64,000 bases of DNA from Mesorhizobium sp. L-2-11 (GTDB lineage Bacteria > Pseudomonadota > Alphaproteobacteria > Rhizobiales > Rhizobiaceae). The position numbers were made by a program, and so were the translations under genes. The notes beneath the pieces were generated by a model. That model ran no database searches. It was not told where the DNA came from and saw nothing but the letters and a program-made list of their open reading frames with translations. The stretch is from the NCBI RefSeq assembly GCF_016756595.1, contig NZ_AP023257.1, positions 5,844,001 to 5,908,000 of the forward strand. The letters run 5' to 3'. Below are positions 1 to 64,000 of the stretch, piece after piece. Every line of letters begins with the position of its first letter. Position 1 is the stretch's first letter.

Positions 1-1
1 T

Positions 2-2872
2 GATGTTCCCGATTCCACCGGACTCGATTCGACTGGGCCCGATTCGACTGGGCTCGATTCGACCGGCTCTGGTTCAACTGCGCCTGATTCAACCGAGCAG
101 GGTCCAGAAGCGGCCGGCGGAATACAGCATGACCATTGGTATTTCAGCGCCAGCGAGGACGAGGCGCAAATGCCGGGACCGGATGCGTCCGATCCTGTCG
201 AGGCGGATGCTTCGGCGGAAAGCTCCGCACAGGATGCCGTCAGGGCCGCCTCCCCGGTCGAGCGCGCCATCCCCTCGATCGATCGCGCGGCGGCGCCCCT
301 GCGTTTCGTCTGGCGCACCGACGCCGAGGGCAGGTTCAGTGCGCTGTCGCCGGAATTCGCGGAACTCGTCGGCAAGCCGGCGGCCGATGTGATCGGCCGG
401 CGCTTCAGGGACGTCGCGGCCACCTTCGACCTCGATGCGACCGGCGAGATCGCCGGCCTGCTCGATCGACGTGATACCTGGTCCGGACGCTCGGTGCTGT
501 GGCCGGTTGCCGGCACCGATTTCAAGATACCCGTCGACCTGGCGGCGCTGCCCGTCTATGGCCGCAGCCGTGCCTTCGAAGGTTTTCGCGGTTTCGGCGT
601 TGCCCGCACCGGCGATGCGGTGGTCGATCCGGAAGCGATCGGTATGGCGCTTGTCGCCAATGCTGACGTCCCCGTGGCGGTCGAGCCGGAAGTCGCCAAA
701 ACGCCTGGCGAAACCGACCCGTTCCAGGGCGAGGTGCCGGCGCTGACCATCGTGCCGAAGCCGGAGCGGCGCTTTGCCGACAAGGTGATCCGGTTGGCGG
801 AGCACAGGCAGCCGGCCAACGATAAAGGCCTGTCGACGCTGGAACGCAGTGCATTCCGTGAGATCGGCGAGCGGCTCAAGAAGGACAATCCCCCGACCGA
901 ACAGCCCGATGCCGCAATTGCGGCAGAGCCGGCTGCGGCGGAATCGACCGAAAACGATGTCCAAGACGAAACCGATGTCCAAGACGAGAAGGATGTCGCA
1001 AGGCTCGACGGTGAGCAGTCGCAAGCAACCGTGTCCGACATCTCAGGCTCGCTGCTCGACTATGCCGACCGGGACTACGTCGCCGACGATAGCGACGGTG
1101 CGCCGGTCTCCGAGCCGGACAAACCGGCGCAGGAAATCGGTGAGCCCATCGGCGCGGCCAGTCGATCGGTCGCCGAAGACGCCGACAGCATGACGGCCGC
1201 CGATTTCCGCGATGCAGAAGACAGCGAGGACTGGGCGCGGACCGATGTCGACGAGACCGGTTCGCCAACCGATGACATCGCCGATACCGGCGACGTCGAG
1301 CCGGCGACGGTCGAGCGGCCGCGCCTGCCGGTGCCGCCGCTCAAGCTCGAAGGCTTCGTGCCGTCGGCTTTTTCGACCGCAGACGACAACAAGGCTCCGG
1401 ACATTTCGATCCTCGGCAAGCTGCCAGTGCCGCTGCTCATCCATTCCGGCGACGATCTTCACTATGCGAACGAGGAATTCCTCAGCCTGACCGGCTATGA
1501 CACGCTCGACAAGCTGGAGGATGCCGGTGGCCTCGACGCGCTGTTTGCCGATCCTTACGACGGCAGCGCCACGGATGGAACCGACCACGCGTTGCGGTTG
1601 AAGACGCGTGACGGTCAGGAGTTCCCGATCGAGGCCATTCTGCGCTCGGTTCCCTGGCGTGGCGGCAAGGCGCTGATGCTGGTCGTGCGCCGTTCCGGCG
1701 ACGACGAGGCAGCAGGTGCCGCCGACGACCAGACGCAGCCGGACGCTTCCGAGCTCAAGGCGCGCATCGCCGAGATGCGCACCATCATCGACACCGCGAC
1801 CGACGGCGTCGTGCTGATCGGCCGAGACGGAACGATCCGCTCGATCAGCCGACCGGCGGAGGCGCTGTTCGGTTTCGACAGCGACGAGGTGACCGGAAAA
1901 CCCTTCGTCTCGCTGTTCGCGATCGAAAGCCAGCGCGCCGCGCGAGACTATCTCGACGGATTGTCCGAGCCCGGCGTGGCGAGCGTGCTCAACGACGGCC
2001 GCGAGGTGATCGGACGCGAGGCGCAGGGGCGCTTCATTCCGCTGTTCATGACCATCGGCAGGCTGCCCAACGACAGCGGCTTCTGCGCAGTGGTGCGCGA
2101 CATCACCCAGTGGAAGCGGGCCGAAGAGGATCTGACCCAGGCGCGCGCCGTCGCCGAGCGCGCTTCCTCGCAGAAGACCGACTTCCTCGCCCGCATCAGC
2201 CACGAAATCCGCACGCCGCTCAACGCCATCATCGGCTTCTCCGAGTTGATGGTCGACGAGAAATTCGGACCGGTCGCCAATGACCGCTACCGCGACTATC
2301 TGCGCGACATCAACCGGTCGGGCAACCATGTGCTCGACCTGGTCAACGATCTGCTCGATATTTCGAAAATCGAGGCCGGCCAGCAGGAGATGGCCTATGA
2401 GGCAGTGTCGCTCAACGACACGCTGGCCGAGACGGTGGCGATGATGCAGCCGCAGGCCAACCGCGAACGTGTCATCATCCGCTCCAGCTTCGCCTCGAGG
2501 CTGCCGGAAGTGGTGGCCGATCTGCGCAGCGTGCGCCAGATCGCGCTGAACATTCTGTCGAATGCCATCCGCTACACGCAGGCCGGCGGTCAGGTGATCG
2601 TATCGACAGCCTACGAGATCTCCGGCGACGTCGTGATGCGCGTGCGCGACACCGGCATCGGCATGAGCCAGCCCGAGATCGAGCAGGCGCTCAAGCCGTT
2701 CAAGCAACTCAACGCGCTGAAGCGCGGGCGCGGCGACGGCACCGGTCTCGGGCTGCCGCTGACCAAGGCCATGGTCGAGGCGAACCGGGCCCGGTTCACC
2801 ATCAACTCGACGCCCGGCGAGGGCACTCTGGTCGAAGTCGCCTTCCCGTCGACCCGCGTGCTGGCGGATTAG
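2..2872 (+). CDS. PAS-domain sensor histidine kinase, PdhS/PleC/DivJ-like (5' end outside window)
   Basis: The reading frame is open from base 2, so the gene starts left of the window; the ATG at 170 is internal. The visible 956 residues hold an N-terminal repeat tract, a PAS-like segment near residues 100-145, a long acidic linker, PAS domains near 470-530 and 590-690, and a HisKA/HATPase core at the C terminus. The H-box is SHEIRTPLNAIIGF near 733, the N-box NILSNAIRYT near 850, and the G-boxes DTGIGM and GTGLGLPL near 883 and 915. No membrane segment is visible. The C-terminal core resembles the rhizobial/Brucella cell-cycle kinases of the PdhS group that act on DivK. The kinase call is firm; the PdhS assignment is inference. 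Confidence 0.9.
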   Translation, partial: DVPDSTGLDSTGPDSTGLDSTGSGSTAPDSTEQGPEAAGGIQHDHWYFSASEDEAQMPGPDASDPVEADASAESSAQDAVRAASPVERAIPSIDRAAAPLRFVWRTDAEGRFSALSPEFAELVGKPAADVIGRRFRDVAATFDLDATGEIAGLLDRRDTWSGRSVLWPVAGTDFKIPVDLAALPVYGRSRAFEGFRGFGVARTGDAVVDPEAIGMALVANADVPVAVEPEVAKTPGETDPFQGEVPALTIVPKPERRFADKVIRLAEHRQPANDKGLSTLERSAFREIGERLKKDNPPTEQPDAAIAAEPAAAESTENDVQDETDVQDEKDVARLDGEQSQATVSDISGSLLDYADRDYVADDSDGAPVSEPDKPAQEIGEPIGAASRSVAEDADSMTAADFRDAEDSEDWARTDVDETGSPTDDIADTGDVEPATVERPRLPVPPLKLEGFVPSAFSTADDNKAPDISILGKLPVPLLIHSGDDLHYANEEFLSLTGYDTLDKLEDAGGLDALFADPYDGSATDGTDHALRLKTRDGQEFPIEAILRSVPWRGGKALMLVVRRSGDDEAAGAADDQTQPDASELKARIAEMRTIIDTATDGVVLIGRDGTIRSISRPAEALFGFDSDEVTGKPFVSLFAIESQRAARDYLDGLSEPGVASVLNDGREVIGREAQGRFIPLFMTIGRLPNDSGFCAVVRDITQWKRAEEDLTQARAVAERASSQKTDFLARISHEIRTPLNAIIGFSELMVDEKFGPVANDRYRDYLRDINRSGNHVLDLVNDLLDISKIEAGQQEMAYEAVSLNDTLAETVAMMQPQANRERVIIRSSFASRLPEVVADLRSVRQIALNILSNAIRYTQAGGQVIVSTAYEISGDVVMRVRDTGIGMSQPEIEQALKPFKQLNALKRGRGDGTGLGLPLTKAMVEANRARFTINSTPGEGTLVEVAFPSTRVLAD
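11..100 (+). repeat. 15-base tandem repeat coding for DSTGx pentapeptides
   Basis: Six in-frame 15-base units code for DSTGL, DSTGP, DSTGL, DSTGS, GSTAP and DSTEQ. The first four are nearly identical in DNA (core gattcgactggg). The array lies in the N-terminal part of the histidine kinase and may extend left of the window. It behaves like a coding minisatellite, so the copy number could vary between strains without changing frame. Confidence 0.85.
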
Positions 2873-2906
2873 GGCGGCGGACCCTCAGTCGTCCGTGTCG
2901 CCGCTA

Positions 2907-3026
2907 TCTTTGTTTGAGCATCGGATTTTCCCAAAACCGGTGCCCACTTTTGGGTCCGATGCTCTGTCTTTGTTTGAGCATCGGATTTTCCCAAAACCGG
3001 TGCCTACTTTTGGGTCCGATGCTCCA
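2907..3026. repeat. Two tandem copies of a 60-base palindromic intergenic repeat
   Basis: Two 60-base units start at 2907 and 2967 and differ at one clear position. Each contains a 49-base palindrome (2916-2964 and 2976-3024) whose arms are GAGCATCGGA and TCCGATGCTC. This is the structure of short rhizobial intergenic mosaic repeats. The position just after the kinase stop suggests a role in mRNA 3'-end stability or simply a repeat landing site. A short minus-strand reading frame across both units repeats itself and is not a credible gene. Confidence 0.85.
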
Positions 3027-3054
3027 AAAAGAAAGGCGTCCAACGGGACGCCTT
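3025..3054 (-). terminator. Rho-independent terminator on the minus strand
   Basis: The stem AAGGCGTC/GACGCCTT (3054-3047 with 3040-3033) encloses a 6-base loop. On the minus strand it is followed by TTTCTTTTT-like sequence. There is no T-run on the plus side, so termination is of leftward transcription, either of the small-RNA candidate or of read-through from acsA 430 bases away. Confidence 0.6.
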
Positions 3055-3140
3055 GAGATTGATTGCTGTACATCGGGGGCTTGAGCGAATTCAGATCCTC
3101 TAGGGATTTAGAGGAACGGGATTTCTCCCTCAAGTTACGC
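3025..3140 (-). ncRNA. Candidate trans-acting small RNA with three hairpins
   Basis: Read on the minus strand, 3140 to 3025 contains three successive hairpins: GGGA-GAAA-TCCC at 3129-3118, a 6-bp stem CCTCTA/TAGAGG at 3114-3097, and an 8-bp stem at 3054-3033 followed by a T-rich run. Single-stranded stretches separate the stems. No reading frame with a ribosome site overlaps it. This layout is that of a small RNA ending in an intrinsic terminator. No clear -35/-10 was found, so the 5' end is approximate. It could be a known Rhizobiales family (EcpR1 is one to test); I cannot confirm an identity from memory. An alternative is a long-range terminator for acsA. Confidence 0.4.
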
Positions 3141-3482
3141 ACGACTATCGATGTCGGCCCTTAACAAAACCTTACCGGCACCGCAAAAAATTTACCAATG
3201 TGTACCACTCATGAAATCTAGGTAAATTCAAGCGAGATATTTCGTTAACCATGCCGGTTGCCATTTGGCGCGTGATGATTCGCAGTTCTTGGAGATTAGC
3301 TGAAGCGCCCGTCCCTTCGTCATTCTGGGGCGGAGCAAGGAGCGGAGCGACGCGGCGCAGACCCCAGAATGTTGAGGAGCCTTGGCCAATCTCTAAGCAT
3401 TTGCGACGGTTCACTCGACGAACCATGAAATCATGGCCACCAAACAGGCCTCCAACCTACTAATATCACTCGCAGGGAAGAC
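3141..3482. other. Non-coding gap holding one palindromic repeat
   Basis: No credible gene lies here. The left part is AT-rich for this genome. The right part carries an imperfect palindrome, 3321-3371, with arms CATTCTGGGG and CCCCAGAATG around a loop rich in gcggagcgac. It looks like another dispersed rhizobial intergenic repeat. The rest shows nothing recognisable. Confidence 0.5.
3321..3371. repeat. Palindromic intergenic repeat (CATTCTGGGG family)
   Basis: The 10-base arms CATTCTGGGG (3321-3330) and CCCCAGAATG (3362-3371) are perfectly complementary and enclose about 31 bases with the internal near-repeat ggagcggagcga. Only one copy was seen in this window; the sequence type is reminiscent of Mesorhizobium intergenic repeats. 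Confidence 0.6.
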
Positions 3483-5477
<1,995 letters not shown>

Positions 5478-5491
5478 GATCGTTCCTCCTT

Positions 5492-5588
5492 AAAGCACGT
5501 TACGTCTAAAGAGATTCACGCGACGCGCTTTAGACTTTTGTTATTATCATGTCGTTATCCGAAAACGTTGCGCATTTTGGCGACATGC
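5492..5588. repeat. Two adjacent intergenic repeat elements upstream of acsA
   Basis: The first element (5492-5531) is an imperfect hairpin ending in GCGACGCGCTTT (5520-5531), a 12-mer that recurs exactly at 26938-26949. The second (5549-5588) has arms catgtcg and cgacatgc, the ends of the same family seen at 17881-17950 and 26828-26891. Both lie between divergent acsA and the AsmA-like gene. The remainder of 5589-5772 shows no gene. Confidence 0.6.
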
Positions 5589-5772
5589 ATTGGCATCGCT
5601 TATGCATATCGCCGCGCAGCAGAGCAAGATTTTGTTCGGCCGGGCGACGCGGGTGTGCGCACATGCCATCGCCGGGCTATAAAGACTTGAAATGCGTCAG
5701 CCCTAAGTCGTAGTAACGACTGGGGGTTACACCCGTCGGGCGATTTGTCGGAACGGAAGCATACGGGGCGAC

Positions 5773-7623
5773 ATGCCATCACCTTTGATCCGGCGCGGAA
5801 TATGGGCGATCGGCGTTGCCGTGCTCGTCATCGCGCTGGCCGTTGCCGCCCTGCCGCTCGTCGCCTCGACGCGTATCGTGCGCGACCGCATAGCCTGGGA
5901 AATGAGTGCGTGGAGCGGTTTCAGGGTCACCATCGATGGCGCGCCACGGATCGAGGTCTGGCCGAATTTCCGTGCCATCCTGAGCGACGTGACGCTTTCG
6001 CAATGGACAGAAACCGACGCGCCGCCGGTGATCGAGGCTGAACGGGTCGAGGTCAATCTCTCCGCCATGGCGGCGTTGCGTGGCAATGTGGTGTTCTCGA
6101 CGGCGCGGCTGATCCGGCCGACGATCAGGGTCCAACGCGCAGCACATGGATTTTTCCTGCCCGCCCTGCCTTCGGGCGGGCGCATCACCCGGTCCATCGA
6201 CATCGCTCGCGCCGTGGTCTCCGCCAATCCAGCCAAGCCGGATCTGGGCAACCTGCCGGCTGATCCGTTCGGCACCGTGGAGTTCAGGAACGGCCGCGTG
6301 GTGACCTCCGTCGATGGCAAGGACGCTGAGATACTGAGCAGCCTGAGCGGCCAGGCGAACTGGGCCGCAATGAACAGCAATGCGACGCTGTCGGTGACCG
6401 GGATCTGGCGCGGCGAAAGCGTCGCCGTGGATGCTGCGTCGTCAAACCCGCTGGTGCTGTTTGGCGGAGGTGCGGCGCCTATGACGCTTTCCTTCAAGGC
6501 GGCCCCTGCCAGTTTTTCGTTCGACGGCGTGGCCAGCATGTCCGAGAACGCTTATTTCGACGGCCAGGCAAAGTTTGCCGCACCCTCGCTCAGGCGAGCA
6601 CTCGAATGGTCGCGGGCCGGCATCGCGCCGGGCGCAGCAATTGGTTCAGTTTCTGTTTCCAGCAAGCTCACGGCGACCTCCGGCCGCATTAAATTTGAAA
6701 ACACCGAGATCGCCCTGGACGACAATCCGGGAATGGGTGCGCTGGATTTCTCCTTTGGCGAGGCGCGCCCTGTGGTCTCCGGTACGCTCGCCTTCGAGAC
6801 GCTCGACCTGCGGTCGTTTCTCTCCGCCTTCACGCCCTTGGCGCCCGCGAACGGCGCTGGCCCCGGCGAAATCGACATAAGCGTCGCCGATCGCATCAAT
6901 CTCGATCTCAGACTATCGGCAGCGCAGGCCACCGCAGGCGCCATCCAGCTTGCCGACGTCGCCGCCGCCGCCCAGGTCAAGAACGGTCTTGCGGTCTTCG
7001 ATATTTCCGATGCATCGGCCTTTGGCGGCAACATCCAGAGCAGTCTTCGTTTCGACCGCAAGCCGGAAGGCACGCAGGTCGAGATGAGGCTGCTCGCCTC
7101 TGACATCGACGGCGGCGCTTTTGGCACCGCAGCAGGAATGACGCGACTGGTGCCGATCGGCACGGGAACCGTTTCGGTCATCCTCAAGGGGCCAGGCAGA
7201 ACCTGGGATTCCATTTTCGAAAACGCCGACGGCTCGGTTTCGGCGAAATTCGGCCAGGGCGCGTTGAGCCGGTTCAACCTGCCGGCGTTTCTCAAACACA
7301 CCGAACAGGGCGGGTTCTTCGCGCTCGACGATGTCTCCGACGGAACGCTGCCGATCGACGGGGCCGAACTCAAGGCGAGCATTTCGAACGGTGTGGCGAA
7401 GATCGACAAGGCCGAAGCGAATTCGGCGAAGTACAAGATCTGGCTTTCCGGCATTGCCTCCTATGCCGGGCGCGGGCTGGCGCTGTCCGGCGGCATCATT
7501 CAGGCGGACCAGCCAGCCACGCAGACAAATAGCCAGGGTCCCAACCAGTCTTCGTTCTTCGTCGGCGGAACGTGGAGCACGCCGTTCATCTCGCCGATAA
7601 GCCGCGGCGTTTCCGGAGAATAG
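5773..7623 (+). CDS. AsmA family protein
   Basis: This 616-residue protein starts with a short basic segment and one transmembrane helix (about residues 9-31) followed by a large periplasmic region. The organisation and motifs such as the early WPNFRAILSDV segment and the AsmA_2-like C-terminal half (MRLLASDIDGGAFG, GTVSVILKGPG) fit the AsmA/TamB-related group, which acts in envelope assembly and is proposed to move lipids between membranes. The gene stands alone between divergent acsA and the convergent pot operon. No strong ribosome site precedes the ATG at 5773. The specific role cannot be told from sequence. Confidence 0.8.
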   Translation: MPSPLIRRGIWAIGVAVLVIALAVAALPLVASTRIVRDRIAWEMSAWSGFRVTIDGAPRIEVWPNFRAILSDVTLSQWTETDAPPVIEAERVEVNLSAMAALRGNVVFSTARLIRPTIRVQRAAHGFFLPALPSGGRITRSIDIARAVVSANPAKPDLGNLPADPFGTVEFRNGRVVTSVDGKDAEILSSLSGQANWAAMNSNATLSVTGIWRGESVAVDAASSNPLVLFGGGAAPMTLSFKAAPASFSFDGVASMSENAYFDGQAKFAAPSLRRALEWSRAGIAPGAAIGSVSVSSKLTATSGRIKFENTEIALDDNPGMGALDFSFGEARPVVSGTLAFETLDLRSFLSAFTPLAPANGAGPGEIDISVADRINLDLRLSAAQATAGAIQLADVAAAAQVKNGLAVFDISDASAFGGNIQSSLRFDRKPEGTQVEMRLLASDIDGGAFGTAAGMTRLVPIGTGTVSVILKGPGRTWDSIFENADGSVSAKFGQGALSRFNLPAFLKHTEQGGFFALDDVSDGTLPIDGAELKASISNGVAKIDKAEANSAKYKIWLSGIASYAGRGLALSGGIIQADQPATQTNSQGPNQSSFFVGGTWSTPFISPISRGVSGE

Positions 7624-7663
7624 GCCGACGAGGCTGCTGCGGTCGTCAGGTGCTGCCCTGTCG

Positions 7664-8482
7664 TCAGCCCCGCTGCGCGGCCTGCTCATCGCGCTGGCGC
7701 TGTACCTCGCGCCGCTTGTTGGCGAGCGAAGCGATGATCACGCCGACCGCTACAACCGCGATCAGGATGGTGCAGGCGGCGTTGATCTCCGGCGTCACAC
7801 CGAGACGAACCTGGCTGTAGATCTTCATCGGCAGCGTGGTTGCGCCAGGCCCTGAGGTGAAGCTGGCGATGACCAGATCGTCGAGCGACAATGTGAACGC
7901 CAGCATCCAGCCGGATACGATCGCCGGCATAATGACCGGCAGCGTGATCTGGAAGAAGGTCTTCACCGGCGGCGCGCCAAGATCCATTGCGGCTTCTTCC
8001 AGCGAGCGGTCGAACGTGATCAGGCGCGACTGCACGACGACGGCGACGAAGCACATGGTCAGGGTGATGTGGGCAAGCGTGACGGTTACAAAACCGCGGT
8101 CGAGACCGACGGCGACGAAGAGCAGCAGCAGTGACAGGCCGGTAATCACTTCCGGCATGACCAGCGGCGCAAAGACCATGCCGGAAAACAGCGTCCGGCC
8201 CTTGAAGCGCGTGTAGCGCGTCAAGGTGAGGGCCGCCAGCGTGCCGAGCACGGTCGCCACTGTGGCCGAGATGACGGCGACGCGGGCCGTTACCCAGGTG
8301 GCGTCCATGAGGCCCTGGTTGTGGAACAGCGAGACGTACCATTTGGTCGAGAAGCCGCCCCAGACGGTGACCAGCTTCGACTCGTTGAAGGAGAAGACGA
8401 CGAGCAGGACGATCGGCAGGTAAAGAAAGGCAAAGCCGAGCACGATCGAAGTGATGTTGAAGCGGCTCCAGGTGGCGTTCAT
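7664..8482 (-). CDS. potI: Polyamine ABC transporter permease, PotI-like
   Basis: A 272-residue inner-membrane protein with six predicted helices and the EAA loop EEAAMDLGAPPVKTFFQITLP, which contacts the ATPase. With PotH it forms the membrane channel of a putrescine-type importer. It is the last gene of a minus-strand potFGHI set and starts 4 bases after the potH stop, so the two are translationally coupled. The gene order matches E. coli potFGHI, which is the main reason for PotI over PotC. No terminator with a T-run was seen downstream. Confidence 0.88.
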   Translation of the reverse strand: MNATWSRFNITSIVLGFAFLYLPIVLLVVFSFNESKLVTVWGGFSTKWYVSLFHNQGLMDATWVTARVAVISATVATVLGTLAALTLTRYTRFKGRTLFSGMVFAPLVMPEVITGLSLLLLFVAVGLDRGFVTVTLAHITLTMCFVAVVVQSRLITFDRSLEEAAMDLGAPPVKTFFQITLPVIMPAIVSGWMLAFTLSLDDLVIASFTSGPGATTLPMKIYSQVRLGVTPEINAACTILIAVVAVGVIIASLANKRREVQRQRDEQAAQRG

Positions 8483-8486
8483 TGGT

Positions 8487-9461
8487 CTACCGATCCTGTT
8501 CCTGGGCGCGGGCCTGGGCCCGCTGGAAGAGCATGATCGGCACGATCAGCAGCAACAGCAAGATGACGGCGACGGCCGACGACACCGGCCAGTCGCGATT
8601 GGCGAAGAACTCGTTCCACAGCGTCTTGCCGATCATCAGCGTCTGTGAGCCGCCGAGCAGGTCGGGAATGACGAACTCGCCGACAGCGGGGATGAACACC
8701 AGCAGGCAACCGGCGATGACGCCGGGCAGCGACAGCGGAAAGGTGATCTTCCAGAAGGCGCTGATCGGTGGGCAGCCGAGATCCTTGGCTGCCTCGATCA
8801 GCGAATAATCCATCTTTTCCAGCGACGAATAGAGCGGCAGCACCATAAACGGCAGGTAGGAATAGACGATGCCGATGAAGATCGGCGTATAGGTGTTGAG
8901 GATGATCAGCGGCTGACTGACAATTCCGGTGGCGAGCAGCAGCTGGTTGAGCAGCCCTTCAGGCTTGAGGATGCCGATCCAGGCGTAGACCCTGATCAGG
9001 AACGAGGTCCAGAACGGCAGGATCACCAGCATCAGCAAAGTCGGGCGCAGCATCGCCGGGGCGCGGGCCATGCCGTAGGCGATCGGGTAGCCGACAAGCA
9101 ATGTCAGCACCGTCGACACGGCGGCGACGATGACGCTGGTCACATAGGCGTTGACGTAGAGCGCGTCCTGCGTCAGCCAGGTGTAGTTATCGATGCTGAG
9201 CTCATTCAGCTGGGCGAAGAAACCGGCAAGGCCCTCGCCGAAGCCGAGCACCGGCGTGTAGGGCGGTATGGCGATCGCCGTCTGCGACAGCGAGATCTTG
9301 AAGACGATGACGAACGGAATGAGGAAGAAGAAGACCAGCCAGAGATACGGGATGAGGATGACAAGACGGCCAACGAAGGCCTCTCCCAGCCTGGCCAGGG
9401 CGGATTTGCCGGCTGCGGTGGCTTGAGAGCTCGTTGCAGCTGTGACAGCGGCATTCGACAT
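8487..9461 (-). CDS. potH: Polyamine ABC transporter permease, PotH-like
   Basis: A 324-residue inner-membrane permease with a longer N-terminal cytoplasmic region, six helices and an EAA motif (EAAKDLGCPPISAFWKITFP). It pairs with PotI. The ATG at 9461 lies 9 bases beyond the potG stop. The SYLPFMVLPLYSSLEKMD segment before the EAA loop is typical of PotB/PotH permeases. Confidence 0.88.
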   Translation of the reverse strand: MSNAAVTAATSSQATAAGKSALARLGEAFVGRLVILIPYLWLVFFFLIPFVIVFKISLSQTAIAIPPYTPVLGFGEGLAGFFAQLNELSIDNYTWLTQDALYVNAYVTSVIVAAVSTVLTLLVGYPIAYGMARAPAMLRPTLLMLVILPFWTSFLIRVYAWIGILKPEGLLNQLLLATGIVSQPLIILNTYTPIFIGIVYSYLPFMVLPLYSSLEKMDYSLIEAAKDLGCPPISAFWKITFPLSLPGVIAGCLLVFIPAVGEFVIPDLLGGSQTLMIGKTLWNEFFANRDWPVSSAVAVILLLLLIVPIMLFQRAQARAQEQDR

Positions 9462-9470
9462 GGCCGCCCC

Positions 9471-10610
9471 CTATCGCGTCAGCACGACGCCGGCATCCGG
9501 CCGGAACGACACCCAGGCACGGTCGTTCCAACTCAGCGGATCCTCGGTGATGCGGGCCGCGTTCATGGTGCTCGCCCGCACCACCTGGCCGTCGTCCAGC
9601 CTGACATGATAGACGGTCATGTCACCGAGATAGGCGATATCGTAGACCTCGCCCTCGATGGCGTTGACAGCGCCGGCCGGTCTCGTCGACGATATTCTGA
9701 TCTTCTCCGGCCTGATGGCGAAAGCGACGGCCGCGCCAGTTGCGGCATCGCCGGCATTCTCGGTCCGGATGGTGATGCCATTGCCGGCATCGATGCTTGC
9801 CGCACCCACCTCGCCACGCGCAATCTTGCCTTCGAACATGTTGACGTTTCCGACAAAGCCGGCGACGAAACGGGAGCCCGGCGCCTCGTAGACTTCGGCT
9901 GGCGTCGCCACCTGCATCACCTCGCCCTTGTCGATGATGGCGATGCGGTCGGCCATCGTCATCGCCTCTTCCTGGTCGTGGGTGACGACAACGAAGGTGA
10001 GGCCGAGTGATTGCTGCAGATCCATCAGCTCGAATTGCGTTTCCTCGCGCAGCTTCTTGTCCAGCGCGCCCAACGGCTCGTCGAGCAGCAGCACCTTCGG
10101 CCGCTTGGCGACTGAGCGGGCAAGCGCGACACGCTGGCGCTGGCCGCCGGACAACTGGTGCGGCTTGCGCTTGGCGAACTGCTCGAGCTTGACCAGCTTC
10201 AGCATCTCTCCAACGCGCGCCGCGATATCAGGCTTCGGCATGCCGTCCTGCTTGAGGCCGAAGGCGATGTTGTTTTCGACCGTCATATGCGGGAACAGCG
10301 CATAGGACTGGAACATCATGTTGACCGGCCGTCGGTATGGCGGGATGCCGCGCAGATCCTGGCCGTCGAGCAGGATGCGGCCGGCGGTCGGCTCCTCGAA
10401 TCCGGCGAGCATCCGCAGAAGCGTCGACTTTCCGCAGCCTGATGCGCCGAGCAGGGCAAAGAACTCGCGCTCGAATATCGTCAGCGACAAATTGTTGACG
10501 GCGGTGAAGTCACCGAACTTCTTGGTGACCTTGTCGAACTGGATGTACGGCTTGGCGTTCGGATCGTTCCATGGCGCGAAATCCCTGCGGATGCTGCCAA
10601 GCGATTTCAT
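9471..10610 (-). CDS. potG: Polyamine ABC transporter ATPase, PotG/PotA-like
   Basis: A 379-residue cytosolic ATPase that powers the PotHI channel. Walker A is GASGCGKST near residue 55, the signature is LSGGQRQRVALARS, Walker B is VLLLDEPLGALD and the switch histidine is in VVTHDQEEA. The C-terminal 110 residues form a TOBE-type domain usual in this family. It follows potF after 71 bases that contain a strong hairpin, and precedes potH by 9 bases. Confidence 0.92.
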   Translation of the reverse strand: MKSLGSIRRDFAPWNDPNAKPYIQFDKVTKKFGDFTAVNNLSLTIFEREFFALLGASGCGKSTLLRMLAGFEEPTAGRILLDGQDLRGIPPYRRPVNMMFQSYALFPHMTVENNIAFGLKQDGMPKPDIAARVGEMLKLVKLEQFAKRKPHQLSGGQRQRVALARSVAKRPKVLLLDEPLGALDKKLREETQFELMDLQQSLGLTFVVVTHDQEEAMTMADRIAIIDKGEVMQVATPAEVYEAPGSRFVAGFVGNVNMFEGKIARGEVGAASIDAGNGITIRTENAGDAATGAAVAFAIRPEKIRISSTRPAGAVNAIEGEVYDIAYLGDMTVYHVRLDDGQVVRASTMNAARITEDPLSWNDRAWVSFRPDAGVVLTR

Positions 10611-10643
10611 GTCCCACTCCGTGCTCCGTTCTATCCCCAGACT

Positions 10644-10669
10644 GACCCCGGCAACACCCTGCCGGGGTC
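10644..10669 (-). other. Intercistronic hairpin between potF and potG
   Basis: A perfect 10-bp stem (10644-10653 with 10660-10669, arm GACCCCGGCA) with a 6-base loop lies in the 71-base gap after potF. No T-run follows on the minus strand. Such hairpins after binding-protein genes commonly protect the upstream mRNA from 3' decay and lower expression of the downstream subunits; that role is inferred here. Confidence 0.6.
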
Positions 10670-10681
10670 GCTGATTGTCGC

Positions 10682-11779
10682 TTACTGCCCGGTGACGATC
10701 TTGGTCCAGGTGCGGGTGACGACGCGCTGGGTCTTGGAATCGTAGGGGGCGATGGTGAACAGTTTCGCCAGCGTCGCCTCGTCCGGGTAGATCGCCGGAT
10801 CCTCGAGTATCTCCTTGTCGATGAACTGCTGCGACGCCTTGTTGCCATTTGCGTAGAAGACGTAGTTGCTCGCCTTGGCGATGACTTCCGGCTTCATCAT
10901 GTAGTTCAGGAATTCATGCGCCTCGGCGACATGCGGCGCGTCGGCCGGGATCGCCATCTGGTCGAACCACATTTCGGCGCCTTCCTTCGGCACGGAATAG
11001 GCGATCTCAACGCCCTGGTTTGCTTCCGTCGCACGGTCGCGCGCCTGGAACACGTCGCCCGACCAGCCGACGGCCAGGCAGATGTCGCCATTGGCCAGCG
11101 CGTTGATATATTCCGACGAGTGGAACTTGCGGATGTAAGGCCTGATCTTCAGCATCACTTCTTCGGCCTTGGCGAAATCGTCCAGCGACGTGGTCTCAGG
11201 ATCGATGCCCAGATATTTGAAGGCGTTCGGCAGGATGTCGCTCGGAGAATCGAGAACATAGACGCCGCAATCCTTCAGCTTGGCCAGCTTTTCCGGGTTG
11301 AAGAACACGTCCCAGCTGTCGATCTTGTCGGTGCCGAGCGCTTCCTGCACTTTCTTGACGTTATAGCCGAGGCCGACCGTGCCCCACATGTAGTTGATCG
11401 AATATTCGTTGCCGGGATCGTACTTGGCAGTACGCTCCAAAATCACGTCCCACATGTGGGAAATGTTGGGCAGCTTCGACTTGTCGAGCTTCTGGAACAC
11501 CCCTGCCTGGATCTGGCGTGCGAGGAAATTGGCGGTCGGCACGACAACGTCGTAGCCGCTGCCGCCGGCAAGCAGTTTCGTCTCAAGCAGCTCGTTGGAA
11601 TCGAAGGTGTCGTAGGTGACCTTGATGCCGGTTTCCTTGGTGAAGTCATCGATGATCGAGCTGTCGATGTAATCCGACCAGTTAGAGACATTGACGACGC
11701 GGTCCTGGGCATGTGCGCCGAGGGTGAAAAGCGCCAGAAATGCCGAGGTCGCCGAAAGCCGGAATGCTTTGCGGGTCAT
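10682..11779 (-). CDS. potF: Putrescine-type periplasmic binding protein, PotF-like
   Basis: A 365-residue exported binding protein with a signal peptide ending near GAHAQ (residue 25). The mature start contains VSNWSDYID, a PotF/PotD hallmark, and GYDVVVPTANF. It captures a polyamine in the periplasm for PotGHI. A good AGGAGA precedes the ATG at 11779. It is about 60 percent identical by eye to the orphan PotF-like protein at 42514-43608, so one is a paralogue of the other. Confidence 0.9.
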   Translation of the reverse strand: MTRKAFRLSATSAFLALFTLGAHAQDRVVNVSNWSDYIDSSIIDDFTKETGIKVTYDTFDSNELLETKLLAGGSGYDVVVPTANFLARQIQAGVFQKLDKSKLPNISHMWDVILERTAKYDPGNEYSINYMWGTVGLGYNVKKVQEALGTDKIDSWDVFFNPEKLAKLKDCGVYVLDSPSDILPNAFKYLGIDPETTSLDDFAKAEEVMLKIRPYIRKFHSSEYINALANGDICLAVGWSGDVFQARDRATEANQGVEIAYSVPKEGAEMWFDQMAIPADAPHVAEAHEFLNYMMKPEVIAKASNYVFYANGNKASQQFIDKEILEDPAIYPDEATLAKLFTIAPYDSKTQRVVTRTWTKIVTGQ

Positions 11780-12137
11780 TGAGTCTCTCCTTTGATGAGT
11801 GTTCCATCGCCAGCACGTCGCGGGGCTGCAGGGCTGGGCATTTGCTTCAGATTATTGGGCTTTCCGGGAAGCGACAAGCGCGAACCGCCAACGCCATCGC
11901 GGTTCGATGCGCGGCGGCCGAGCCCGCCTTTCTCATGTCGTGACCGAGGTGGCATTCCAGCGCCGTCAAAGGCTCTCGCCATGGCGCGGGCAGGGATACG
12001 ACGATGCTGTCCGGTCCCGGTCGGGCCGGAGGGGAGACTTGGCAAGATGAGCCTGTCTTGTTGTTGCCGTGTTGACAGCCTGCCCGCGCGGCCGCGCCAT
12101 TGTCAATGGCTCATCTCGCTTTGGCGCGTGCGCTGCA
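11780..12137. other. Upstream region of the pot operon, no gene seen
   Basis: These 358 bases separate potF from the 3' end of the EamA permease gene, both on the minus strand. They must hold the pot promoter. Apart from the potF ribosome site nothing specific could be recognised; the overlapping short reading frames in several frames lack ribosome sites and family features. Confidence 0.4.
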
Positions 12138-13088
12138 TCAATTAGGCGATGGCATACCGGTGACACCCGGCCGCACCGGCCGCGCCTGACGCTTGAATTC
12201 GAGCCCGATATGGACGAGCAGCGCCGTGACCACGACCGTGCCGCCAAGGATGGTGCGTCCCGACGGCACCTCGGAATGGATGAGCCAGACCCAGATCGGG
12301 CCGAGGATCGGCTCGAAAGTGCCGAGCAGTGCTGCGACCGCCGCCGGGACGAGCCGGGCGCCGGTGGCGAAAAAGGCAAGGCCGAGACCGAGATTGACCA
12401 CGCCGAATGCAAACAGGAAGCCCATGTCGCTGCTGGAGACGCCGAATTGCGATGCCTGGGACGCCGCGAATGCGGCGGCAATCATCGTGCCGAGGCAGGT
12501 CGCCGGCGTCATCCGCACATGGGCAAAGCGTCGCGTGATGACGGTGGCGATCGAAAACATCACGGCGATGAGCAGCGCCAGGCCGTCGCCGATGGGCGAC
12601 ACGGCGCCATCGAGCGATTCCGATACCATGATGGCAACGCCGGCAATGACGGCGGCAATCGCCACCCAGGTTGCCAACGCCACCCGTTCGCGAAACAGCA
12701 CCCAGGCAAACAGCGCCGCCAGGAGCGGCACGCCGGCCTGCATCAAAAGGATGTTGGCGACGGTGGTGTAGGCAAGCGCCACGACGAATGAGGTCGATGC
12801 GGTGGCGAAGCAGAACGCCACGGCAAGGCCGGGCAGGCCCATGCCGCGGAACAACTTCACCATGCCGCGCCAGCCGTCGCGCCAGACCATGAAGCAGACC
12901 AGGAAGGCGGCGGCCCAGACCGAGCGCCAGAACACCACGGTCCAGCTGTCGCCGGCGTCGATGAAACGGGCGATGGCGCCGCCAAAACTCCACATCAGCG
13001 CCGACAGGAATATCAACAGGAGCCCGATTCGCTCGTCACGCGGCGAGACAGCGGGGGAGACGGCTATCGCTGATGATGTATCGGTCAT
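12138..13088 (-). CDS. EamA/DMT family membrane transporter
   Basis: A 316-residue inner-membrane protein with about ten hydrophobic segments arranged as two EamA repeats, typical of drug/metabolite exporters. The start at 13088 (MTDTSSAIAV) puts the first helix near residue 20. A longer frame upstream exists but adds 41 residues without hydrophobic or family features. The substrate is unknown. It lies beside the RamB-like regulator on the same strand, 147 bases downstream, and could be transcribed with it. Confidence 0.82.
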   Translation of the reverse strand: MTDTSSAIAVSPAVSPRDERIGLLLIFLSALMWSFGGAIARFIDAGDSWTVVFWRSVWAAAFLVCFMVWRDGWRGMVKLFRGMGLPGLAVAFCFATASTSFVVALAYTTVANILLMQAGVPLLAALFAWVLFRERVALATWVAIAAVIAGVAIMVSESLDGAVSPIGDGLALLIAVMFSIATVITRRFAHVRMTPATCLGTMIAAAFAASQASQFGVSSSDMGFLFAFGVVNLGLGLAFFATGARLVPAAVAALLGTFEPILGPIWVWLIHSEVPSGRTILGGTVVVTALLVHIGLEFKRQARPVRPGVTGMPSPN

Positions 13089-13235
13089 GATTGCGACTGT
13101 CGGCGATTTCGAGGCGAGACGATGCACAGCGGACGACAGAAACGTGCCACATTCGCCTAGCGCAAAGGCAGCGGCGGAGCGTGGTCCACCGGGCGGCGAC
13201 GGTTGTGGCAAAGACGGCGGTCGCCTGCCGGGACC

Positions 13236-14690
13236 TCACTGGAAATCGAACGCGCTTAATCCGGTCACCATTTCGTCGAGGCCGAGCGGACGCGTCACCG
13301 GCGGCTCAGCGCGGGCGAGGCAGCCGATGCGTTCGCACAGCCGGCAGGCCCGGCCAACCGGCGTGGCCGGATTTGTGCCCTGTCCGGCTTTTCCGGCCGC
13401 CGCGGCAGCCGGCCCCGGCAGTGCCGCGCCGTAGACGATCTCGTCACGAAAGCCGATGTCGCAGCCGAGCAGAAGTGCAGTACGGCGCGGGCGCTCCGCA
13501 AACGAGCCTTGCGGCCCTTCGAGCGTGCGGGCGACGCAGAGGAACTCGGCGCCGTCGGGCATTTCCACCGCCTCGACGAAGATCTGGCCGGGCTGGGTAA
13601 AGGCGGCATGCACGGGAAGTTTTGGACAGCCGCCGCCGAAGCGGCTCTGCGGAAAACCCTGGCTGCCAGCCTTGCGGAAGCGGTTGCCGGCATTGTCGAC
13701 CTCGAGCATGAAGAACGGCACGCCCGGCGTGCCCGGCCGCTGCAGCGTGGTCAACCGGTTCGCCGCCTGCTCGAAGGAGACGCCGAAGCGCGAGCGCAGC
13801 ACATCGATGTCGTAACGCGCGCGCGTGGCGGCTGCGTGAAAGGATTGATAGGGCATCATCAGCGCGTGAGCGGCGTAGCGGCCAAGCTCGAAGCGGGCGA
13901 GCCGGCGGGCCTCATCCGTGGTCAGCTTCAGTGCCTGGATCTCGCTTGCCACCGCGACCGTCATGCGGATCAGGCAGGCCTCCATCGCCACCTCGCGCAA
14001 CTGGTCGAACGGCGACAGGCGCTCGGACAGGAACAGACGCTGCGAGTGGCGGTCGTAGCGGCGGCGCCAGTTCGGCATGGTGGCGACCGGCAACACCTTG
14101 ACGACGATGCCGTATTCACGCTTCAGCCAGGCCTTCAGCGCGCCGAGCAGATCGTCGCCGGCATCGAGCACCGAGGTGAATGCCTCGGCCTCCTCTTCCA
14201 GCGCGGCAAAATGGTTCGGACGGCGCTCGAAAATCTCGTGCACCTCGTCGATCGGCAAGCGGGCGCTGGACAGCGCCGTCGCTTTGCCCTCACGCGCCAG
14301 GAGCTCGTTGATGTCGGAAAGGCGCTCGGCCTGCTCGCGATAAGCGCGAAACAGTTTTATCACTGCGGCAGAAGCATTGGGTGCCGCCTCGGCAAGCTCG
14401 ATCAGTTCCTGGTCGCCAGGCAATTCGCCGACCAGCAGCGGATCGGAAAACACTTCCTTCAAGGCGGTGACCGACCCCCTTGCCTCGCCCTGCAATTCAT
14501 GCGGGTCGACCTTGTAGACAGATGCCAGCTTGAGGATCAGCTGAACCGTCAGCGGCCGCTGGTTGCGCTCGATGAGATTGAGGTAGGACGGCGAGATGCC
14601 GAGCCCTTCGGCCATCGCCGTCTGGGTCAGGCCCTTGGCGCTGCGGATGCGGCGGATGCGCGGCCCGGCGAAGATTTTTTGATCGGCCAC
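13236..14690 (-). CDS. RamB/ScfR-type XRE regulator of short-chain carbon metabolism
   Basis: A 484-residue regulator with an N-terminal XRE helix-turn-helix (RIRRIRSAKGLTQTAMAEGL to YLNLIERNQRPL), a central IrrE/DUF955-like region with no clear HExxH, and a C-terminal domain rich in conserved Cys (CRLCERIGC). This is the layout of RamB and related regulators of acetate and propionate use. It is divergent from aceA, which supports that role. A GTG at 14690, with AAGGA 7 bases upstream, begins at the usual family N terminus; a TTG at 14738 is the alternative. Confidence 0.85.
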   Translation of the reverse strand: MADQKIFAGPRIRRIRSAKGLTQTAMAEGLGISPSYLNLIERNQRPLTVQLILKLASVYKVDPHELQGEARGSVTALKEVFSDPLLVGELPGDQELIELAEAAPNASAAVIKLFRAYREQAERLSDINELLAREGKATALSSARLPIDEVHEIFERRPNHFAALEEEAEAFTSVLDAGDDLLGALKAWLKREYGIVVKVLPVATMPNWRRRYDRHSQRLFLSERLSPFDQLREVAMEACLIRMTVAVASEIQALKLTTDEARRLARFELGRYAAHALMMPYQSFHAAATRARYDIDVLRSRFGVSFEQAANRLTTLQRPGTPGVPFFMLEVDNAGNRFRKAGSQGFPQSRFGGGCPKLPVHAAFTQPGQIFVEAVEMPDGAEFLCVARTLEGPQGSFAERPRRTALLLGCDIGFRDEIVYGAALPGPAAAAAGKAGQGTNPATPVGRACRLCERIGCLARAEPPVTRPLGLDEMVTGLSAFDFQ

Positions 14691-14708
14691 TCGGCTGTCC
14701 TTGACAGA

Positions 14709-14860
14709 ATTTACATGACTTCCTCGCGGCGCTGCCAATGCCGGCCTTTTACAATCATGACATATTTACAGCGCCTGACTGTCAAACGCAACACAGGTTT
14801 TCCCTTATTTTCCAGCCAATCCTCTGGTTTTCCTCGCCGATCTCGCGGCAAAATGTAAAT
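14709..14860. promoter_or_regulatory. Divergent control region with four ATTTACA-type motifs
   Basis: Between the RamB-like gene and aceA, the heptamer ATTTACA or TTTTACA occurs at 14709-14715, 14747-14753 and 14764-14770 on the plus strand, and its complement TGTAAAT at 14854-14860. The region is AT-rich for this genome. Repeated copies of one motif in a divergent regulator-target gap suggest operator sites of the RamB-like protein, though the motif is not the corynebacterial RamB consensus as I remember it. Confidence 0.4.
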
Positions 14861-14936
14861 GCTGTCATACCAAAACGGCGCAGAAATTTTCATGAGGCGG
14901 CGTTTCTATCCCAGCAACGATCTGTCGGAGCGACCA

Positions 14937-16226
<1,290 letters not shown>

Positions 16227-16287
16227 CACGAACGCGACAAATAGAGGCAACGCCCCAAAAGGGGGAAAATACGCAAGGAGAAGACCA

Positions 16288-16530
16288 ATGGCATCGATAA
16301 GCCGCGTCAAGGAACGGGCCGAAGAACAGGCCACCACGATGACCGTCGACCAGCAGGCGACCATCCGCATGCTGGCCAACGACCTGCACAGGCTCAACCA
16401 GTCGGTGATGAAGGCGGTCGAGGCCGGTGTGTCGGTGGAACTCGTGCGCTCGGCACGACACCATGGCGGCGACGGCAACTGGGGCGATCTGCTGATCCCG
16501 GTGATCGTCACGCAACGGAGCCTCGGCTGA
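16288..16530 (+). CDS. Small conserved hypothetical protein downstream of aceA
   Basis: An 80-residue, mainly helical, soluble protein beginning MASISRVKERAEEQATTM. A strong AAGGAGA lies 6 bases before the ATG at 16288, so translation is well supported. It has no membrane segment or cysteine. The order aceA-small protein followed by a terminator-like hairpin suggests an operon and perhaps a role with isocitrate lyase, but no function is known to me. Confidence 0.8.
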   Translation: MASISRVKERAEEQATTMTVDQQATIRMLANDLHRLNQSVMKAVEAGVSVELVRSARHHGGDGNWGDLLIPVIVTQRSLG

Positions 16531-16565
16531 CCAAAATCCGACCAGCCCCTGCTGTCGGATCCGGC

Positions 16566-16594
16566 ATCACCTGCGCAGTCCCTGCGCAGGTGAT
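16566..16594 (+). terminator. Strong hairpin ending the aceA operon
   Basis: A perfect 13-bp stem (16566-16578 with 16582-16594, arm ATCACCTGCGCAG) with a 3-base loop lies 35 bases after the small gene. The following bases have only a weak T content, so it may end transcription inefficiently or act as a 3' stabiliser. Confidence 0.6.
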
Positions 16595-16754
16595 TTGCAC
16601 TTGCTCAACCAGTTGGATGCGGGGGCCAGAAAAGAACTTGCTTTAAATTTTAACCTTTCTTGCGTTGTTCTCGATGCCAGCCATTTCAGCTTGACATAGG
16701 CAGCGATCTGACGGCAATTATTTCCTAGGTACAACCCTGCATTGAATCCAACGA

Positions 16755-17222
16755 GTGTCCGCCCAGCTCATGCGCCCCTTGAATCGCACGGTGAATCAGC
16801 TGAGTTTGATGAGCCGGAACGTGGACCCCGAGATGCTCACCAACTTCACCCGCGTGCTCGTCGTCGGAAAATCGCCGGTCAACCGGGTGGTGGTTTCCAA
16901 AATCGTCGAACGGTCCGGGCTCAAACCGATCTCGGAATCGCCCGAAACGGCAGCAACGACGCTGCGCTCGCTGATTCCCGGAGTGATCGTCCTCGATGGC
17001 GGAGCCGACAACAAGGACTGCGACGCGCTGATATCGGGCATCGATGCGCTGCGGCGCATGTCGGGCAGGTCGCGTCCTTCGGTGATCCTGCTCTCGACCA
17101 AAAGCGGCACACCGGAGAGCCTCGGCCTATCGAGCGTCGTCGATGCGGTGGTCGTCAAACCGATCACGACCGAACGGCTGCAGCCGGTGATCGACCACTT
17201 GATCACGCTCGGACGCAGCTAG
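16755..17222 (+). CDS. Degenerate response-regulator receiver protein
   Basis: A stand-alone receiver-like domain without output domain. The phospho-acceptor position is kept (VIVLDGG), as are the Thr/Ser (LLSTK) and Lys-Pro (VVKPI) positions. The acidic pair that binds magnesium is missing: the first strand reads VLVVGKSPVN. It is therefore unlikely to be phosphorylated normally and may work as a binding decoy. GTG at 16755 gives 155 residues; ATG at 16809 (MSRNVDPEM) gives 137 and fits the domain better. Neither has a strong ribosome site. Its partner is unknown. Confidence 0.75.
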   Translation: MSAQLMRPLNRTVNQLSLMSRNVDPEMLTNFTRVLVVGKSPVNRVVVSKIVERSGLKPISESPETAATTLRSLIPGVIVLDGGADNKDCDALISGIDALRRMSGRSRPSVILLSTKSGTPESLGLSSVVDAVVVKPITTERLQPVIDHLITLGRS

Positions 17223-17417
17223 CCGGCATCCGATTTGGCTCCTTGATCGCTTCTTGTGATCGGATCTGGATATCTTATGTCAGTATGTGACCGCCTGACA
17301 GTGAACCCAGTCCGATGTCCTTTTGCAATTGCGACGCATCTGGGATAGCACCTTCGAACAAATCCGCAGGCATGTTCCGACTTCGCGACATGGCTGTCGA
17401 TATTGGCGGATCATGAC

Positions 17418-17861
17418 ATGTCCTCAGAACAGACCATCGCCGCGCTTTGCAGGGAACTCGGACTGCGCATCACCGGTCCGCGCCGCGTCATCATGCGCGT
17501 TCTATCCGAATCCAGCGACCATCCGGATGTGGTGGAACTCCATCGCCGTGTTGTCGCCATCGAGCCGACGATCGCGCTCGCCACTGTCTATCGCACCGTC
17601 AGCCTTTTGCGCGAAAAGGGCATTCTGGAGCGGCACACCTTTGGCGATCGGCGCGCCAGATATGAAACCGTTCCCCGCGAGCATCACGATCATCTCATCA
17701 ACATCGAGACCGGAGATGTCATCGAATTCCAGTCGGCGGAGATCGAGCGGCTCCAGGAGGAAATCGCTCGACAGCACGGATTCACGATCATCAGCCACAG
17801 ACTCGAGATCTACGTGAAGCCGATCCAGAAAGCGCGACGCTCTCGTCAAACCAGAGAATGA
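17418..17861 (+). CDS. Fur-family metal-responsive repressor (Fur/Mur type)
   Basis: A 147-residue regulator with a winged helix (GLRITGPRRVIMRVL, PTIALATVYRTVSLL) and the C-terminal metal-binding motif EHHDHLIN. No CxxC structural zinc site is present, as in many alphaproteobacterial Fur/Mur proteins. It is convergent with the sitABCD operon, so a role as the manganese- or iron-responsive regulator of that importer (Mur) is likely but not proven. ATG at 17418 is preferred over the TTG at 17403, which has no ribosome site. Confidence 0.85.
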   Translation: MSSEQTIAALCRELGLRITGPRRVIMRVLSESSDHPDVVELHRRVVAIEPTIALATVYRTVSLLREKGILERHTFGDRRARYETVPREHHDHLINIETGDVIEFQSAEIERLQEEIARQHGFTIISHRLEIYVKPIQKARRSRQTRE

Positions 17862-17880
17862 CCGCCAGCTGTTCTTTTAT

Positions 17881-17950
17881 GCATGTCGTTATGCCAAAAC
17901 CGCTGCGCACCCCCGGGTCAGGCCCGAGGGCATGCTTTTGGGCGACATGC
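17881..17950. repeat. Palindromic intergenic repeat (GCATGTCG family)
   Basis: Terminal arms GCATGTCG (17881-17888) and CGACATGC (17943-17950) enclose an inner palindrome around cccgggtcaggcccgaggg. It lies between the convergent 3' ends of the Fur gene and sitD. The copy at 26828-26891 is nearly its reverse complement, and 5549-5588 is a shorter relative. Confidence 0.75.
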
Positions 17951-17951
17951 G

Positions 17952-18797
17952 TTAGCCCTCGTCGCCGAGTTCCATTCGGCCGGCTTTGAGCGTGGTGACG
18001 ACGAAGGCTGCGATGAAGGCGGCAGTCAGCATGAGAACGATGGTCGGCGCCGGTGCGCTGTCCATGAAGAAGGACGAATAGACGCCTAGAAACGACGCGG
18101 CGACCGCGATCGCCACCGACAGGATCAGCATGGCGCTGAACTTCCTTGTCAGCAGGAAGGCGATGGCGCCAGGCGCGATCAGCATGGCGATGGCCATGAT
18201 GATGCCGACCGCCTTCAGCGCGCCGACGACGGTGAGCGAGATCAAGCAAAGCAGTCCGTAATGGAGCAGGTTGACCCGAAGACCAACCGCGCGAGCCTGA
18301 GCCGGGTCGAAGGCGTGCAGCAGGAAGTCGCGCCACTTGATGCCGATAATGCCGGCCGTGATCGCAGCGATGAGCCCGGTTTCGACGATGTCGCGCAGGC
18401 CGATGCCCAGAACGTCGCCGAACAATATATGGTCGAGATGCACGTCGGACTGAATTTTTACGTAGAGCACCAGGCCGAAGCCGAACATGCCGGAGAAGAC
18501 GATGCCCATAACCGTGTCCTGCTTGATGCGGCTATTGTCCTTGAGGAAGCCGGTGGCGAGAGCGCAGACCATCCCGGCGGCGAAGGCGCCGATCGAATAG
18601 GGGAATCCGAGGATGTAAGCGATGACCACGCCGGGAAAGACGGCGTGGCTGATGGCGTCGCCCATCAGCGACCAACCCTTGAGAACGAGAAAGCAGGAGA
18701 GCAGCGCCGTCGGCACGGCGACCAGCACCGAAGCAATCAGCGCATTGACCATGAAGCCGAACTGGAAGGGGGCAAGCAGTGTATCGAGGATGCTCAT
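17952..18797 (-). CDS. sitD: Manganese/iron ABC transporter permease, SitD-like
   Basis: A 281-residue ABC-3 family inner-membrane permease with about eight helices. The motifs LKGWSLMGDAISHAVFPGV and APGAIAFLL are typical of the family. It pairs with SitC. Start at 18797, chosen because GGAGG lies 7 bases upstream and the ATGA overlaps the sitC stop; the open frame further upstream has no family features. It is the last gene of the minus-strand sitABCD operon. Confidence 0.88.
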   Translation of the reverse strand: MSILDTLLAPFQFGFMVNALIASVLVAVPTALLSCFLVLKGWSLMGDAISHAVFPGVVIAYILGFPYSIGAFAAGMVCALATGFLKDNSRIKQDTVMGIVFSGMFGFGLVLYVKIQSDVHLDHILFGDVLGIGLRDIVETGLIAAITAGIIGIKWRDFLLHAFDPAQARAVGLRVNLLHYGLLCLISLTVVGALKAVGIIMAIAMLIAPGAIAFLLTRKFSAMLILSVAIAVAASFLGVYSSFFMDSAPAPTIVLMLTAAFIAAFVVTTLKAGRMELGDEG

Positions 18798-19651
18798 CGG
18801 CTGGCCTCCAGGGCCCTCGCCGAGCGGCGGCGGGCTGCCAGCATTCCATGCTTGGGAGCAAAGAAGAAGGCGGCGAGAAAGATCAGCGTCTGCAACACGA
18901 CGATGATGCCGCCGGTGGCGCCGTCGAGGAAATAGCTGGCATAGGCGCCGGTGAAACTCGTCGCCGCGCCGATGGCGACCGCGATGACGAGCAGGCGCGG
19001 AAAGCGGTCCGTCAGAAGATAGGCGGTCGCGCCGGGGGTCACCACCATGCAAATGACCAGGAAGGCGCCCACGGTCTGAAGCGCGGCGACGGTGGAGGCC
19101 GATAGCAGCATGAAGAACATGATCTTGAGCGCGCTGGGGTTGAGCCCGATCGAGCGGGCATGGCTCTCATCGAAGAAGACCACCATCAGATCCTTCCATT
19201 TCACCAGCAGGACGGCGAGCGAGACGAAGCCTATGATGGCAAGCTGAAGCGTGTCTTCCGGAGTGATGGCCAGGATGTTGCCGAGCACGATCGTCTGGAT
19301 ATTCACCGAGGTCGGCGACAGCGACACCATGAACAAGCCGAGGCCGAAGAAGGAGGAGAAGATCAGGCCGATGATGGCGTCTTCCTTCAGCTTGGTGCGC
19401 TGGTTGAGGAAGAGCATCACCGCGGCGGCGAGCCCGCCGGAGAAGAAAGCGCCGATCGAGAAGGGAAGGCCAAGCATATAGGCGCCGGCGACGCCCGGCA
19501 CGATCGAATGCGAGAGCGCGTCACCGATCAGCGACCAGCCTTTCAGCATCAGATAGCAGGACAGGAAGGCGCAGACACCACCGACCAGGGCGGACACCCA
19601 CATGGCGTTGAGCATATATTCGTAGCCGAACGGCTCGAGCAGGACATTCAT
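18794..19651 (-). CDS. sitC: Manganese/iron ABC transporter permease, SitC-like
   Basis: A 285-residue ABC-3 family permease. [20 protein letters not shown] and [11 protein letters not shown] are the family motifs, and [11 protein letters not shown] in the middle is the cytoplasmic loop expected to meet the ATPase. Start overlaps the sitB stop by 4 bases and its own stop overlaps sitD by 4, so the four genes are tightly coupled. Confidence 0.88.
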
Positions 19652-20553
19652 TCGTCCGGTTCCCGCATCTTGTGCTGCATGGCTCCGTTCTCTCCGTAGA
19701 AGACCAGTGGCCGCTCGTCATCGGTGATGACGGCAAGGCGGCGCCTGTCGTCGTCCTCATGCAGCCCGGCGCCGCCCAGCACGAAATGACGCAAGACGCC
19801 ACCGAAAGCCTTTTCCAGGTTCGCCTGCGTGAAGGTCTGGCCAGTCGGCCCGTAGGCAAGGACCGTGTTCCGGAGCAGCACGGCACGGTCGCAGAACTCC
19901 GGCACGCTACCCAGATTATGCGTCGAGACCAGCATCACCCGGCCTTCGTCCCGGAGCGCGCGCAGCAGTTCGACGATAGCGTCCTCGGTCCTGACATCGA
20001 CGCCGGTAAAGGGCTCGTCGAGCAGGATGACGCGCCCGTCCTGCGCCAGCGCCCGAGCGAGAAAGACGCGCTTCTTCTGCCCGCCAGAAAGCTCGCCGAT
20101 CTGGCGCTTGCGGAAATCGCTCATGCCGACACGCGCAAGCGCTGATGTAACCGCCTCGCGATCAGCCGCCTTCGGCAGGCGCATCATGCCCATATGGCCG
20201 TAACGCCCCATCATGACGACGTCCTCGACCAGTACCGGAAAGTCCCAGTCGACCTCTTCGGCCTGCGGCACATAGGCGACGATGTTCTTCCTCAGCGCGG
20301 CCGCGGCCGGCTGTCCGAGAACAAGAATCTCTCCCTTTGCCAGCCGCACGAAGCCCATGATAGCTTTGAACAGCGTCGACTTGCCCGAGCCGTTGACACC
20401 GACAAGTGCGGTGATCGTGCCTGCCGGAATTTCAAAGCTCGCATCGCGCAACGCCGTGAGGCCGTTGCGGTAGGTGACGGTAGCGCCGCGAATGGCGAGA
20501 CCGCCTCCCGCATCCTCCGACGCGGCGGCAAGAGGCGGAACGGCTGCGTTCAT
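19648..20553 (-). CDS. sitB: Manganese/iron ABC transporter ATPase, SitB-like
   Basis: A 301-residue ATPase. Walker A is GVNGSGKST near residue 52, the signature is [14 protein letters not shown], Walker B is [12 protein letters not shown] and the switch His is in STHNLGS. A C-terminal extension of about 50 residues after the core is common in SitB/ZnuC relatives. Its start overlaps the sitA stop by 4 bases. Confidence 0.92.
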
Positions 20554-21470
20554 TGCGACAGCCCTGCGGCGAGGCCTTTCTGAATCGTATCCGATGTCAC
20601 ACGCAGCAGGTCGATATAGGTCGGCACCGGGCCGTCCGCCTCGCTGAGGGAATCGACGTAGAGCACGCCGCCGTAATGCACTCCGGTCTCACGCGCGACC
20701 TGCCGGGCCGGCTTGTCCGACACGGTGCTTTCGCTGAAGACGGCGACGATCTTGTTTTCCCTGACGGCGTCGATCACCTTGCGAACCTGCTGCGGGGTGC
20801 CTTGCTGGTCAGCGTTGATCGGCCACAAATAAAGCTCCTTCAGCGCGAAATCGCGTGCGAGGTAGGAGAAAGCGCCCTCGCTCGACACCAGCCAGCGCCT
20901 GTCCTGCGGGATCGAGGCAAGCTTATCGCGGATCGGCGCGACGGCCGCCTCTATCTTTGCCTTGTAGGCTTCTGCATTGGCCTTGTAGGTCTCGGCATTC
21001 GCCGGATCGTGCTCGACGAAGGCGTCGCGGATGTTGTCGACGTAGATCAGCGCGTTTGTCGGCGACATCCAGGCGTGCGGATTCGGTTTGCCGGTATAAG
21101 GTCCCTCGGCGATGCTCATCGGTTGGACACCCTCGGAGACGATGGCGCCGGGCACGTCGCTGAGGTTCTGGAAGAACTTTTCGAACCAGAGTTCGAGGTT
21201 GAGCCCGTTCCACAGAATGAGCTTTGCGCCCTGCGCCCGCTGAATGTCGCCCGGCGTCGGCGCGTAATTGTGGATCTCCGCCCCCGGCTTGGTGATCGAT
21301 TCCACGATCGCTGCGTCGCCCGCCACGTTCTTCGCCATGTCGGCGATGACGGTGAAGGTCGTCACGGCCTTGAATTTTTCCTGCGCTTTCGCTGGGCTTG
21401 AAGCCAACGCCGCAGCGAAAACCGCAGCCATCAACCCGACGACAACCCGTCGCCCGTATCTCTCGATCAT
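20550..21470 (-). CDS. sitA: Manganese/iron periplasmic binding protein, SitA-like
   Basis: A 306-residue exported cluster A-I binding protein with a signal peptide ending near PAKAQ. Metal ligands expected for this family are seen as His in AEIHNYAP, His in NPHAWMSP, Glu in SSEGAFSYL and the acidic residue in FSESTVSD. There is no His-rich loop, which argues against a zinc ZnuA protein. GGAGA lies 6 bases before the ATG at 21470. It is the first gene of sitABCD. Confidence 0.9.
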
Positions 21471-21538
21471 CAAAATCTCCTGTCGCGATTTACTCGCATG
21501 CCGCGCGGCTGCTGTGACGCCGCGCTTGTCGCATATTC

Positions 21539-21560
21539 TGCAATTGCGACTGATTTGCAA
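21539..21560 (-). promoter_or_regulatory. Candidate Mur/Fur-type operator upstream of sitA
   Basis: About 70 bases before sitA the sequence TGCAATTGC (21539-21547) is followed after 6 bases by TTTGCAA (21554-21560). TGCAA-type inverted elements upstream of sitA are the known Mur-responsive arrangement in rhizobia. The match is by eye; the exact consensus was not aligned. Confidence 0.4.
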
Positions 21561-21660
21561 GTAGAAAACGATTTTACAGCGTGGATTGTACAAGAGCCGC
21601 GCGATGGAGGGGCCGCGACGGAGGGGGCCGCGCAGGCCGGTTCGACGCCGAGATACGCGA

Positions 21661-22377
21661 TCAGCCGGCTTTGACGATGCTGTCGACCAGCCGGGGCAGT
21701 TCCGAGAGATCGGCTATCTGGCGGAAGCGAGGCGCGGTGACCGGCGGCTCGACATGTTCCAGCGCCCAGGTCAGCTCATGCGGCACGTGGACGCCCCAAC
21801 TGCCGGCCTCGATGGCCGGCACCACGTCCGACTTGAGCGAATTGCCGACCATCATGCTTTTTTCGGCGCCATCACCGTGGCGGCCGAAGATGCTGATATA
21901 AGTAGCGGGGCTCTTGTCGCTGACGATCTCGACGGCATCGAACAGGTCACCGAGGCCCGATTGCGCCAGTTTGCGTTCCTGGTCGAAAAGGTCGCCCTTG
22001 GTGATCAGCACGAGGCGATAGGCATCCGCCAGTTTTTCAACGGTTTCGCGCGCATGAGGCAGCGCCTCGATCGGATGGCCAAGCATCTCGCGGCTCGCGG
22101 CAAGAATTTCGGCGATGACCGAGGCCGGCGCGCGGCCCTCGGTGATCTCGATCGCCGTTTCGATCATCGACAGGGTAAACCCCTTGATGCCGAAGCCGTA
22201 AACGGCGAGGTTGCGCTTCTCCGCCTCCAGCAATCTTGCCGAGATGTGCTGCTCCTCGGCGTGATCGGCGAGCAGAGCGGCAAAGCGCTTTTCGGTGATG
22301 CGGAAGAACTGCTCGTTCTGCCAGAGCGTGTCGTCGGCATCGAAGCCGATCGTGGTCAATTCATGATTGTTCCGCAT
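21661..22377 (-). CDS. HAD-superfamily hydrolase
   Basis: A 238-residue soluble hydrolase with all four HAD motifs: DADDTLW (nucleophile Asp and general acid Asp), LITKGD, the Lys in VEIVSDKSP and GNSLKSDVVPA. A helical cap lies between motifs I and II. It probably removes phosphate from a small metabolite; the substrate is not evident. It is divergent from the puuA-like gene with about 150 bases between them. Confidence 0.88.
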   Translation of the reverse strand: MRNNHELTTIGFDADDTLWQNEQFFRITEKRFAALLADHAEEQHISARLLEAEKRNLAVYGFGIKGFTLSMIETAIEITEGRAPASVIAEILAASREMLGHPIEALPHARETVEKLADAYRLVLITKGDLFDQERKLAQSGLGDLFDAVEIVSDKSPATYISIFGRHGDGAEKSMMVGNSLKSDVVPAIEAGSWGVHVPHELTWALEHVEPPVTAPRFRQIADLSELPRLVDSIVKAG

Positions 22378-22526
22378 GCGACGTCTTCAAACGAGGTCAT
22401 TGAACTTGCGTCGAACCTAAGCTGCTTGCGGCGGTTTTCAACTGGGCAGGCAAACGCAACCGCGCTCCCCTTCCCTTCCATCACCGGCCCCGGCTATACT
22501 CCCAAATCCGCAACCCAATCTGGTGA

Positions 22527-23963
22527 ATGATGCCGCCTGCAAAAAAGGAAGTCCGCCCGTCGAGCCGCGGAGGACGTATCCGCACGCCTGCCTTCGTGAA
22601 AAATCAACGTGGTGTGAAAAACTGGAAGGAAGTCGGCGCCTGGCTGGCGTGGCGCGGCATCGAGGATATCGAATGCATCACGCCCGACCAGGCCGGTGTT
22701 GCGCGCGGCAAGATGATGCCGTCGAAGAAATTCACCTCCAACACCTCGCTGGCGCTGCCTTCGGCCGTGTTCATGACGACGATCTCCGGCGGCTACCCGG
22801 AGAACGGCAACGGCTTCAACTATCCGGAAGACGACGGCGACCTCAAGCTGATGCCGGACCTTTCGACACTGACCGTGGTGCCGTGGGAAGAGGACCCGAC
22901 GGCGGCGGTCATCTGCGACCTCGTCCACCAGGACGGCCGCTCGGTCGAGTTCACGCCTCGCAACGTGCTGAAGCGTGTGCTTGCCGCTTACGACAAGCGC
23001 GGGCTGAAGCCGGTGGTGGCGCCCGAGATCGAGTTCTACCTGGTGCGCAAGAATCCCGATCCGGACTACCCGCTGACCCCGCCGGTCGGGCGTTCGGGCC
23101 GGGCGATCGGCGGTGGCGCCGGCTACTCGATCGCCGGCGTCAACGAGTTCGACGAACTGATCGACGACATCTACCATTTCTCCGAAAGCCAGGGCCTGGA
23201 GATCGATACGCTGATCCACGAGGAAGGCGCCGGCCAACTCGAGATCAATCTGCGCCACGGCGATCCGATCGAACTGGCCGACCAGGTGTTCATGTTCAAG
23301 CGCACCATCCGCGAGGCGGCGCTCAAGCATGAGATCTATGCCACCTTCATGGCCAAGCCGATCCAGGGCCAGCCCGGGTCGGCGATGCATATCCACCAGT
23401 CGATCATCGACAAGAAGACCGGCAGGAACGTCTTTTCCGCAGAGGACGGCTCGGAAACCGAGGCCTTCTTCCATTTCCTCGGCGGCATGCAGAAACATGT
23501 GCCGAACGCGCTGGTGATGTTTGCGCCCTACGTCAATTCCTACCGCCGGCTGACGCAGTCGGCTTCGGCGCCGGTCAACAACAAATGGGGTTACGACAAC
23601 CGCACCACCGCCTTCCGCGTCCCGCGCTCCGACCCGGCAGCCAGGCGCGTCGAGAACCGCATCCCCTCCTCCGACGCCAATCCCTATCTGGCGCTGGCCG
23701 CATCGCTCGCCTGCGGGCTGATCGGCATGACCAACAAGATCAAGGCCGAACCGCCGGTTCTCACCACCGCCAACGAGGCCGAGATCGACCTGCCGCGCAG
23801 CCTGCTCGAGGCGGTCGACCTGTTCGAAGCCGACGAGGAACTCTGCGCGCTGCTCGGCAAGTCGTTCGCCGCCACCTATGCGGCGATCAAGCGGGCGGAA
23901 TTCGAGACCTTCATGGAAGTGATCAGCCCGTGGGAGCGGGAGTATTTGTTGTTGAATGTGTGA
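22527..23963 (+). CDS. Glutamine synthetase-like enzyme, probably gamma-glutamylputrescine synthetase
   Basis: A 478-residue glutamine-synthetase fold enzyme. ATP/metal-site motifs are PEIEFYLV, EEGAGQLEINL, GSAMHIHQS and NSYRRLTQSASAP; the C-terminal adenylylation segment of housekeeping GlnA is absent. A PuuA-like role, joining glutamate to putrescine or another amine, is supported by the FAD oxidase gene downstream and by the pot importer in the same window. Two ATGs (22527, 22530) overlap a weak GGTGA ribosome site. The family is broad, so the substrate stays open. Confidence 0.82.
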   Translation: MMPPAKKEVRPSSRGGRIRTPAFVKNQRGVKNWKEVGAWLAWRGIEDIECITPDQAGVARGKMMPSKKFTSNTSLALPSAVFMTTISGGYPENGNGFNYPEDDGDLKLMPDLSTLTVVPWEEDPTAAVICDLVHQDGRSVEFTPRNVLKRVLAAYDKRGLKPVVAPEIEFYLVRKNPDPDYPLTPPVGRSGRAIGGGAGYSIAGVNEFDELIDDIYHFSESQGLEIDTLIHEEGAGQLEINLRHGDPIELADQVFMFKRTIREAALKHEIYATFMAKPIQGQPGSAMHIHQSIIDKKTGRNVFSAEDGSETEAFFHFLGGMQKHVPNALVMFAPYVNSYRRLTQSASAPVNNKWGYDNRTTAFRVPRSDPAARRVENRIPSSDANPYLALAASLACGLIGMTNKIKAEPPVLTTANEAEIDLPRSLLEAVDLFEADEELCALLGKSFAATYAAIKRAEFETFMEVISPWEREYLLLNV

Positions 23964-24019
23964 GGGGAGTAGGGGAGTACGGCAATAGGGGAGTACGGCA
24001 GTAGGGCAGTAGGGCAGTA
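23964..24019 (+). repeat. Left array of seven 8-base repeats (GGGCAGTA type)
   Basis: Starting directly after the stop of the glutamine-synthetase-like gene, seven octamers follow without gaps: GGGGAGTA twice, CGGCAATA, GGGGAGTA, CGGCAGTA and GGGCAGTA twice. The unit nearest the inner gene is the exact reverse complement of the repeat in the right array at 24404-24475. Confidence 0.9.
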
Positions 24020-24033
24020 GGGGGCGGCACGTA

Positions 24034-24399
24034 ATGGCGAAGATCGAGTCCTACAGGGATCTGATCGTCTGGCAGCAGGCAATGGACCTGGCAGTATCAA
24101 TTTATGAAGTGACACGAGCTTGGCCGAAAGACGAGCTCTATGGAATGACAGGTCAGGTGCGTCGGGCAGCTACCTCCGTGCCTGCCAACATCGCTGAGGG
24201 TTACGGCCGAGAGAGCCGAGCTTCCTATCAACAATTTCTCAGGATCGCCCAAGGATCACTCAAGGAACTGGAGACGCATCTTATGATTGCGCACCGTGTC
24301 GGAATCGCCTCGCACGAGACGATCGAACCTTTGATGGACCGCAGCGAGAGCGTAGGGACGCTATTGCGCCTTCTGATCCGCAAATTGTCACCTGAATAG
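24034..24399 (+). CDS. Four-helix-bundle protein (23S rRNA intervening-sequence protein / Avd-like)
   Basis: A 121-residue helical protein with the family motifs DLIVWQQAMDL near the start, DELYGMTGQVRRAATSVPAN and IAEGYGRES in the middle, and the YQQFLRIAQGSLKELET helix. Members are often encoded inside rRNA intervening sequences or accompany diversity-generating retroelements; neither context is present here. The cationic surface suggests nucleic-acid binding. It is flanked on both sides by inverted octamer arrays. No good ribosome site is seen; the left array ends 14 bases before ATG 24034. Confidence 0.9.
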   Translation: MAKIESYRDLIVWQQAMDLAVSIYEVTRAWPKDELYGMTGQVRRAATSVPANIAEGYGRESRASYQQFLRIAQGSLKELETHLMIAHRVGIASHETIEPLMDRSESVGTLLRLLIRKLSPE

Positions 24400-24403
24400 C
24401 TCC

Positions 24404-24475
24404 TACTGCCCTGCTGCCCTACTGCCCTGCTGCCCTACTGCCCTACTGCCCTACTGCCCTACTGCCCTACTCCCC
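24404..24475 (+). repeat. Right array of nine 8-base repeats (TACTGCCC type)
   Basis: Nine contiguous octamers: TACTGCCC and TGCTGCCC alternate at first, then four perfect TACTGCCC, ending with TACTCCCC. The array begins 4 bases after the stop of the four-helix-bundle gene and ends 11 bases before the ATG of the next gene, taking the place where its ribosome site should be. Confidence 0.9.
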
Positions 24476-24486
24476 TACCGAGCATC

Positions 24487-25770
24487 ATGCCCTACCAATC
24501 CCCAATCTCCCCCGGCCGCTCCTGGTATGAGGACACCGCCGGCCCACGGCCCGAATACAAGGCGCTCGACGGTGACCGGACATGCGACGTCGTGATCGTC
24601 GGCGGCGGCTTTACCGGCCTGTCGGCGGCGGTGCACCTGGCCAGGGCCGGCAGCAATGTCGTGCTGATCGAAGCGCATCGTTTCGGCGACGGCGCTTCGG
24701 GCCGCAATGGCGGCCAGCTCGGCACTGGTCAGCGCGCCTGGGCCGAAGAGCTCGAAGCGGAATACGGCTTCTCCCGAGCCAAGGCGCTGTTCGACCTCGC
24801 CGAAGAGGCCAAGGCGCATCTCCTCGAATTCGCCGCTGTCAACAAGATCGAGATCGACTACATGCCCGGCCAGATGTCGGTGGCGCACAAGCAGCGCTAC
24901 GTCGACGACTACAAGGCGCATGCCGAGATCATGGCGAACCGCTTCCACTATCCGCACATCAGCTTCATGGACGCCAGGGAGACGGCGGAGCGGTTGGGCT
25001 CGGCGCGCTATTTCGGCGGCACCCGCGACACCGGCACCGGCCACATCCATCCGCTGAAGCTGGTGATCGGCACGGCAAAAGTGGCGGCGCAGGCGGGCGC
25101 GCAGCTGTTCGAGCAGACGCCGGCGACCGCCATCGCGTCCGTTGGCGGCAAGGTCAGGGTCACGACGCCGAAAGGCACGATATCAGCCGAGAAATGTCTG
25201 ATCGGCGTCAACGCCCATGGCGGCACGCTCGAGCCGATCAGTGCCGCGCATATCATGCCGATCGGCTCCTTCATCGGCGCGACGGTGCCGCTCGGGGATT
25301 CAAACGTGCTGCCGGGCGGTGAGGCGGTCGACGATTCCCGCTTCGTCGTTCGCTATTTCCGCAAATCGACGGATGGGCGACTGCTGTTCGGCGGGCGCGA
25401 GATCTACGCCGTCAACGATCCGAAAGACATCCATGTCCACATCCGCCGGCAGATCGCCGAGATTTACCCTGACCTCAGGGACGTCGAGATCACCCATGGC
25501 TGGGGCGGCTATGTCGGCATCACGATGCCGAGAAAACCGTTCGTGCGCGAGGTGATGCCCAATGTGATCTCGGTCGGCGGCTATTCCGGCCACGGCGTCA
25601 TGCTGTCGAACTTTTTCGGCAAGCTCTATGCCGAAACCGTCGCCGGCAACCGGGACCGGCTGAGGCTGATCGAGGACCTGAACATCCCGGCCTTTCCCGG
25701 AGGCCGGCGCTTGCGCGCGCCTCTTCTGTTTTTTGCACTCAACTGGTATGCCTTGAGGGACCGCATATAA
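24487..25770 (+). CDS. FAD-dependent amine oxidoreductase, PuuB-like
   Basis: A 427-residue DAO-family flavoprotein. The FAD-binding motif is VVIVGGGFTGLSAAVHLA near residues 35-52, followed by GASGRNGGQLGTGQR, and a C-terminal GGYSGHGVMLSNFFGKL closes the cofactor site. The best-known relatives are gamma-glutamylputrescine oxidase PuuB and similar N-gamma-glutamyl amine oxidases, which fits the upstream puuA-like gene. There is no ribosome site directly upstream because the octamer array ends there, so translation may be reduced. Confidence 0.85.
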   Translation: MPYQSPISPGRSWYEDTAGPRPEYKALDGDRTCDVVIVGGGFTGLSAAVHLARAGSNVVLIEAHRFGDGASGRNGGQLGTGQRAWAEELEAEYGFSRAKALFDLAEEAKAHLLEFAAVNKIEIDYMPGQMSVAHKQRYVDDYKAHAEIMANRFHYPHISFMDARETAERLGSARYFGGTRDTGTGHIHPLKLVIGTAKVAAQAGAQLFEQTPATAIASVGGKVRVTTPKGTISAEKCLIGVNAHGGTLEPISAAHIMPIGSFIGATVPLGDSNVLPGGEAVDDSRFVVRYFRKSTDGRLLFGGREIYAVNDPKDIHVHIRRQIAEIYPDLRDVEITHGWGGYVGITMPRKPFVREVMPNVISVGGYSGHGVMLSNFFGKLYAETVAGNRDRLRLIEDLNIPAFPGGRRLRAPLLFFALNWYALRDRI

Positions 25771-25776
25771 CCACAG

Positions 25777-25826
25777 GTTGCAAAATCCCTTGCAAGTTGC
25801 AGAATCGATCGTAAAGGTGCAGAATC
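25777..25826 (+). promoter_or_regulatory. Three direct repeats of an 11-base motif upstream of the SH3 gene
   Basis: GTTGCAAAATC (25777), GTTGCAGAATC (25796) and GGTGCAGAATC (25816) are spaced 19 and 20 bases, about two helical turns apart, so they face the same side of the DNA. They lie in the gap before the SH3 gene. A cooperative regulator binding site is the simplest reading; no family is recognised. Confidence 0.45.
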
Positions 25827-25998
25827 CGTCCGGCAAGGGCGCAGTGATGCCACAATCGCCGGCAAAGGATGCCGGTTCTGGGCAGTCGAAGGGGGATTTT
25901 GCGGGCCTGCCCGCGTTGGATTGGGACCGATGCCGACCAAATGCCGGTTTCCCGGCACAGGTCGTAAGAACGTTGGCCCGCAAATGGAGGTTGCAAGA

Positions 25999-26826
25999 GT
26001 GAGAGAGCCCTTCAGTTTCGGCGCGCCGGAACGACGGCGCTTTGCGATGCAGTTTGGCTACGACATGCAGCCCAGATTCTGGCGGCAAATCCGGTCGAAC
26101 CTGCACCTGGTCATCGCCGCGTTTGGCACAGCAGCGCTGCTTGGCGTGGCAGCGCTGGCGCTATGGCTGGCATTGCCGGCCAGCGAGAGACAAGCTGTCG
26201 CCAGTCCCGAGCAGATCGTTTCCAGCATTTCGGTGAAAACGACAAGGATCGTGCCGGCCGCGGCCGCGGCCGCGAGGATAGAAGCGGCGCAGCAGGCTGC
26301 GAGCAAGACCGATGCGATTTCGTCGGCGGTGGTTGCAGCGAAGGCCGAGATAGCGGCGCTGGCGCCCAATGATCCTCGCTGGACAAGATCGGGACCGAAG
26401 ACCACATCCGGCCAGCTGGCCGGCCAGGCTGAAAAAGCGGACAAGCCGTCCGCTGCGGCGGCATTCGCCGATCCGGCGGCGAAAACCAAAGTGGCAGCAT
26501 TGATTGCCAAAGTCGCCGCTCCCGCCAAGGCGGCGACGGACGGGGCTCCAACCGCAGCCATCCCCACCCCAGAACCGCTGCCGGCCGCGACACAGAAGGA
26601 TAGCACCCAAGCCAAAGTCGAGGCCAAGCAGCCGAGCGCGGCAGAGACCGGACGCATCCTCAGGGGCGTCACCATGCGCACCGGTCCGAAGAACAGTGCG
26701 GCGGCCATCGTCACCATTCCGGCCAAGACCTCGGTTCAGGTGATGGGCTGCAAGAAATGGTGCCAGATCGTCTACAACGGCAAACGCGGCTGGATCTACA
26801 AGAGCTTCGTCAAGACCGGCGCCTGA
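25999..26826 (+). CDS. Membrane-anchored bacterial SH3-domain protein
   Basis: A 275-residue protein with a short cytoplasmic N terminus, one transmembrane helix near residues 34-58, a long Ala/Lys/Pro-rich linker and a C-terminal SH3_3 domain (LRGVTMRTGPKNSAAAIVTI, then KWCQIVYNGKRGWIYKSFV). Such proteins are thought to sit in the inner membrane with the SH3 domain near peptidoglycan. The GTG at 25999 is preferred because GGAGG lies 8 bases upstream; an in-frame ATG at 25984 overlaps that GGAGG. The exact function is unknown. Confidence 0.8.
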   Translation: MREPFSFGAPERRRFAMQFGYDMQPRFWRQIRSNLHLVIAAFGTAALLGVAALALWLALPASERQAVASPEQIVSSISVKTTRIVPAAAAAARIEAAQQAASKTDAISSAVVAAKAEIAALAPNDPRWTRSGPKTTSGQLAGQAEKADKPSAAAAFADPAAKTKVAALIAKVAAPAKAATDGAPTAAIPTPEPLPAATQKDSTQAKVEAKQPSAAETGRILRGVTMRTGPKNSAAAIVTIPAKTSVQVMGCKKWCQIVYNGKRGWIYKSFVKTGA

Positions 26827-26827
26827 T

Positions 26828-26949
26828 GCATGTCGCGCGAAAGCATGCCCTCGGGCTTGAACCGAGGGTAGCGGTTTTGCGACAACGACATCCATAAAAA
26901 CAAGAGCCCAAAGCGCGTCGCATGAGTCCATTCAAAGGCGACGCGCTTT
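26828..26949. repeat. Two intergenic palindromic elements downstream of the SH3 gene
   Basis: The first (26828-26891) starts with GCATGTCG and ends CGACAT; it is nearly the reverse complement of the element at 17881-17950. The second is a perfect 12-bp hairpin, AAAGCGCGTCGC (26910-26921) with GCGACGCGCTTT (26938-26949), whose right arm also occurs at 5520-5531. They separate the convergent SH3 and SDR genes and may end both transcripts. Confidence 0.75.
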
Positions 26950-27039
26950 ACCGTTAGGGCCGTCAGGCCATTCCTTGACGTTGCCGACGGCTCATTTGGC
27001 TGCTGCCACTCAGCCACCCGGGGTGCGGGGCCGAACGGC

Positions 27040-27801
27040 TTAGATGCACCGCCCGCCGTCAACCTCCAGCGCCACGCCAGTGACGAAGGCCGCCTCGTCC
27101 GAAGCCAGCCAGAGCGCCGCGTTGGCTATATCGAGCGGCGTCGAAAGCCGGCCAAGCGGTATCGACGCACGGAATTTCTCGCGGATTTCGGGTGTGTCGG
27201 CGCCCATGAATTTTTCCAGCATGCCGGTCTCGCCGGCGACCGGGCACAGGCAGTTGACGCGGATGTTCTTCGGCGCGAGTTCCACCGCCATGGATTTGGT
27301 CGCGGTGATGGCCCAGCCTTTCGACGCATTGTACCAGGTAAGGCCTGGCCGCGGCCTGATGCCGGCGGTCGAGGCCGTGGTCAGGATGACGCCGCCGCCT
27401 TGCCTATCCATCACCGGCACGACCGCCAGAGCGGCGTGGTAGATCGCCTTCATGTTGACGGCCGTGATCAGATCGAAAGTCGTCTCGTCGACCTCGAGCA
27501 TATCGCCGTTGCGATGGGTGTAGCCGGCATTATTGACCATGATGTCGATGCGGCCAAAGGCGGTTCTTGCGGCATTGACCATCTCGTCGAACTCGGAACG
27601 GGTAGAGACGTCCCTCTGGGTCCAGATCGCCGCCCGGCCGATCTCGTTGGCGACGCGTTCGGCGCCCTTAGCGTTGAGGTCGGCGACAACGACCTTGGCG
27701 CCTTCCTCGGCAAAACGCTTGGCCATGCCCTCGCCGAAGCCTGACGCGGCACCGGTGATGATGGCAACTTTGTTTTCCAGGCGCATGGCTTTCTCACTCA
27801 T
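27040..27801 (-). CDS. Short-chain dehydrogenase/reductase
   Basis: A 253-residue classical SDR. The cofactor motif is TGAASGFGEG near residue 17, followed by NNAG, and the catalytic set is Ser in TTASTAG and YNASKG. The Asp at the end of the second strand (VVVADLN) suggests NAD preference. Substrate unknown; relatives include glucose 1-dehydrogenase-like enzymes. Start at 27801 because GGGGAG lies 9 bases upstream; an in-frame ATG at 27786 is the alternative. It is divergent from zwf. Confidence 0.88.
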   Translation of the reverse strand: MSEKAMRLENKVAIITGAASGFGEGMAKRFAEEGAKVVVADLNAKGAERVANEIGRAAIWTQRDVSTRSEFDEMVNAARTAFGRIDIMVNNAGYTHRNGDMLEVDETTFDLITAVNMKAIYHAALAVVPVMDRQGGGVILTTASTAGIRPRPGLTWYNASKGWAITATKSMAVELAPKNIRVNCLCPVAGETGMLEKFMGADTPEIREKFRASIPLGRLSTPLDIANAALWLASDEAAFVTGVALEVDGGRCI

Positions 27802-28030
27802 GATTGAAGACTCCCCGCTGCGGCAGCCACCGGCAATGGCCGCCGAAAGATCAACAAACTCTCGATTTCTCCTTTGGCTTTCGCCTCGATCCCGCTCTAT
27901 GCTGCATCTGCGAAGGCCTCCCGGAACCACCTCGCCGACAAGCGTCCGGGTTGCGCCAGTGTCAAGGCCACACCTCAGAACAATCGGCAACACCCGATTG
28001 GCCCTGGGATGTGACGCCGTGTCACTGGAA

Positions 28031-28049
28031 AATCTAAATCGATTAGATT
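28031..28049. promoter_or_regulatory. Palindrome upstream of zwf
   Basis: AATCTAAATCGATTAGATT is an almost perfect inverted repeat 44 bases before the zwf ATG, in the 291-base gap shared with the divergent SDR gene. Position and symmetry suggest an operator for the zwf-pgl-edd operon. It does not match the HexR consensus as I know it. The rest of this gap shows nothing distinct. Confidence 0.4.
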
Positions 28050-28092
28050 ATATCCACCGCCACACAGCGAGCGGCGTCAGAGCGGACAGACC

Positions 28093-29562
28093 ATGACCAG
28101 CCAGATCATTCCCGTCGACCCTTTCGACTTCATTATTTTCGGCGGCACCGGCGATCTGTCGGAACGCAAGCTTTTGCCGTCACTCTATCATCGCCAGCGC
28201 GGCCATCAGTTTTCCGAACCGACGCGCATCATCGGCACGTCGCGCTCGAAGATGACCGACGGGGAATTCCAGGCCTTCGCCAAGCAGGCGATTTCCGACC
28301 ATGTGAACCCGGCCGATATCGACGCCGCGGAGTTGGAGACGTTCCTTGCCCGGCTTTCCTACGTCTCCGCCGACGCGACGACCGGCGCCGGCTTCGACCA
28401 ATTGAAGACGGCGATCGGCGACAGCGAATGCATCCGCGCCTTCTATCTGGCGGTTGCGCCGGCGCTGTTCGGCGACATCTCACACAAGCTGAAAGAGAAC
28501 GGGCTGATCACGCCGAACTCGCGCATCGTGCTGGAGAAGCCGATCGGGCGCGATCTCGCCTCGGCGCGCCAGCTCAACGATCTGGTCGGCGACGATTTCC
28601 ATGAAAGCCAGATTTTCCGCATCGATCACTATCTCGGCAAGGAAACGGTGCAGAACCTGATGGCGCTGCGCTTTGCCAATGCGCTCTACGAGCCGCTGTG
28701 GAATTCCGCCAATGTCGATCATGTGCAGATCACCGTGGCCGAGACCGTCGGCCTCGAAGACCGCGTCACCTATTACGACAAGGCTGGCGCGCTGCGCGAC
28801 ATGGTGCAGAACCACATGCTGCAGCTTCTCTGCCTCGTCGCCATGGAGGCGCCGTCGTCGATGGACGCCGACGCCGTGCGCGACGAAAAGCTGAAGGTTC
28901 TGCGCGCGCTGAAACGCATCAACGGCAATGAAGCGCCCAAGCACACGGTGCGCGGCCAGTACCGTGCCGGAGCCTCGGCCGGCGGGCCGGTGAAAGGCTA
29001 TGTCGAGGAGCTCGGCAAGAACAGCAACACCGAGACCTTCGTCGCGCTCAAGGCCGAAATCGGCAACTGGCGCTGGGCGGGCGTGCCGTTCTATCTCAGG
29101 ACGGGCAAGCGGCTGGCGACACGCGTTTCGGAGATCGTCATCGAATTCAAGCCGATCCCGCACTCGATCTTCGGCGACAGCGCCGGGCCGATCTCCGCCA
29201 ACCAGCTGGTCATCAGGCTGCAGCCCGACGAAGGCGTCAAGCAGTTCATCATGATCAAGGATCCGGGGCCTGGCGGCATGCGGCTGCGCCAGATCCCGCT
29301 CGATATGAGCTTCGCGCAATCTTTCGACGGCCGCGCCCCCGACGCCTATGAGCGACTGATCATGGACGTCATCCGTGGCAACCAGACGCTGTTCATGCGC
29401 CGCGACGAGGTCGAGGCGGCGTGGAAATGGATCGACCCGATTCAGGACGCATGGGAAGGCGCCAGGCAGGAGGCGCAGGGCTATACCGCCGGCACATGGG
29501 GCCCCTCCGCCTCGATTGCGCTGATCGAACGCGACGGGCGGACATGGCACGAGAGCAATTGA
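28093..29562 (+). CDS. zwf: Glucose-6-phosphate 1-dehydrogenase
   Basis: A 489-residue enzyme that oxidises glucose 6-phosphate to 6-phosphogluconolactone, the entry to the Entner-Doudoroff route. NAD(P) motif GGTGDLSERKL near residue 17, the active-site RIDHYLGKE near residue 177 and EKPIGRD are all present. It begins the zwf-pgl-edd operon and overlaps pgl by 19 bases. Confidence 0.97.
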   Translation: MTSQIIPVDPFDFIIFGGTGDLSERKLLPSLYHRQRGHQFSEPTRIIGTSRSKMTDGEFQAFAKQAISDHVNPADIDAAELETFLARLSYVSADATTGAGFDQLKTAIGDSECIRAFYLAVAPALFGDISHKLKENGLITPNSRIVLEKPIGRDLASARQLNDLVGDDFHESQIFRIDHYLGKETVQNLMALRFANALYEPLWNSANVDHVQITVAETVGLEDRVTYYDKAGALRDMVQNHMLQLLCLVAMEAPSSMDADAVRDEKLKVLRALKRINGNEAPKHTVRGQYRAGASAGGPVKGYVEELGKNSNTETFVALKAEIGNWRWAGVPFYLRTGKRLATRVSEIVIEFKPIPHSIFGDSAGPISANQLVIRLQPDEGVKQFIMIKDPGPGGMRLRQIPLDMSFAQSFDGRAPDAYERLIMDVIRGNQTLFMRRDEVEAAWKWIDPIQDAWEGARQEAQGYTAGTWGPSASIALIERDGRTWHESN

Positions 29563-30260
29563 ACGGCGCCGCTTACAGCTGGCACGCATTTGCCGAACGC
29601 CAGGACCTGGCGGCTGCACTTGCCGGCCACGTCGCAGGCCGCCTGACCAATGCGATCGCTGAGCGCGGCACGGCATTGCTCGCCGTTTCCGGCGGCACGA
29701 CGCCGGCGAATTTCTTCGCATCGCTTTCGAATATCCCGATCGCCTGGAACAAGGTCACGGTGACGCTGGTCGATGAGCGTTGCGTGCCGGCGTCTTCGCC
29801 GCGCTCCAACGCCGGGCTGGTCGCCGCCAATCTTTTGCAACACGCCGCCGCAGCCGCACGTTTCGTGCCGCTCTACCAGGAGGCTGAAAGCATCGAGGAT
29901 ATGTCGGAGGCCGACAGCAGGATGTTGCGGTCGCTGCCCTGGCCGCTCGACGTGGCCGTGCTTGGCATGGGAGCGGATGGCCATACCGCGTCGTTTTTTC
30001 CTGACGCCGACAATCTGGAAACACTGCTCGACCCGTCGTCGGAAATGGTCGTGCTCCCGGTTCATGCAGCAAGCGCCGGCGAGCCGCGGCTGACGCTGTC
30101 GCTGGCGCGGATCGTCAGCGCCGGCTTCGTCGCGCTGCACATCGAGGGCGAGGACAAGCGCAAGGCATTCGAAAGCGCGATGGCATCGGAAACGCGAAAG
30201 CCCATTCGCGCCGTGCTGGACGCAGCCAAAAGGCCCGTAGAGGTTTTCTGGGCACCCTGA
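29544..30260 (+). CDS. pgl: 6-phosphogluconolactonase
   Basis: A 238-residue DevB/SOL-type lactonase hydrolysing 6-phosphogluconolactone. Motifs [22 protein letters not shown] and [14 protein letters not shown] are family hallmarks. The ATG at 29544 lies inside the end of zwf, giving translational coupling; an upstream in-frame ATG would overlap zwf by 140 bases and adds unrelated residues. Confidence 0.95.
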
Positions 30261-30330
30261 TTTCAACCTGCCGAGGCCCGGCGGACAGCCGAACGGTGTT
30301 TGCGGGACCTCGCCTGAAAGGACCGACGCC

Positions 30331-32175
30331 ATGACCGCAAGACGCGACATCGAAGCCATCACCGAGCGCATCCGCCAACGCTCCAGACCGGGGCGTGAGG
30401 CCTATCTCGGCCGCATCGCCGAGGCCTCGAGCCGCACCGCCAACCGGGCCGTGCTGTCCTGCGGCAACCTCGCCCACGGATTTGCCGTGTGCAGCCCTTC
30501 GGAAAAGCTGGCGCTTGGCGGCGACCGCGTGCCGAACCTCGGCATCATCACCTCCTATAACGACATGCTGTCGGCGCATCAGCCCTTCGAGACGTTTCCG
30601 GCGCTGATCAAGGACGCGGCGCGCGAGGCCGGCGGCATTGCCCAGGTCGCCGGCGGCGTGCCGGCGATGTGCGACGGCGTCACCCAGGGCCAGCCCGGCA
30701 TGGAGCTGTCGCTGTTCTCGCGCGACGTGATCGCCATGGCGGCGGCGATTGGCCTGTCGCACAACATGTTCGACGCCGCCGTCTATCTCGGCGTCTGCGA
30801 CAAGATCGTGCCGGGGCTGGTGATCGCGGCGCTGACCTTCGGCCATCTGCCGGCGGTATTCATCCCGGCCGGGCCGATGACGACAGGCCTGCCCAACGAC
30901 GAGAAAGCCAAGGTCCGCCAGCTCTATGCCGAAGGCAAGGCAGGACGGGCCGAGCTGCTCGAGGCCGAGTCCAAATCCTATCACGGGCCGGGGACCTGCA
31001 CCTTCTACGGCACGGCGAACTCCAACCAGATGCTGATGGAGATCATGGGCCTGCACACGCCGGGCGCCTCCTTCGTCAACCCCGGCACGCCGTTGCGTGA
31101 CGCGCTGACGCGGGAGGCGACGAAGCGGGCGCTGGCGATCACCGCGCTCGGCAACGCCTACACGCCGGTCGGCCGGATGATCGACGAGCGCTCGATCGTC
31201 AACGGCATCGTCGGCCTGCACGCCACCGGCGGATCGACCAATCACACCATCCACCTGATCGCCATGGCGGCCGCGGCCGGCATCGCCATCAGCTGGCAGG
31301 ATATTTCGGATCTTTCGGAAGCCGTACCGCTGCTGGCCCGGGTCTACCCGAACGGCCTTGCCGACGTGAACCATTTCCACGCCGCCGGCGGGCTCGGCTT
31401 CCTGATCCGCGAACTGCTCGACGAGGGAATCCTGCACGAGGACGTCCAGACGGTTTGGGGCGAAGGCTTAAGGCCTTATGCGGTCGAGGCCAGGCTCGGC
31501 GCCGATGGCGGCGTGGTGCGCGAGGCCTCGCCCCGCGAAAGCGGCGACGAGAAGGTGCTGGCGCCGTTCAAGAAGGCGTTCCAGCCGACGGGCGGGCTGA
31601 AAATGCTGTCCGGCAATCTCGGCCACGCCGTCATCAAGACATCGGCGGTCAAACCGGAGCGGCGCATTATCGAGGCGCCGGCCAAGGTTTTCGATAGCCA
31701 GCAAGGGCTCAATGAGGCGTTCAAGGCCGGCACGTTGACCGGCGATTTCATCGCCGTCATCCGCTTTCAGGGCCCGAAAGCCAACGGCATGCCGGAACTG
31801 CACAAGCTGACCACCGTGCTCGGCGTGCTGCAGGATCGCGGCCAGCATGTGGCGCTGGTCACCGACGGGCGCATGTCGGGCGCCAGCGGCAAGGTGCCGG
31901 CGGCGATCCATGTGACGCCGGAGGCAGTCGAGGGCGGGCCGATCGCCAGGATCCATGACGGCGACATCATCAGGCTCGACGCCGACACCGGGACGCTGGA
32001 AGTGCTGGTGCCGGCAGGCGACTTCGCGCTGCGGCGGGCGGCGGACAGCGATCTTGCCGGCAATGAGTTCGGCTTCGGCCGCGAGCTTTTCGCCGGGTTG
32101 CGGCAAATGGTCGGCCGTGCCGACCACGGCGCCAGCGCATTCGCAAACAACGCGGCGGAATTCGCACTGCAGTGA
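30331..32175 (+). CDS. edd: Phosphogluconate dehydratase
   Basis: A 614-residue IlvD/Edd-family iron-sulfur dehydratase converting 6-phosphogluconate to KDPG. Cluster cysteines are seen in [10 protein letters not shown], in GVCDKIVPG and in [31 protein letters not shown] is the conserved C-terminal signature. AAAGGA precedes the ATG. It ends the zwf-pgl-edd operon. No eda is in the window, so KDPG aldolase must be elsewhere. Confidence 0.97.
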
Positions 32176-32282
32176 ATAAGGGCGGCGGCCGTCTGACGCT
32201 GGCCGTCGATTGCCAAATAGTTTTGCCTTTTTGGCCACTATGTTACCTATTGGCCTATCTCGTGACCGGTCATTCGTAGCCG

Positions 32283-32377
32283 ATGCAGCGGGGAGCGGGA
32301 TCGAGGGCTTCTGCGTCTTCAGAAACGGCAAAGTCCGACCTTAAGCGGAAGCTCGTTCGCCCCGGCTGAAATTCATG
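32283..32377 (+). repeat. Dispersed repeat, left copy (pairs with 40800-40895)
   Basis: Bases 32283-32357 match 40800-40874 in the same orientation with one mismatch in 75, and weaker similarity continues for about 20 bases. This copy lies in the 404-base gap between edd and the GlxA-type regulator, which otherwise holds no recognisable gene. The two copies bracket the catabolic module in between. Confidence 0.85.
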
Positions 32378-32579
32378 ACCATGACCCGAAGCTGCCTTCG
32401 TCAGTGCGTGAGTTGAATGGCAGCTCAGCGCCGCATTTCAGTCGTTCCAACGATCCGTTTGCACACCAAAAGCGGGCATCGCTGGTGCCGAGGCACAAGG
32501 GCGAGTTTGCGACAAGCGGAGAGCCACGATTTCCCAAATTGCGCACCCGGGGCTACATTGCCCCCTAGCTGCTTGTTGA

Positions 32580-33560
32580 TCATTCTTTGGCGGGATTGCG
32601 GACCGAGCGGCTCGGATGCCTGAGGTGGGTAGGCGTGATACCGGTGTGCTGACGGAACACCCGGCTGAAATGCCCGGCATTTTCGAAGCCGCATCGGTAC
32701 GCGATTTCGCCAATCTGCAGGTCGCTGCCTTCCAGCAGGGATTTTGCATAATGCACCCGTAGCGCCAGATAGGCGGCCATCGGGCTGATGCCCAACTCCG
32801 TCCCGAAAAGACGCTCCAACTGGCGCCTCGAGCAATTCAACCGGCTCGCGATTTCTGTAACCGACACCTTTTCCTGGAGATTGCTCTCCATCAACAGCAA
32901 GGCCCGCTTCACCGCGCGGCTCGACGCTTCGGGAAACAGATCCCCGACCGGCTGCACGTCCCAGATGTTTCGGATTCGATCGAGAACAAGAATCTTGGCG
33001 GCTTTTTCCGCCGCCTTCTGGCCGATGAATTGCGATACGAAATAGCCGGCGAGGTCTGCCGCTCCCGTGCCGCCAGCGCATGTCGCGCGGCTACGGTCGA
33101 CCGAAAAAAGACTATCCGCATGGGCGTTCACATCAGGGAACTCGGTACGAAAGTCCTTGATGTGAAACCAGCTTACGGCGGCGCTGTAGCCGTCCAACAA
33201 TCCGTAGCGCGCGAGCACGAAGCTCCCCGTGCAAAGCGCGGTCAGGGGCACGCCCTTCTCGGCGGCCCGCAAAAGGAATGCCTCTTTATCCGAACTCAGG
33301 CCCCGGTTCGTGTCGAGCAGGCCTCCAACCACCACAACATTGTCGAAGGCCTCCGGATTGCCGATCGCCTTTGTCGGCAGCAATTCGACACCACAGCTCG
33401 CCCTGACCGGCAGGCCGCGTTCGCCGACGATCTGCCAGTCGAATTCCACCCTGCGGCTGCGATCGCCTTCGTCGCCCGCCAGGCGCAGCGTGTCGATGAA
33501 AAGCGAGAGCGGCGACAGGGTGAAGTCGCGAACTAGGAGAAACGCAAACTTCTTGGCCAT
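32580..33560 (-). CDS. GlxA-type AraC-family transcriptional regulator
   Basis: A 326-residue regulator with an N-terminal DJ-1/PfpI-like domain (ALCTGSFVLARYGLLDGY carries the nucleophile-elbow region) and a C-terminal pair of AraC helix-turn-helices (SVTEIASRLNCSRRQLERLF, IGEIAYRCGFENAGHFSRVF). GlxA-type regulators such as GbdR and CdhR respond to betaine, carnitine or related compounds, which fits the betaine-type binding protein in this module. It is divergent from the GntR gene. Start 33560 was chosen at the family N terminus; the ribosome site AAAAGGA is very close to it. Confidence 0.85.
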   Translation of the reverse strand: MAKKFAFLLVRDFTLSPLSLFIDTLRLAGDEGDRSRRVEFDWQIVGERGLPVRASCGVELLPTKAIGNPEAFDNVVVVGGLLDTNRGLSSDKEAFLLRAAEKGVPLTALCTGSFVLARYGLLDGYSAAVSWFHIKDFRTEFPDVNAHADSLFSVDRSRATCAGGTGAADLAGYFVSQFIGQKAAEKAAKILVLDRIRNIWDVQPVGDLFPEASSRAVKRALLLMESNLQEKVSVTEIASRLNCSRRQLERLFGTELGISPMAAYLALRVHYAKSLLEGSDLQIGEIAYRCGFENAGHFSRVFRQHTGITPTHLRHPSRSVRNPAKE

Positions 33561-33660
33561 TCCTTTTCCGCGCTGTCCGTGGGTTTTGTTCGATTCGCAT
33601 TCGGAGGGGTTCGGCTGCGTTCCTCTGACGGGTGAGCCATCGATCACCGGGGTCTATACA

Positions 33661-33713
33661 TGTGTACCAACAAAATACAATCCGTTGACTCGCTCACTAG
33701 CGCATGCGATTCT
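33661..33713 (+). promoter_or_regulatory. Promoter with operator-like block upstream of gntR
   Basis: A -35 TTGACT (33685-33690) and a -10-like GATTCT (33708-33713) are 17 bases apart. Directly upstream TGTGTAC (33661-33667) and ATACAAT (33675-33681) form an operator-like pair. The 31 bases 33661-33691 match 34747-34777 at 25 positions, with the same spacing to the promoter. Confidence 0.65.
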
Positions 33714-33764
33714 TGGCGGAATGCTAAGTTTCATTGACTCGAAGAAGCGTTCAGAAGGTGTGCG

Positions 33765-34451
33765 ATGAAAGGAAGCAAGGGCAATCTCTACGACGATCTC
33801 AAGCGTCGCATCCTGACGATGGAACTCGATCCTGACGAGGATTTAGATGAGGTGGCGCTAAGCGAACGCTACGGCCTGTCGCGGACTCCGGTTAGGGAAA
33901 TATTCCGCCGCTTGGAGGGCGAAGGCTACATCGAAATTCGCGCGAACAGAGGCGCTCGGGTTGTTCCAATGAACCACTCGACGCTTCGGCAATTCTTCTT
34001 GGTAGCGCCTATGGTCTACGCCGCCATCGGCCGGCTTGCGGTTCAGAATTTCAAATCTTCGCAGATGTCAGACCTAAAGGACACACAGGCGCGTTTCCGT
34101 GCTGCGAGCCAGTCGGGCGACGCACTTGCCATGGTGGTCGAGAACAACAGGTTCCACGAGATAATCGGCGAGATGTCCGGAAATGCCTACCTTCAACCCA
34201 GCCTTGGCAGGTTGCTGATCGACCATGCCCGCATCGGTCACACTTTCTTCCGCCCGCGCAACGATGACATGCGCAAGCGCCTCAAAATTGCAGTCGAACA
34301 CCATGATGGCTTTATCTCGGCCATTAGCGATCATGATGAGGGCGCCGTCGTCGACCTGGTGTTCGAGCATTGGGAGTTATCTCGCGAGAACATGGAGATG
34401 TTCATCGCGCCCCAGGGCTTGAAGGCGGATGCTCTGGTTGGCGATTCCTGA
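33765..34451 (+). CDS. GntR/FadR-family (FCD) transcriptional regulator
   Basis: A 228-residue regulator with an N-terminal winged helix (LSERYGLSRTPVREIFRRLEGEGYIE) and a helical FCD effector domain with metal-ligand-type His/Asp residues (ENNRFHEI, EHHDGFISAI). The shared promoter-operator block in front of this gene and of the lyase operon indicates that it controls both. Its product is likely a repressor relieved by the pathway substrate, by analogy with HypR-like regulators; that is inference. Confidence 0.88.
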   Translation: MKGSKGNLYDDLKRRILTMELDPDEDLDEVALSERYGLSRTPVREIFRRLEGEGYIEIRANRGARVVPMNHSTLRQFFLVAPMVYAAIGRLAVQNFKSSQMSDLKDTQARFRAASQSGDALAMVVENNRFHEIIGEMSGNAYLQPSLGRLLIDHARIGHTFFRPRNDDMRKRLKIAVEHHDGFISAISDHDEGAVVDLVFEHWELSRENMEMFIAPQGLKADALVGDS

Positions 34452-34746
34452 CAGCATTGTGTGATCATCAGATCGATCGTCTCTCTGCCGCGCCACAACT
34501 CATCTGGCCGGCTGGTCCGGTGCGGCAGCCTTGCCTGCCGAGACTGCCTTGGTGGGCGTATAAACCAGTCGCGCCATAAGGCGGTGCCTCCCTTTCAGCT
34601 CTGTCTGTCACCGGCGCTCGGTTGCGAGCGGCTCTGGTCGCGCTGTGTGGCTTGGCCGGCGACACGCTGTTGTCGCATTTGCTGCCCCGGAGGATGCGTC
34701 GCTTCACAGCTTTCTATATGGCATTGTATTATCAAAATATAATTAT
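34452..34746. other. Non-coding stretch between gntR and the lyase operon
   Basis: The gap after gntR up to the operator block is about 295 bases (474 to the next gene). Short reading frames here show no family features. The composition shifts from GC-rich to very AT-rich at about 34710-34770. An ATTGTATT at 34733-34740 is the reverse complement of the operator half AATACAAT and may be an extra half-site. Confidence 0.4.
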
Positions 34747-34799
34747 TGTGTACGTAATAAATACAATTTGTTGACTCCGGCGCGCCGACGTGCGATATT
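34747..34799 (+). promoter_or_regulatory. Promoter with operator-like block upstream of the lyase operon
   Basis: TGTGTAC (34747-34753), ATACAAT (34761-34767), -35 TTGACT (34771-34776) and -10 GATATT (34794-34799), spacer 17. It has the same elements and spacing as the block before gntR. Expected start of transcription is near 34806, leaving a 120-base leader before the TTG start. Confidence 0.7.
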
Positions 34800-34925
34800 C
34801 TGCACCATCAAACGCGACCAACCGGTTCCGGGTGCTGTGAATTCTCAAGGAGAGTTCGCAGAGGGCCGTCGTTTGGCCGAACGACGCCTTGGTCGAAACG
34901 ACCACTCCACCGATGGAGAATTGTC

Positions 34926-35837
34926 TTGAGATTTGAGGGCATCTACACGCCGGCGGTGACGCCGCTCGACCCGGCCGGGCAGATCGACAACGCCGCTTTC
35001 GCGGACGTTCTTGAGTCGCTCATCGAGGCCAAGGTGCACGGCATCATCGTCGGCGGGTCGACGGGTGAATACTACGCCCAGAGCACCCAGGAGCGCTTCG
35101 ATCTCGCCGCCTATGCCAAGGAGGTGATTGGCACCCGGCTTCCGCTCATCGTTGGAACGGGCGCTACCAGGACCGAAGACTCGATCGAATATGCCAAGGC
35201 GGCGAAGGAGATCGGTGCCGATGCCATCCTCGTATCGTCGCCACCCTACGCCTTACCGACCGAGCGCGAGAATGCGGTTCACGCCCTTGCGGTCGACCGC
35301 GCGGCGAGCCTTCCGATCATGCTCTACAACTATCCCGCTCGTATGGGCGTGATGATGGGAGAGGACTATTTCTCCCGCGTGGGCAAGTCCAGGAACGTCG
35401 TGGCCATCAAGGAGAGCTCCGGCGACATGGGCAACCTCCACCGGCTTGCCCGGAAGTTCCCCCATATTTCGCTCTCCTGCGGCTGGGACGACCAGGCACT
35501 CGAATTCTTTGCATGGGGTGCGAAAAGTTGGGTCTGCGCCGGCTCCAACTTTCTGCCGCGCGAACATGTCGCTCTCTACGACGCCTGCGTGCTCGAAAAG
35601 AACTTCGACAAGGGCCGCGCCATCATGACCGCGATGCTGCCCCTCATGGATTTCCTCGAGTGCGGCAAGTTCGTTCAGTCGATCAAGTATGGCTGTGAGC
35701 TGATTGGGCTGAAAGTAGGCACGGTGCGGGCCCCGCTGCGCCCGCTCAATTCAGAAGAAAAGCGAACTCTCCAGACCGTCGTCGCCACCTTGAAGCGCAC
35801 GGTCGCCCGGATCACGTCGGGAGCGAATTATGCATGA
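34926..35837 (+). CDS. DapA-family lyase, possibly pyrroline-4-hydroxy-2-carboxylate deaminase
   Basis: A 303-residue class I aldolase-fold enzyme. The Schiff-base Lys is in VVAIKESSGD near residue 162, the Tyr in MLYNYPARMG near 137 and the glycine motif GGSTGEYYAQS near 46. It is not expected to be the biosynthetic DapA. In hydroxyproline pathways a DapA-type deaminase makes alpha-ketoglutarate semialdehyde, which the next gene product could oxidise. The start is TTG at 34926, supported by GGAGAA 6 bases upstream. It overlaps the next gene by 8 bases. Confidence 0.8.
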   Translation: MRFEGIYTPAVTPLDPAGQIDNAAFADVLESLIEAKVHGIIVGGSTGEYYAQSTQERFDLAAYAKEVIGTRLPLIVGTGATRTEDSIEYAKAAKEIGADAILVSSPPYALPTERENAVHALAVDRAASLPIMLYNYPARMGVMMGEDYFSRVGKSRNVVAIKESSGDMGNLHRLARKFPHISLSCGWDDQALEFFAWGAKSWVCAGSNFLPREHVALYDACVLEKNFDKGRAIMTAMLPLMDFLECGKFVQSIKYGCELIGLKVGTVRAPLRPLNSEEKRTLQTVVATLKRTVARITSGANYA

Positions 35838-37347
35838 GCCTTTGACCGCCGCCGAATACAAGGCGATAGCCGAAGATATTCAATTCCCGACCATTGCCTT
35901 CATTGACGGGGCATTCCGTCCGGCCAATTCCGGCAAGACATTCAAGACCACTAATCCAGCTACGGGCGAGACGCTTGCCGAGATCGCCGCGTGCGACTCC
36001 AGCGATGTCGATTTCGCCGTGGCCAAGGCCAGGGACGCGTTCGATGACGGCCGCTGGCACCTCCGGTCGCCTGGCGAGCGCAAGGCCGTACTCCTCAACT
36101 TCGCGAAGCTTCTCGAGCGAAACCGCCACGAACTCGCGGTCATGGAGACCCTCGACAGCGGCAAGCCGATCCGCGAATGCCAGACCGTCGATGTTCCCGA
36201 TACGATCCACACGCTCCGTTGGCATGCCGAGCTGATCGACAAGCTCTATGACAATACCGCTCCTGTGGGTTCAAACGCGCTGACGATGGTCGTGCGCGAA
36301 CCGGTCGGCGTCGTAGGCTGCGTTCTGCCGTGGAACTTTCCGCTCCTGATGCTGGCCTGGAAAATAGGACCGGCGCTTGCAGCGGGTTGCTCGGTCATCG
36401 TGAAGCCTGCGCAGGAGACGACCCTGACCACGCTCCGTGTAGCCGAGCTGGCCCATGAGGCGGGTATCCCGGCGGGCGTCTTCAATGTTGTCACGGGCGG
36501 CGGCAAGGATGTCGGCGAACCGATCGGCATGCACATGGGCGTCGATATGGTGGCGTTCACCGGATCGACGCCGACAGGTCGCCGTTTCCTGCGCTACGCA
36601 GCGGATTCCAATCTCAAGCGCGTCGTCCTTGAATGCGGGGGCAAAAATCCGGCAGTGGTTCTCGAGGATGCCGAAGACCTCGACCTGGTAGCCGAACAGG
36701 TCGTCAACGGCGCTTTCTGGAACATGGGCGAGAACTGCTCGGCGACTTCGCGGCTCATCGTCCATGCCAAGGTCAAGGATGAGTTGCTCGAGCGCATCGG
36801 CGCCTACATGCGCGAGTGGAAGACGGGCGATCCGCTCGACCCGGAAAATCGCATTGGCGCGCTTGTCAGCAAGAGCCACTTCGAGAAGGTGAAATCCTTC
36901 CTCAACGACGTGAAGACCGAAAAGCTCGCCGTCGCCCATGGCGGCGACACGCACAAGGGTATCTACATCGAGCCGACCGTCGTTGACGGTGTTACGCCTT
37001 CGAGTCGCCTCTTTCAGGAAGAGATTTTCGGACCGATCCTTTCGGTCACGACGTTCAATTCGCTTGCCGAGGCGATAGCTCTCGCCAATGACACCAACTA
37101 CGGCCTAACCGCGTCTGTTTACACGGGAAGCCTTCGCAAGGCGATCAAGCTGTCGCGAGAAATCCGGGCGGGCGTCGTCACGGTCAATTGCTTCGGCGAA
37201 GGCGATGCGACCACTCCGTTCGGCGGCTACAAGGAATCCGGCTTCGGCGGCCGCGACAAGTCGATCTTCGCGCATGACAACTACTGCGAACTGAAGACGA
37301 TCTGGATCGACGTTTCCGATCGTTCGGTCGACGAGACGGTTCGATGA
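35830..37347 (+). CDS. NAD(P)-dependent aldehyde dehydrogenase
   Basis: A 505-residue class I-type aldehyde dehydrogenase. The catalytic Cys is in NMGENCSATSR near residue 304 and the general base Glu in VLECGGKNP near 271; LPWNFPLLML and FTGSTPTGRR bind cofactor. Closest known types are PuuC-like amino-aldehyde dehydrogenases. In this module it could oxidise alpha-ketoglutarate semialdehyde or a betaine-derived aldehyde. It overlaps both neighbours (8 bases upstream, ATGA downstream), so it belongs to one operon. Confidence 0.9.
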   Translation: MHEPLTAAEYKAIAEDIQFPTIAFIDGAFRPANSGKTFKTTNPATGETLAEIAACDSSDVDFAVAKARDAFDDGRWHLRSPGERKAVLLNFAKLLERNRHELAVMETLDSGKPIRECQTVDVPDTIHTLRWHAELIDKLYDNTAPVGSNALTMVVREPVGVVGCVLPWNFPLLMLAWKIGPALAAGCSVIVKPAQETTLTTLRVAELAHEAGIPAGVFNVVTGGGKDVGEPIGMHMGVDMVAFTGSTPTGRRFLRYAADSNLKRVVLECGGKNPAVVLEDAEDLDLVAEQVVNGAFWNMGENCSATSRLIVHAKVKDELLERIGAYMREWKTGDPLDPENRIGALVSKSHFEKVKSFLNDVKTEKLAVAHGGDTHKGIYIEPTVVDGVTPSSRLFQEEIFGPILSVTTFNSLAEAIALANDTNYGLTASVYTGSLRKAIKLSREIRAGVVTVNCFGEGDATTPFGGYKESGFGGRDKSIFAHDNYCELKTIWIDVSDRSVDETVR

Positions 37348-38675
37348 ACGACATCGTCGTCAAGCGTCTTCCGGCGGAATCCGGAACCTCGGGTTGGGAG
37401 GCGATCAGCACACGCAGCTTCCCGGTCCGGACGCTCGACGGCGACCTGTCGGCCGACTGGCTGATCGTCGGTGCGGGCTTCGCGGGATTGTCTGCTGCGC
37501 GCCGGTTATCTCAACTCCGGCCTGGCGACAAGATCGTCGTGCTGGAAGCGGGAGAGATCGCCAAAGGTACCTCAGGCCGGAATTCCGGCTACATGATCGA
37601 CGTCCCGCACAATCTGTCGTCGGGCGAATATTCCGTCGCCAGCGAGACCGTGACGGTGGCGGAGATCGCTCAGAACCGCTTTGCGATATCTTTCGCCGCC
37701 GACGCTGCGGCGGAATACGACATGTCGCGCGAGACCTTCGATCGGTCGGGCAAAATCAATGCGGCGGCGACAAATCGCGGCATGAAGCTCAACGAGAATT
37801 ACGGTCGCTCGCTGCAAGGAATCGGCGAAAAGCATCGCTTCCTTGATGCGGAAGAGATGCGGGCGATCACCGGGTCAAATTACTATCTGGGAGGCCTTTA
37901 TACGCCGGGCGCGGTGATGATCCAGCCCGCTGACTATATCCGCGGGTTCGCCGCGGGGCTGGCGTCGAAGGTCGACATATTCGAGCACTCGCCAGTGCTC
38001 AAACTTGAGCGGCACGGCGGAGCTTGGAAAGCAGTATTGCGTCGTGGCACCGTCACCGCGCCGAAGGTCATCTTGGGCATCAACGGGCACGTCGAGGATT
38101 TCGGTTACTTCCGCGGCCGCCTGATGCACATCTTCACCTATGCATCGATGACTGCCCCCTTCACTTCCAAGTCCACGGGCAAGGATATGTGGGCATTACT
38201 CCCTGCTGATCCGATGGGAGCGACGGTCAGGAAGATCAGCACCGACGGCTTCTCGCGTATCGTGATCCGTACCCGGTTCACCTACGACTGGGCCGTCCAG
38301 GTCAGCGACAAGCGCTTGGTTGGAATCGCCGCCGAGCAGCGAGCGTCTCTGGACGCCCGCTTTCCATATCTCAAGGACGTGCCGTTCGAACACGTCTGGG
38401 CCGGACGGCTTTGCCTCAGCCGCAACCATGTGCCCGCCTTCGGCGAGATCGAAGAAGGCCTTTATTCGGCCTGCTGCGAGAACGGTCTTGGGACCGTAAA
38501 AAGCACTCTCGCGGGCGTCATGGCCGCCGATCTGGCGACCGATACCCGCTCCGACATGCTCGACAAATTCTCGGATCAGCCGGAGCCCGCGCGGCTGCCT
38601 CCCGAGCCGCTCGCGTGGCTCAGCGTCAACACGGTGATCCGGCTGCAGGAATTGCGTGCTGGCCGCCAGGGATAG
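37344..38675 (+). CDS. FAD-dependent amino-acid/amine oxidoreductase (DAO family)
   Basis: A 443-residue DAO-type flavoprotein with WLIVGAGFAGLSAARRL near residues 35-51 and GTSGRNSGYMIDVP after it. It resembles PuuB-type and D-amino-acid dehydrogenases, and is only distantly similar to the protein at 24487. In a hydroxyproline pathway it would oxidise cis-4-hydroxy-D-proline; with betaines it could act as a demethylating enzyme. Translational coupling by ATGA to the aldehyde dehydrogenase gene supports a shared pathway. Confidence 0.85.
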   Translation: MNDIVVKRLPAESGTSGWEAISTRSFPVRTLDGDLSADWLIVGAGFAGLSAARRLSQLRPGDKIVVLEAGEIAKGTSGRNSGYMIDVPHNLSSGEYSVASETVTVAEIAQNRFAISFAADAAAEYDMSRETFDRSGKINAAATNRGMKLNENYGRSLQGIGEKHRFLDAEEMRAITGSNYYLGGLYTPGAVMIQPADYIRGFAAGLASKVDIFEHSPVLKLERHGGAWKAVLRRGTVTAPKVILGINGHVEDFGYFRGRLMHIFTYASMTAPFTSKSTGKDMWALLPADPMGATVRKISTDGFSRIVIRTRFTYDWAVQVSDKRLVGIAAEQRASLDARFPYLKDVPFEHVWAGRLCLSRNHVPAFGEIEEGLYSACCENGLGTVKSTLAGVMAADLATDTRSDMLDKFSDQPEPARLPPEPLAWLSVNTVIRLQELRAGRQG

Positions 38676-38754
38676 CTCTCGCCGCGCAATGTGAAGACCG
38701 AGCCGACCGCAAAGTCTTCGAATGAAAATGGGAACGAAACAGGGAGTAAGTAAA

Positions 38755-39606
38755 ATGAAAACGTTGTGGAAAGCGCTCTGCGCTGTCGCGATGGTCGGTA
38801 TGACTATGTTGCCCGCTCACGCGCAGGAAAAGACCATTACCATGGGTACGATGTCCTGGGAGGACCTCACCCCCATCACCGGTATCACCAAAAAGGTACT
38901 CGAAGATGCCGGCTACACCGTGAAGGTGACCGAGTTCTCTGAGTGGGGCATTGCCTACGCCGCGCTCAGCAAGGGCGACGTCCAGATCCTCGCTTCGCAG
39001 ACCGACTACGTCGCTCATGACTACTGGGACAAGAACAAGAGCCGGCTGGAGAAAATCTCTCCGGTCTCTCACGGCCTTTTCCAGGGCGTCGCCGTGCCGA
39101 AATACGTGACGATTGATTCCATGGACCAGTTGAATGACAACGCCGATAAGTTCGGCGGCAAGATCGTCGGCATCGAGCCGGGTTCCGGTCTGATGCGCGA
39201 CACAGCCAACTCGGTCAAGGAATACGATCTCAAGCTACAGCTCATCGAGGGCAGCACCGCCGCGATGACGGCTGCTCTCAAGTCGGCCGTCGACCGTCAG
39301 GAATGGATCGCAGTCACCATCTGGGAGCCCTCCTGGATGATGCAGAAATACGACGTCAAATTCCTCAAGGACCCCATGGGCATTTTTCCGCCGCCGCAGA
39401 GCTACTACTGGATCGGCCAGGAGGGTTTCTCTGCGGAGAACCCACACGCCCGCGAAGTCATCGCCAGCGTCTACGTTCCGCTCGCCGACATCACGGCGAT
39501 CAACGCCGCTGTCAACGAGGGCAAGTCGATGGACGAGGCCGTGGCTGCGTGGATCGAAGCCCATGCCGATCTGCTGAAGCGCTGGGAGAACATCAAGAGC
39601 TATTAG
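38755..39606 (+). CDS. Orphan betaine/proline-betaine type ABC binding protein (OpuAC family)
   Basis: A 283-residue exported binding protein with a signal peptide ending at AHAQ. TMGTMSWEDLTPITG at the mature start and TIWEPSWMMQKYDVKFL near residue 190, with Trp residues for cation-pi binding, are typical of quaternary-ammonium binding proteins. ATG 38755 has AGGGAG 8 bases upstream and is preferred over ATG 38722. No intact permease or ATPase follows: only a short ATPase remnant does. It either works with a transporter encoded elsewhere or is left over. Confidence 0.88.
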   Translation: MKTLWKALCAVAMVGMTMLPAHAQEKTITMGTMSWEDLTPITGITKKVLEDAGYTVKVTEFSEWGIAYAALSKGDVQILASQTDYVAHDYWDKNKSRLEKISPVSHGLFQGVAVPKYVTIDSMDQLNDNADKFGGKIVGIEPGSGLMRDTANSVKEYDLKLQLIEGSTAAMTAALKSAVDRQEWIAVTIWEPSWMMQKYDVKFLKDPMGIFPPPQSYYWIGQEGFSAENPHAREVIASVYVPLADITAINAAVNEGKSMDEAVAAWIEAHADLLKRWENIKSY

Positions 39607-39709
39607 TTGGCGAAGGGTGGGTTCGTCCAAGTCGGCGACCCGCCCGGATCTTTTGAAAACAGGGAAAGCCAGCGTCAGGCCGGCCCACGGGAACGCAAGG
39701 AGCACTGCG

Positions 39710-39901
39710 ATGAATGACTCCAACGAGGTGTTGATCGACTGCCAGTCCGTGTGGAAGATCTTCGGCGGTCGCGCTTCGGCAGCCGTCAAGGCTATCTCCG
39801 AACGGGGTCTGTCCAAGAAGCAGGTGCTGCAGGAGTTCGACTGCGTGGCGAGCGACGTAAAATATTCGTTCGCGATCATGACTGGATCCGCCAGGCGCTG
39901 A
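39710..39901 (+). pseudogene. N-terminal remnant of a ProV-like betaine transporter ATPase
   Basis: The first 45-48 residues (EVLIDCQSVWKIFGGRA, then ISERGLSKKQVLQEFDCV) match the N terminus of ProV/OpuAA ATPases up to just before the core. The frame then enters unrelated sequence and stops at 39901, before the Walker A motif. AAGGAGC lies upstream of ATG 39710. This is a deletion fusion: the downstream part belongs to a proline racemase remnant in another frame. Confidence 0.75.
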
Positions 39902-40090
39902 TGTTTGAACCCCGCGGGCACGACATCATGTCCGGGGCGATCATCTATCCGGCATACCATCCGGACTGCGATTTCGCTGTGATCTTCATCGAAGTCAGCG
40001 GCTGCCGCCGATGTGCGGCGCCGCCATGCGCGACACAGGAACGGCAGCTTTCGACCTCAAAGCGGGCCTGGTCGGCGTGGTCTGTAATCA
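39871..40090 (+). pseudogene. Internal remnant of a proline racemase / hydroxyproline epimerase
   Basis: In the frame beginning at 39871 about 50 residues match the proline racemase family: DWIRQALMFEPRGHD, IMSGAIIYP, then PDCDFAVIFIEVSGC. The conserved Cys motif that should follow is lost: after SGC the frame shifts and later sequence to 40090 is unrelated or scrambled. Start, active site and C-terminal half are missing, so no racemase is made. It joins the ProV remnant directly, marking a deletion that removed the transporter permeases and most of the racemase. Confidence 0.75.
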
Positions 40091-40621
40091 GGCAGGAACG
40101 TAGGTCAACCTGACGACTTCCCCGCCGATTCGCTCGCTGGCCACAAGGCGGAGCGGTGGCCGAGAGCCGGCGAAGAAGGGCTTGCCACGACCAAGCACCA
40201 CGGCGTGAAGGTAGAGGCGGTATTCGTCGATCAGACCCATTTCGGTCAGGCTTTGCGCCAACTCTGGTCCGGAAGCGGAAATCTCTCCTGTTAGCTTGGC
40301 CTTTAGCCTGCGTATCACTACCTCGACGTCATCCTCGATAAGCGTGGCATTGGGACCGACCGACTTCAACGAGCGCGATACAACCCATTTCGGCTGGCGC
40401 CGCCACGCCGCCGCGAACTCGTGTTGCTCCGTACTCCACTCAGGACGGTCTTCGTCCCAATCGCGCATGGCCTCGTACATGCGGCGACCGTACACACTGC
40501 CGGTCAGGTCGCGCACGTGCTCTATCCAGTGACGAAAGAGCGCGGAACTTGGCGCAGGTAGTTCCTGGTGGTCGACATAGCCGTCGAGGGACTGGTTCAT
40601 TCCGAATACGATCTTCGCCAT
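40088..40621 (-). CDS. Dihydrofolate-reductase-like / RibD C-terminal domain protein
   Basis: A 177-residue protein of the RibD_C/DHFR-like group: KIVFGMNQSLDGYVD at the start, VYGRRMYEAMRDW for cofactor, and SGPELAQSLTEMGLIDEYRLYLHAVVLGRGKPFF near the C terminus. Members use NADPH; most have no known substrate. It is encoded on the opposite strand to the decayed module, just inside the right dispersed repeat. Confidence 0.85.
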   Translation of the reverse strand: MAKIVFGMNQSLDGYVDHQELPAPSSALFRHWIEHVRDLTGSVYGRRMYEAMRDWDEDRPEWSTEQHEFAAAWRRQPKWVVSRSLKSVGPNATLIEDDVEVVIRRLKAKLTGEISASGPELAQSLTEMGLIDEYRLYLHAVVLGRGKPFFAGSRPPLRLVASERIGGEVVRLTYVPA

Positions 40622-40799
40622 GCTGCAAAATCTCGCCGCCGTGTCAGGTAAACAAGACGAACGATAGCCAAGCGCCCCGACACATGCCCGAAAACTTTTT
40701 CTTGTGGGGGTCGTTACCCGGTCCTTGTCGCAAAATTCCCGACTTTTGAATCGGTTCGCGACTGATATTTGCGACGTCGCAAAACCGGATGTCCTGCGA

Positions 40800-40895
40800 A
40801 TGCAGCGGGGAGCGGGATCGAGGGCTTCCGCGTCTTCAGAAACGGCAAAGTCCGACCTTAAGCGGAAGCTCGTTGGTCCCCGGCCGAATTCACGC
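40800..40895 (+). repeat. Dispersed repeat, right copy (pairs with 32283-32377)
   Basis: The first 75 bases match the left copy with one mismatch, in the same orientation; similarity fades after the aagctcgtt segment. The copies are 8.5 kb apart and enclose the GlxA/GntR/lyase module, so recombination between them would delete exactly that module. Confidence 0.85.
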
Positions 40896-40934
40896 CCATG
40901 ACCCCAACCCGGACCTTCCCGTCTCTCGGGGCAA

Positions 40935-41050
40935 GGTCACGAAAGGATTGGATTTAGCCTTCAGCCCGGTTCCCGTCGGCGTCATCAGCCAACCATCATC
41001 CAGTCTGACCGAGATGTTGCCCGACGATCCGAACGTCGGTCCTCGATCAA
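40935..41050 (-). pseudogene. Fragment of a class II aldolase/decarboxylase (AraD/OtnC-like)
   Basis: Read on the minus strand, about 30 codons code for GSSGNISVRLDDGWLMTPTG, the characteristic phosphate-loop region of class II aldolases such as OtnC/YgbL. Neither the start nor the metal-binding His region follows; sequence beyond runs into the dispersed repeat. A decayed relic is the best reading. Confidence 0.5.
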
Positions 41051-41326
41051 CATCGACTTTCCAAGCCGAGCAACTTTCTCGCGGAGTGTGGTCCTCGGTC
41101 ACGAAGCATTCCAAAAGCATCGCGGTCTAAGGGCCGCCGGTTTCTGAACCCGGAAGACAATGGACCGTGGATTTATGGATTGGCCGGCCACGCGTTGAGC
41201 TGAATGCACGAAACTCAACGCTGATGGTCTCAACATCGATGGGGGCGACCAACTTCGCCAACCTGTAATCAGCCAGAGCTTTACGCGTGGGACAGCGGCC
41301 ACAATCCAGCGCTGGACCGCTTAACA

Positions 41327-42298
41327 TCAGCTGACACCGAACAGCCCGCTGAGCCACGCCATCTGTTCGCGCTCTTGGTAGCCTTGCCCGCCTTCATGGT
41401 TGTTGAATTCGTATTCTACCATGGTCTTATGGCCCGCGTAGGCATTGAATGCGCCATAAACAGTAGAGGGCGGGCAGACCTCATCCATCAGGGCTACCGA
41501 AAACAGCGCCGCCGCCTTGCACTGACGGGCGAAGTTGACGCAGTCGAAATAGTTGAGTGTTTCAAAGACTTTCGCCTTCTTTTCGCGATGCTGCGCCAAA
41601 AAACGGACGATTTCCAAATAGGGATCGCGCAGGGCAGTCTGCACAGCACGCGGAAAGTCGCACAGAAATGGCACGTCAGGCATTACCGCCTTGACACGCG
41701 GGTCTATGCCGCCAACGGCAAGCGATATACCGCCGCCCTGACTGTCACCGCAGACCGCGATGCGTTCGGAATCGATGAAGTCCTGCCCTACGAGCGCATC
41801 AATCGCCCGCACACTGTCGGTGAACAGGCGTCGGTAATAGTAGTCACTCTTATCCAGTACGCCGCGCGTCATAAAGCCGGGAATGGACGAGGTCGAGCCG
41901 ACCGGATCGGCGGTCTCACCGACGCTCCAGGTGCTTCCCTGCCCACGTGTATCCATCCGGAAATATGCAAACCCTGACGCCGCCCAATGCAGCTGCTCAT
42001 GTGCCAAGCCGCGGCCGCCGCCATAGCCGATATACTGGACGACGACGGGCAGGCGCCCCTGGCGGTGCGTGGGCAAGATCAGCCATCCCTTGATCGGATG
42101 ACCGCCAAATCCCGGAAAGGTGACGTCGAAGGACTGCACCGCCTTGAGCGTTGTCTGCACCGGCACGATGCTGACCTCACCGTCGGCCTGGCGGGCCTCG
42201 GCGATGGTCGACGTCCAAAACCGGGCAAAGTCGTCCGGCATGGCGACACTGCTGACGTAAGCGCCCAATTCGGGCTGGATCAAATCCAAGGCCGGCAT
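41327..42298 (-). CDS. CE7-type acetyl esterase (acetylxylan esterase / cephalosporin-C deacetylase)
   Basis: A 323-residue alpha/beta hydrolase without signal peptide, so cytosolic, which is usual for CE7. The nucleophile is in GDSQGGG near residue 182, the Asp in ALMDEVCPPST near 269 and the His in NNHEGG near 301. RGQGSTWS carries the family RGQ motif. It removes acetyl groups from small oligosaccharides. GGAGGA precedes the ATG. No xylan genes lie nearby, so the true substrate is open. Confidence 0.9.
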   Translation of the reverse strand: MPALDLIQPELGAYVSSVAMPDDFARFWTSTIAEARQADGEVSIVPVQTTLKAVQSFDVTFPGFGGHPIKGWLILPTHRQGRLPVVVQYIGYGGGRGLAHEQLHWAASGFAYFRMDTRGQGSTWSVGETADPVGSTSSIPGFMTRGVLDKSDYYYRRLFTDSVRAIDALVGQDFIDSERIAVCGDSQGGGISLAVGGIDPRVKAVMPDVPFLCDFPRAVQTALRDPYLEIVRFLAQHREKKAKVFETLNYFDCVNFARQCKAAALFSVALMDEVCPPSTVYGAFNAYAGHKTMVEYEFNNHEGGQGYQEREQMAWLSGLFGVS

Positions 42299-42513
42299 TG
42301 TTCCTCCAAGGTTGAATCAGAAGCAAAGCCGGTGATCGACATGGATGGCTCCGCATTCGGATCCGCCCTAGGCCATCGATCTGTGCAGTACCGGTCCACG
42401 AGGTCTCACCATGTCCCCTTCGCTATTCTTCTATGCATTGCTATCGCGCGGCGGCAGATTTTCACCCCGAAGCGCCGATCGAAATATGGGGCGGTGTCCG
42501 CCCCATATCCCGT

Positions 42514-43608
42514 TCAGTTGCCCGTCTTGATCCGCGTCCAGAGGCGGGTGAGTACGCGCTGCTCCTTGTGCTCGTAGGGATAAATCGTGAACAGCTTTTC
42601 GAGCGTTTCCTCGGTTGGATAGACGGAGGGGTTCTTGAGCACCGCCTCGTCGAGGAATTTCTGGGAGGCCAAATTGCCGTTGGCCGTTTGCACATAGTTG
42701 GATGACTTGGCGATGACTTCCGGCTTCATCAGGTAATTGATGAACGCGTGCGCCTCATCGACATGCTTGGCATCCGCCGGAATGGCAAGATTGTCGAACC
42801 ACATATAGGTGCCTTCCTTCGGGATCAGATAGTTGATCTTGACCCCGTTCTTGGCTTCCTCGGCGCGGTTCTTCGCTTGCAGTATGTCGCCCGACCAGCC
42901 GATGGTGATGCAGATGTCACCATTGGCGAGACCTTCGATATAGGCCGAGGAATTGAAGGTGCGGACATAGCCGCGGATCTTCGCGTAAACGTCACCGCCA
43001 GCCTCGAGGTCCTCTGTTTTCTTGCTGTCGCCATCCTTGCCGAGAAAGTTCATGGCGATGGCGAAGGTTTCGTCGGGGGCATCGACGATGTTGACGCCGC
43101 AGCTTTCCAGTTTGGCCGCATTCTCCGGTTTGAGAAGCACGTCCCAGCTATCGATCGGCACGTCGCCGAGCTTGGCTTTCACCTTGTCGACATTGTAGCC
43201 GATGCCGGTGGTGCCCCACATATAGTTGACGGCATGTTCGTTGCCGGGATCGTACTTCGCCAGCAGGGTCATGACTTCGGGCCACATGTTCTTGAGGTTC
43301 GGCAGCTTGGACTTGTCGAGCTTCTGGAACACGCCGGCCTGAATCTGGCGGGCCAGGAATGGTCCGGCGGGAACCACCACGTCATAGCCGGACCCGCCGG
43401 TAAGCAGCTTGGTTTCGAGAATTTCATTCGAATCGAAGGTGTCGTAGACGACCTTGATGCCGGTCTCCTTTGTGAAATCCTCAAGGATGGAACTGTCGAT
43501 ATAGTCAGACCAGTTGTAGACGTTGACGACCTTGTCCTGCGCCAACGAGACGCCTGTGGAAAACAAGACGGCCGTCATCGTGACAGCCAGTCGTAGTTGT
43601 TTCTTCAT
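42514..43608 (-). CDS. Second PotF-like polyamine binding protein (orphan)
   Basis: A 364-residue exported protein, signal peptide to VSLAQ, with VYNWSDYIDSS and GYDVVVPAGPF. It is about 60 percent identical by eye to PotF at 10682-11779. The ATG at 43608 with GGGAGA upstream fits the signal peptide; a longer frame upstream adds 41 unrelated residues. No ATPase or permease is beside it, so it either shares the PotGHI channel or another one. It follows the kinase-aminotransferase fusion on the same strand, which suggests its ligand is that enzyme's substrate. Confidence 0.88.
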   Translation of the reverse strand: MKKQLRLAVTMTAVLFSTGVSLAQDKVVNVYNWSDYIDSSILEDFTKETGIKVVYDTFDSNEILETKLLTGGSGYDVVVPAGPFLARQIQAGVFQKLDKSKLPNLKNMWPEVMTLLAKYDPGNEHAVNYMWGTTGIGYNVDKVKAKLGDVPIDSWDVLLKPENAAKLESCGVNIVDAPDETFAIAMNFLGKDGDSKKTEDLEAGGDVYAKIRGYVRTFNSSAYIEGLANGDICITIGWSGDILQAKNRAEEAKNGVKINYLIPKEGTYMWFDNLAIPADAKHVDEAHAFINYLMKPEVIAKSSNYVQTANGNLASQKFLDEAVLKNPSVYPTEETLEKLFTIYPYEHKEQRVLTRLWTRIKTGN

Positions 43609-43818
43609 GAAGATTCTCCCGTTTGCTCCCGCTTGCCATTCTGCCGGCAGGCTAGGTGTTCCGCTCTCGAGGTCCAGGAGAGCATCATTGACCGGCCGAT
43701 CGTCGCCACTGCCTAAAGGCCAGCTTGACACCAGCTACCACTCTTCTTCCTTGCCCAGGTGAAGTCGGCCAAGGCCCTTCGGCCCAAAAGATCATTCCAG
43801 GTGAATCGCCGGCAGGGT

Positions 43819-46194
43819 TCATTGCTGCATTCTCAAGCTGCGGTCGAAAGCGCTGACGAAAATGTCGACTTCGTTTCGCGACCAGATCAATGGTGGGCGG
43901 AGCTTGAGGGTGTTGGGCGTGCCTTTCCCTATGAGGATGTTTCGGGCAAGCATGTCTTCAACAAGCCGCTCGGTTTGCGTCACAGCCGGTTCTTTTGTGA
44001 GACGATCGGTCACCAGTTCCACGCCGGTCATCATTCCAAGTCCGCGTACGTCGCCGATGATGGCGTGCCTTTCAGCCAGGCGCCTAAGCTCCTGGCGCAG
44101 ATAATCTCCGACGGCGGCGCTCCGCTTGATCAGGTCTTCTCGCTCAATGACGTCCAGCACGGCCATGCCGGCCGCGCATGCGACGGTGTTGCCGCCGAAG
44201 GTGCTGAACAACAGCGGGTAGGTGCCATTGAGGAACCGCTTCATGAGCGCCGAGCTGAGAATAACAACGCCGAGAGGGTGGCCGTTTGCCACCGGTTTGC
44301 CCATCGTTATGAAGTCGACATATTCGTCCTTGAGCCCGTTTGCTCTGAACCCCCAAAAGGTTCCCATGCGGCCACAACCGGCTTGTACCTCGTCCGCTAT
44401 GACGAATCCGCCCGCCGAACGAATTTTTTCCGCAATGAGATTGAAATAGTTTTCTGGCGCCCGCAGAACCCCGCTCGAACATAGCGCCGTGTCGACTATA
44501 AATGCCGCCGGCCTATGGCCCCTTTCGCGCAGGGTGGCGATCGCCCTGTCGGCGTCGGCCGCATACTTTGCTGCTGCTTGCGGGTCGTTGGCAAAAGCGC
44601 CCCTGTACATATCCGGGGCCATCAGGGTTTCAATCCGCCTGGGATGCTCGTCAGGGGGAAGGTGACGCCAGCTTTCATTGGAGAGCGCCGTCGTCAGTTC
44701 GGTGCAGCCGTGGTAGGCCCGGTCGATGATCAAGCCGCCATCGTGCCGGCTGAGCGACATGGCTATCTGCATCGCCAGGTCGTTGGCTTCGCTGCCCGAG
44801 TTGACGAAGATGCAGGTGTCGAGGTGGTCAGGCAGGTCGGCCGTCAGGCGCGCTGCGTATTCGACCGCTACGTCGCACATATACCGCGTATTGGTGTTCA
44901 GCGCGCTAGCCTGGCGGTAGATCGCTTTCGCCACATGCGGATGGCAATGACCGATCTGAGGGACGTTGTTGTAAACATCCAGATAGGCGGTGCCGTCGGC
45001 GGCATACATCCAGGCTGCGCGAGCCCGCGTGATGTGCAGCGGCTTGTCGTAGAAATGCCATATCGGTCCGAGGTGAGCTTCGCGCTCACGCCTGAGCGCG
45101 TCATAGTCATTTGCGAGAAGCTCGCCATCGATGCTGATGGCGCCATACACCGGAAACCGGCATGCCTGACGAAGCCTGCGGATCGCCTGTGCGCGACCCT
45201 GACGGCTCAGCAACTCCATCATTCGAGGATAATGGCTGGCGTCCTCGATGTGCGGGATGGCGGTTTCTTCCGTGGCTTCCCTCGCCTCCACGATGACAGT
45301 GGCCATCGCGAGGCGCAGGAGCATCGCATCGTAAATGAGATCGATCTCATTTTCTTCGAGCGGGTATGTTGAATCGAAACCTGACGTCACGTCGCAAAGG
45401 TAGGCGACCGGATCGTCATCGAATTTTGAGAATGTCTCGGAGGCGGTCGCGATCTCCGCGACAATGGAATTGTAGCCCATATCGCCAAAATCGATGATGC
45501 CCACCGGCGATGTACTGTCGTTCGGATCGACAAGGACATTGCCGCCATGCGAATCCTGATGCACGACTTGGCGGCGCGTCTTTAACAATTGGGGAAGGGT
45601 AAAGCGCTCGGCGCGCTCGAATATCTCCTCGCACAATTGCCGAAGCCTGGCGTCAGAGATCTTTGCTATCTGCGGGCGCAAGGCCAGGGCACGTGAAATG
45701 TCCCAGAAGTGCACATTGCTGCCTGCGTATGGATGAAAAAAATCGCGCAGCGCGTAGGCAAGTCGCCCTACTATCGCTCCTATGTTAAACCGAGTACGGG
45801 CGGAAAACGCTTCCTCAACCTGCTCCATGACCTTTCCCGGAAGGAAAGTAAGCACACGCACCATGTGCCGGGAGCCGCGCTCGTCCTCGATCCATTCATA
45901 GGGGGCGCCCGCGAGGGAGGGAACAACGCGAGGTACCGAAAGGGCCGGATCGCGCTCGAAGATATGCTTCAGGGCTTTGACCTGCATATCCACGACGCCT
46001 TCAGGTTCACTTACATTCGATATCTTGACGACGACATCGCGACCATCGGTGCTCTCGATGCGCCAGGATAGATCGCGCTCGGAAGTCAGTTGCTTGTATG
46101 TCCCCTCGATTCCGTAGCGACTTGCGACCACGCGTCTTGTCGTTTCCAGCGAAAAACCGGGAAGGTTGCGAAGCAGCAGAGCATCTGTGCTCAT
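43819..46194 (-). CDS. Fused APH-type kinase and class III PLP-dependent phospho-lyase/aminotransferase
   Basis: A 791-residue fusion. Residues 1-340 form an APH kinase domain: the catalytic loop is VVHQDSHGGNVLVD and the metal site GIIDFGDMG. Residues 370-791 are a class III aminotransferase fold with FVNSGSEANDLAM, VIADEVQAGCGRMG and the PLP Lys in FITMGKPVANGHP. This matches the animal pair hydroxylysine kinase (AGPHD1) and phospho-lyase (AGXT2L1/2): phosphorylate an amino alcohol, then eliminate phosphate. Hydroxylysine or an ethanolamine-like amine is therefore a likely substrate. LysR is divergent-side neighbour; a PotF-like protein lies downstream. Confidence 0.85.
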   Translation of the reverse strand: MSTDALLLRNLPGFSLETTRRVVASRYGIEGTYKQLTSERDLSWRIESTDGRDVVVKISNVSEPEGVVDMQVKALKHIFERDPALSVPRVVPSLAGAPYEWIEDERGSRHMVRVLTFLPGKVMEQVEEAFSARTRFNIGAIVGRLAYALRDFFHPYAGSNVHFWDISRALALRPQIAKISDARLRQLCEEIFERAERFTLPQLLKTRRQVVHQDSHGGNVLVDPNDSTSPVGIIDFGDMGYNSIVAEIATASETFSKFDDDPVAYLCDVTSGFDSTYPLEENEIDLIYDAMLLRLAMATVIVEAREATEETAIPHIEDASHYPRMMELLSRQGRAQAIRRLRQACRFPVYGAISIDGELLANDYDALRREREAHLGPIWHFYDKPLHITRARAAWMYAADGTAYLDVYNNVPQIGHCHPHVAKAIYRQASALNTNTRYMCDVAVEYAARLTADLPDHLDTCIFVNSGSEANDLAMQIAMSLSRHDGGLIIDRAYHGCTELTTALSNESWRHLPPDEHPRRIETLMAPDMYRGAFANDPQAAAKYAADADRAIATLRERGHRPAAFIVDTALCSSGVLRAPENYFNLIAEKIRSAGGFVIADEVQAGCGRMGTFWGFRANGLKDEYVDFITMGKPVANGHPLGVVILSSALMKRFLNGTYPLLFSTFGGNTVACAAGMAVLDVIEREDLIKRSAAVGDYLRQELRRLAERHAIIGDVRGLGMMTGVELVTDRLTKEPAVTQTERLVEDMLARNILIGKGTPNTLKLRPPLIWSRNEVDIFVSAFDRSLRMQQ

Positions 46195-46368
46195 TCCATA
46201 CCCCTGAAGCCAAGATCAGAACGCTCGACCCGGCGGCCAAATCGCTGCTGCACATTTGGCAGGGAAGTCCGCAGGCAACATTCTGCCCTGCGCATCGCCA
46301 GCCGTGTCAGAGCCTAGACCTCTGCCGGCGCGGCAAGAATATCATTCAGAGAACCGATACATTGATTT

Positions 46369-47292
46369 TTACAAATGCATCCGGTGCGCGTTGATGATCG
46401 CGTCGCGCACATAGGCGACGTTGGCGGCCTGTTCGCCTGCACGCGTGGCGACCTCGATGTCGGCGAAATAGGCTTCATCGGCCAGGGGAAGTCGGCGCAG
46501 CCGCCCCTGCTGTTCGAACGAGTTCGCAAAATGGATGGGCAGGACCCCGAGGTAGGCGCCTGACAGGACCATCAAGAGCTGCGCCTCGATATCGAAGGCT
46601 ACGCGGTTTGCGGCTGAGTTGTCGAAGCGGTGGCGCCGGATACCATACCAATAGCCTCTGTGGACCCATGGATGGCGGTCGCATTCCGCACTTGTGATCT
46701 CTTCCTCCTTTCGCTGAAACAAGGGATGCGCCGATCCGCAAAATACCGCGTGCTCTTCACGGTAGATGATGTGGTATCTCACGCTCGCGACCTTGATGTC
46801 GGAACCGCCTATGCCAATGTCTATGTCGTTTTCCGCCACCGCCTTTGTTATGTCATTCGGCCGCATGATCTTGAGATTCAACTCGATTTCGGGTGCGGTT
46901 TCGGAAAGGTCGGCAATCGCGTCGGAAATCAGGAAACTCGGGTCGGTCGCCATGCAGTCGACAATGCCGATGCCCACCTTTCCCGCCAAAGCGCTTCTGA
47001 GGCACGAGAGGCGGGCCGAGTTGGAGTCCAGCATCCCGCTGATTTCCGTGCAGATTTCGTAAACCCGGCGCCCTTCTTCCGTGAGCGAAAAGCCGCGGCG
47101 CCCCCGTTCACATAACTTCACGCCAAGCCGCTGTTCAAGCGCGGTCAGATGGTTGGAGACTGTAGGCTGGCTTAGCGACAGTTCCATCTGCGCTGCAGAT
47201 ATGCCGCCATTGCGGACCACGCTTTCAAAGACACGAAACAGGTGGAGATCGGACCCCGATATCTTCATGACTGCAGATTGCACCAAATGCAT
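46369..47292 (-). CDS. LysR-family regulator
   Basis: A 307-residue regulator with an N-terminal helix-turn-helix (FESVVRNGGISAAQMELSLSQPTVSNHL) and a substrate-binding effector domain. It lies 174 bases upstream of the kinase-lyase fusion on the same strand, so it may be its regulator and lie at the head of that unit. An ATG 24 bases inside (MKISGSDLHL) is an alternative start and matches the usual LysR length slightly better; neither has a strong ribosome site. Confidence 0.85.
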   Translation of the reverse strand: MHLVQSAVMKISGSDLHLFRVFESVVRNGGISAAQMELSLSQPTVSNHLTALEQRLGVKLCERGRRGFSLTEEGRRVYEICTEISGMLDSNSARLSCLRSALAGKVGIGIVDCMATDPSFLISDAIADLSETAPEIELNLKIMRPNDITKAVAENDIDIGIGGSDIKVASVRYHIIYREEHAVFCGSAHPLFQRKEEEITSAECDRHPWVHRGYWYGIRRHRFDNSAANRVAFDIEAQLLMVLSGAYLGVLPIHFANSFEQQGRLRRLPLADEAYFADIEVATRAGEQAANVAYVRDAIINAHRMHL

Positions 47293-47583
47293 TGGATGGC
47301 AAATTCCTGGAGACGTTCGCGGGCGATGCAGCTTGGGCGCAAACTGTCATTTCCAGACGGAGCCCGGATCGAGCCGGCTTGCTGATTAAGGATGCCGGTG
47401 CCTCTCGCAAGCGTACCGGACAGGCGCAATAGCGCAGTGGCCGCCGCTTACGAAGATTCTTAGGTCCCACCAATACTGGCGCACATTGCGCCGAAGCCGG
47501 CCGGCCGCCCTCGCTGTCGTGCCCTCCTGAAGACGGGGCCGTCCGACCGTTCTCGTTTTTTGGAGCGCCGTCTGCCGGGGTCA
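47293..47583. other. Intergenic stretch between divergent LysR and GntR genes
   Basis: About 290 bases (347 to the GntR start) without a credible gene. Short minus-strand frames have no family features. The only clear signal is the GntR promoter at its right end. Confidence 0.4.
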
Positions 47584-47631
47584 TTGACGTTGCACCGGCT
47601 CTTGATTAGATACGTGGATACAAAAATACAC
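47584..47631 (+). promoter_or_regulatory. Sigma-70-type promoter and possible operator of gntR
   Basis: TTGACG (47584-47589), 17 bases, TAGATA (47607-47612). Immediately downstream GTGGATACAAAAATACAC (47614-47631) is a loose inverted element over the likely start of transcription, a usual place for GntR autoregulation. The ATG follows at 47640 with a weak GGA ribosome site. Confidence 0.5.
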
Positions 47632-47639
47632 AGGACCGC

Positions 47640-48311
47640 ATGCCAGCCTCCATTTCGACAGAGTCACGCATGTCCGCCACCGCAGAAGAGGAGGCCTACA
47701 GGCACCTTCAGCGAGCCGTTCGCCTCGGGCGCTACCGACCAGGCGAGCGGCTCATTCCCGAGGAGATTGCGGCCGAAATCGGCATGAGCCGCATGCCGGT
47801 GCGCGAAGCCTTTCGGCGTCTGGCTTCTGACGGGCTGGTAGTTCTGCGGCCCAATCGGGGATGTGTCGTCGCCGGCCTGACCGTTGATGAACTTTATGAG
47901 ATTTTCGAGATACGTTCCGTTCTGGAAGGACTCGCGGTCAGACTGGCGATGCCACGGATCGACGAGGAGGAACTCGAAGATCTCGAGCGCTTGCTCGATC
48001 GCATGGAGCGCGCGAGCCAGAGCGGCAGCAGTGACTGGGTAGTCCGCCATCAGGAATTCCATGGCCGGATATGTGCACTGAGCCAGAGGCCCAAGCTCAT
48101 CCACCAGATTTCGGCCCTGCACGCGGTAATCGAGCCCTACATGCGCATCTGGTTCGACTATGTCGAAAAACCGCTCACCGCGCGAGAAGAGCATGCCGCG
48201 GTGATCGCAGCATTGCGATCGGGCGACGCTGGCCAAGCGGAACAGGTTATGCAGGAGCATATCCTCGGCACAGCGCCGATGCTGGCCGAGTTCGTGACTC
48301 CGAGCCGGTGA
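47640..48311 (+). CDS. GntR/FadR-family (FCD) regulator of the amino-acid importer
   Basis: A 223-residue regulator: winged helix (EEIAAEIGMSRMPVREAFRRLASDGLVVL) and an FCD domain with metal-type residues in VVRHQEFHGRI and AREEHAAVIAAL. It is directly upstream of an amino-acid binding protein and permease genes on the same strand, so it probably controls them. An in-frame ATG at 47670 is a second possible start. Confidence 0.87.
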   Translation: MPASISTESRMSATAEEEAYRHLQRAVRLGRYRPGERLIPEEIAAEIGMSRMPVREAFRRLASDGLVVLRPNRGCVVAGLTVDELYEIFEIRSVLEGLAVRLAMPRIDEEELEDLERLLDRMERASQSGSSDWVVRHQEFHGRICALSQRPKLIHQISALHAVIEPYMRIWFDYVEKPLTAREEHAAVIAALRSGDAGQAEQVMQEHILGTAPMLAEFVTPSR

Positions 48312-48417
48312 ACCAACACCGGTTGGACAGGAATGGCCTCGATCCGGCGACGAGACCGGGCGCAGGTCGCGAGAACGCCAGATCAGTCAGATCGGCGTTA
48401 TGATAAGGGGAAGCAAA

Positions 48418-49269
48418 ATGAAAATTCGTCGTTTGGCCGCGATAGCGACCGCATTCGGCATGCTCGGCTTCATTCACACCGCACTGGCACAAGAGGCGCC
48501 CAAGGCGATAACCATCGCAAGCGAGGGTGCCTACGCTCCCTGGAACTTCACCACCGCCGACGGCAAGCTCGACGGTTTCGAGATCGAACTCGCCAACAAT
48601 CTATGCGCCCGGATGAAGGTCGAATGCACGTTCATCGCCCAGGACTGGGACGGACTGATTCCTTCGCTGACAGTCGGCAAATTCGACGTGATCATGGCCG
48701 GCATGTTCATAACGCCGAAGCGGCTCGAGGTCATGGACTTCACACAGCCCTATGCGGTCGATCCGGGCGGTTTCGCGGTCGCGAAGGACAGCGAATTCGG
48801 CAAGCTCGGTCTTTCGACGGAGAAGTTCGACATGGGGGACGAGGCCGCATCGAGGGCCGCGATCGAGAGGCTGAAGCCACTTCTCAAGGACAAGGTGGTC
48901 GGCGTCCAGGCGGCGACGACCATGCTCGAGTTCCTGAAGAAATACTTTGCCGACACCGTGGAAATTCGCGAGTACAAGACAACCGAGCAGCATGACCTCG
49001 ACCTGGCGGCCGGCCGCATTGATGCGCTGTTCGCACAGCAGACAGCACTCGCCGCGACGCTAGCAAAGCCTGAATTCTCCGATTTCACACTTGCCGGGCC
49101 AGGCTTCGTCGGTGGCCTGTTCGGCTTCGGAACCGGCGCGGGATTGCGCAAGGAAGACGCCAAGCTGAAGGAGATGCTGAACGCGGCGATCGACGGCGCA
49201 ATCGCCGACGGCACCATCAAGCGCCTCTCGGAAAAATGGCTGAAGGCGGATGTGACGCCGGTCAAGTAG
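48418..49269 (+). CDS. Polar amino-acid ABC transporter binding protein
   Basis: A 283-residue exported protein with a signal peptide ending at TALAQ. The mature start (TIASEGAYAPWNFTTADGKLDGFEIEL) and FDVIMAGMFITPKRLEVMDFT are hallmarks of the family 3 binding proteins (HisJ, OccT types). The ligand may be arginine, opine or a gamma-glutamyl compound; the last is suggested only by the ggt gene downstream. ATG 48418 with AAGGGGA upstream is preferred over ATG 48400. Confidence 0.9.
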   Translation: MKIRRLAAIATAFGMLGFIHTALAQEAPKAITIASEGAYAPWNFTTADGKLDGFEIELANNLCARMKVECTFIAQDWDGLIPSLTVGKFDVIMAGMFITPKRLEVMDFTQPYAVDPGGFAVAKDSEFGKLGLSTEKFDMGDEAASRAAIERLKPLLKDKVVGVQAATTMLEFLKKYFADTVEIREYKTTEQHDLDLAAGRIDALFAQQTALAATLAKPEFSDFTLAGPGFVGGLFGFGTGAGLRKEDAKLKEMLNAAIDGAIADGTIKRLSEKWLKADVTPVK

Positions 49270-49343
49270 GCGCGAGCGGACCTGCATGGCGAAACGGCGC
49301 GAGCCGTTTACGCCAGGCAGCGCGCTGAAAGGCTTCGGTTGAT

Positions 49344-50114
49344 ATGATGGATATCACGCATATTTTCGCCCTGGCGGAGGGCGGCTGGGGCGGCGCCCTG
49401 CTCATCGCATCCGGTATTACGCTTTCGTTGTCGGCCCTTGGCTTTCTCCTCGGCGCCGTCTTCGGCGCGCTGGCGGCAGGTGGCAAGCTCTCGTCGCGCA
49501 GCATCCCATTTTGGCTCGCGAACGCCTACAGCACGGTGTTTCGAGGGGTGCCCGATCTCCTGACGATCTACTTGCTGTACTACGGCGGCAGCATCGCCCT
49601 CACGCAACTCGGCGAATTCTTCGGCAACGCCGGCTTCATCGGACTGCCGACTTTTGCAACCGGCGTCCTGGCTCTCGGTATCATATCGGGCGCCTATCAG
49701 GGCGAGGTCTATCGCGGCGCCTATCACGCCGTGGATCGCGGCCAGTTCGAAGCGGGCAAGGCGCTCGGCCTGTCCCGTTTTCAATCCCTGCGCCTCATCA
49801 TCGTGCCGCAATTGATGCGCCATGCACTGCCGGGGCTCGGAAATGTCTGGCAGCTGGTGCTCAAGGATTCCGCACTGATCTCAGTGATCGGCCTCGTCGA
49901 ACTGATGCGACAAGCGCAGATCGGCGCCGGATCTACACGAGAACCCTTTGTCTTCTACATAGCGGCGGCCATGCTCTATTTCGTGATTGCGGCAATGACC
50001 GCCTCGGTTTTCCGCTACAGCGAGGCCCGGGCCCGGCGGGGCATGGTTCGCACGTGTTTGACCTTACCTTTTTTCTTGAGATCGTTCCCGCCCTGCTCGC
50101 AGGCCTGCCGATGA
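49344..50114 (+). CDS. Polar amino-acid ABC transporter permease 1 (HisQ/OccQ type)
   Basis: A 256-residue permease with five helices and the EAA loop EAGKALGLSRFQSLRLIIVPQLMRH near residue 135. FRGVPDLLTIYLLYYG is typical. The C-terminal 30 residues beyond RYSEARARRGM overlap permease 2 by about 60 bases and look like frame read-through rather than domain. The operon has no ATPase gene. Confidence 0.88.
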   Translation: MMDITHIFALAEGGWGGALLIASGITLSLSALGFLLGAVFGALAAGGKLSSRSIPFWLANAYSTVFRGVPDLLTIYLLYYGGSIALTQLGEFFGNAGFIGLPTFATGVLALGIISGAYQGEVYRGAYHAVDRGQFEAGKALGLSRFQSLRLIIVPQLMRHALPGLGNVWQLVLKDSALISVIGLVELMRQAQIGAGSTREPFVFYIAAAMLYFVIAAMTASVFRYSEARARRGMVRTCLTLPFFLRSFPPCSQACR

Positions 50115-50746
50115 CCCTCCAGCTTGCGGCGTCCTCGATCAGCATCGGCTTCGTCATGGCGCTGCTGCTCGCGCTTGCGCAGCAGGGAAATAACCCGGTC
50201 CTGGTCTTGCCCATCCGCGCTTTCGTTGCGGTCTTTCGCGGCACGCCTCTTCTCGTGCAAATCTTCCTGATCTACTATGGCCTCGGCCAATTCCGTCCCT
50301 CGCTCCAGGCGATCGGACTCTGGTGGCTGTTTCGCGAGCCCTATTGGTGCGCCATCCTCGCGCTCAGCCTCAATACCGCGGCCTACGGTAGCGAGATCCT
50401 GCGCGGCGCGATACAGGGCGTGCCCCGCGGCCTGATCGAGGCAGCCTTCAGCTTCGGCATGTCACGGCTGCTCACCTTGCGCCTCGTCATCCTGCCCCTG
50501 GCCCTTCGCCAGGCGATCCCGAGCTACAGCAACGAGATCATCCTCATGATCAAGGGCACATCGCTTGCGTCGATCATCACACTGATGGAGGTCACCGGCA
50601 TCGCGCAGGGACTCATTTCGCAAACCTATCGCGCCGTCGAGGTCTTCGTGGCCGCCGGCGCGATCTATCTCACGCTCAATTTCACCATCATCTCGGCACT
50701 GAACGCGCTGGAAACGTGGCTCACACCCTACCGAGCGCGGACCTGA
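50054..50746 (+). CDS. Polar amino-acid ABC transporter permease 2 (HisM/OccM type)
   Basis: A 230-residue permease. EAAFSFGMSRLLTLRLVILPLALRQ is the EAA loop and FRGTPLLVQIFLIYYGLGQ the family signature. The GTG at 50054 gives the expected N terminus (FDLTFFLEIVPALLAGLP) and overlaps permease 1 by 61 bases; ATG 50111 would remove part of the first helix. It ends 3 bases before the broken ggt gene. Confidence 0.87.
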   Translation: MFDLTFFLEIVPALLAGLPMTLQLAASSISIGFVMALLLALAQQGNNPVLVLPIRAFVAVFRGTPLLVQIFLIYYGLGQFRPSLQAIGLWWLFREPYWCAILALSLNTAAYGSEILRGAIQGVPRGLIEAAFSFGMSRLLTLRLVILPLALRQAIPSYSNEIILMIKGTSLASIITLMEVTGIAQGLISQTYRAVEVFVAAGAIYLTLNFTIISALNALETWLTPYRART

Positions 50747-50749
50747 GAC

Positions 50750-52389
50750 ATGCCTGCGGCAAGCACGAAGAGAATGAACGAAATGCGCAACTTCGAGAAG
50801 CCGACGCGATCTGCCGCCGTTTCGATCAATGCGATGGCGGCGACCTCGCACCCTTCCGCCACCCTCACTGCACTGCGGATCATGGAAGCGGGCGGTAATG
50901 CCATGGATGCGGCCATTGCCGCCTGCGCGGTGCAGTGCGTCGTCGAACCGGGCTCGACCGGCATCGGTGGCGACTGTTTCGCACTTTACGCGCCCAATGG
51001 TTCCGACAGAGTCATCGCCTAAGAGTCATCGCCTATAACGGGTCCGGCCGCACGCCCGCGGCCCTCACTGCCGACTGGTTCGATATGCAAGGACTGACGG
51101 AGGTGCCACGCCAGTCGCCTGCGGCAGTAACCATTCCCGGGGCGATCGACGCGTGGACACGCCTCCACGCCGATCACGGCCAGCTTCCCTTTGCCGACGT
51201 ACTTGCGCCCGCGATCCGGTTCGCCGAGGAGGGTTACGCGATCGCCCCACGCGTTCACCGCGACTGGTCCCTCGAACAAGAACTGCTCGCGGCCGACGCG
51301 ACCGCCGCTCGAATCTTCCTTCCCGGCGGACGGGCGCCAAGGATCGGCGAGGTTCACCGCCAGCCGGAGCTTGCGGAAACCCTAAAAAGCATTGCTGCCG
51401 GGGGACGCGGTGCATTCTACAAGGGGCCGGTCGCCGAGGACATGGTGTCCTATCTGAATTCGCTTGGCGGTCTGCACACGCTGGAAGACTTCGCGAATGC
51501 GCGCGGCGAATATGTGATCCCGGTGACCACTGATTTTCGTGGCTACACGATTCATGAGTGTCCACCGAACGGCCAAGGGGTCATCGCTCTCCTGATCCTC
51601 AACATCCTGAGCCGCTTCGGCGCCAAAGGGGATCCACAGTCGCCCGACCGGCTGCATGTCGAAATCGAGGCAACGCGCCTTGCCTATGCCGCCCGCGACG
51701 CCTGGATCGCCGATCCGGAGAAGGCGGATGTCCCGGTTGATCACTTGCTGTCCGACGAACTGGCCGACAGGCTTGCGGGAAGGATCGACCTGACAAAGGC
51801 GCTGACCGACCTACCACCCTTCGAAATGCCGCTTCATCGTGACACCGTCTATATCTCGGTCGTCGACCGAGATCGAAATGCGGCAAGCTTCATCAACTCT
51901 ATCTTCGACAGTTTCGGCGCCGGCCTCATCCCACCTCGCTCGGGCGTCATCCTGCACAATCGCGGCCAGAGCTTCTCCCTCAGGGTCGGCCACCCCAACA
52001 GGATCGGGCCATCGAAACGGCCGCTTCACACCATCATCCCCGGCATGGTGACCCGCAACGGCAGGGTGGAGATGCCGTTCGGCGTGATGGGCGGCTACTA
52101 TCAGGCGCTAGGCCATGCCCATCTGATCTCAAAGGTCCTCGACTACGGCATGGACCTCCAGGAGGCGATCGATTTGCCGCGCGTGACGCCGACCTCCCAC
52201 GGGACCACAGTGGAGTCAGAGCACACGATTGACGGCTCGACCAAAGCCGAGCTCGAACGGCGAGGCTTCACCTTCTCTCCGGCACAGGATCCGATCGGCG
52301 GCGCACAAGCGATCCGCATTGATTGGGAGAACGGCACTCTTACCGGTGCATCGGAACCAAGAAAAGACGGCGTTGCGCTCGGAGTCTAA
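50750..52389 (+). pseudogene. Gamma-glutamyltransferase, frameshifted by a 14-base tandem duplication
   Basis: Residues from ATG 50750 read as GGT ([40 protein letters not shown]) until a stop at 51020-51022. From 51036 the rest continues in another frame through to 52389, including the expected Thr nucleophile in HRDTVYISVVD and the loop GVMGGYYQALGHAH. A perfect 14-base direct repeat (51008-51021, 51022-51035) sits at the break. Removing one copy restores one 541-residue frame with no other defect. No signal peptide is apparent. The defect is recent, or could be reversible by slippage. Confidence 0.9.
51008..51035 (+). repeat. Perfect 14-base tandem duplication inside ggt
   Basis: AGAGTCATCGCCTA occurs twice without a gap. 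The second copy brings a stop into the upstream frame (the TAA formed at the junction) and shifts the rest by 2 bases. This is the cause of the ggt frameshift. Confidence 0.95.
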
Positions 52390-52432
52390 CCCCCGCAATG
52401 ACGGAGTTGCCTCAGGCTGCCAGGAGGGAAAC

Positions 52433-52453
52433 GGGGCCGGTCGATCCGGCCCC
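52433..52453. terminator. Hairpin between convergent ggt and exported-protein pseudogene
   Basis: An 8-bp GC-only stem, GGGGCCGG (52433-52440) with CCGGCCCC (52446-52453), and a 5-base loop. Both neighbouring genes end towards it. No T-run follows on either side, so a bidirectional weak terminator or 3' stabiliser is likely. Confidence 0.5.
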
Positions 52454-52494
52454 GCCCGCCTGCTGCCGCAACCTGAGGAGGTTCTCGTCCCAGA

Positions 52495-53030
52495 TCAGTT
52501 TGGCGAATAAGGCAGCGACGAGTGATGCAGGACGATCTTCAGCTGACCGTCACCCATACGTTCAATTCCAAAAGAGTATTCAACCTTGGTCTCGGAGCCG
52601 TCCGTCTCGTGAAATAGTAGTTGCCCATCGACATGGCACTATCGCTGTCGACGATCGTGCCTTCATTTTCCCAGCGCACCTTGGTGTAGGGCGCAATCGC
52701 AAATCCCTTGTCTTCGCTCACGGTTCCGGTGACGAAATATGACAATGCTTCCTCGAAAGTGCTGCGGAACTGGTCTTCGTTTGCAAGGGTGGGCTTGAAC
52801 AGAACTTCTTCCTCTCCGTAGGCATAGAATTTCTTGAGATGCTCCTCGGCAGCAGCTCTGTAGTCGCCGCCATCAGTGAAGACCTGGCCGATGTCGACAA
52901 TACCCTCGCCCCAGGCTTTCTGAAGCGCTACGACTTCGTCCGCCGTAACCGGGGTCATTGCCTTGGCTTGCGCGGATCCCACGGCCATCAGGGCAATTAC
53001 GCTGGCTGACATCGCTATCTTGTTGAGCAT
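52495..53030 (-). pseudogene. Small exported protein with a 1-base frameshift near its C terminus
   Basis: From ATG 53030 (GGAGAA 6 bases upstream) a signal peptide (MLNKIAMSASVIALMAVGSAQA) leads into a conserved hypothetical family: TADEVVALQKAWGEGIVDIG, EEVLFKPTLANEDQFR and GNYYFT. After GNYYFT near 52610 the family sequence continues one base out of frame (ETDGSETKVEYSFG, then GDGQLKIVLHHSSLPYSPN) to a stop at 52495. The current frame instead ends at 52539 with an unrelated tail. The known family is small secreted proteins of unknown role, likely SnoaL-like fold. Confidence 0.7.
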
Positions 53031-53158
53031 TCTGTTTTCTCCGTTTGCTACACGGGCGTCGCCGCCCACGGGGCTAAGTTGGTGACCGGAGATCGATGAA
53101 CCAATGGCAATTTTCTGTTGAATCGATAGCTTGCATCTATCAATCAAGGAACATCAGC

Positions 53159-54079
53159 ATGCGCCCCACGTTCCGCCAGCTTCAGTATTTTGTGGCGGTC
53201 GCCAATCAATCCGCATTTGGCGCAGCCGCTCAGGATCTGGCCGTCAGCCAGCCCAGCTTGTCCAAACAGCTCGCGACCATGGAGGCAGAACTTGGCATCG
53301 CCCTGTTCGAGCGCACCTCCCGGCGCGTGCAGCTCACGCCGCTGGGTGAAATCCTTTTGCCCAGAGCGCGCGCGATCTTGCGGGATCTGGAAGAGTTCCG
53401 CAGCTTGGCCAGAAACGCCGATGGCAAGCTGAACCTGCGCCTCAATATGCTGCCATCGGTCGGGGCCTACTACATGCCATTGGCAACCCGCCGACTGCAT
53501 GCGTCTTTCCCGGATCTCAGGCTTGCCGTTCAGGAGGGAGCAACGCGCGATTTGCTGAACCATTTGCGTGAGGGGCGGCTGGATGCGGTTATCGGTTCCC
53601 CGACGGCAAGCCCCGAGTTTCACACCCGCCCGTTGTTCACTGAAACTCTGTGGATCTGTGCGGCGGCCGATGATCCGCTCTCATCGTCAGATGGCCCCGT
53701 GACGCTCGCCGATCTTGCCGCGAAGCCGCTTCTGTCTCTGAGCCCGGGATACCGGCTCACCGAAATCGTCGAGCGACTTGCCGCATTGGCGGGAACGCAG
53801 GTCAGCCGGGACTATCAGGGCGCGAGCCTTGACGCGGTTCGCCAAATGGCCGTCATGGGCGCCGGGGTGGCGGTGTTACCATCGCTTTATGCTTTGGGAG
53901 AGGCGATCCGGGACCCGGATTTCATCCTGCGCCGTCTTGATCATCCAGAAGCGCGACATGAGATCGCCCTTCATTGGCGTCGTACCTCACCCATGAATTC
54001 GGCTTTCGAGAAGCTGACCACCGCTCTTGTGGCGGTCAAGGAGGAAATCCGGGCAGCCCGCGCAGAGCAGTTTCCCTAG
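53159..54079 (+). CDS. LysR-family regulator, OxyR-like
   Basis: A 306-residue regulator, helix-turn-helix FVAVANQSAFGAAAQDLAVSQPSLSKQL. The effector domain resembles OxyR-type proteins (VQEGATRDLLNHLREGRLD, YQGASLDAVRQMAVMGAGVA) but has no cysteine at the sensing region, so peroxide sensing is unlikely. It is divergent from the frameshifted exported-protein gene with 128 bases between them. ATG 53159 has AAGGA upstream; an ATG at 53096 would add 21 unrelated residues. Confidence 0.87.
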   Translation: MRPTFRQLQYFVAVANQSAFGAAAQDLAVSQPSLSKQLATMEAELGIALFERTSRRVQLTPLGEILLPRARAILRDLEEFRSLARNADGKLNLRLNMLPSVGAYYMPLATRRLHASFPDLRLAVQEGATRDLLNHLREGRLDAVIGSPTASPEFHTRPLFTETLWICAAADDPLSSSDGPVTLADLAAKPLLSLSPGYRLTEIVERLAALAGTQVSRDYQGASLDAVRQMAVMGAGVAVLPSLYALGEAIRDPDFILRRLDHPEARHEIALHWRRTSPMNSAFEKLTTALVAVKEEIRAARAEQFP

Positions 54080-54384
54080 ACCCCTTTGCCTTGAGTGATT
54101 GCCTTCTGTACCTGCTGGTGAGCGCCGGGACCGGCCGTCGCTCCGAAAACCAAAACCATTGTCTCAACAAGGGGCTGTCGGTTTCCGCATCCAGGCCGCC
54201 CAGCAGGCGGAGATTGCCATCAGCTGTGCTGTTCTCAACCGCATGCTAGCCCGTGCACGACGGAGTGCGTTCGTTGCACGGAAAGCAGGGCGTATCCGGC
54301 GACATCGAAGACCTCACTGCGCCTTCGGCAATCCGCGCGCCAACGGCGGTCGCCGTCGAACCGGCCCCGAGATCGCGGCACCGA
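54080..54384. other. Intergenic region with no recognisable gene
   Basis: 305 bases between the LysR gene and the EthD-like gene, which converge here. Plus-strand frames contain fragments such as FRIQAAQQAEIAISCAVLNRML, which could be gene debris, but no family is recognised and no start or ribosome site is present. Confidence 0.35.
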
Positions 54385-54738
54385 TCAACCGGATGCCGCG
54401 AGGAAATTGGCCAGTCTCAGCGAAACGAGATGGTAGTGGCGACCTTCATACATCGGCATGATGGCCTCGTGCGCGGACTTTGCCAGTTCCCTCTCCGGCG
54501 AGGCCATGGCTTCTTCGATCGCTTCGATTGAGGGATAGTCTATTTCCAGGACCAGAAATATCTCCGGCGCGTCTGCGTCGCGCCGAACGGGCTTATACAA
54601 GCGAACATCCTGCACGCGCGGCAGCCTTTGCCAGATCGGCAGCAGCCGCTCTTCGACGGCCGAGAAGAACGCATCCTCCTGTCCTTCCAGGATCTTTCCT
54701 TCGAACAAAGCGGTCCTGGTAAACATCGGCTGGTTCAT
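54385..54738 (-). CDS. EthD/Dabb-like small protein 1
   Basis: A 117-residue soluble protein, probably a dimeric alpha-beta barrel. FTRTALFEGKILEGQEDAFF, VQDVRLYKPVRRDADAPE and LEIDYPSIEAIEEAM align with the paralogue at 58990-59322. The two sit at opposite ends of the TRAP/LacI gene set. A role in handling a sugar-acid intermediate, for example a mutarotase or lactonase, is a guess from location. ATG 54738 and ATG 54726 are both possible starts. Confidence 0.7.
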   Translation of the reverse strand: MNQPMFTRTALFEGKILEGQEDAFFSAVEERLLPIWQRLPRVQDVRLYKPVRRDADAPEIFLVLEIDYPSIEAIEEAMASPERELAKSAHEAIMPMYEGRHYHLVSLRLANFLAASG

Positions 54739-54857
54739 TCCCTGCCCGAAGGGGCTGTGGACAAGACGAAGCGTAGGCCGTCGCCTGCCGAATGACGGGC
54801 GGAATGCCCACCCGTCAATGTCGCGCATGCGGGGAATGACTGCCCGCAGGCAGCCAA

Positions 54858-55832
54858 TCATTTCACCGCCTGGACCGCCTTGACCAGTTCGTCGCCATTG
54901 GCCGCCACGTAGCTGTCCCAGGTCGGTTTAGCGGCTTCCTGGAACGCTGCCTTGTCGACGTCGCGGTTGATCTCCAGTCCGGCAGCGGCGAGTTCGCCGA
55001 GGATGCTCTCCTGCTTCTCGATGCTGAGCTTACGCTGCATGGCAGTCGCCTCGGCCGCCACCTCCATGACCACCTTCTGCTGTTCGGGCGTGAGCGTGTT
55101 GAACTTGTCTAAATTCATGGCCAGCGCCAGGGCCGAATAGGCATGTTCGGTCAGCGAGAGGTATTTCTGCACCTCGTAGAACTTGAACGAGTAGGTGATG
55201 TTGACCGGATGCTCCTGCGCATCGACAACGCCGGTTTCCAGCGCGGTGTAGAGTTCGGCCACGGGGAGCTGCTGCGGATTGGCCTTCAGCAGTGCAAAGA
55301 GTTCGTTGAGCGCCACCGAATTGTTGGTGCGCATCCGGAGCCCTGCGATATCTGCTGGCGTCCGGATGGGATGCGTGTTGTTGGTGACATTGCGGTAGCC
55401 GTTTTCGGGATAGGCAAGGCCTTTCATGCCGAACCGCTCGAACTCGGCCAAGCCTCCGCGACCGACCTCGCCGTCGAGCACCTTGTAGGCGTGCTCGCGG
55501 TTCTGAAACATAAAGGGAAGCTCAAGGCCGCCCAACTTCGGCATCATGCCGGTAAAATTGTTGAGGCCGGACATGACGATGTCGATCACGCCCGACCGCG
55601 CCCCGGTGATCATCTGCTGGTCGTTGCCAAGCTGGCCCTGCGGAAAAATTTTCACCGTGACTTCCCCGCCGGTACGCTTGGCCACCTCGTCGGCGAAGAA
55701 AGTGGCCAGGTTCTGCTGCAGATCCGTATCCGGCGCGGCATGGGCGAATTTCAATTCGACGCCGGCGACAGCGGCCGAAACGCTTGCGGCCAGCATCGCC
55801 AGCGCGGCTATTCCCGTTCTAAATTTCTGCAT
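54858..55832 (-). CDS. TRAP transporter binding protein, DctP family
   Basis: A 324-residue exported DctP protein, signal peptide to about residue 23 (SAAVAG). The carboxylate-binding Arg is in GLRMRTNNSVALNE near residue 167, and DAQEHPVNI supports the site. It catches an acidic substrate, likely a sugar acid given the neighbouring gluconate and idonate genes. It is the third gene of the minus-strand dctQ-dctM-dctP set, which differs from the usual P-Q-M order. Confidence 0.9.
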   Translation of the reverse strand: MQKFRTGIAALAMLAASVSAAVAGVELKFAHAAPDTDLQQNLATFFADEVAKRTGGEVTVKIFPQGQLGNDQQMITGARSGVIDIVMSGLNNFTGMMPKLGGLELPFMFQNREHAYKVLDGEVGRGGLAEFERFGMKGLAYPENGYRNVTNNTHPIRTPADIAGLRMRTNNSVALNELFALLKANPQQLPVAELYTALETGVVDAQEHPVNITYSFKFYEVQKYLSLTEHAYSALALAMNLDKFNTLTPEQQKVVMEVAAEATAMQRKLSIEKQESILGELAAAGLEINRDVDKAAFQEAAKPTWDSYVAANGDELVKAVQAVK

Positions 55833-55865
55833 ATTCGCGACTCCTCCTTGGTTGCAATGATCGAA

Positions 55866-57146
55866 CTATCCGGTGAACCATCTCATCGGAACAATGATGA
55901 GGTCCGGGAACAGGATGAATAGGGCAAGCAGCGCGATGTAGACGGCAATGAAGGGCGCGACGCCGCGTATCGCCATTTCGAAACGCACCTTGCCGACGCC
56001 GCAAACGACGTTAAGCACCGTCCCGACAGGAGGGGTGATCAGGCCGATCGACGTGTTGATGACGAACATCAGACCAAAATAGACGGGATCGATTCCGGCG
56101 AGCTTGATCACCGGCATCAGCAGCGGCACGAGAATCAAGATCGTCGGAGTGAGGTCCATCACCATGCCGACGAGCAGGACCAGCACCATGATGGCGAGCA
56201 TCAGCAGACGCGGGCTGTCGATCAGCGGCTCGAGTAAGGTTGCCACCTGCTGCGGAAGCTGCGCGACGGTGATCAGCCACGACGCCACCATGGCGCAACC
56301 GACGAGGAACATGACCATGGCGGTGGCGCGCGCCGAACGCAGCAGGATCTTGTAGAAGGCCGGCAGCGAGAGTTCGCGATAGATCAGAGCCGACACGGCG
56401 ATGGCATAGACGGCGGCGACGACGGCGGCCTCCGTCGGGGTGAATATGCCAGTCTTTATGCCGCCAATGATGATGACCGGAAGCAGCAGCGCCCAAGCGC
56501 CTTCGCGCAACGCGACGAGGCGGTCCCCGGCCGAAGCCTCCTGGGGCGTTTCGATCGCTTCGCCGCGGACGATGAACCACCAGGTCGCAACGAGCGCGGC
56601 TCCCATCATGAGGCCCGGTGCAATGCCGCCGAGAAATAGCTTCGAAATCGAAATGTTGCCCGCCACACCGATGATGATGAGCGGCAGCGATGGCGGAATA
56701 ACAGGGGCGATGATGCCGCCCGAAGCCAGCAGCCCGACCGAATATTTTTCGGGATAGTGCGCGTTCCGCATCATCGGAAGCAGAATGGCGACGAGCGCGG
56801 CAGCGTCGGCCACTGCCGAACCCGACAGGCCGGCCAGGACCACCGCTGTTATGATCGCGACGTAGCCGAGTCCACCCTTGCGGTGACCGACCAGCGACAT
56901 GGCCAGTCGGACGATCCGCCGCGAAAGGCCGCCGACCGACATGGTTTCGCCTGCGACGAGAAAGAAGGGAATCGCGATCAGCGCGAAATTATCAACGCCG
57001 TTGACGAGTGACTGCGCCAGAATATCCGAGCTGAACAGGTCCATATGGACCATGAGGGCGATAGCACTCAACAGCAGCGCGAACGCCACCGGCACGCCGA
57101 TCAGGATCGCCCCGATTAGCACGAACAGGAAGAGGAAGAGCGTCAT
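55866..57146 (-). CDS. TRAP transporter large permease, DctM family
   Basis: A 426-residue, roughly 12-helix membrane protein that carries out sodium-coupled transport. GVPVAFALLLSAIALM near the start, LAGLSGSAVADAAAL near 120 and FVINTSIGLITPPVGTVLN near 365 are family motifs. It overlaps dctQ by 4 bases. Confidence 0.92.
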   Translation of the reverse strand: MTLFLFLFVLIGAILIGVPVAFALLLSAIALMVHMDLFSSDILAQSLVNGVDNFALIAIPFFLVAGETMSVGGLSRRIVRLAMSLVGHRKGGLGYVAIITAVVLAGLSGSAVADAAALVAILLPMMRNAHYPEKYSVGLLASGGIIAPVIPPSLPLIIIGVAGNISISKLFLGGIAPGLMMGAALVATWWFIVRGEAIETPQEASAGDRLVALREGAWALLLPVIIIGGIKTGIFTPTEAAVVAAVYAIAVSALIYRELSLPAFYKILLRSARATAMVMFLVGCAMVASWLITVAQLPQQVATLLEPLIDSPRLLMLAIMVLVLLVGMVMDLTPTILILVPLLMPVIKLAGIDPVYFGLMFVINTSIGLITPPVGTVLNVVCGVGKVRFEMAIRGVAPFIAVYIALLALFILFPDLIIVPMRWFTG

Positions 57147-57646
57147 ACCGGGTCACTCCCGGCAGGGGCGCCGCCCGCGGGCGGGAGCCGACGGAATACT
57201 CTCACCAACGCCACCGCCGCCATCAGCACGCCGCCGACTGCTCCGGCGAGATAGACCGCGCCGACGGGAATGCCGCTCATCGGTTGCGGATTGGCCCAGT
57301 TAGCCATCGCCTGCCGGTAACTGCCCAACGCAAGCATTGCGCAGCAGAGCATGATCACCACCGAGGTCAGAACCGTGACTATCCGGCGGAGCCCGGCCGG
57401 CAGCGCCTCAAGCATGGTCGTAAGCTGCAGGTGATCGTCGTCGCGCAAGCAGGCAACGGCGCCCAGCATAACGATCCAGACGAAGAGGAAGCGGGACAGT
57501 TCGACCGACCCCAGGATGCCGCTGGCGAAGCCGTAGCGAAGCACGACATTGGCGAAGACGATAACAATCATGGCAAGCATCGACAGCGCCATGACGGCAT
57601 CCATCAGCCTGAAACCGCCATCAAAAAAGCGACGCAAACGGTCCAT
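57143..57646 (-). CDS. TRAP transporter small permease, DctQ family
   Basis: A 167-residue protein with four helices and the ELSRFLFVWIVMLGAVACLRDDDHLQ segment characteristic of DctQ. It pairs with DctM. The operator at 57692-57707 lies about 46 bases upstream of its ATG, so this is the first gene of the transporter unit. Confidence 0.9.
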   Translation of the reverse strand: MDRLRRFFDGGFRLMDAVMALSMLAMIVIVFANVVLRYGFASGILGSVELSRFLFVWIVMLGAVACLRDDDHLQLTTMLEALPAGLRRIVTVLTSVVIMLCCAMLALGSYRQAMANWANPQPMSGIPVGAVYLAGAVGGVLMAAVALVRVFRRLPPAGGAPAGSDPV

Positions 57647-57691
57647 TCACGCTATCTCCTCCCATAGGACAGCCACCAGCCGCCGAATGCT

Positions 57692-57707
57692 ATGTTATCG
57701 ATAACAT
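57692..57707. promoter_or_regulatory. LacI-type operator 1 (upstream of dctQ)
   Basis: ATGTTATCGATAACAT is a perfect 16-base palindrome. The core TTATCGATAA recurs before idnO (61531-61544) and, imperfectly, before the lacI gene (58897-58911). It resembles the operators of gluconate-type LacI-family repressors. Confidence 0.8.
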
Positions 57708-57867
57708 CAAGTCAACAGGGAATCGACCTTCGACGACTCGCCCGATCGCATAACTGTTTGGCGCCAGAAGCATGGTCTCGAACTGAAACCGATTGCTGGA
57801 AGCAATGCCGGTTAGCTGGGGCGGGCGGAGGATTCCGGTCTGCCGCGGCCATTCTTCCGGCAAGGCG

Positions 57868-58887
57868 CTAAGTCGTCTGGCGCGCAATGATCTTGGGGGT
57901 GATTCTCGTCACCATACGGACATCGGTGGATTCAGGATTGGAAAGCAAGCTTAATACGGTATCGGCCGCATGGGTGCCGATCGCCTTTGCGCTCGCATCG
58001 ATCGTCGTGATCGCCGGAACGGCATGCTCAGCGAGGTCGTAAGCTCCGAACCCGCCAATAGCGATGTCTTCGGGAACCCGGATGCCCTTCCGCTGGCACT
58101 CGGTCAGCGCACCAAATGCCGAGAGGTCGGAAACGCACATCACGGCCTGCGTGTCAGGCCAGCGCGCGATCATCTCGCGCATGGATGCCGCGCCTTCGCG
58201 CATGGTGATGGGCGGCGGTCCGGACGCGATCAACCGGCTCGAATCCAGTCCTCGGGCCTTGACTGCTTCGAGAAAGCCGCGCCGACGGTCGAGGCCGCGC
58301 GTGTCGCGGGACGTGTCGCCGCCTATGAATCCCAGCCTTGTGTAGCCGCGCTCGACGAAATGATCGACCATCAGCTTCGCCGCTTCGGCATTCGAGAATC
58401 CGACCACATGGCCGATTGGCTTCGCCGGCAAATCCCAGGTTTCCACCACCGGGACGCCTGAATGTTCGAGCAGCTTTCGGCATCGGTCGGTATGGGTTCC
58501 GCCCGTCACCACGATCGCTTCGGGACGGCGGCGCAGAAACTGCTCGATGAGCCGTTCCTCCTCGTCGACGCTGTAGTCGGTATAGCCGAGGAGAATTTCG
58601 AGGCCGCTGCCGCGCAACCGCTGGGACATGCCTCGCAAGGTATCGGCGAAGTTGGCATTGTTGATGGAAGGGATCGTCACCGCCACGAAGCCAGTCTTGC
58701 GCGACGAGAGGTTGGCGGCAGTGCTGTCGAGGACATAGCCCAACTCATCCGCCGCCTTAAGGATTCTCTCCCGCGTTTCCTTGCCTACCGAGGCATCGCG
58801 TTTGAAGGCGCGCGAAACCGTCATGGACGATACGTTCGCCAGTCGCGCAACATCCAACATCGTGGGGGTCTTGTTGTTGCCTGCCAT
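57868..58887 (-). CDS. LacI-family repressor, GntR/IdnR-like
   Basis: A 339-residue LacI-type regulator: N-terminal helix-turn-helix (TMLDVARLANVSSMTVSRAFK), hinge LDSTAANLSSRKT and a periplasmic-binding-like effector domain. The cluster content and three matching operators make it the local regulator of gluconate/idonate use; GntR or IdnR of enteric bacteria are the closest functional models. It lies between the EthD-like paralogue and the TRAP genes and is probably autoregulated through 58897-58911. Confidence 0.9.
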   Translation of the reverse strand: MAGNNKTPTMLDVARLANVSSMTVSRAFKRDASVGKETRERILKAADELGYVLDSTAANLSSRKTGFVAVTIPSINNANFADTLRGMSQRLRGSGLEILLGYTDYSVDEEERLIEQFLRRRPEAIVVTGGTHTDRCRKLLEHSGVPVVETWDLPAKPIGHVVGFSNAEAAKLMVDHFVERGYTRLGFIGGDTSRDTRGLDRRRGFLEAVKARGLDSSRLIASGPPPITMREGAASMREMIARWPDTQAVMCVSDLSAFGALTECQRKGIRVPEDIAIGGFGAYDLAEHAVPAITTIDASAKAIGTHAADTVLSLLSNPESTDVRMVTRITPKIIARQTT

Positions 58888-58896
58888 GACTGCCCG

Positions 58897-58911
58897 ACGT
58901 TATCGATATCA
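58897..58911. promoter_or_regulatory. LacI-type operator 3 (upstream of lacI, imperfect)
   Basis: ACGTTATCGATATCA shares the TTATCGAT core with the two perfect palindromes but differs in its right arm. It is about 10 bases before the lacI ATG, consistent with weak autoregulation. Confidence 0.6.
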
Positions 58912-58989
58912 GAAATCTAGGCACAAGCCGGGCAAATGTCTACTGCACGTGCTACGCCTTATGGAAGCTCTGATCACGCATTCGACCCA

Positions 58990-59322
58990 TCAGATAACGA
59001 AGCTTTGCGCCGCCGTCACATGGTGATGGATGCGGCCGTCGAAAAACAGCCCCACCAGTTCGCCCGTCTTGTCCCGAGATTTGAAACGGGCCGCACAGCC
59101 CATCGCGCGCTCGAGAGCGGCCCGATCGGGATAAGTGATCGCCAGGATCAGCGGAAACTCTGGTGCGCCATCGTCGCGCTCCTCTCCGAACATCACCCGG
59201 ACCTCCTGTGCGCCCTCGAATGTCGTCCAAAGCGGAACGAGTTCATCGTTGACAAAAGCCCGAAACGCTTCCGTTTGCCCGTCCTTCACAGAACCCTCGA
59301 ACAGCGCGTAGCGCGTAATCAT
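58990..59322 (-). CDS. EthD/Dabb-like small protein 2
   Basis: A 110-residue soluble protein, paralogous to 54385-54738. ITRYALFEGSVKDGQTEAFR, VRVMFGEERDDGAPEFP and ITYPDRAALERAM align with the other copy. It overlaps the hydroxyacid dehydrogenase gene by 4 bases, so it belongs to the idnO-led operon. Function unknown; the twin in the same regulon suggests both serve the sugar-acid pathway. Confidence 0.75.
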   Translation of the reverse strand: MITRYALFEGSVKDGQTEAFRAFVNDELVPLWTTFEGAQEVRVMFGEERDDGAPEFPLILAITYPDRAALERAMGCAARFKSRDKTGELVGLFFDGRIHHHVTAAQSFVI

Positions 59323-60206
59323 GCAGCATCTCCTTTTGCTGGACCTTCAAAGAATTTCATCAGCGCGGCGTTATCGGCGCCGCCGAGGCCGGCCGAGGTC
59401 AGCAGGCGATGGATTTCGGCGCAGAGCGAGGTCAGGGGCATGGCAGTGCCGGTGTGGCGAGCGAGATCCTGCACACCCTCGAGGTCCTTAACCATGTTGT
59501 CGATTCGGCCGGTGGGCGAGAAATCCTTGCGCGCCATCTTGCCCATGAATTCTTGCAGGATGGCACTGTCGGCGCGGCCCCCCTTCAGCGCCCCGGGAAT
59601 GGCGGCAGCATCCACGCCAGCATCGAGCGCAAGCTGCGTCGCTTCTGCAACCGCCATGAAGTTCAGCGCGCACAAGACCTGGTTGATGAGTTTGGTGGTC
59701 TGCCCGGCGCCGCTTGGTCCCATATAGGTGAAATTGGCGCACAGGTGCCGCATCACCGCGCGGGCCTCCTCGAAATCGTTTCGCTCGCCGCCGGCCATTA
59801 CGGCGAGCTGGCCGATCAGCGCCTTTGGCGCACCGCCGGAGAGCGGACAATCCAACCAGCGCAGCCCCTTTGCAGCGGCCTCCACGGCGAGAGACCGGGT
59901 CGAATCCGGATCGATCGACGACATATCGATAATCATCGTCCCAGGCGCAGCCCCCGCAGCGACCCCCTCTGCTCCGAAAATGGCGGCGCGCACTATTTTA
60001 GCCGAGTTCAGGCTGGTGATTACGAAGTCGGCACTAGCCGCGGCCGCGGCTGCCGACTGCGCGGGTTTCGCACCCTTCGCGGCAAGCGCTGCCAATTTCT
60101 GCTTGTCGAGGTCGAATGCGTGGAGTTCATTTCCGGTCTCCAGCAGCCGAGTCCCGATTGCGCTGCCCATCACGCCGGCGCCGATCAATGCTACCCTGTT
60201 GGCCAT
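59319..60206 (-). CDS. Beta-hydroxyacid dehydrogenase family oxidoreductase (HIBADH/GarR-like)
   Basis: A 295-residue NAD(P)-dependent enzyme. Cofactor motif LIGAGVMGSAIGTRLL, substrate motif DCPLSGGAPKA near residue 120 and the catalytic Lys in GAGQTTKLINQ near 170 define the 3-hydroxyisobutyrate / tartronate-semialdehyde / phosphogluconate-like family. In this operon it may reduce or oxidise a sugar-acid-derived aldehyde. It overlaps gntK by 16 bases. Confidence 0.88.
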   Translation of the reverse strand: MANRVALIGAGVMGSAIGTRLLETGNELHAFDLDKQKLAALAAKGAKPAQSAAAAAASADFVITSLNSAKIVRAAIFGAEGVAAGAAPGTMIIDMSSIDPDSTRSLAVEAAAKGLRWLDCPLSGGAPKALIGQLAVMAGGERNDFEEARAVMRHLCANFTYMGPSGAGQTTKLINQVLCALNFMAVAEATQLALDAGVDAAAIPGALKGGRADSAILQEFMGKMARKDFSPTGRIDNMVKDLEGVQDLARHTGTAMPLTSLCAEIHRLLTSAGLGGADNAALMKFFEGPAKGDAA

Positions 60207-60739
60207 GAGCCGTTCTCTCCAATTTGCGAGGCGATCCGCGCTACGATTTCGTCGGTCGATGCATCGATCCCGATAGACTCCGCATCTTCATCTGCGCCAG
60301 GTGGTTCCAGCGTCGCGAACTGACTTTCAAGCAGGCTCAAAGGCATGAAATGCCCGGAGCGCGCAGCCATGCGTCGTTCGATGAGTTCGCGGCTTCCGGC
60401 CAGATGGATGAAGAGGACAGGCTCCCCGGCTGCTTCGCGGATCACATCGCGATAGACGCGCCGTAACGCCGAGCAGCCGCAGACAACAATACCTTTCTGG
60501 GCTGCAATCTCGGCTCCGATCCGCCGCAGCCACGGCCAGCGATCCGCATCCGTCAAGGGTTCGCCACGGCTCATCTTGGCGATGTTTTCCCGCGGATGAA
60601 AGTTGTCGCCATCGAAATAGATGCCACCGAGCCCGGGCGCGAGCGCTTCGCCGACAGTGGAGTTGCCGCATCCGGCCACGCCCATCACCACGAACAGCCG
60701 AGGTCGCTCAGAGCGATGCAGTGATGCCGCCGTCGACAT
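60191..60739 (-). CDS. gntK: Gluconokinase with altered Walker A lysine
   Basis: A 182-residue GntK/IdnK-type kinase, expected to phosphorylate gluconate to 6-phosphogluconate, which would feed edd. DGDNFHPRENIAKMSRGEPL, ADRWPWLRRI, CSALRRVYRDVIR and LESQFATLEPPGADE are family signatures. The P-loop reads GVAGCGNSTVG where GxxGxGKST is expected: the invariant Lys is Asn (codon aac). That should badly impair ATP binding. The start is uncertain: ATG 60739 (MSTAAS) or 60754; both overlap idnO. Confidence 0.85.
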   Translation of the reverse strand: MSTAASLHRSERPRLFVVMGVAGCGNSTVGEALAPGLGGIYFDGDNFHPRENIAKMSRGEPLTDADRWPWLRRIGAEIAAQKGIVVCGCSALRRVYRDVIREAAGEPVLFIHLAGSRELIERRMAARSGHFMPLSLLESQFATLEPPGADEDAESIGIDASTDEIVARIASQIGENGSWPTG

Positions 60740-61481
60740 ATAGAATGTGTCCATTGACGAAGCTCGATGCTGCCGAGGAGAGGAAGATGCAGGCGCCGAC
60801 GAGTTCATCGACTTTTCCCCACCGTCCCGCAGGGGTCCGCCTTTGCAGCCAATCGCTGAAAGCCGGATCGTCGACGAGCGCTTTGTTGAGCGGCGTGTCG
60901 AAATAGCCGGGCGCAATCGCGTTGATCTGGAGTCCGTATTTTGCCCAGTCCGTGGCCATGCCCTTGGTGAGGTTGCCGACCGCGCCTTTGGTCGCCGTAT
61001 AGGGGGCGATCGACGGGCGCGCCAAGGCGGTCTGCACCGAGGCGATGTTGATGATCTTGCCCGCACCGCGCCGGATCATGTGGCGCGCCACGGCCTGGCC
61101 GACATTGAAGACGCTTGAGATGTTCGTTCGAAGGAGCTGCTCGAACGCATCGGGCTCAAACTCCTCCAGCGGCGCGCGATGCTGCATGCCGGCATTGTTG
61201 ACCAGGATATCGATCGGGCCGGTCCTCGCCTCGAATTTGTCAACCGCCTCACGCGCCACACCGTGGTCGGTGACATCAAATACAAGTTGGTGGACGACCG
61301 CGCCGGCGGACGCAAGCGACGCCGCGGCGGCTTCAAGCTTGTGCGCATCCCTGCCGTTGAGGATGACGGCCGCCCCGGCGTCACAAAGTCCGCGCGCTAA
61401 GGCCAGTCCTATTCCCTGCGAGGAACCGGTGATGAGCGCGGTCTTCCCGTTCAGGTCAAACAGCGGGTTCGTAGCTGGCAC
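60708..61481 (-). CDS. idnO: Gluconate 5-dehydrogenase (5-keto-D-gluconate 5-reductase), IdnO-like
   Basis: A 257-residue SDR closely similar to E. coli IdnO: ALITGSSQGIGLALARGL, NNAG, SVQTALARPSIAPYTATKGA, then NAIAPGYFDTPLNKALVDDP and the typical end VNGHILYVDGG. It interconverts 5-ketogluconate and gluconate. The GTG at 61481 with GGGAGG 7 bases upstream fits the family N terminus (ATNPLFDLNGKT). It heads a minus-strand operon and shares a divergent control region with the hydroxyacid dehydrogenase gene. Confidence 0.92.
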   Translation of the reverse strand: MPATNPLFDLNGKTALITGSSQGIGLALARGLCDAGAAVILNGRDAHKLEAAAASLASAGAVVHQLVFDVTDHGVAREAVDKFEARTGPIDILVNNAGMQHRAPLEEFEPDAFEQLLRTNISSVFNVGQAVARHMIRRGAGKIINIASVQTALARPSIAPYTATKGAVGNLTKGMATDWAKYGLQINAIAPGYFDTPLNKALVDDPAFSDWLQRRTPAGRWGKVDELVGACIFLSSAASSFVNGHILYVDGGITASL

Positions 61482-61530
61482 GATTGGGCCTCCCTCTTTT
61501 CTTCTCGACACTGCTGGCATTGTTTGTATA

Positions 61531-61544
61531 TGTTATCGATAACA
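61531..61544. promoter_or_regulatory. LacI-type operator 2 (between idnO and the hydroxyacid dehydrogenase gene)
   Basis: TGTTATCGATAACA is a perfect 14-base palindrome, with flanks ATA and CAT extending it in part. It lies between divergent genes, about 50 bases from idnO and 32 from the plus-strand gene, so one site could repress both directions. Confidence 0.8.
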
Positions 61545-61575
61545 CATACAAGCATGGCACGGAGCATTCTTCAAA

Positions 61576-62523
61576 ATGAGCAAAGTGGCGATCCTGCAGG
61601 TCGGACCCTACCCGGCATGGGACGAAGGCCCGCTGGGCGAAAAATTCACCCTGCATCGCTATTTCGAGGTTAGCGACACGGCGGCGTTTCTGAAAGCCCA
61701 TGGCCCTGATATCAGGGGGATCGCGACGCGCGGCGAACTCGGGGCGGACAAGGCTATGATCGAAGCGCTGCCGAAACTCGAAATCATTTCCGTCTACGGT
61801 GTCGGCTTCGACGCGGTCGATCTCGCCACGGCTCGCGAGCGCGGCATCCGGGTCACCAACACGCCGGACGTGCTAACCAAGGACGTCGCCGACCTTGGCG
61901 TGGCGATGATGCTCGCACAGGCGCGCGGCATGACTGGCGCTGAGAGCTGGGTGCGCGGCGGCGACTGGGCTTCGCGCGGGCTCTATCCGCTGAAGAACCG
62001 AGTTCACGAAAAGCGGGCTGGTGTTCTCGGTCTGGGGCGGATCGGCTTCGAGGTGGCGAAGCGGCTCGCCGGCTTCGACATGGACATCGCCTATAGCGAC
62101 GTGGAACCCAAGAGCTACGCGCCTGACTGGACATTCATCGCTGACCCCGTGGCGCTCGCGGAGCATTCCGACTTCCTTTTCGTTACGCTCGCCGCTTCAG
62201 CGGCGACGCGTCACATCGTCGGTAAGCAGGTCATCAACGCGCTCGGGCCCGACGGCATGCTGATCAACATTTCGCGCGCCTCCAACATCGATGAGGAGGC
62301 GCTGCTCGACGCGCTCGAGAATGGCAGGCTCGGCTCAGCTGCGCTGGACGTGTTTGAAGGGGAACCGAAGATCAATCCGCGCTTCCTGGAACTCGACAAC
62401 GTTCTGCTGCAACCGCATCACGCCTCAGGAACCGTAGAAACGCGCAAGGCGATGGGAAAGCTCGTCTATGACAACCTCGTGGCTCATTTCGAAGGCCGCG
62501 ATCTGCTGACGCCCGTTTTGTGA
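61576..62523 (+). CDS. D-isomer-specific 2-hydroxyacid dehydrogenase (GhrB/2-ketogluconate reductase type)
   Basis: A 315-residue enzyme. NAD motif VLGLGRIGFEVAKRL near residue 155, catalytic Arg in INISRASNIDE, Glu in DVFEGEPKIN and His in QPHHASGT. In this setting reduction of 2-keto- or 2,5-diketogluconate, or of hydroxypyruvate/glyoxylate, is likely. It is 7 bases from idnD and shares its transcript. Confidence 0.9.
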   Translation: MSKVAILQVGPYPAWDEGPLGEKFTLHRYFEVSDTAAFLKAHGPDIRGIATRGELGADKAMIEALPKLEIISVYGVGFDAVDLATARERGIRVTNTPDVLTKDVADLGVAMMLAQARGMTGAESWVRGGDWASRGLYPLKNRVHEKRAGVLGLGRIGFEVAKRLAGFDMDIAYSDVEPKSYAPDWTFIADPVALAEHSDFLFVTLAASAATRHIVGKQVINALGPDGMLINISRASNIDEEALLDALENGRLGSAALDVFEGEPKINPRFLELDNVLLQPHHASGTVETRKAMGKLVYDNLVAHFEGRDLLTPVL

Positions 62524-62530
62524 GGTCCCA

Positions 62531-63571
62531 ATGAAAGCCGTCGTCATCCACCAGGCCAAGGATCTGCGCATCGAGGAATGCGAGGTCGAGGAACCCGGCC
62601 GCGGCCAAGTCCAGATCAGGCTGGCAACGGGCGGCGTCTGCGGCTCCGACCTGCACTACTACAATCATGGGGGATTCGGCGCAGTGCGGCTCAAGGAGCC
62701 GATGATCCTCGGTCATGAGGTTTCGGGACGAATCACGAGGTTGGGAGAGGGCGTGCAGGGCCTGTCGGTTGGCGATCTCGTCGCAGTTTCGCCGTCGCGT
62801 CCTTGCCGCTCGTGCCGCTTCTGCAGCGAGGGCCTGTACAATCAGTGCCTGCACATGCGCTTTTACGGATCTGCAATGCCGTACCCGCACATACAGGGCG
62901 CGTTTCGCGAAGTACTGATGGCCGACGCATTACAGTGCATCCAGGCTGACGGGCTGGGTGCCGGCGAGGCGGCGATGGCGGAGCCGCTTTCCGTGACGCT
63001 GCATGCGACACGGCGGGCCGGCGAAATGCTCGGCAAGCGCGTTCTGGTGACCGGCTGCGGGCCGATCGGGGCGCTGGCCATTCTCGCTGCGCGGCGCGCG
63101 GGAGCGGTGGAAATCGTGGTGACGGATCTGGCGCAATTCCCGCTCGACCTCGCACACAAGATCGGCGCCGACCGCACGATCAACATGAAGGACGAGCCGG
63201 ATGGACTCGCCGGCTACGCCAGCGACAGAGGCTACTTCGACGTTTTCTACGAGTGTTCGGGAGCTCAGCAGGCGCTGACCGCCGGCATTGGCGCTCTGCG
63301 TCCGCGCGGGATCATCGTCCAGCTCGGACTGGGCGGCGACATGACGCTGCCGATGATGCAGATCACGGCGAAAGAACTTGAACTGCGCGGCTCTTTCCGT
63401 TTTCACGAAGAATTCCCGGTGGCGGTGCGGCTGATGCAGTCCGGCCTGATCGACGTCAAGCCGCTGATAACCCACACGCTGCCGCTCGCCCGGGCCGAAG
63501 AAGCCTTTCAGATCGCAAGTGATCGTGGCCAGGCGATGAAAGCCCAGATCGCCTTCGACGCGGCGGCTTGA
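62531..63571 (+). CDS. idnD: L-idonate 5-dehydrogenase
   Basis: A 346-residue zinc-dependent medium-chain dehydrogenase. GVCGSDLHYYNHGGFG and EPMILGHEVSG hold catalytic zinc ligands, and CRSCRFCSEGLYNQC the four structural zinc Cys. The Rossmann motif is VTGCGPIGALAIL. The HYYNHGGFG segment is typical of idonate dehydrogenases. It oxidises L-idonate to 5-ketogluconate, which IdnO then reduces to gluconate. Confidence 0.92.
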   Translation: MKAVVIHQAKDLRIEECEVEEPGRGQVQIRLATGGVCGSDLHYYNHGGFGAVRLKEPMILGHEVSGRITRLGEGVQGLSVGDLVAVSPSRPCRSCRFCSEGLYNQCLHMRFYGSAMPYPHIQGAFREVLMADALQCIQADGLGAGEAAMAEPLSVTLHATRRAGEMLGKRVLVTGCGPIGALAILAARRAGAVEIVVTDLAQFPLDLAHKIGADRTINMKDEPDGLAGYASDRGYFDVFYECSGAQQALTAGIGALRPRGIIVQLGLGGDMTLPMMQITAKELELRGSFRFHEEFPVAVRLMQSGLIDVKPLITHTLPLARAEEAFQIASDRGQAMKAQIAFDAAA

Positions 63572-63770
63572 GGCCGGAGGCATCGCCCCCTTGTATTTTG
63601 ACCACCACGCGGCAAATCGTGAAAGTCGTTGAGTTCCCAACGCGACCGTGTTGCGGCCGTCCTCGACGGTCCCCTCCTGGCGCTACCTCGTTCCGATCGA
63701 CCAGACGAATGGCCATTCCACCATTTCGGACGTGATCTCAGAATGTGCCCCCAAAATGTCGGCAGACGTA

Positions 63771-64000
63771 TCAAAGACACTTGAAAAGTCTGACCGGCTT
63801 TCCCGGACCGCGCTGGATGATGCCCTTGGCCTCCAAATCCAGTTGAACGGCCTTCAACCACCATCCAGCCTTCGCGCCACCGGGGAATTCGGCCTCGGAT
63901 AGGTGGGGTAGGATGGCGATGTTCGCCTCGGCCACCGTAAGCCCAGGTGCCTGCTCGGGGAGTGCAGCCAGCAGAGCGTGGCGCATGGCCATGTATTTGG
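63771..64000 (-). CDS. DUF6958-like hypothetical protein (5' end outside window)
   Basis: The frame is open from the right edge (codons for KYMAMRHALLAALPEQAPG) to a stop at 63771. The visible 76 residues resemble a small rhizobial family with AMRxALLAALP, LPHLSEAEFPGGAKAGWWLKAVQLDLEAKG and a basic C terminus. Only the DUF-type membership is suggested; the role is unknown. The gap between idnD and this gene (63572-63770) shows nothing else. Confidence 0.6.
   Translation of the reverse strand, partial: KYMAMRHALLAALPEQAPGLTVAEANIAILPHLSEAEFPGGAKAGWWLKAVQLDLEAKGIIQRGPGKPVRLFKCL

What the first reader, a model, noticed from the sequence alone, without database searches (positions are those of the whole stretch)
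23964..24475. Four-helix-bundle gene framed by inverted arrays of one 8-base repeat, splitting a puuA-puuB pair
Seen: (GGGCAGTA)7 directly after one stop codon, a 121-residue IVS/Avd-type four-helix-bundle gene, then (TACTGCCC)9, which is the exact inverse repeat, with mirrored variant units (GGGGAGTA outermost on the left, TACTCCCC on the right). Removing the block leaves the flanking genes 11 bases apart. Known: this protein family lives in rRNA intervening sequences and retroelements, where it binds RNA. Inference: a transposase-less mobile or satellite unit, or one spread by host machinery that recognises the octamer array. The array also removes the ribosome site of the downstream oxidase.
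Basis: partly seen in the sequence, partly recalled or inferred. Interest (0 to 1): 0.8.

Follow-up and report, generated by a model that had tools for sequence, protein, structure and literature searches.

The report
Hairpin repeat arrays with matching protein
A small bacterial gene sits inside a DNA hairpin built from a repeated 8-letter word, gene-less hairpins of the same word lie elsewhere in the genome, and many relatives of this gene in other bacteria come with their own 7- or 8-letter word, which suggests an unrecognised partnership between a protein and a genome-wide repeat.

Summary
The block is real: seven imperfect octamers, a PF05635 four-helix-bundle gene, nine inverted octamers, between two operon genes. 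It is one case of a wider architecture. In 140 PF05635 loci (80% non-redundant, many phyla), 127 of 275 adjacent flanks carry tandem arrays, 109 of period 7, against 5 of 251 distant flanks. Arms are inverted copies of one unit, and arrays read inward have more G than C in 84 of 93 loci. In this genus protein subfamilies largely have their own unit and one operon site each. 15 of 15 other array loci viewed in this genome are gene-less inverted pairs. Gene presence goes with arrays elsewhere: in a Xanthomonadaceae-type family 30 of 37 genomes with the accB-accC-type gene carry GGGAATC arrays, against 17 of 112 without; within-genus p=5e-5. At fixed sites arrays change length and unit while the stem is kept. 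The gene is under purifying selection (dN/dS about 0.08). Best reading: a REPIN-RAYT-like partnership of a site-bound gene and dispersed cognate hairpins, with a protein that shows no transposase domain. The biochemical step is not shown, and arrays can persist without the gene.

The parts
22527..23963 (+). upstream operon gene, glutamine-synthetase family (puuA-like), 478 aa
   Evidence: Gln-synt_C E=1e-103
23964..24019 (+). left (5', G-rich) arm: seven imperfect 8-base units (GGGGAGTA x3, CGGCAATA, CGGCAGTA, GGGCAGTA x2)
   Evidence: pairs with the right arm in the predicted RNA fold
24034..24399 (+). four-helix-bundle gene, 121 aa, PF05635 / TIGR02436
   Evidence: dN/dS about 0.08 among same-site orthologues; sequence homologue of solved 2gsc and 2rld
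24404..24475 (+). right (3', C-rich) arm: nine 8-base units (TACTGCCC x6, TGCTGCCC x2, TACTCCCC outermost)
24487..25770 (+). downstream operon gene, FAD-dependent oxidoreductase (puuB-like), 427 aa
   Evidence: DAO family E=7.5e-63

Best explanation
The block is the gene-bearing member of a population of hairpin repeats. Shown: the PF05635 gene is kept at one operon site in many genus members and is under purifying selection; it is enclosed by inverted arrays of its subfamily's unit; gene-less inverted arrays of the same unit are dispersed in the genome; across genomes, presence of the gene goes with more cognate arrays at other sites; both arms of a hairpin change together. Inferred: the protein, whose solved relative is a homopentamer, recognises its own 7-8-base unit in a single-stranded or hairpin form (RNA first choice, ssDNA second), and this recognition maintains, lengthens or spreads the arrays, as a RAYT does for REPINs but without a transposase domain. 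In an operon transcript the element would form a long double-stranded stem with the coding sequence in its loop, as in the 23S rRNA intervening sequence that RNase III excises in Coxiella. Confidence: about 0.8 that protein and dispersed arrays are functionally coupled; about 0.45 for the maintenance-and-spread step as worded.
For: Architecture: arrays in 127 of 275 adjacent flanks against 5 of 251 distant and 0 of 275 shuffled; inverted match at score 14 or more in 66 of 136 loci against 3 of 542 cross-locus pairs, p=2e-47. In the genus the unit follows the subfamily: TAGGGCAG, TAGGGGAG, TAGGCAG, AGTGAGT, TAGCGAA, GTGAATG, GAATTGAA types; arrays on both sides in 61 of 82 loci, one side in 17, none in 4; nearly every subfamily at one site. 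Trans coupling: 30 of 37 genomes with the accB-accC-type gene have (GGGAATC)n against 17 of 112 without, Fisher p=4e-13, within-genus permutation p=5e-5 over 14 genera and 63 genomes; the gene's surroundings gave 0 pattern matches in 20 of 20 loci inspected, 11 of them from these 37 genomes. In the window's genus, own locus subtracted, octamer medians are 15.5 with the gene (n=40) against 7.0 without gene or remnant (n=64), p=0.0016; TAGGCAG medians 12 (n=25) against 5 (n=94), p=0.003; crossed controls p=0.73 and 0.84 (one-sided). Stem kept while units change: halves match within a genome (median 18, n=47) more than between genomes at one site (10, n=742), p=6.5e-11. Homopentamer and heptamers before an S23 ORF: PMC4990558 (passages).
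Against: Arrays persist without a detected gene: G107 has no homologue yet 8 octamer and 15 heptamer matches, and G057 has 82 TAGGCAG matches without a detected B gene. With remnants counted as absent the octamer test weakens to p=0.012; that test is not corrected for phylogeny. Seven of 37 genomes with the accB-accC-type gene have no GGGAATC match; two of them (G449, G444) have a GGGATTC-type array at the gene, but G414, also GGGATTC there, has 24 GGGAATC matches. About half of the wide-set flanks show no array. No new insertion of an array pair was caught: none of the 8 sites gave a spanning match in 6 near or, in a cut list, 15 further relatives; an ordinary intergenic gap would look the same. 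Across distant members unit and protein similarity do not correlate overall (Mantel rho 0.049, p=0.12); likeness appears only above about 55% identity. No binding or copying was measured.
Confidence: 0.5

Rival explanations
1. Domesticated RNA regulator: the protein binds its repeat in operon transcripts and controls processing or stability; the arrays are kept by host selection as regulatory stems, not as a self-spreading repeat.
For: The gene-bearing copies sit inside operons, here right after a stop codon; stems are kept by paired change; strong purifying selection; the Coxiella intervening sequence is excised by RNase III (PMC4990558, abstract passage).
Against: Array length varies strongly between relatives at one site, and no-array alleles exist at sites 1, 2 and 8 and at puuA-puuB, so no single site looks essential.
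Confidence: 0.25
2. Passive passenger: the arrays are ordinary slippage repeats that happen to bracket an intervening-sequence-type selfish gene; there is no action in trans.
For: Copy number and unit variants change fast; arrays outlive the gene.
Against: Period 7 or 8 dominates and is concentrated at the gene's borders; arms pair by inversion; more G than C inward in 84 of 93 loci; the trans association is specific to the cognate unit.
Confidence: 0.15
3. Miniature transposon (MITE) moved by a conventional transposase that recognises the arrays as terminal inverted repeats.
For: Inverted ends, gene-less short copies, one spacer with a decayed gene start (E=0.005), repeated presence/absence changes at the window site.
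Against: Arrays lie at the same sites in relatives; the gene-bearing copies keep one site per subfamily with one exception; I saw no target duplication when comparing filled and empty puuA-puuB junctions by eye; ends are tandem arrays of variable length rather than fixed ends.
Confidence: 0.07
4. G-quadruplex-driven repeats: arrays are kept for G4 structure and the gene is incidental.
For: GGG-containing units occur here and in Xanthomonas (Rehm 2015, PMC4692102, section 10 read).
Against: Several cognate units lack a GGG run (TAGGCAG, GTGAATG, TAGCGAA, GAATTGAA), so G4 cannot be the shared property.
Confidence: 0.03

Closest known systems
REPIN-RAYT systems (PMC8049555 abstract and outline seen; PMC3116915 listing only)
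   Same: A resident gene associated with hairpin-forming repeats that are dispersed in the genome and persist as a population (RAYT details recalled).
   Different: The protein is a four-helix bundle with only PF05635-type models detected, not a transposase; repeats are tandem 7-8-mers of variable length, not fixed palindromes; the unit differs by subfamily.
23S rRNA intervening sequences with an S23 ORF (Coxiella, PMC4990558, passages)
   Same: Same protein family inside a stem; heptamer repeats upstream of the ORF with strain-variable copy number.
   Different: That one lies in an rRNA gene and the paper reports probable non-expression and decay; here the element lies between protein genes, the ORF is under purifying selection and cognate arrays exist genome-wide.
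Heptamer repeats of Xanthomonas and Nostoc (Rehm 2015, PMC4692102, section 10 and passages)
   Same: GGGAATC arrays, many in convergent inverted pairs with variable length; the same type of heptamer borders the PF05635 gene in Xanthomonas loci here.
   Different: 'four helix' and '23S' do not occur in that paper's text; it treats the arrays as G4-forming simple repeats.
TAACTGA heptamer repeats of Beggiatoaceae and cyanobacteria (PMC4679880, passages)
   Same: Dispersed intergenic heptamer arrays; the author speculates about a repeat-binding protein.
   Different: Almost only direct repeats there (one inverted set); 'four helix' does not occur in the text.
Avd proteins of diversity-generating retroelements (PMC10053308, passages)
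   Same: Reported homology to PF05635.
   Different: The two genes bordering the window element are not reverse transcriptases; no template or variable repeat was sought.
PF05635 genes in cas loci (PMC3936711, passages)
   Same: Same protein family (18 genes in cas loci, often with cas4 or cas6).
   Different: No repeat arrays around the gene are mentioned in the passages seen; the two genes bordering the window element are not cas genes.

Membership tests
PF05635 / TIGR02436 four-helix bundle | profile score over curated cut-off | tested here: met
   128.8 against 33.8 bits and 122.9 against 24 bits
REPIN-RAYT | resident gene encodes a tyrosine (REP-associated) transposase | tested here: not met
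   only 23S_rRNA_IVP and related four-helix or hypothetical-protein models match
REPIN-RAYT | gene at a fixed site and bordered by its own repeat | tested here: met
   (with the exceptions told there)
REPIN-RAYT | dispersed hairpin repeats accompany the gene | tested here: met
   (association, not causation)
REPIN-RAYT | gene product moves the repeats | not testable with these tools
   no fresh insertion seen
23S rRNA intervening sequence | located inside a 23S rRNA gene | tested here: not met
   between two protein-coding genes
23S rRNA intervening sequence | S23-family ORF enclosed by a stem | tested here: met
   (predicted fold)
23S rRNA intervening sequence | stem cut by RNase III | not testable with these tools
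   needs RNA data
MITE / insertion sequence | target-site duplication and new sites among relatives | tested here: inconclusive
   no duplication seen at puuA-puuB by eye; no spanning match for 8 sites in 6 near relatives
diversity-generating retroelement (Avd) | adjacent reverse transcriptase | tested here: not met
   the two bordering genes are a glutamine-synthetase-family and an FAD-oxidoreductase gene; genes further out were not scanned

The most novel reading that the evidence does not exclude
A widespread class of bacterial repeat system: a non-enzymatic ring protein reads a short word, one unit per subunit along a single strand, and drives copying of that word into both arms of hairpins across its host genome, rewriting arrays in place when the resident protein type changes. 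It would explain why heptamers are so common among long simple repeats in bacteria, with the 23S rRNA intervening sequences as a special case.
Probability: 0.3. Interest if true: 0.95.

Novelty: categorically new. Interest (0 to 1): 0.82.

Why it matters
PF05635 proteins are common and two are solved (2gsc, 2rld), yet the papers seen here give them no established function. Heptamer repeats are said to be the most abundant class of 5-11-base repeats in most genomes of a survey cited in PMC4679880 (introduction passage), without a known cause. The data here tie the two together in many phyla and give matched protein-unit pairs, natural gene-minus genomes and empty sites, so both questions become directly testable. 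If the protein acts on its own word, it is a compact sequence-specific repeat-recognition module unlike transposases or CRISPR proteins.

Tried and rejected
Rejected: roaming gene-bearing transposon (site-bound gene); G4 as the common property (units without GGG); pure slippage (inverted pairing, polarity, trans association). Led nowhere or weak: overall Mantel test of protein and unit similarity (p=0.12); the first arm comparison used arms chosen for their match, so it was repeated with unselected halves; the search for insertion-polymorphic sites gave no spanning match.

Literature: ten searches ran. Only open-licence PMC papers are held, and four listings were cut (20 of 22, 20 of 367, 20 of 804, 10 of 36 papers).

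Limits: dN/dS rests on 123 of 528 pairs with dS between 0.1 and 1.2; the rest fell outside that range. The 37-genome class used a score gap chosen after seeing the list, and its accB-accC site was seen in 11 of the 37. In one search, G070 was dropped (locus not fetched) and 14 remnant genomes were dropped from the p=0.0016 comparison. Tree states are by interval length, not by reading the gene.

Full report
Observation. The block is as described, with small corrections. Seven 8-base units follow the stop codon of a glutamine-synthetase-family gene, but they are imperfect. A 121-residue PF05635 gene follows, then nine inverted units. The transcript is predicted to fold into a long stem with the coding sequence in the loop (-249 kcal/mol, z = -7.25). 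The nearest named homologues are Mesorhizobium proteins, so the genus is taken to be Mesorhizobium (inference).

The same word elsewhere in the genome. Three octamers with up to 3 mismatches match 98 times (overlapping), the reversed pattern 0 times. I viewed 15 further array loci (L033-L047). By eye, 15 of 15 are inverted pairs with the G-rich arm first; none holds an intact copy of the gene. One spacer (L041) holds a decayed piece resembling the start of such a gene (58% over 19 residues, E=0.005). More array places exist than were viewed (the list was cut; a place at 299376 was not viewed). The second PF05635 gene of the genome (L048) is framed by a different word, GTGAATG.

Words and sites by subfamily. 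98 of 119 genus genomes have a homologue. I sorted 82 fetched loci into subfamilies; 61 have arrays on both sides of the gene, 17 on one side, 4 on neither. The unit follows the subfamily with some mixed cases such as L111. All 35 A-type loci (TAGGGCAG and TAGGGGAG words) sit at the window's site, 22 of 22 B-type between an acyl-CoA-dehydrogenase-like and a 3-hydroxyisobutyrate-dehydrogenase-like gene, 7 of 7 F-type between tolB-like and pal-like genes; C and E types share a nuoC-nuoD-like site, and one of 7 D-type loci (L097) groups there while the other 6 share another site with the single C2 locus (neighbour names are my reading of translations). A-type fragments at other places exist, for example G089 (C4, its empty window site on C23).

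General architecture. PF05635 was found in 52 of 299 phylum-wide genomes, 48 over the cut-off, and in 0 of 14 control genomes. With 80 named loci from many phyla and 34 from viral contigs, 160 usable loci reduce to 140 at 80% protein identity. Of 275 adjacent flanks 127 carry a tandem array, 109 of period 7 and 15 of period 8; 5 of 251 distant flanks and 0 of 275 shuffled flanks do. Left flanks match the reverse complement of their own right flank at score 14 or more in 66 of 136 loci, against 3 of 542 mismatched pairs. About half of the loci thus show no detectable array by this measure. Arrays read inward from the border have more G than C in 84 of 93 loci and 116 of 128 arrays, and more purine than pyrimidine in 105 of 128 (20 the other way). 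PF05635-like genes lie in 35 plasmid records, mostly cyanobacterial; of 7 regions fetched, 5 show inverted arrays of other words on both sides by eye and 2 near-identical ones are clear on one side only.

Trans coupling. In a family of 149 genomes related to Xanthomonas by protein similarity (family identity inferred; named loci of Xanthomonas, Luteimonas, Dyella and Rhodanobacter carry the gene before an accC-like gene), 37 genomes carry this gene type; the accB-accC-like site was seen in 11 of them. 30 of 37 have exact (GGGAATC)n matches (median 18, largest 250), against 8 of 28 with only a weaker PF05635 match and 9 of 84 with none; within-genus permutation p=5e-5. The gene's surroundings gave 0 matches in 20 of 20 loci inspected (11 from these genomes, 9 from named relatives), so the arrays counted lie elsewhere. 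In the window's genus the same holds more weakly after subtraction of the own locus, with null crossed controls. Arrays do persist without the gene (G107, G057), and unit type at the gene does not always predict the counts (G414).

Dynamics at fixed sites. The 8 array sites queried gave no spanning match in 6 near relatives; four of these sites were read, 20 stretches in all, and all hold arrays whose length and units differ (one, L346, with a degenerate left arm). At sites 1, 2 and 8, read in 11, 15 and 11 further stretches, the word itself changes (octamer, TAGGCAG, TAGTGAR, TAGCGAA types), as a rule on both arms, sometimes with a recognisably similar spacer (by eye). No-array alleles were seen at site 1 (G048), site 2 (G009, G043) and site 8 (G021, G028, G052), and a scan of the whole stretches found no 6-9-base array in any of the six. 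Halves of one hairpin match each other better than halves from different genomes at the same site (median 18 against 10, p=6.5e-11): paired change that keeps a stem. At the window site at least 20 of 119 genomes are cleanly empty, and three more that I read hold gene-less arrays of other words (L305, L311, L331); other genomes with short intervals were not read. On a tree of 61 flanks (38 long intervals, 20 empty, 3 other arrays) presence changes at least 11-12 times (shuffled mean 17; 6 of 1000 shuffles as low), by gain, loss or exchange, which the data do not separate.

The protein. dN/dS is about 0.08, so it is used. Its solved relatives are 2gsc (XCC0516) and 2rld. PMC4990558 cites XCC0516 as a homopentamer and reports two to three heptamers before the S23 ORF of the Coxiella intervening sequence, which RNase III excises (passages). 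That is a similar layout in an rRNA gene.

Reading. I commit to a functional partnership of a resident ring protein and a dispersed population of cognate hairpins. It works like REPIN-RAYT but is not a member: no transposase model matches. It shares the ORF family and stem of rRNA intervening sequences but lies outside rRNA. Whether the protein spreads, maintains or merely reads the hairpins is open; the regulator reading is the main rival. I call it categorically new because it fails a defining feature of each known kind of system tested; if the regulator reading holds, it would rather be a new variant.

Noticed in passing
L352, L353 (Calothrix brevissima plasmids 1 and 2): A PF05635 gene framed by GGGTGTA-type arrays lies in matching gene neighbourhoods of two plasmids of one strain, beside a phage-integrase-family gene.
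   Followed up: partly
L330 (G107:C1:3214700-3217700): A mosaic pair with octamers on the left arm and TAGGCAG heptamers on the right.
   Followed up: no
L344 (G117:C5:88440-88850): Heptamers lie outside octamers on the left arm and replace them on the right arm, as if a new word were entering both arms.
   Followed up: no
L375 (site 1, G048) and L393 (site 2, G043): The array is absent and the interval is about 0.8-1 kb longer than usual.
   Followed up: no
window 2907-3024: Two nearly identical 60-base direct repeats.
   Followed up: no
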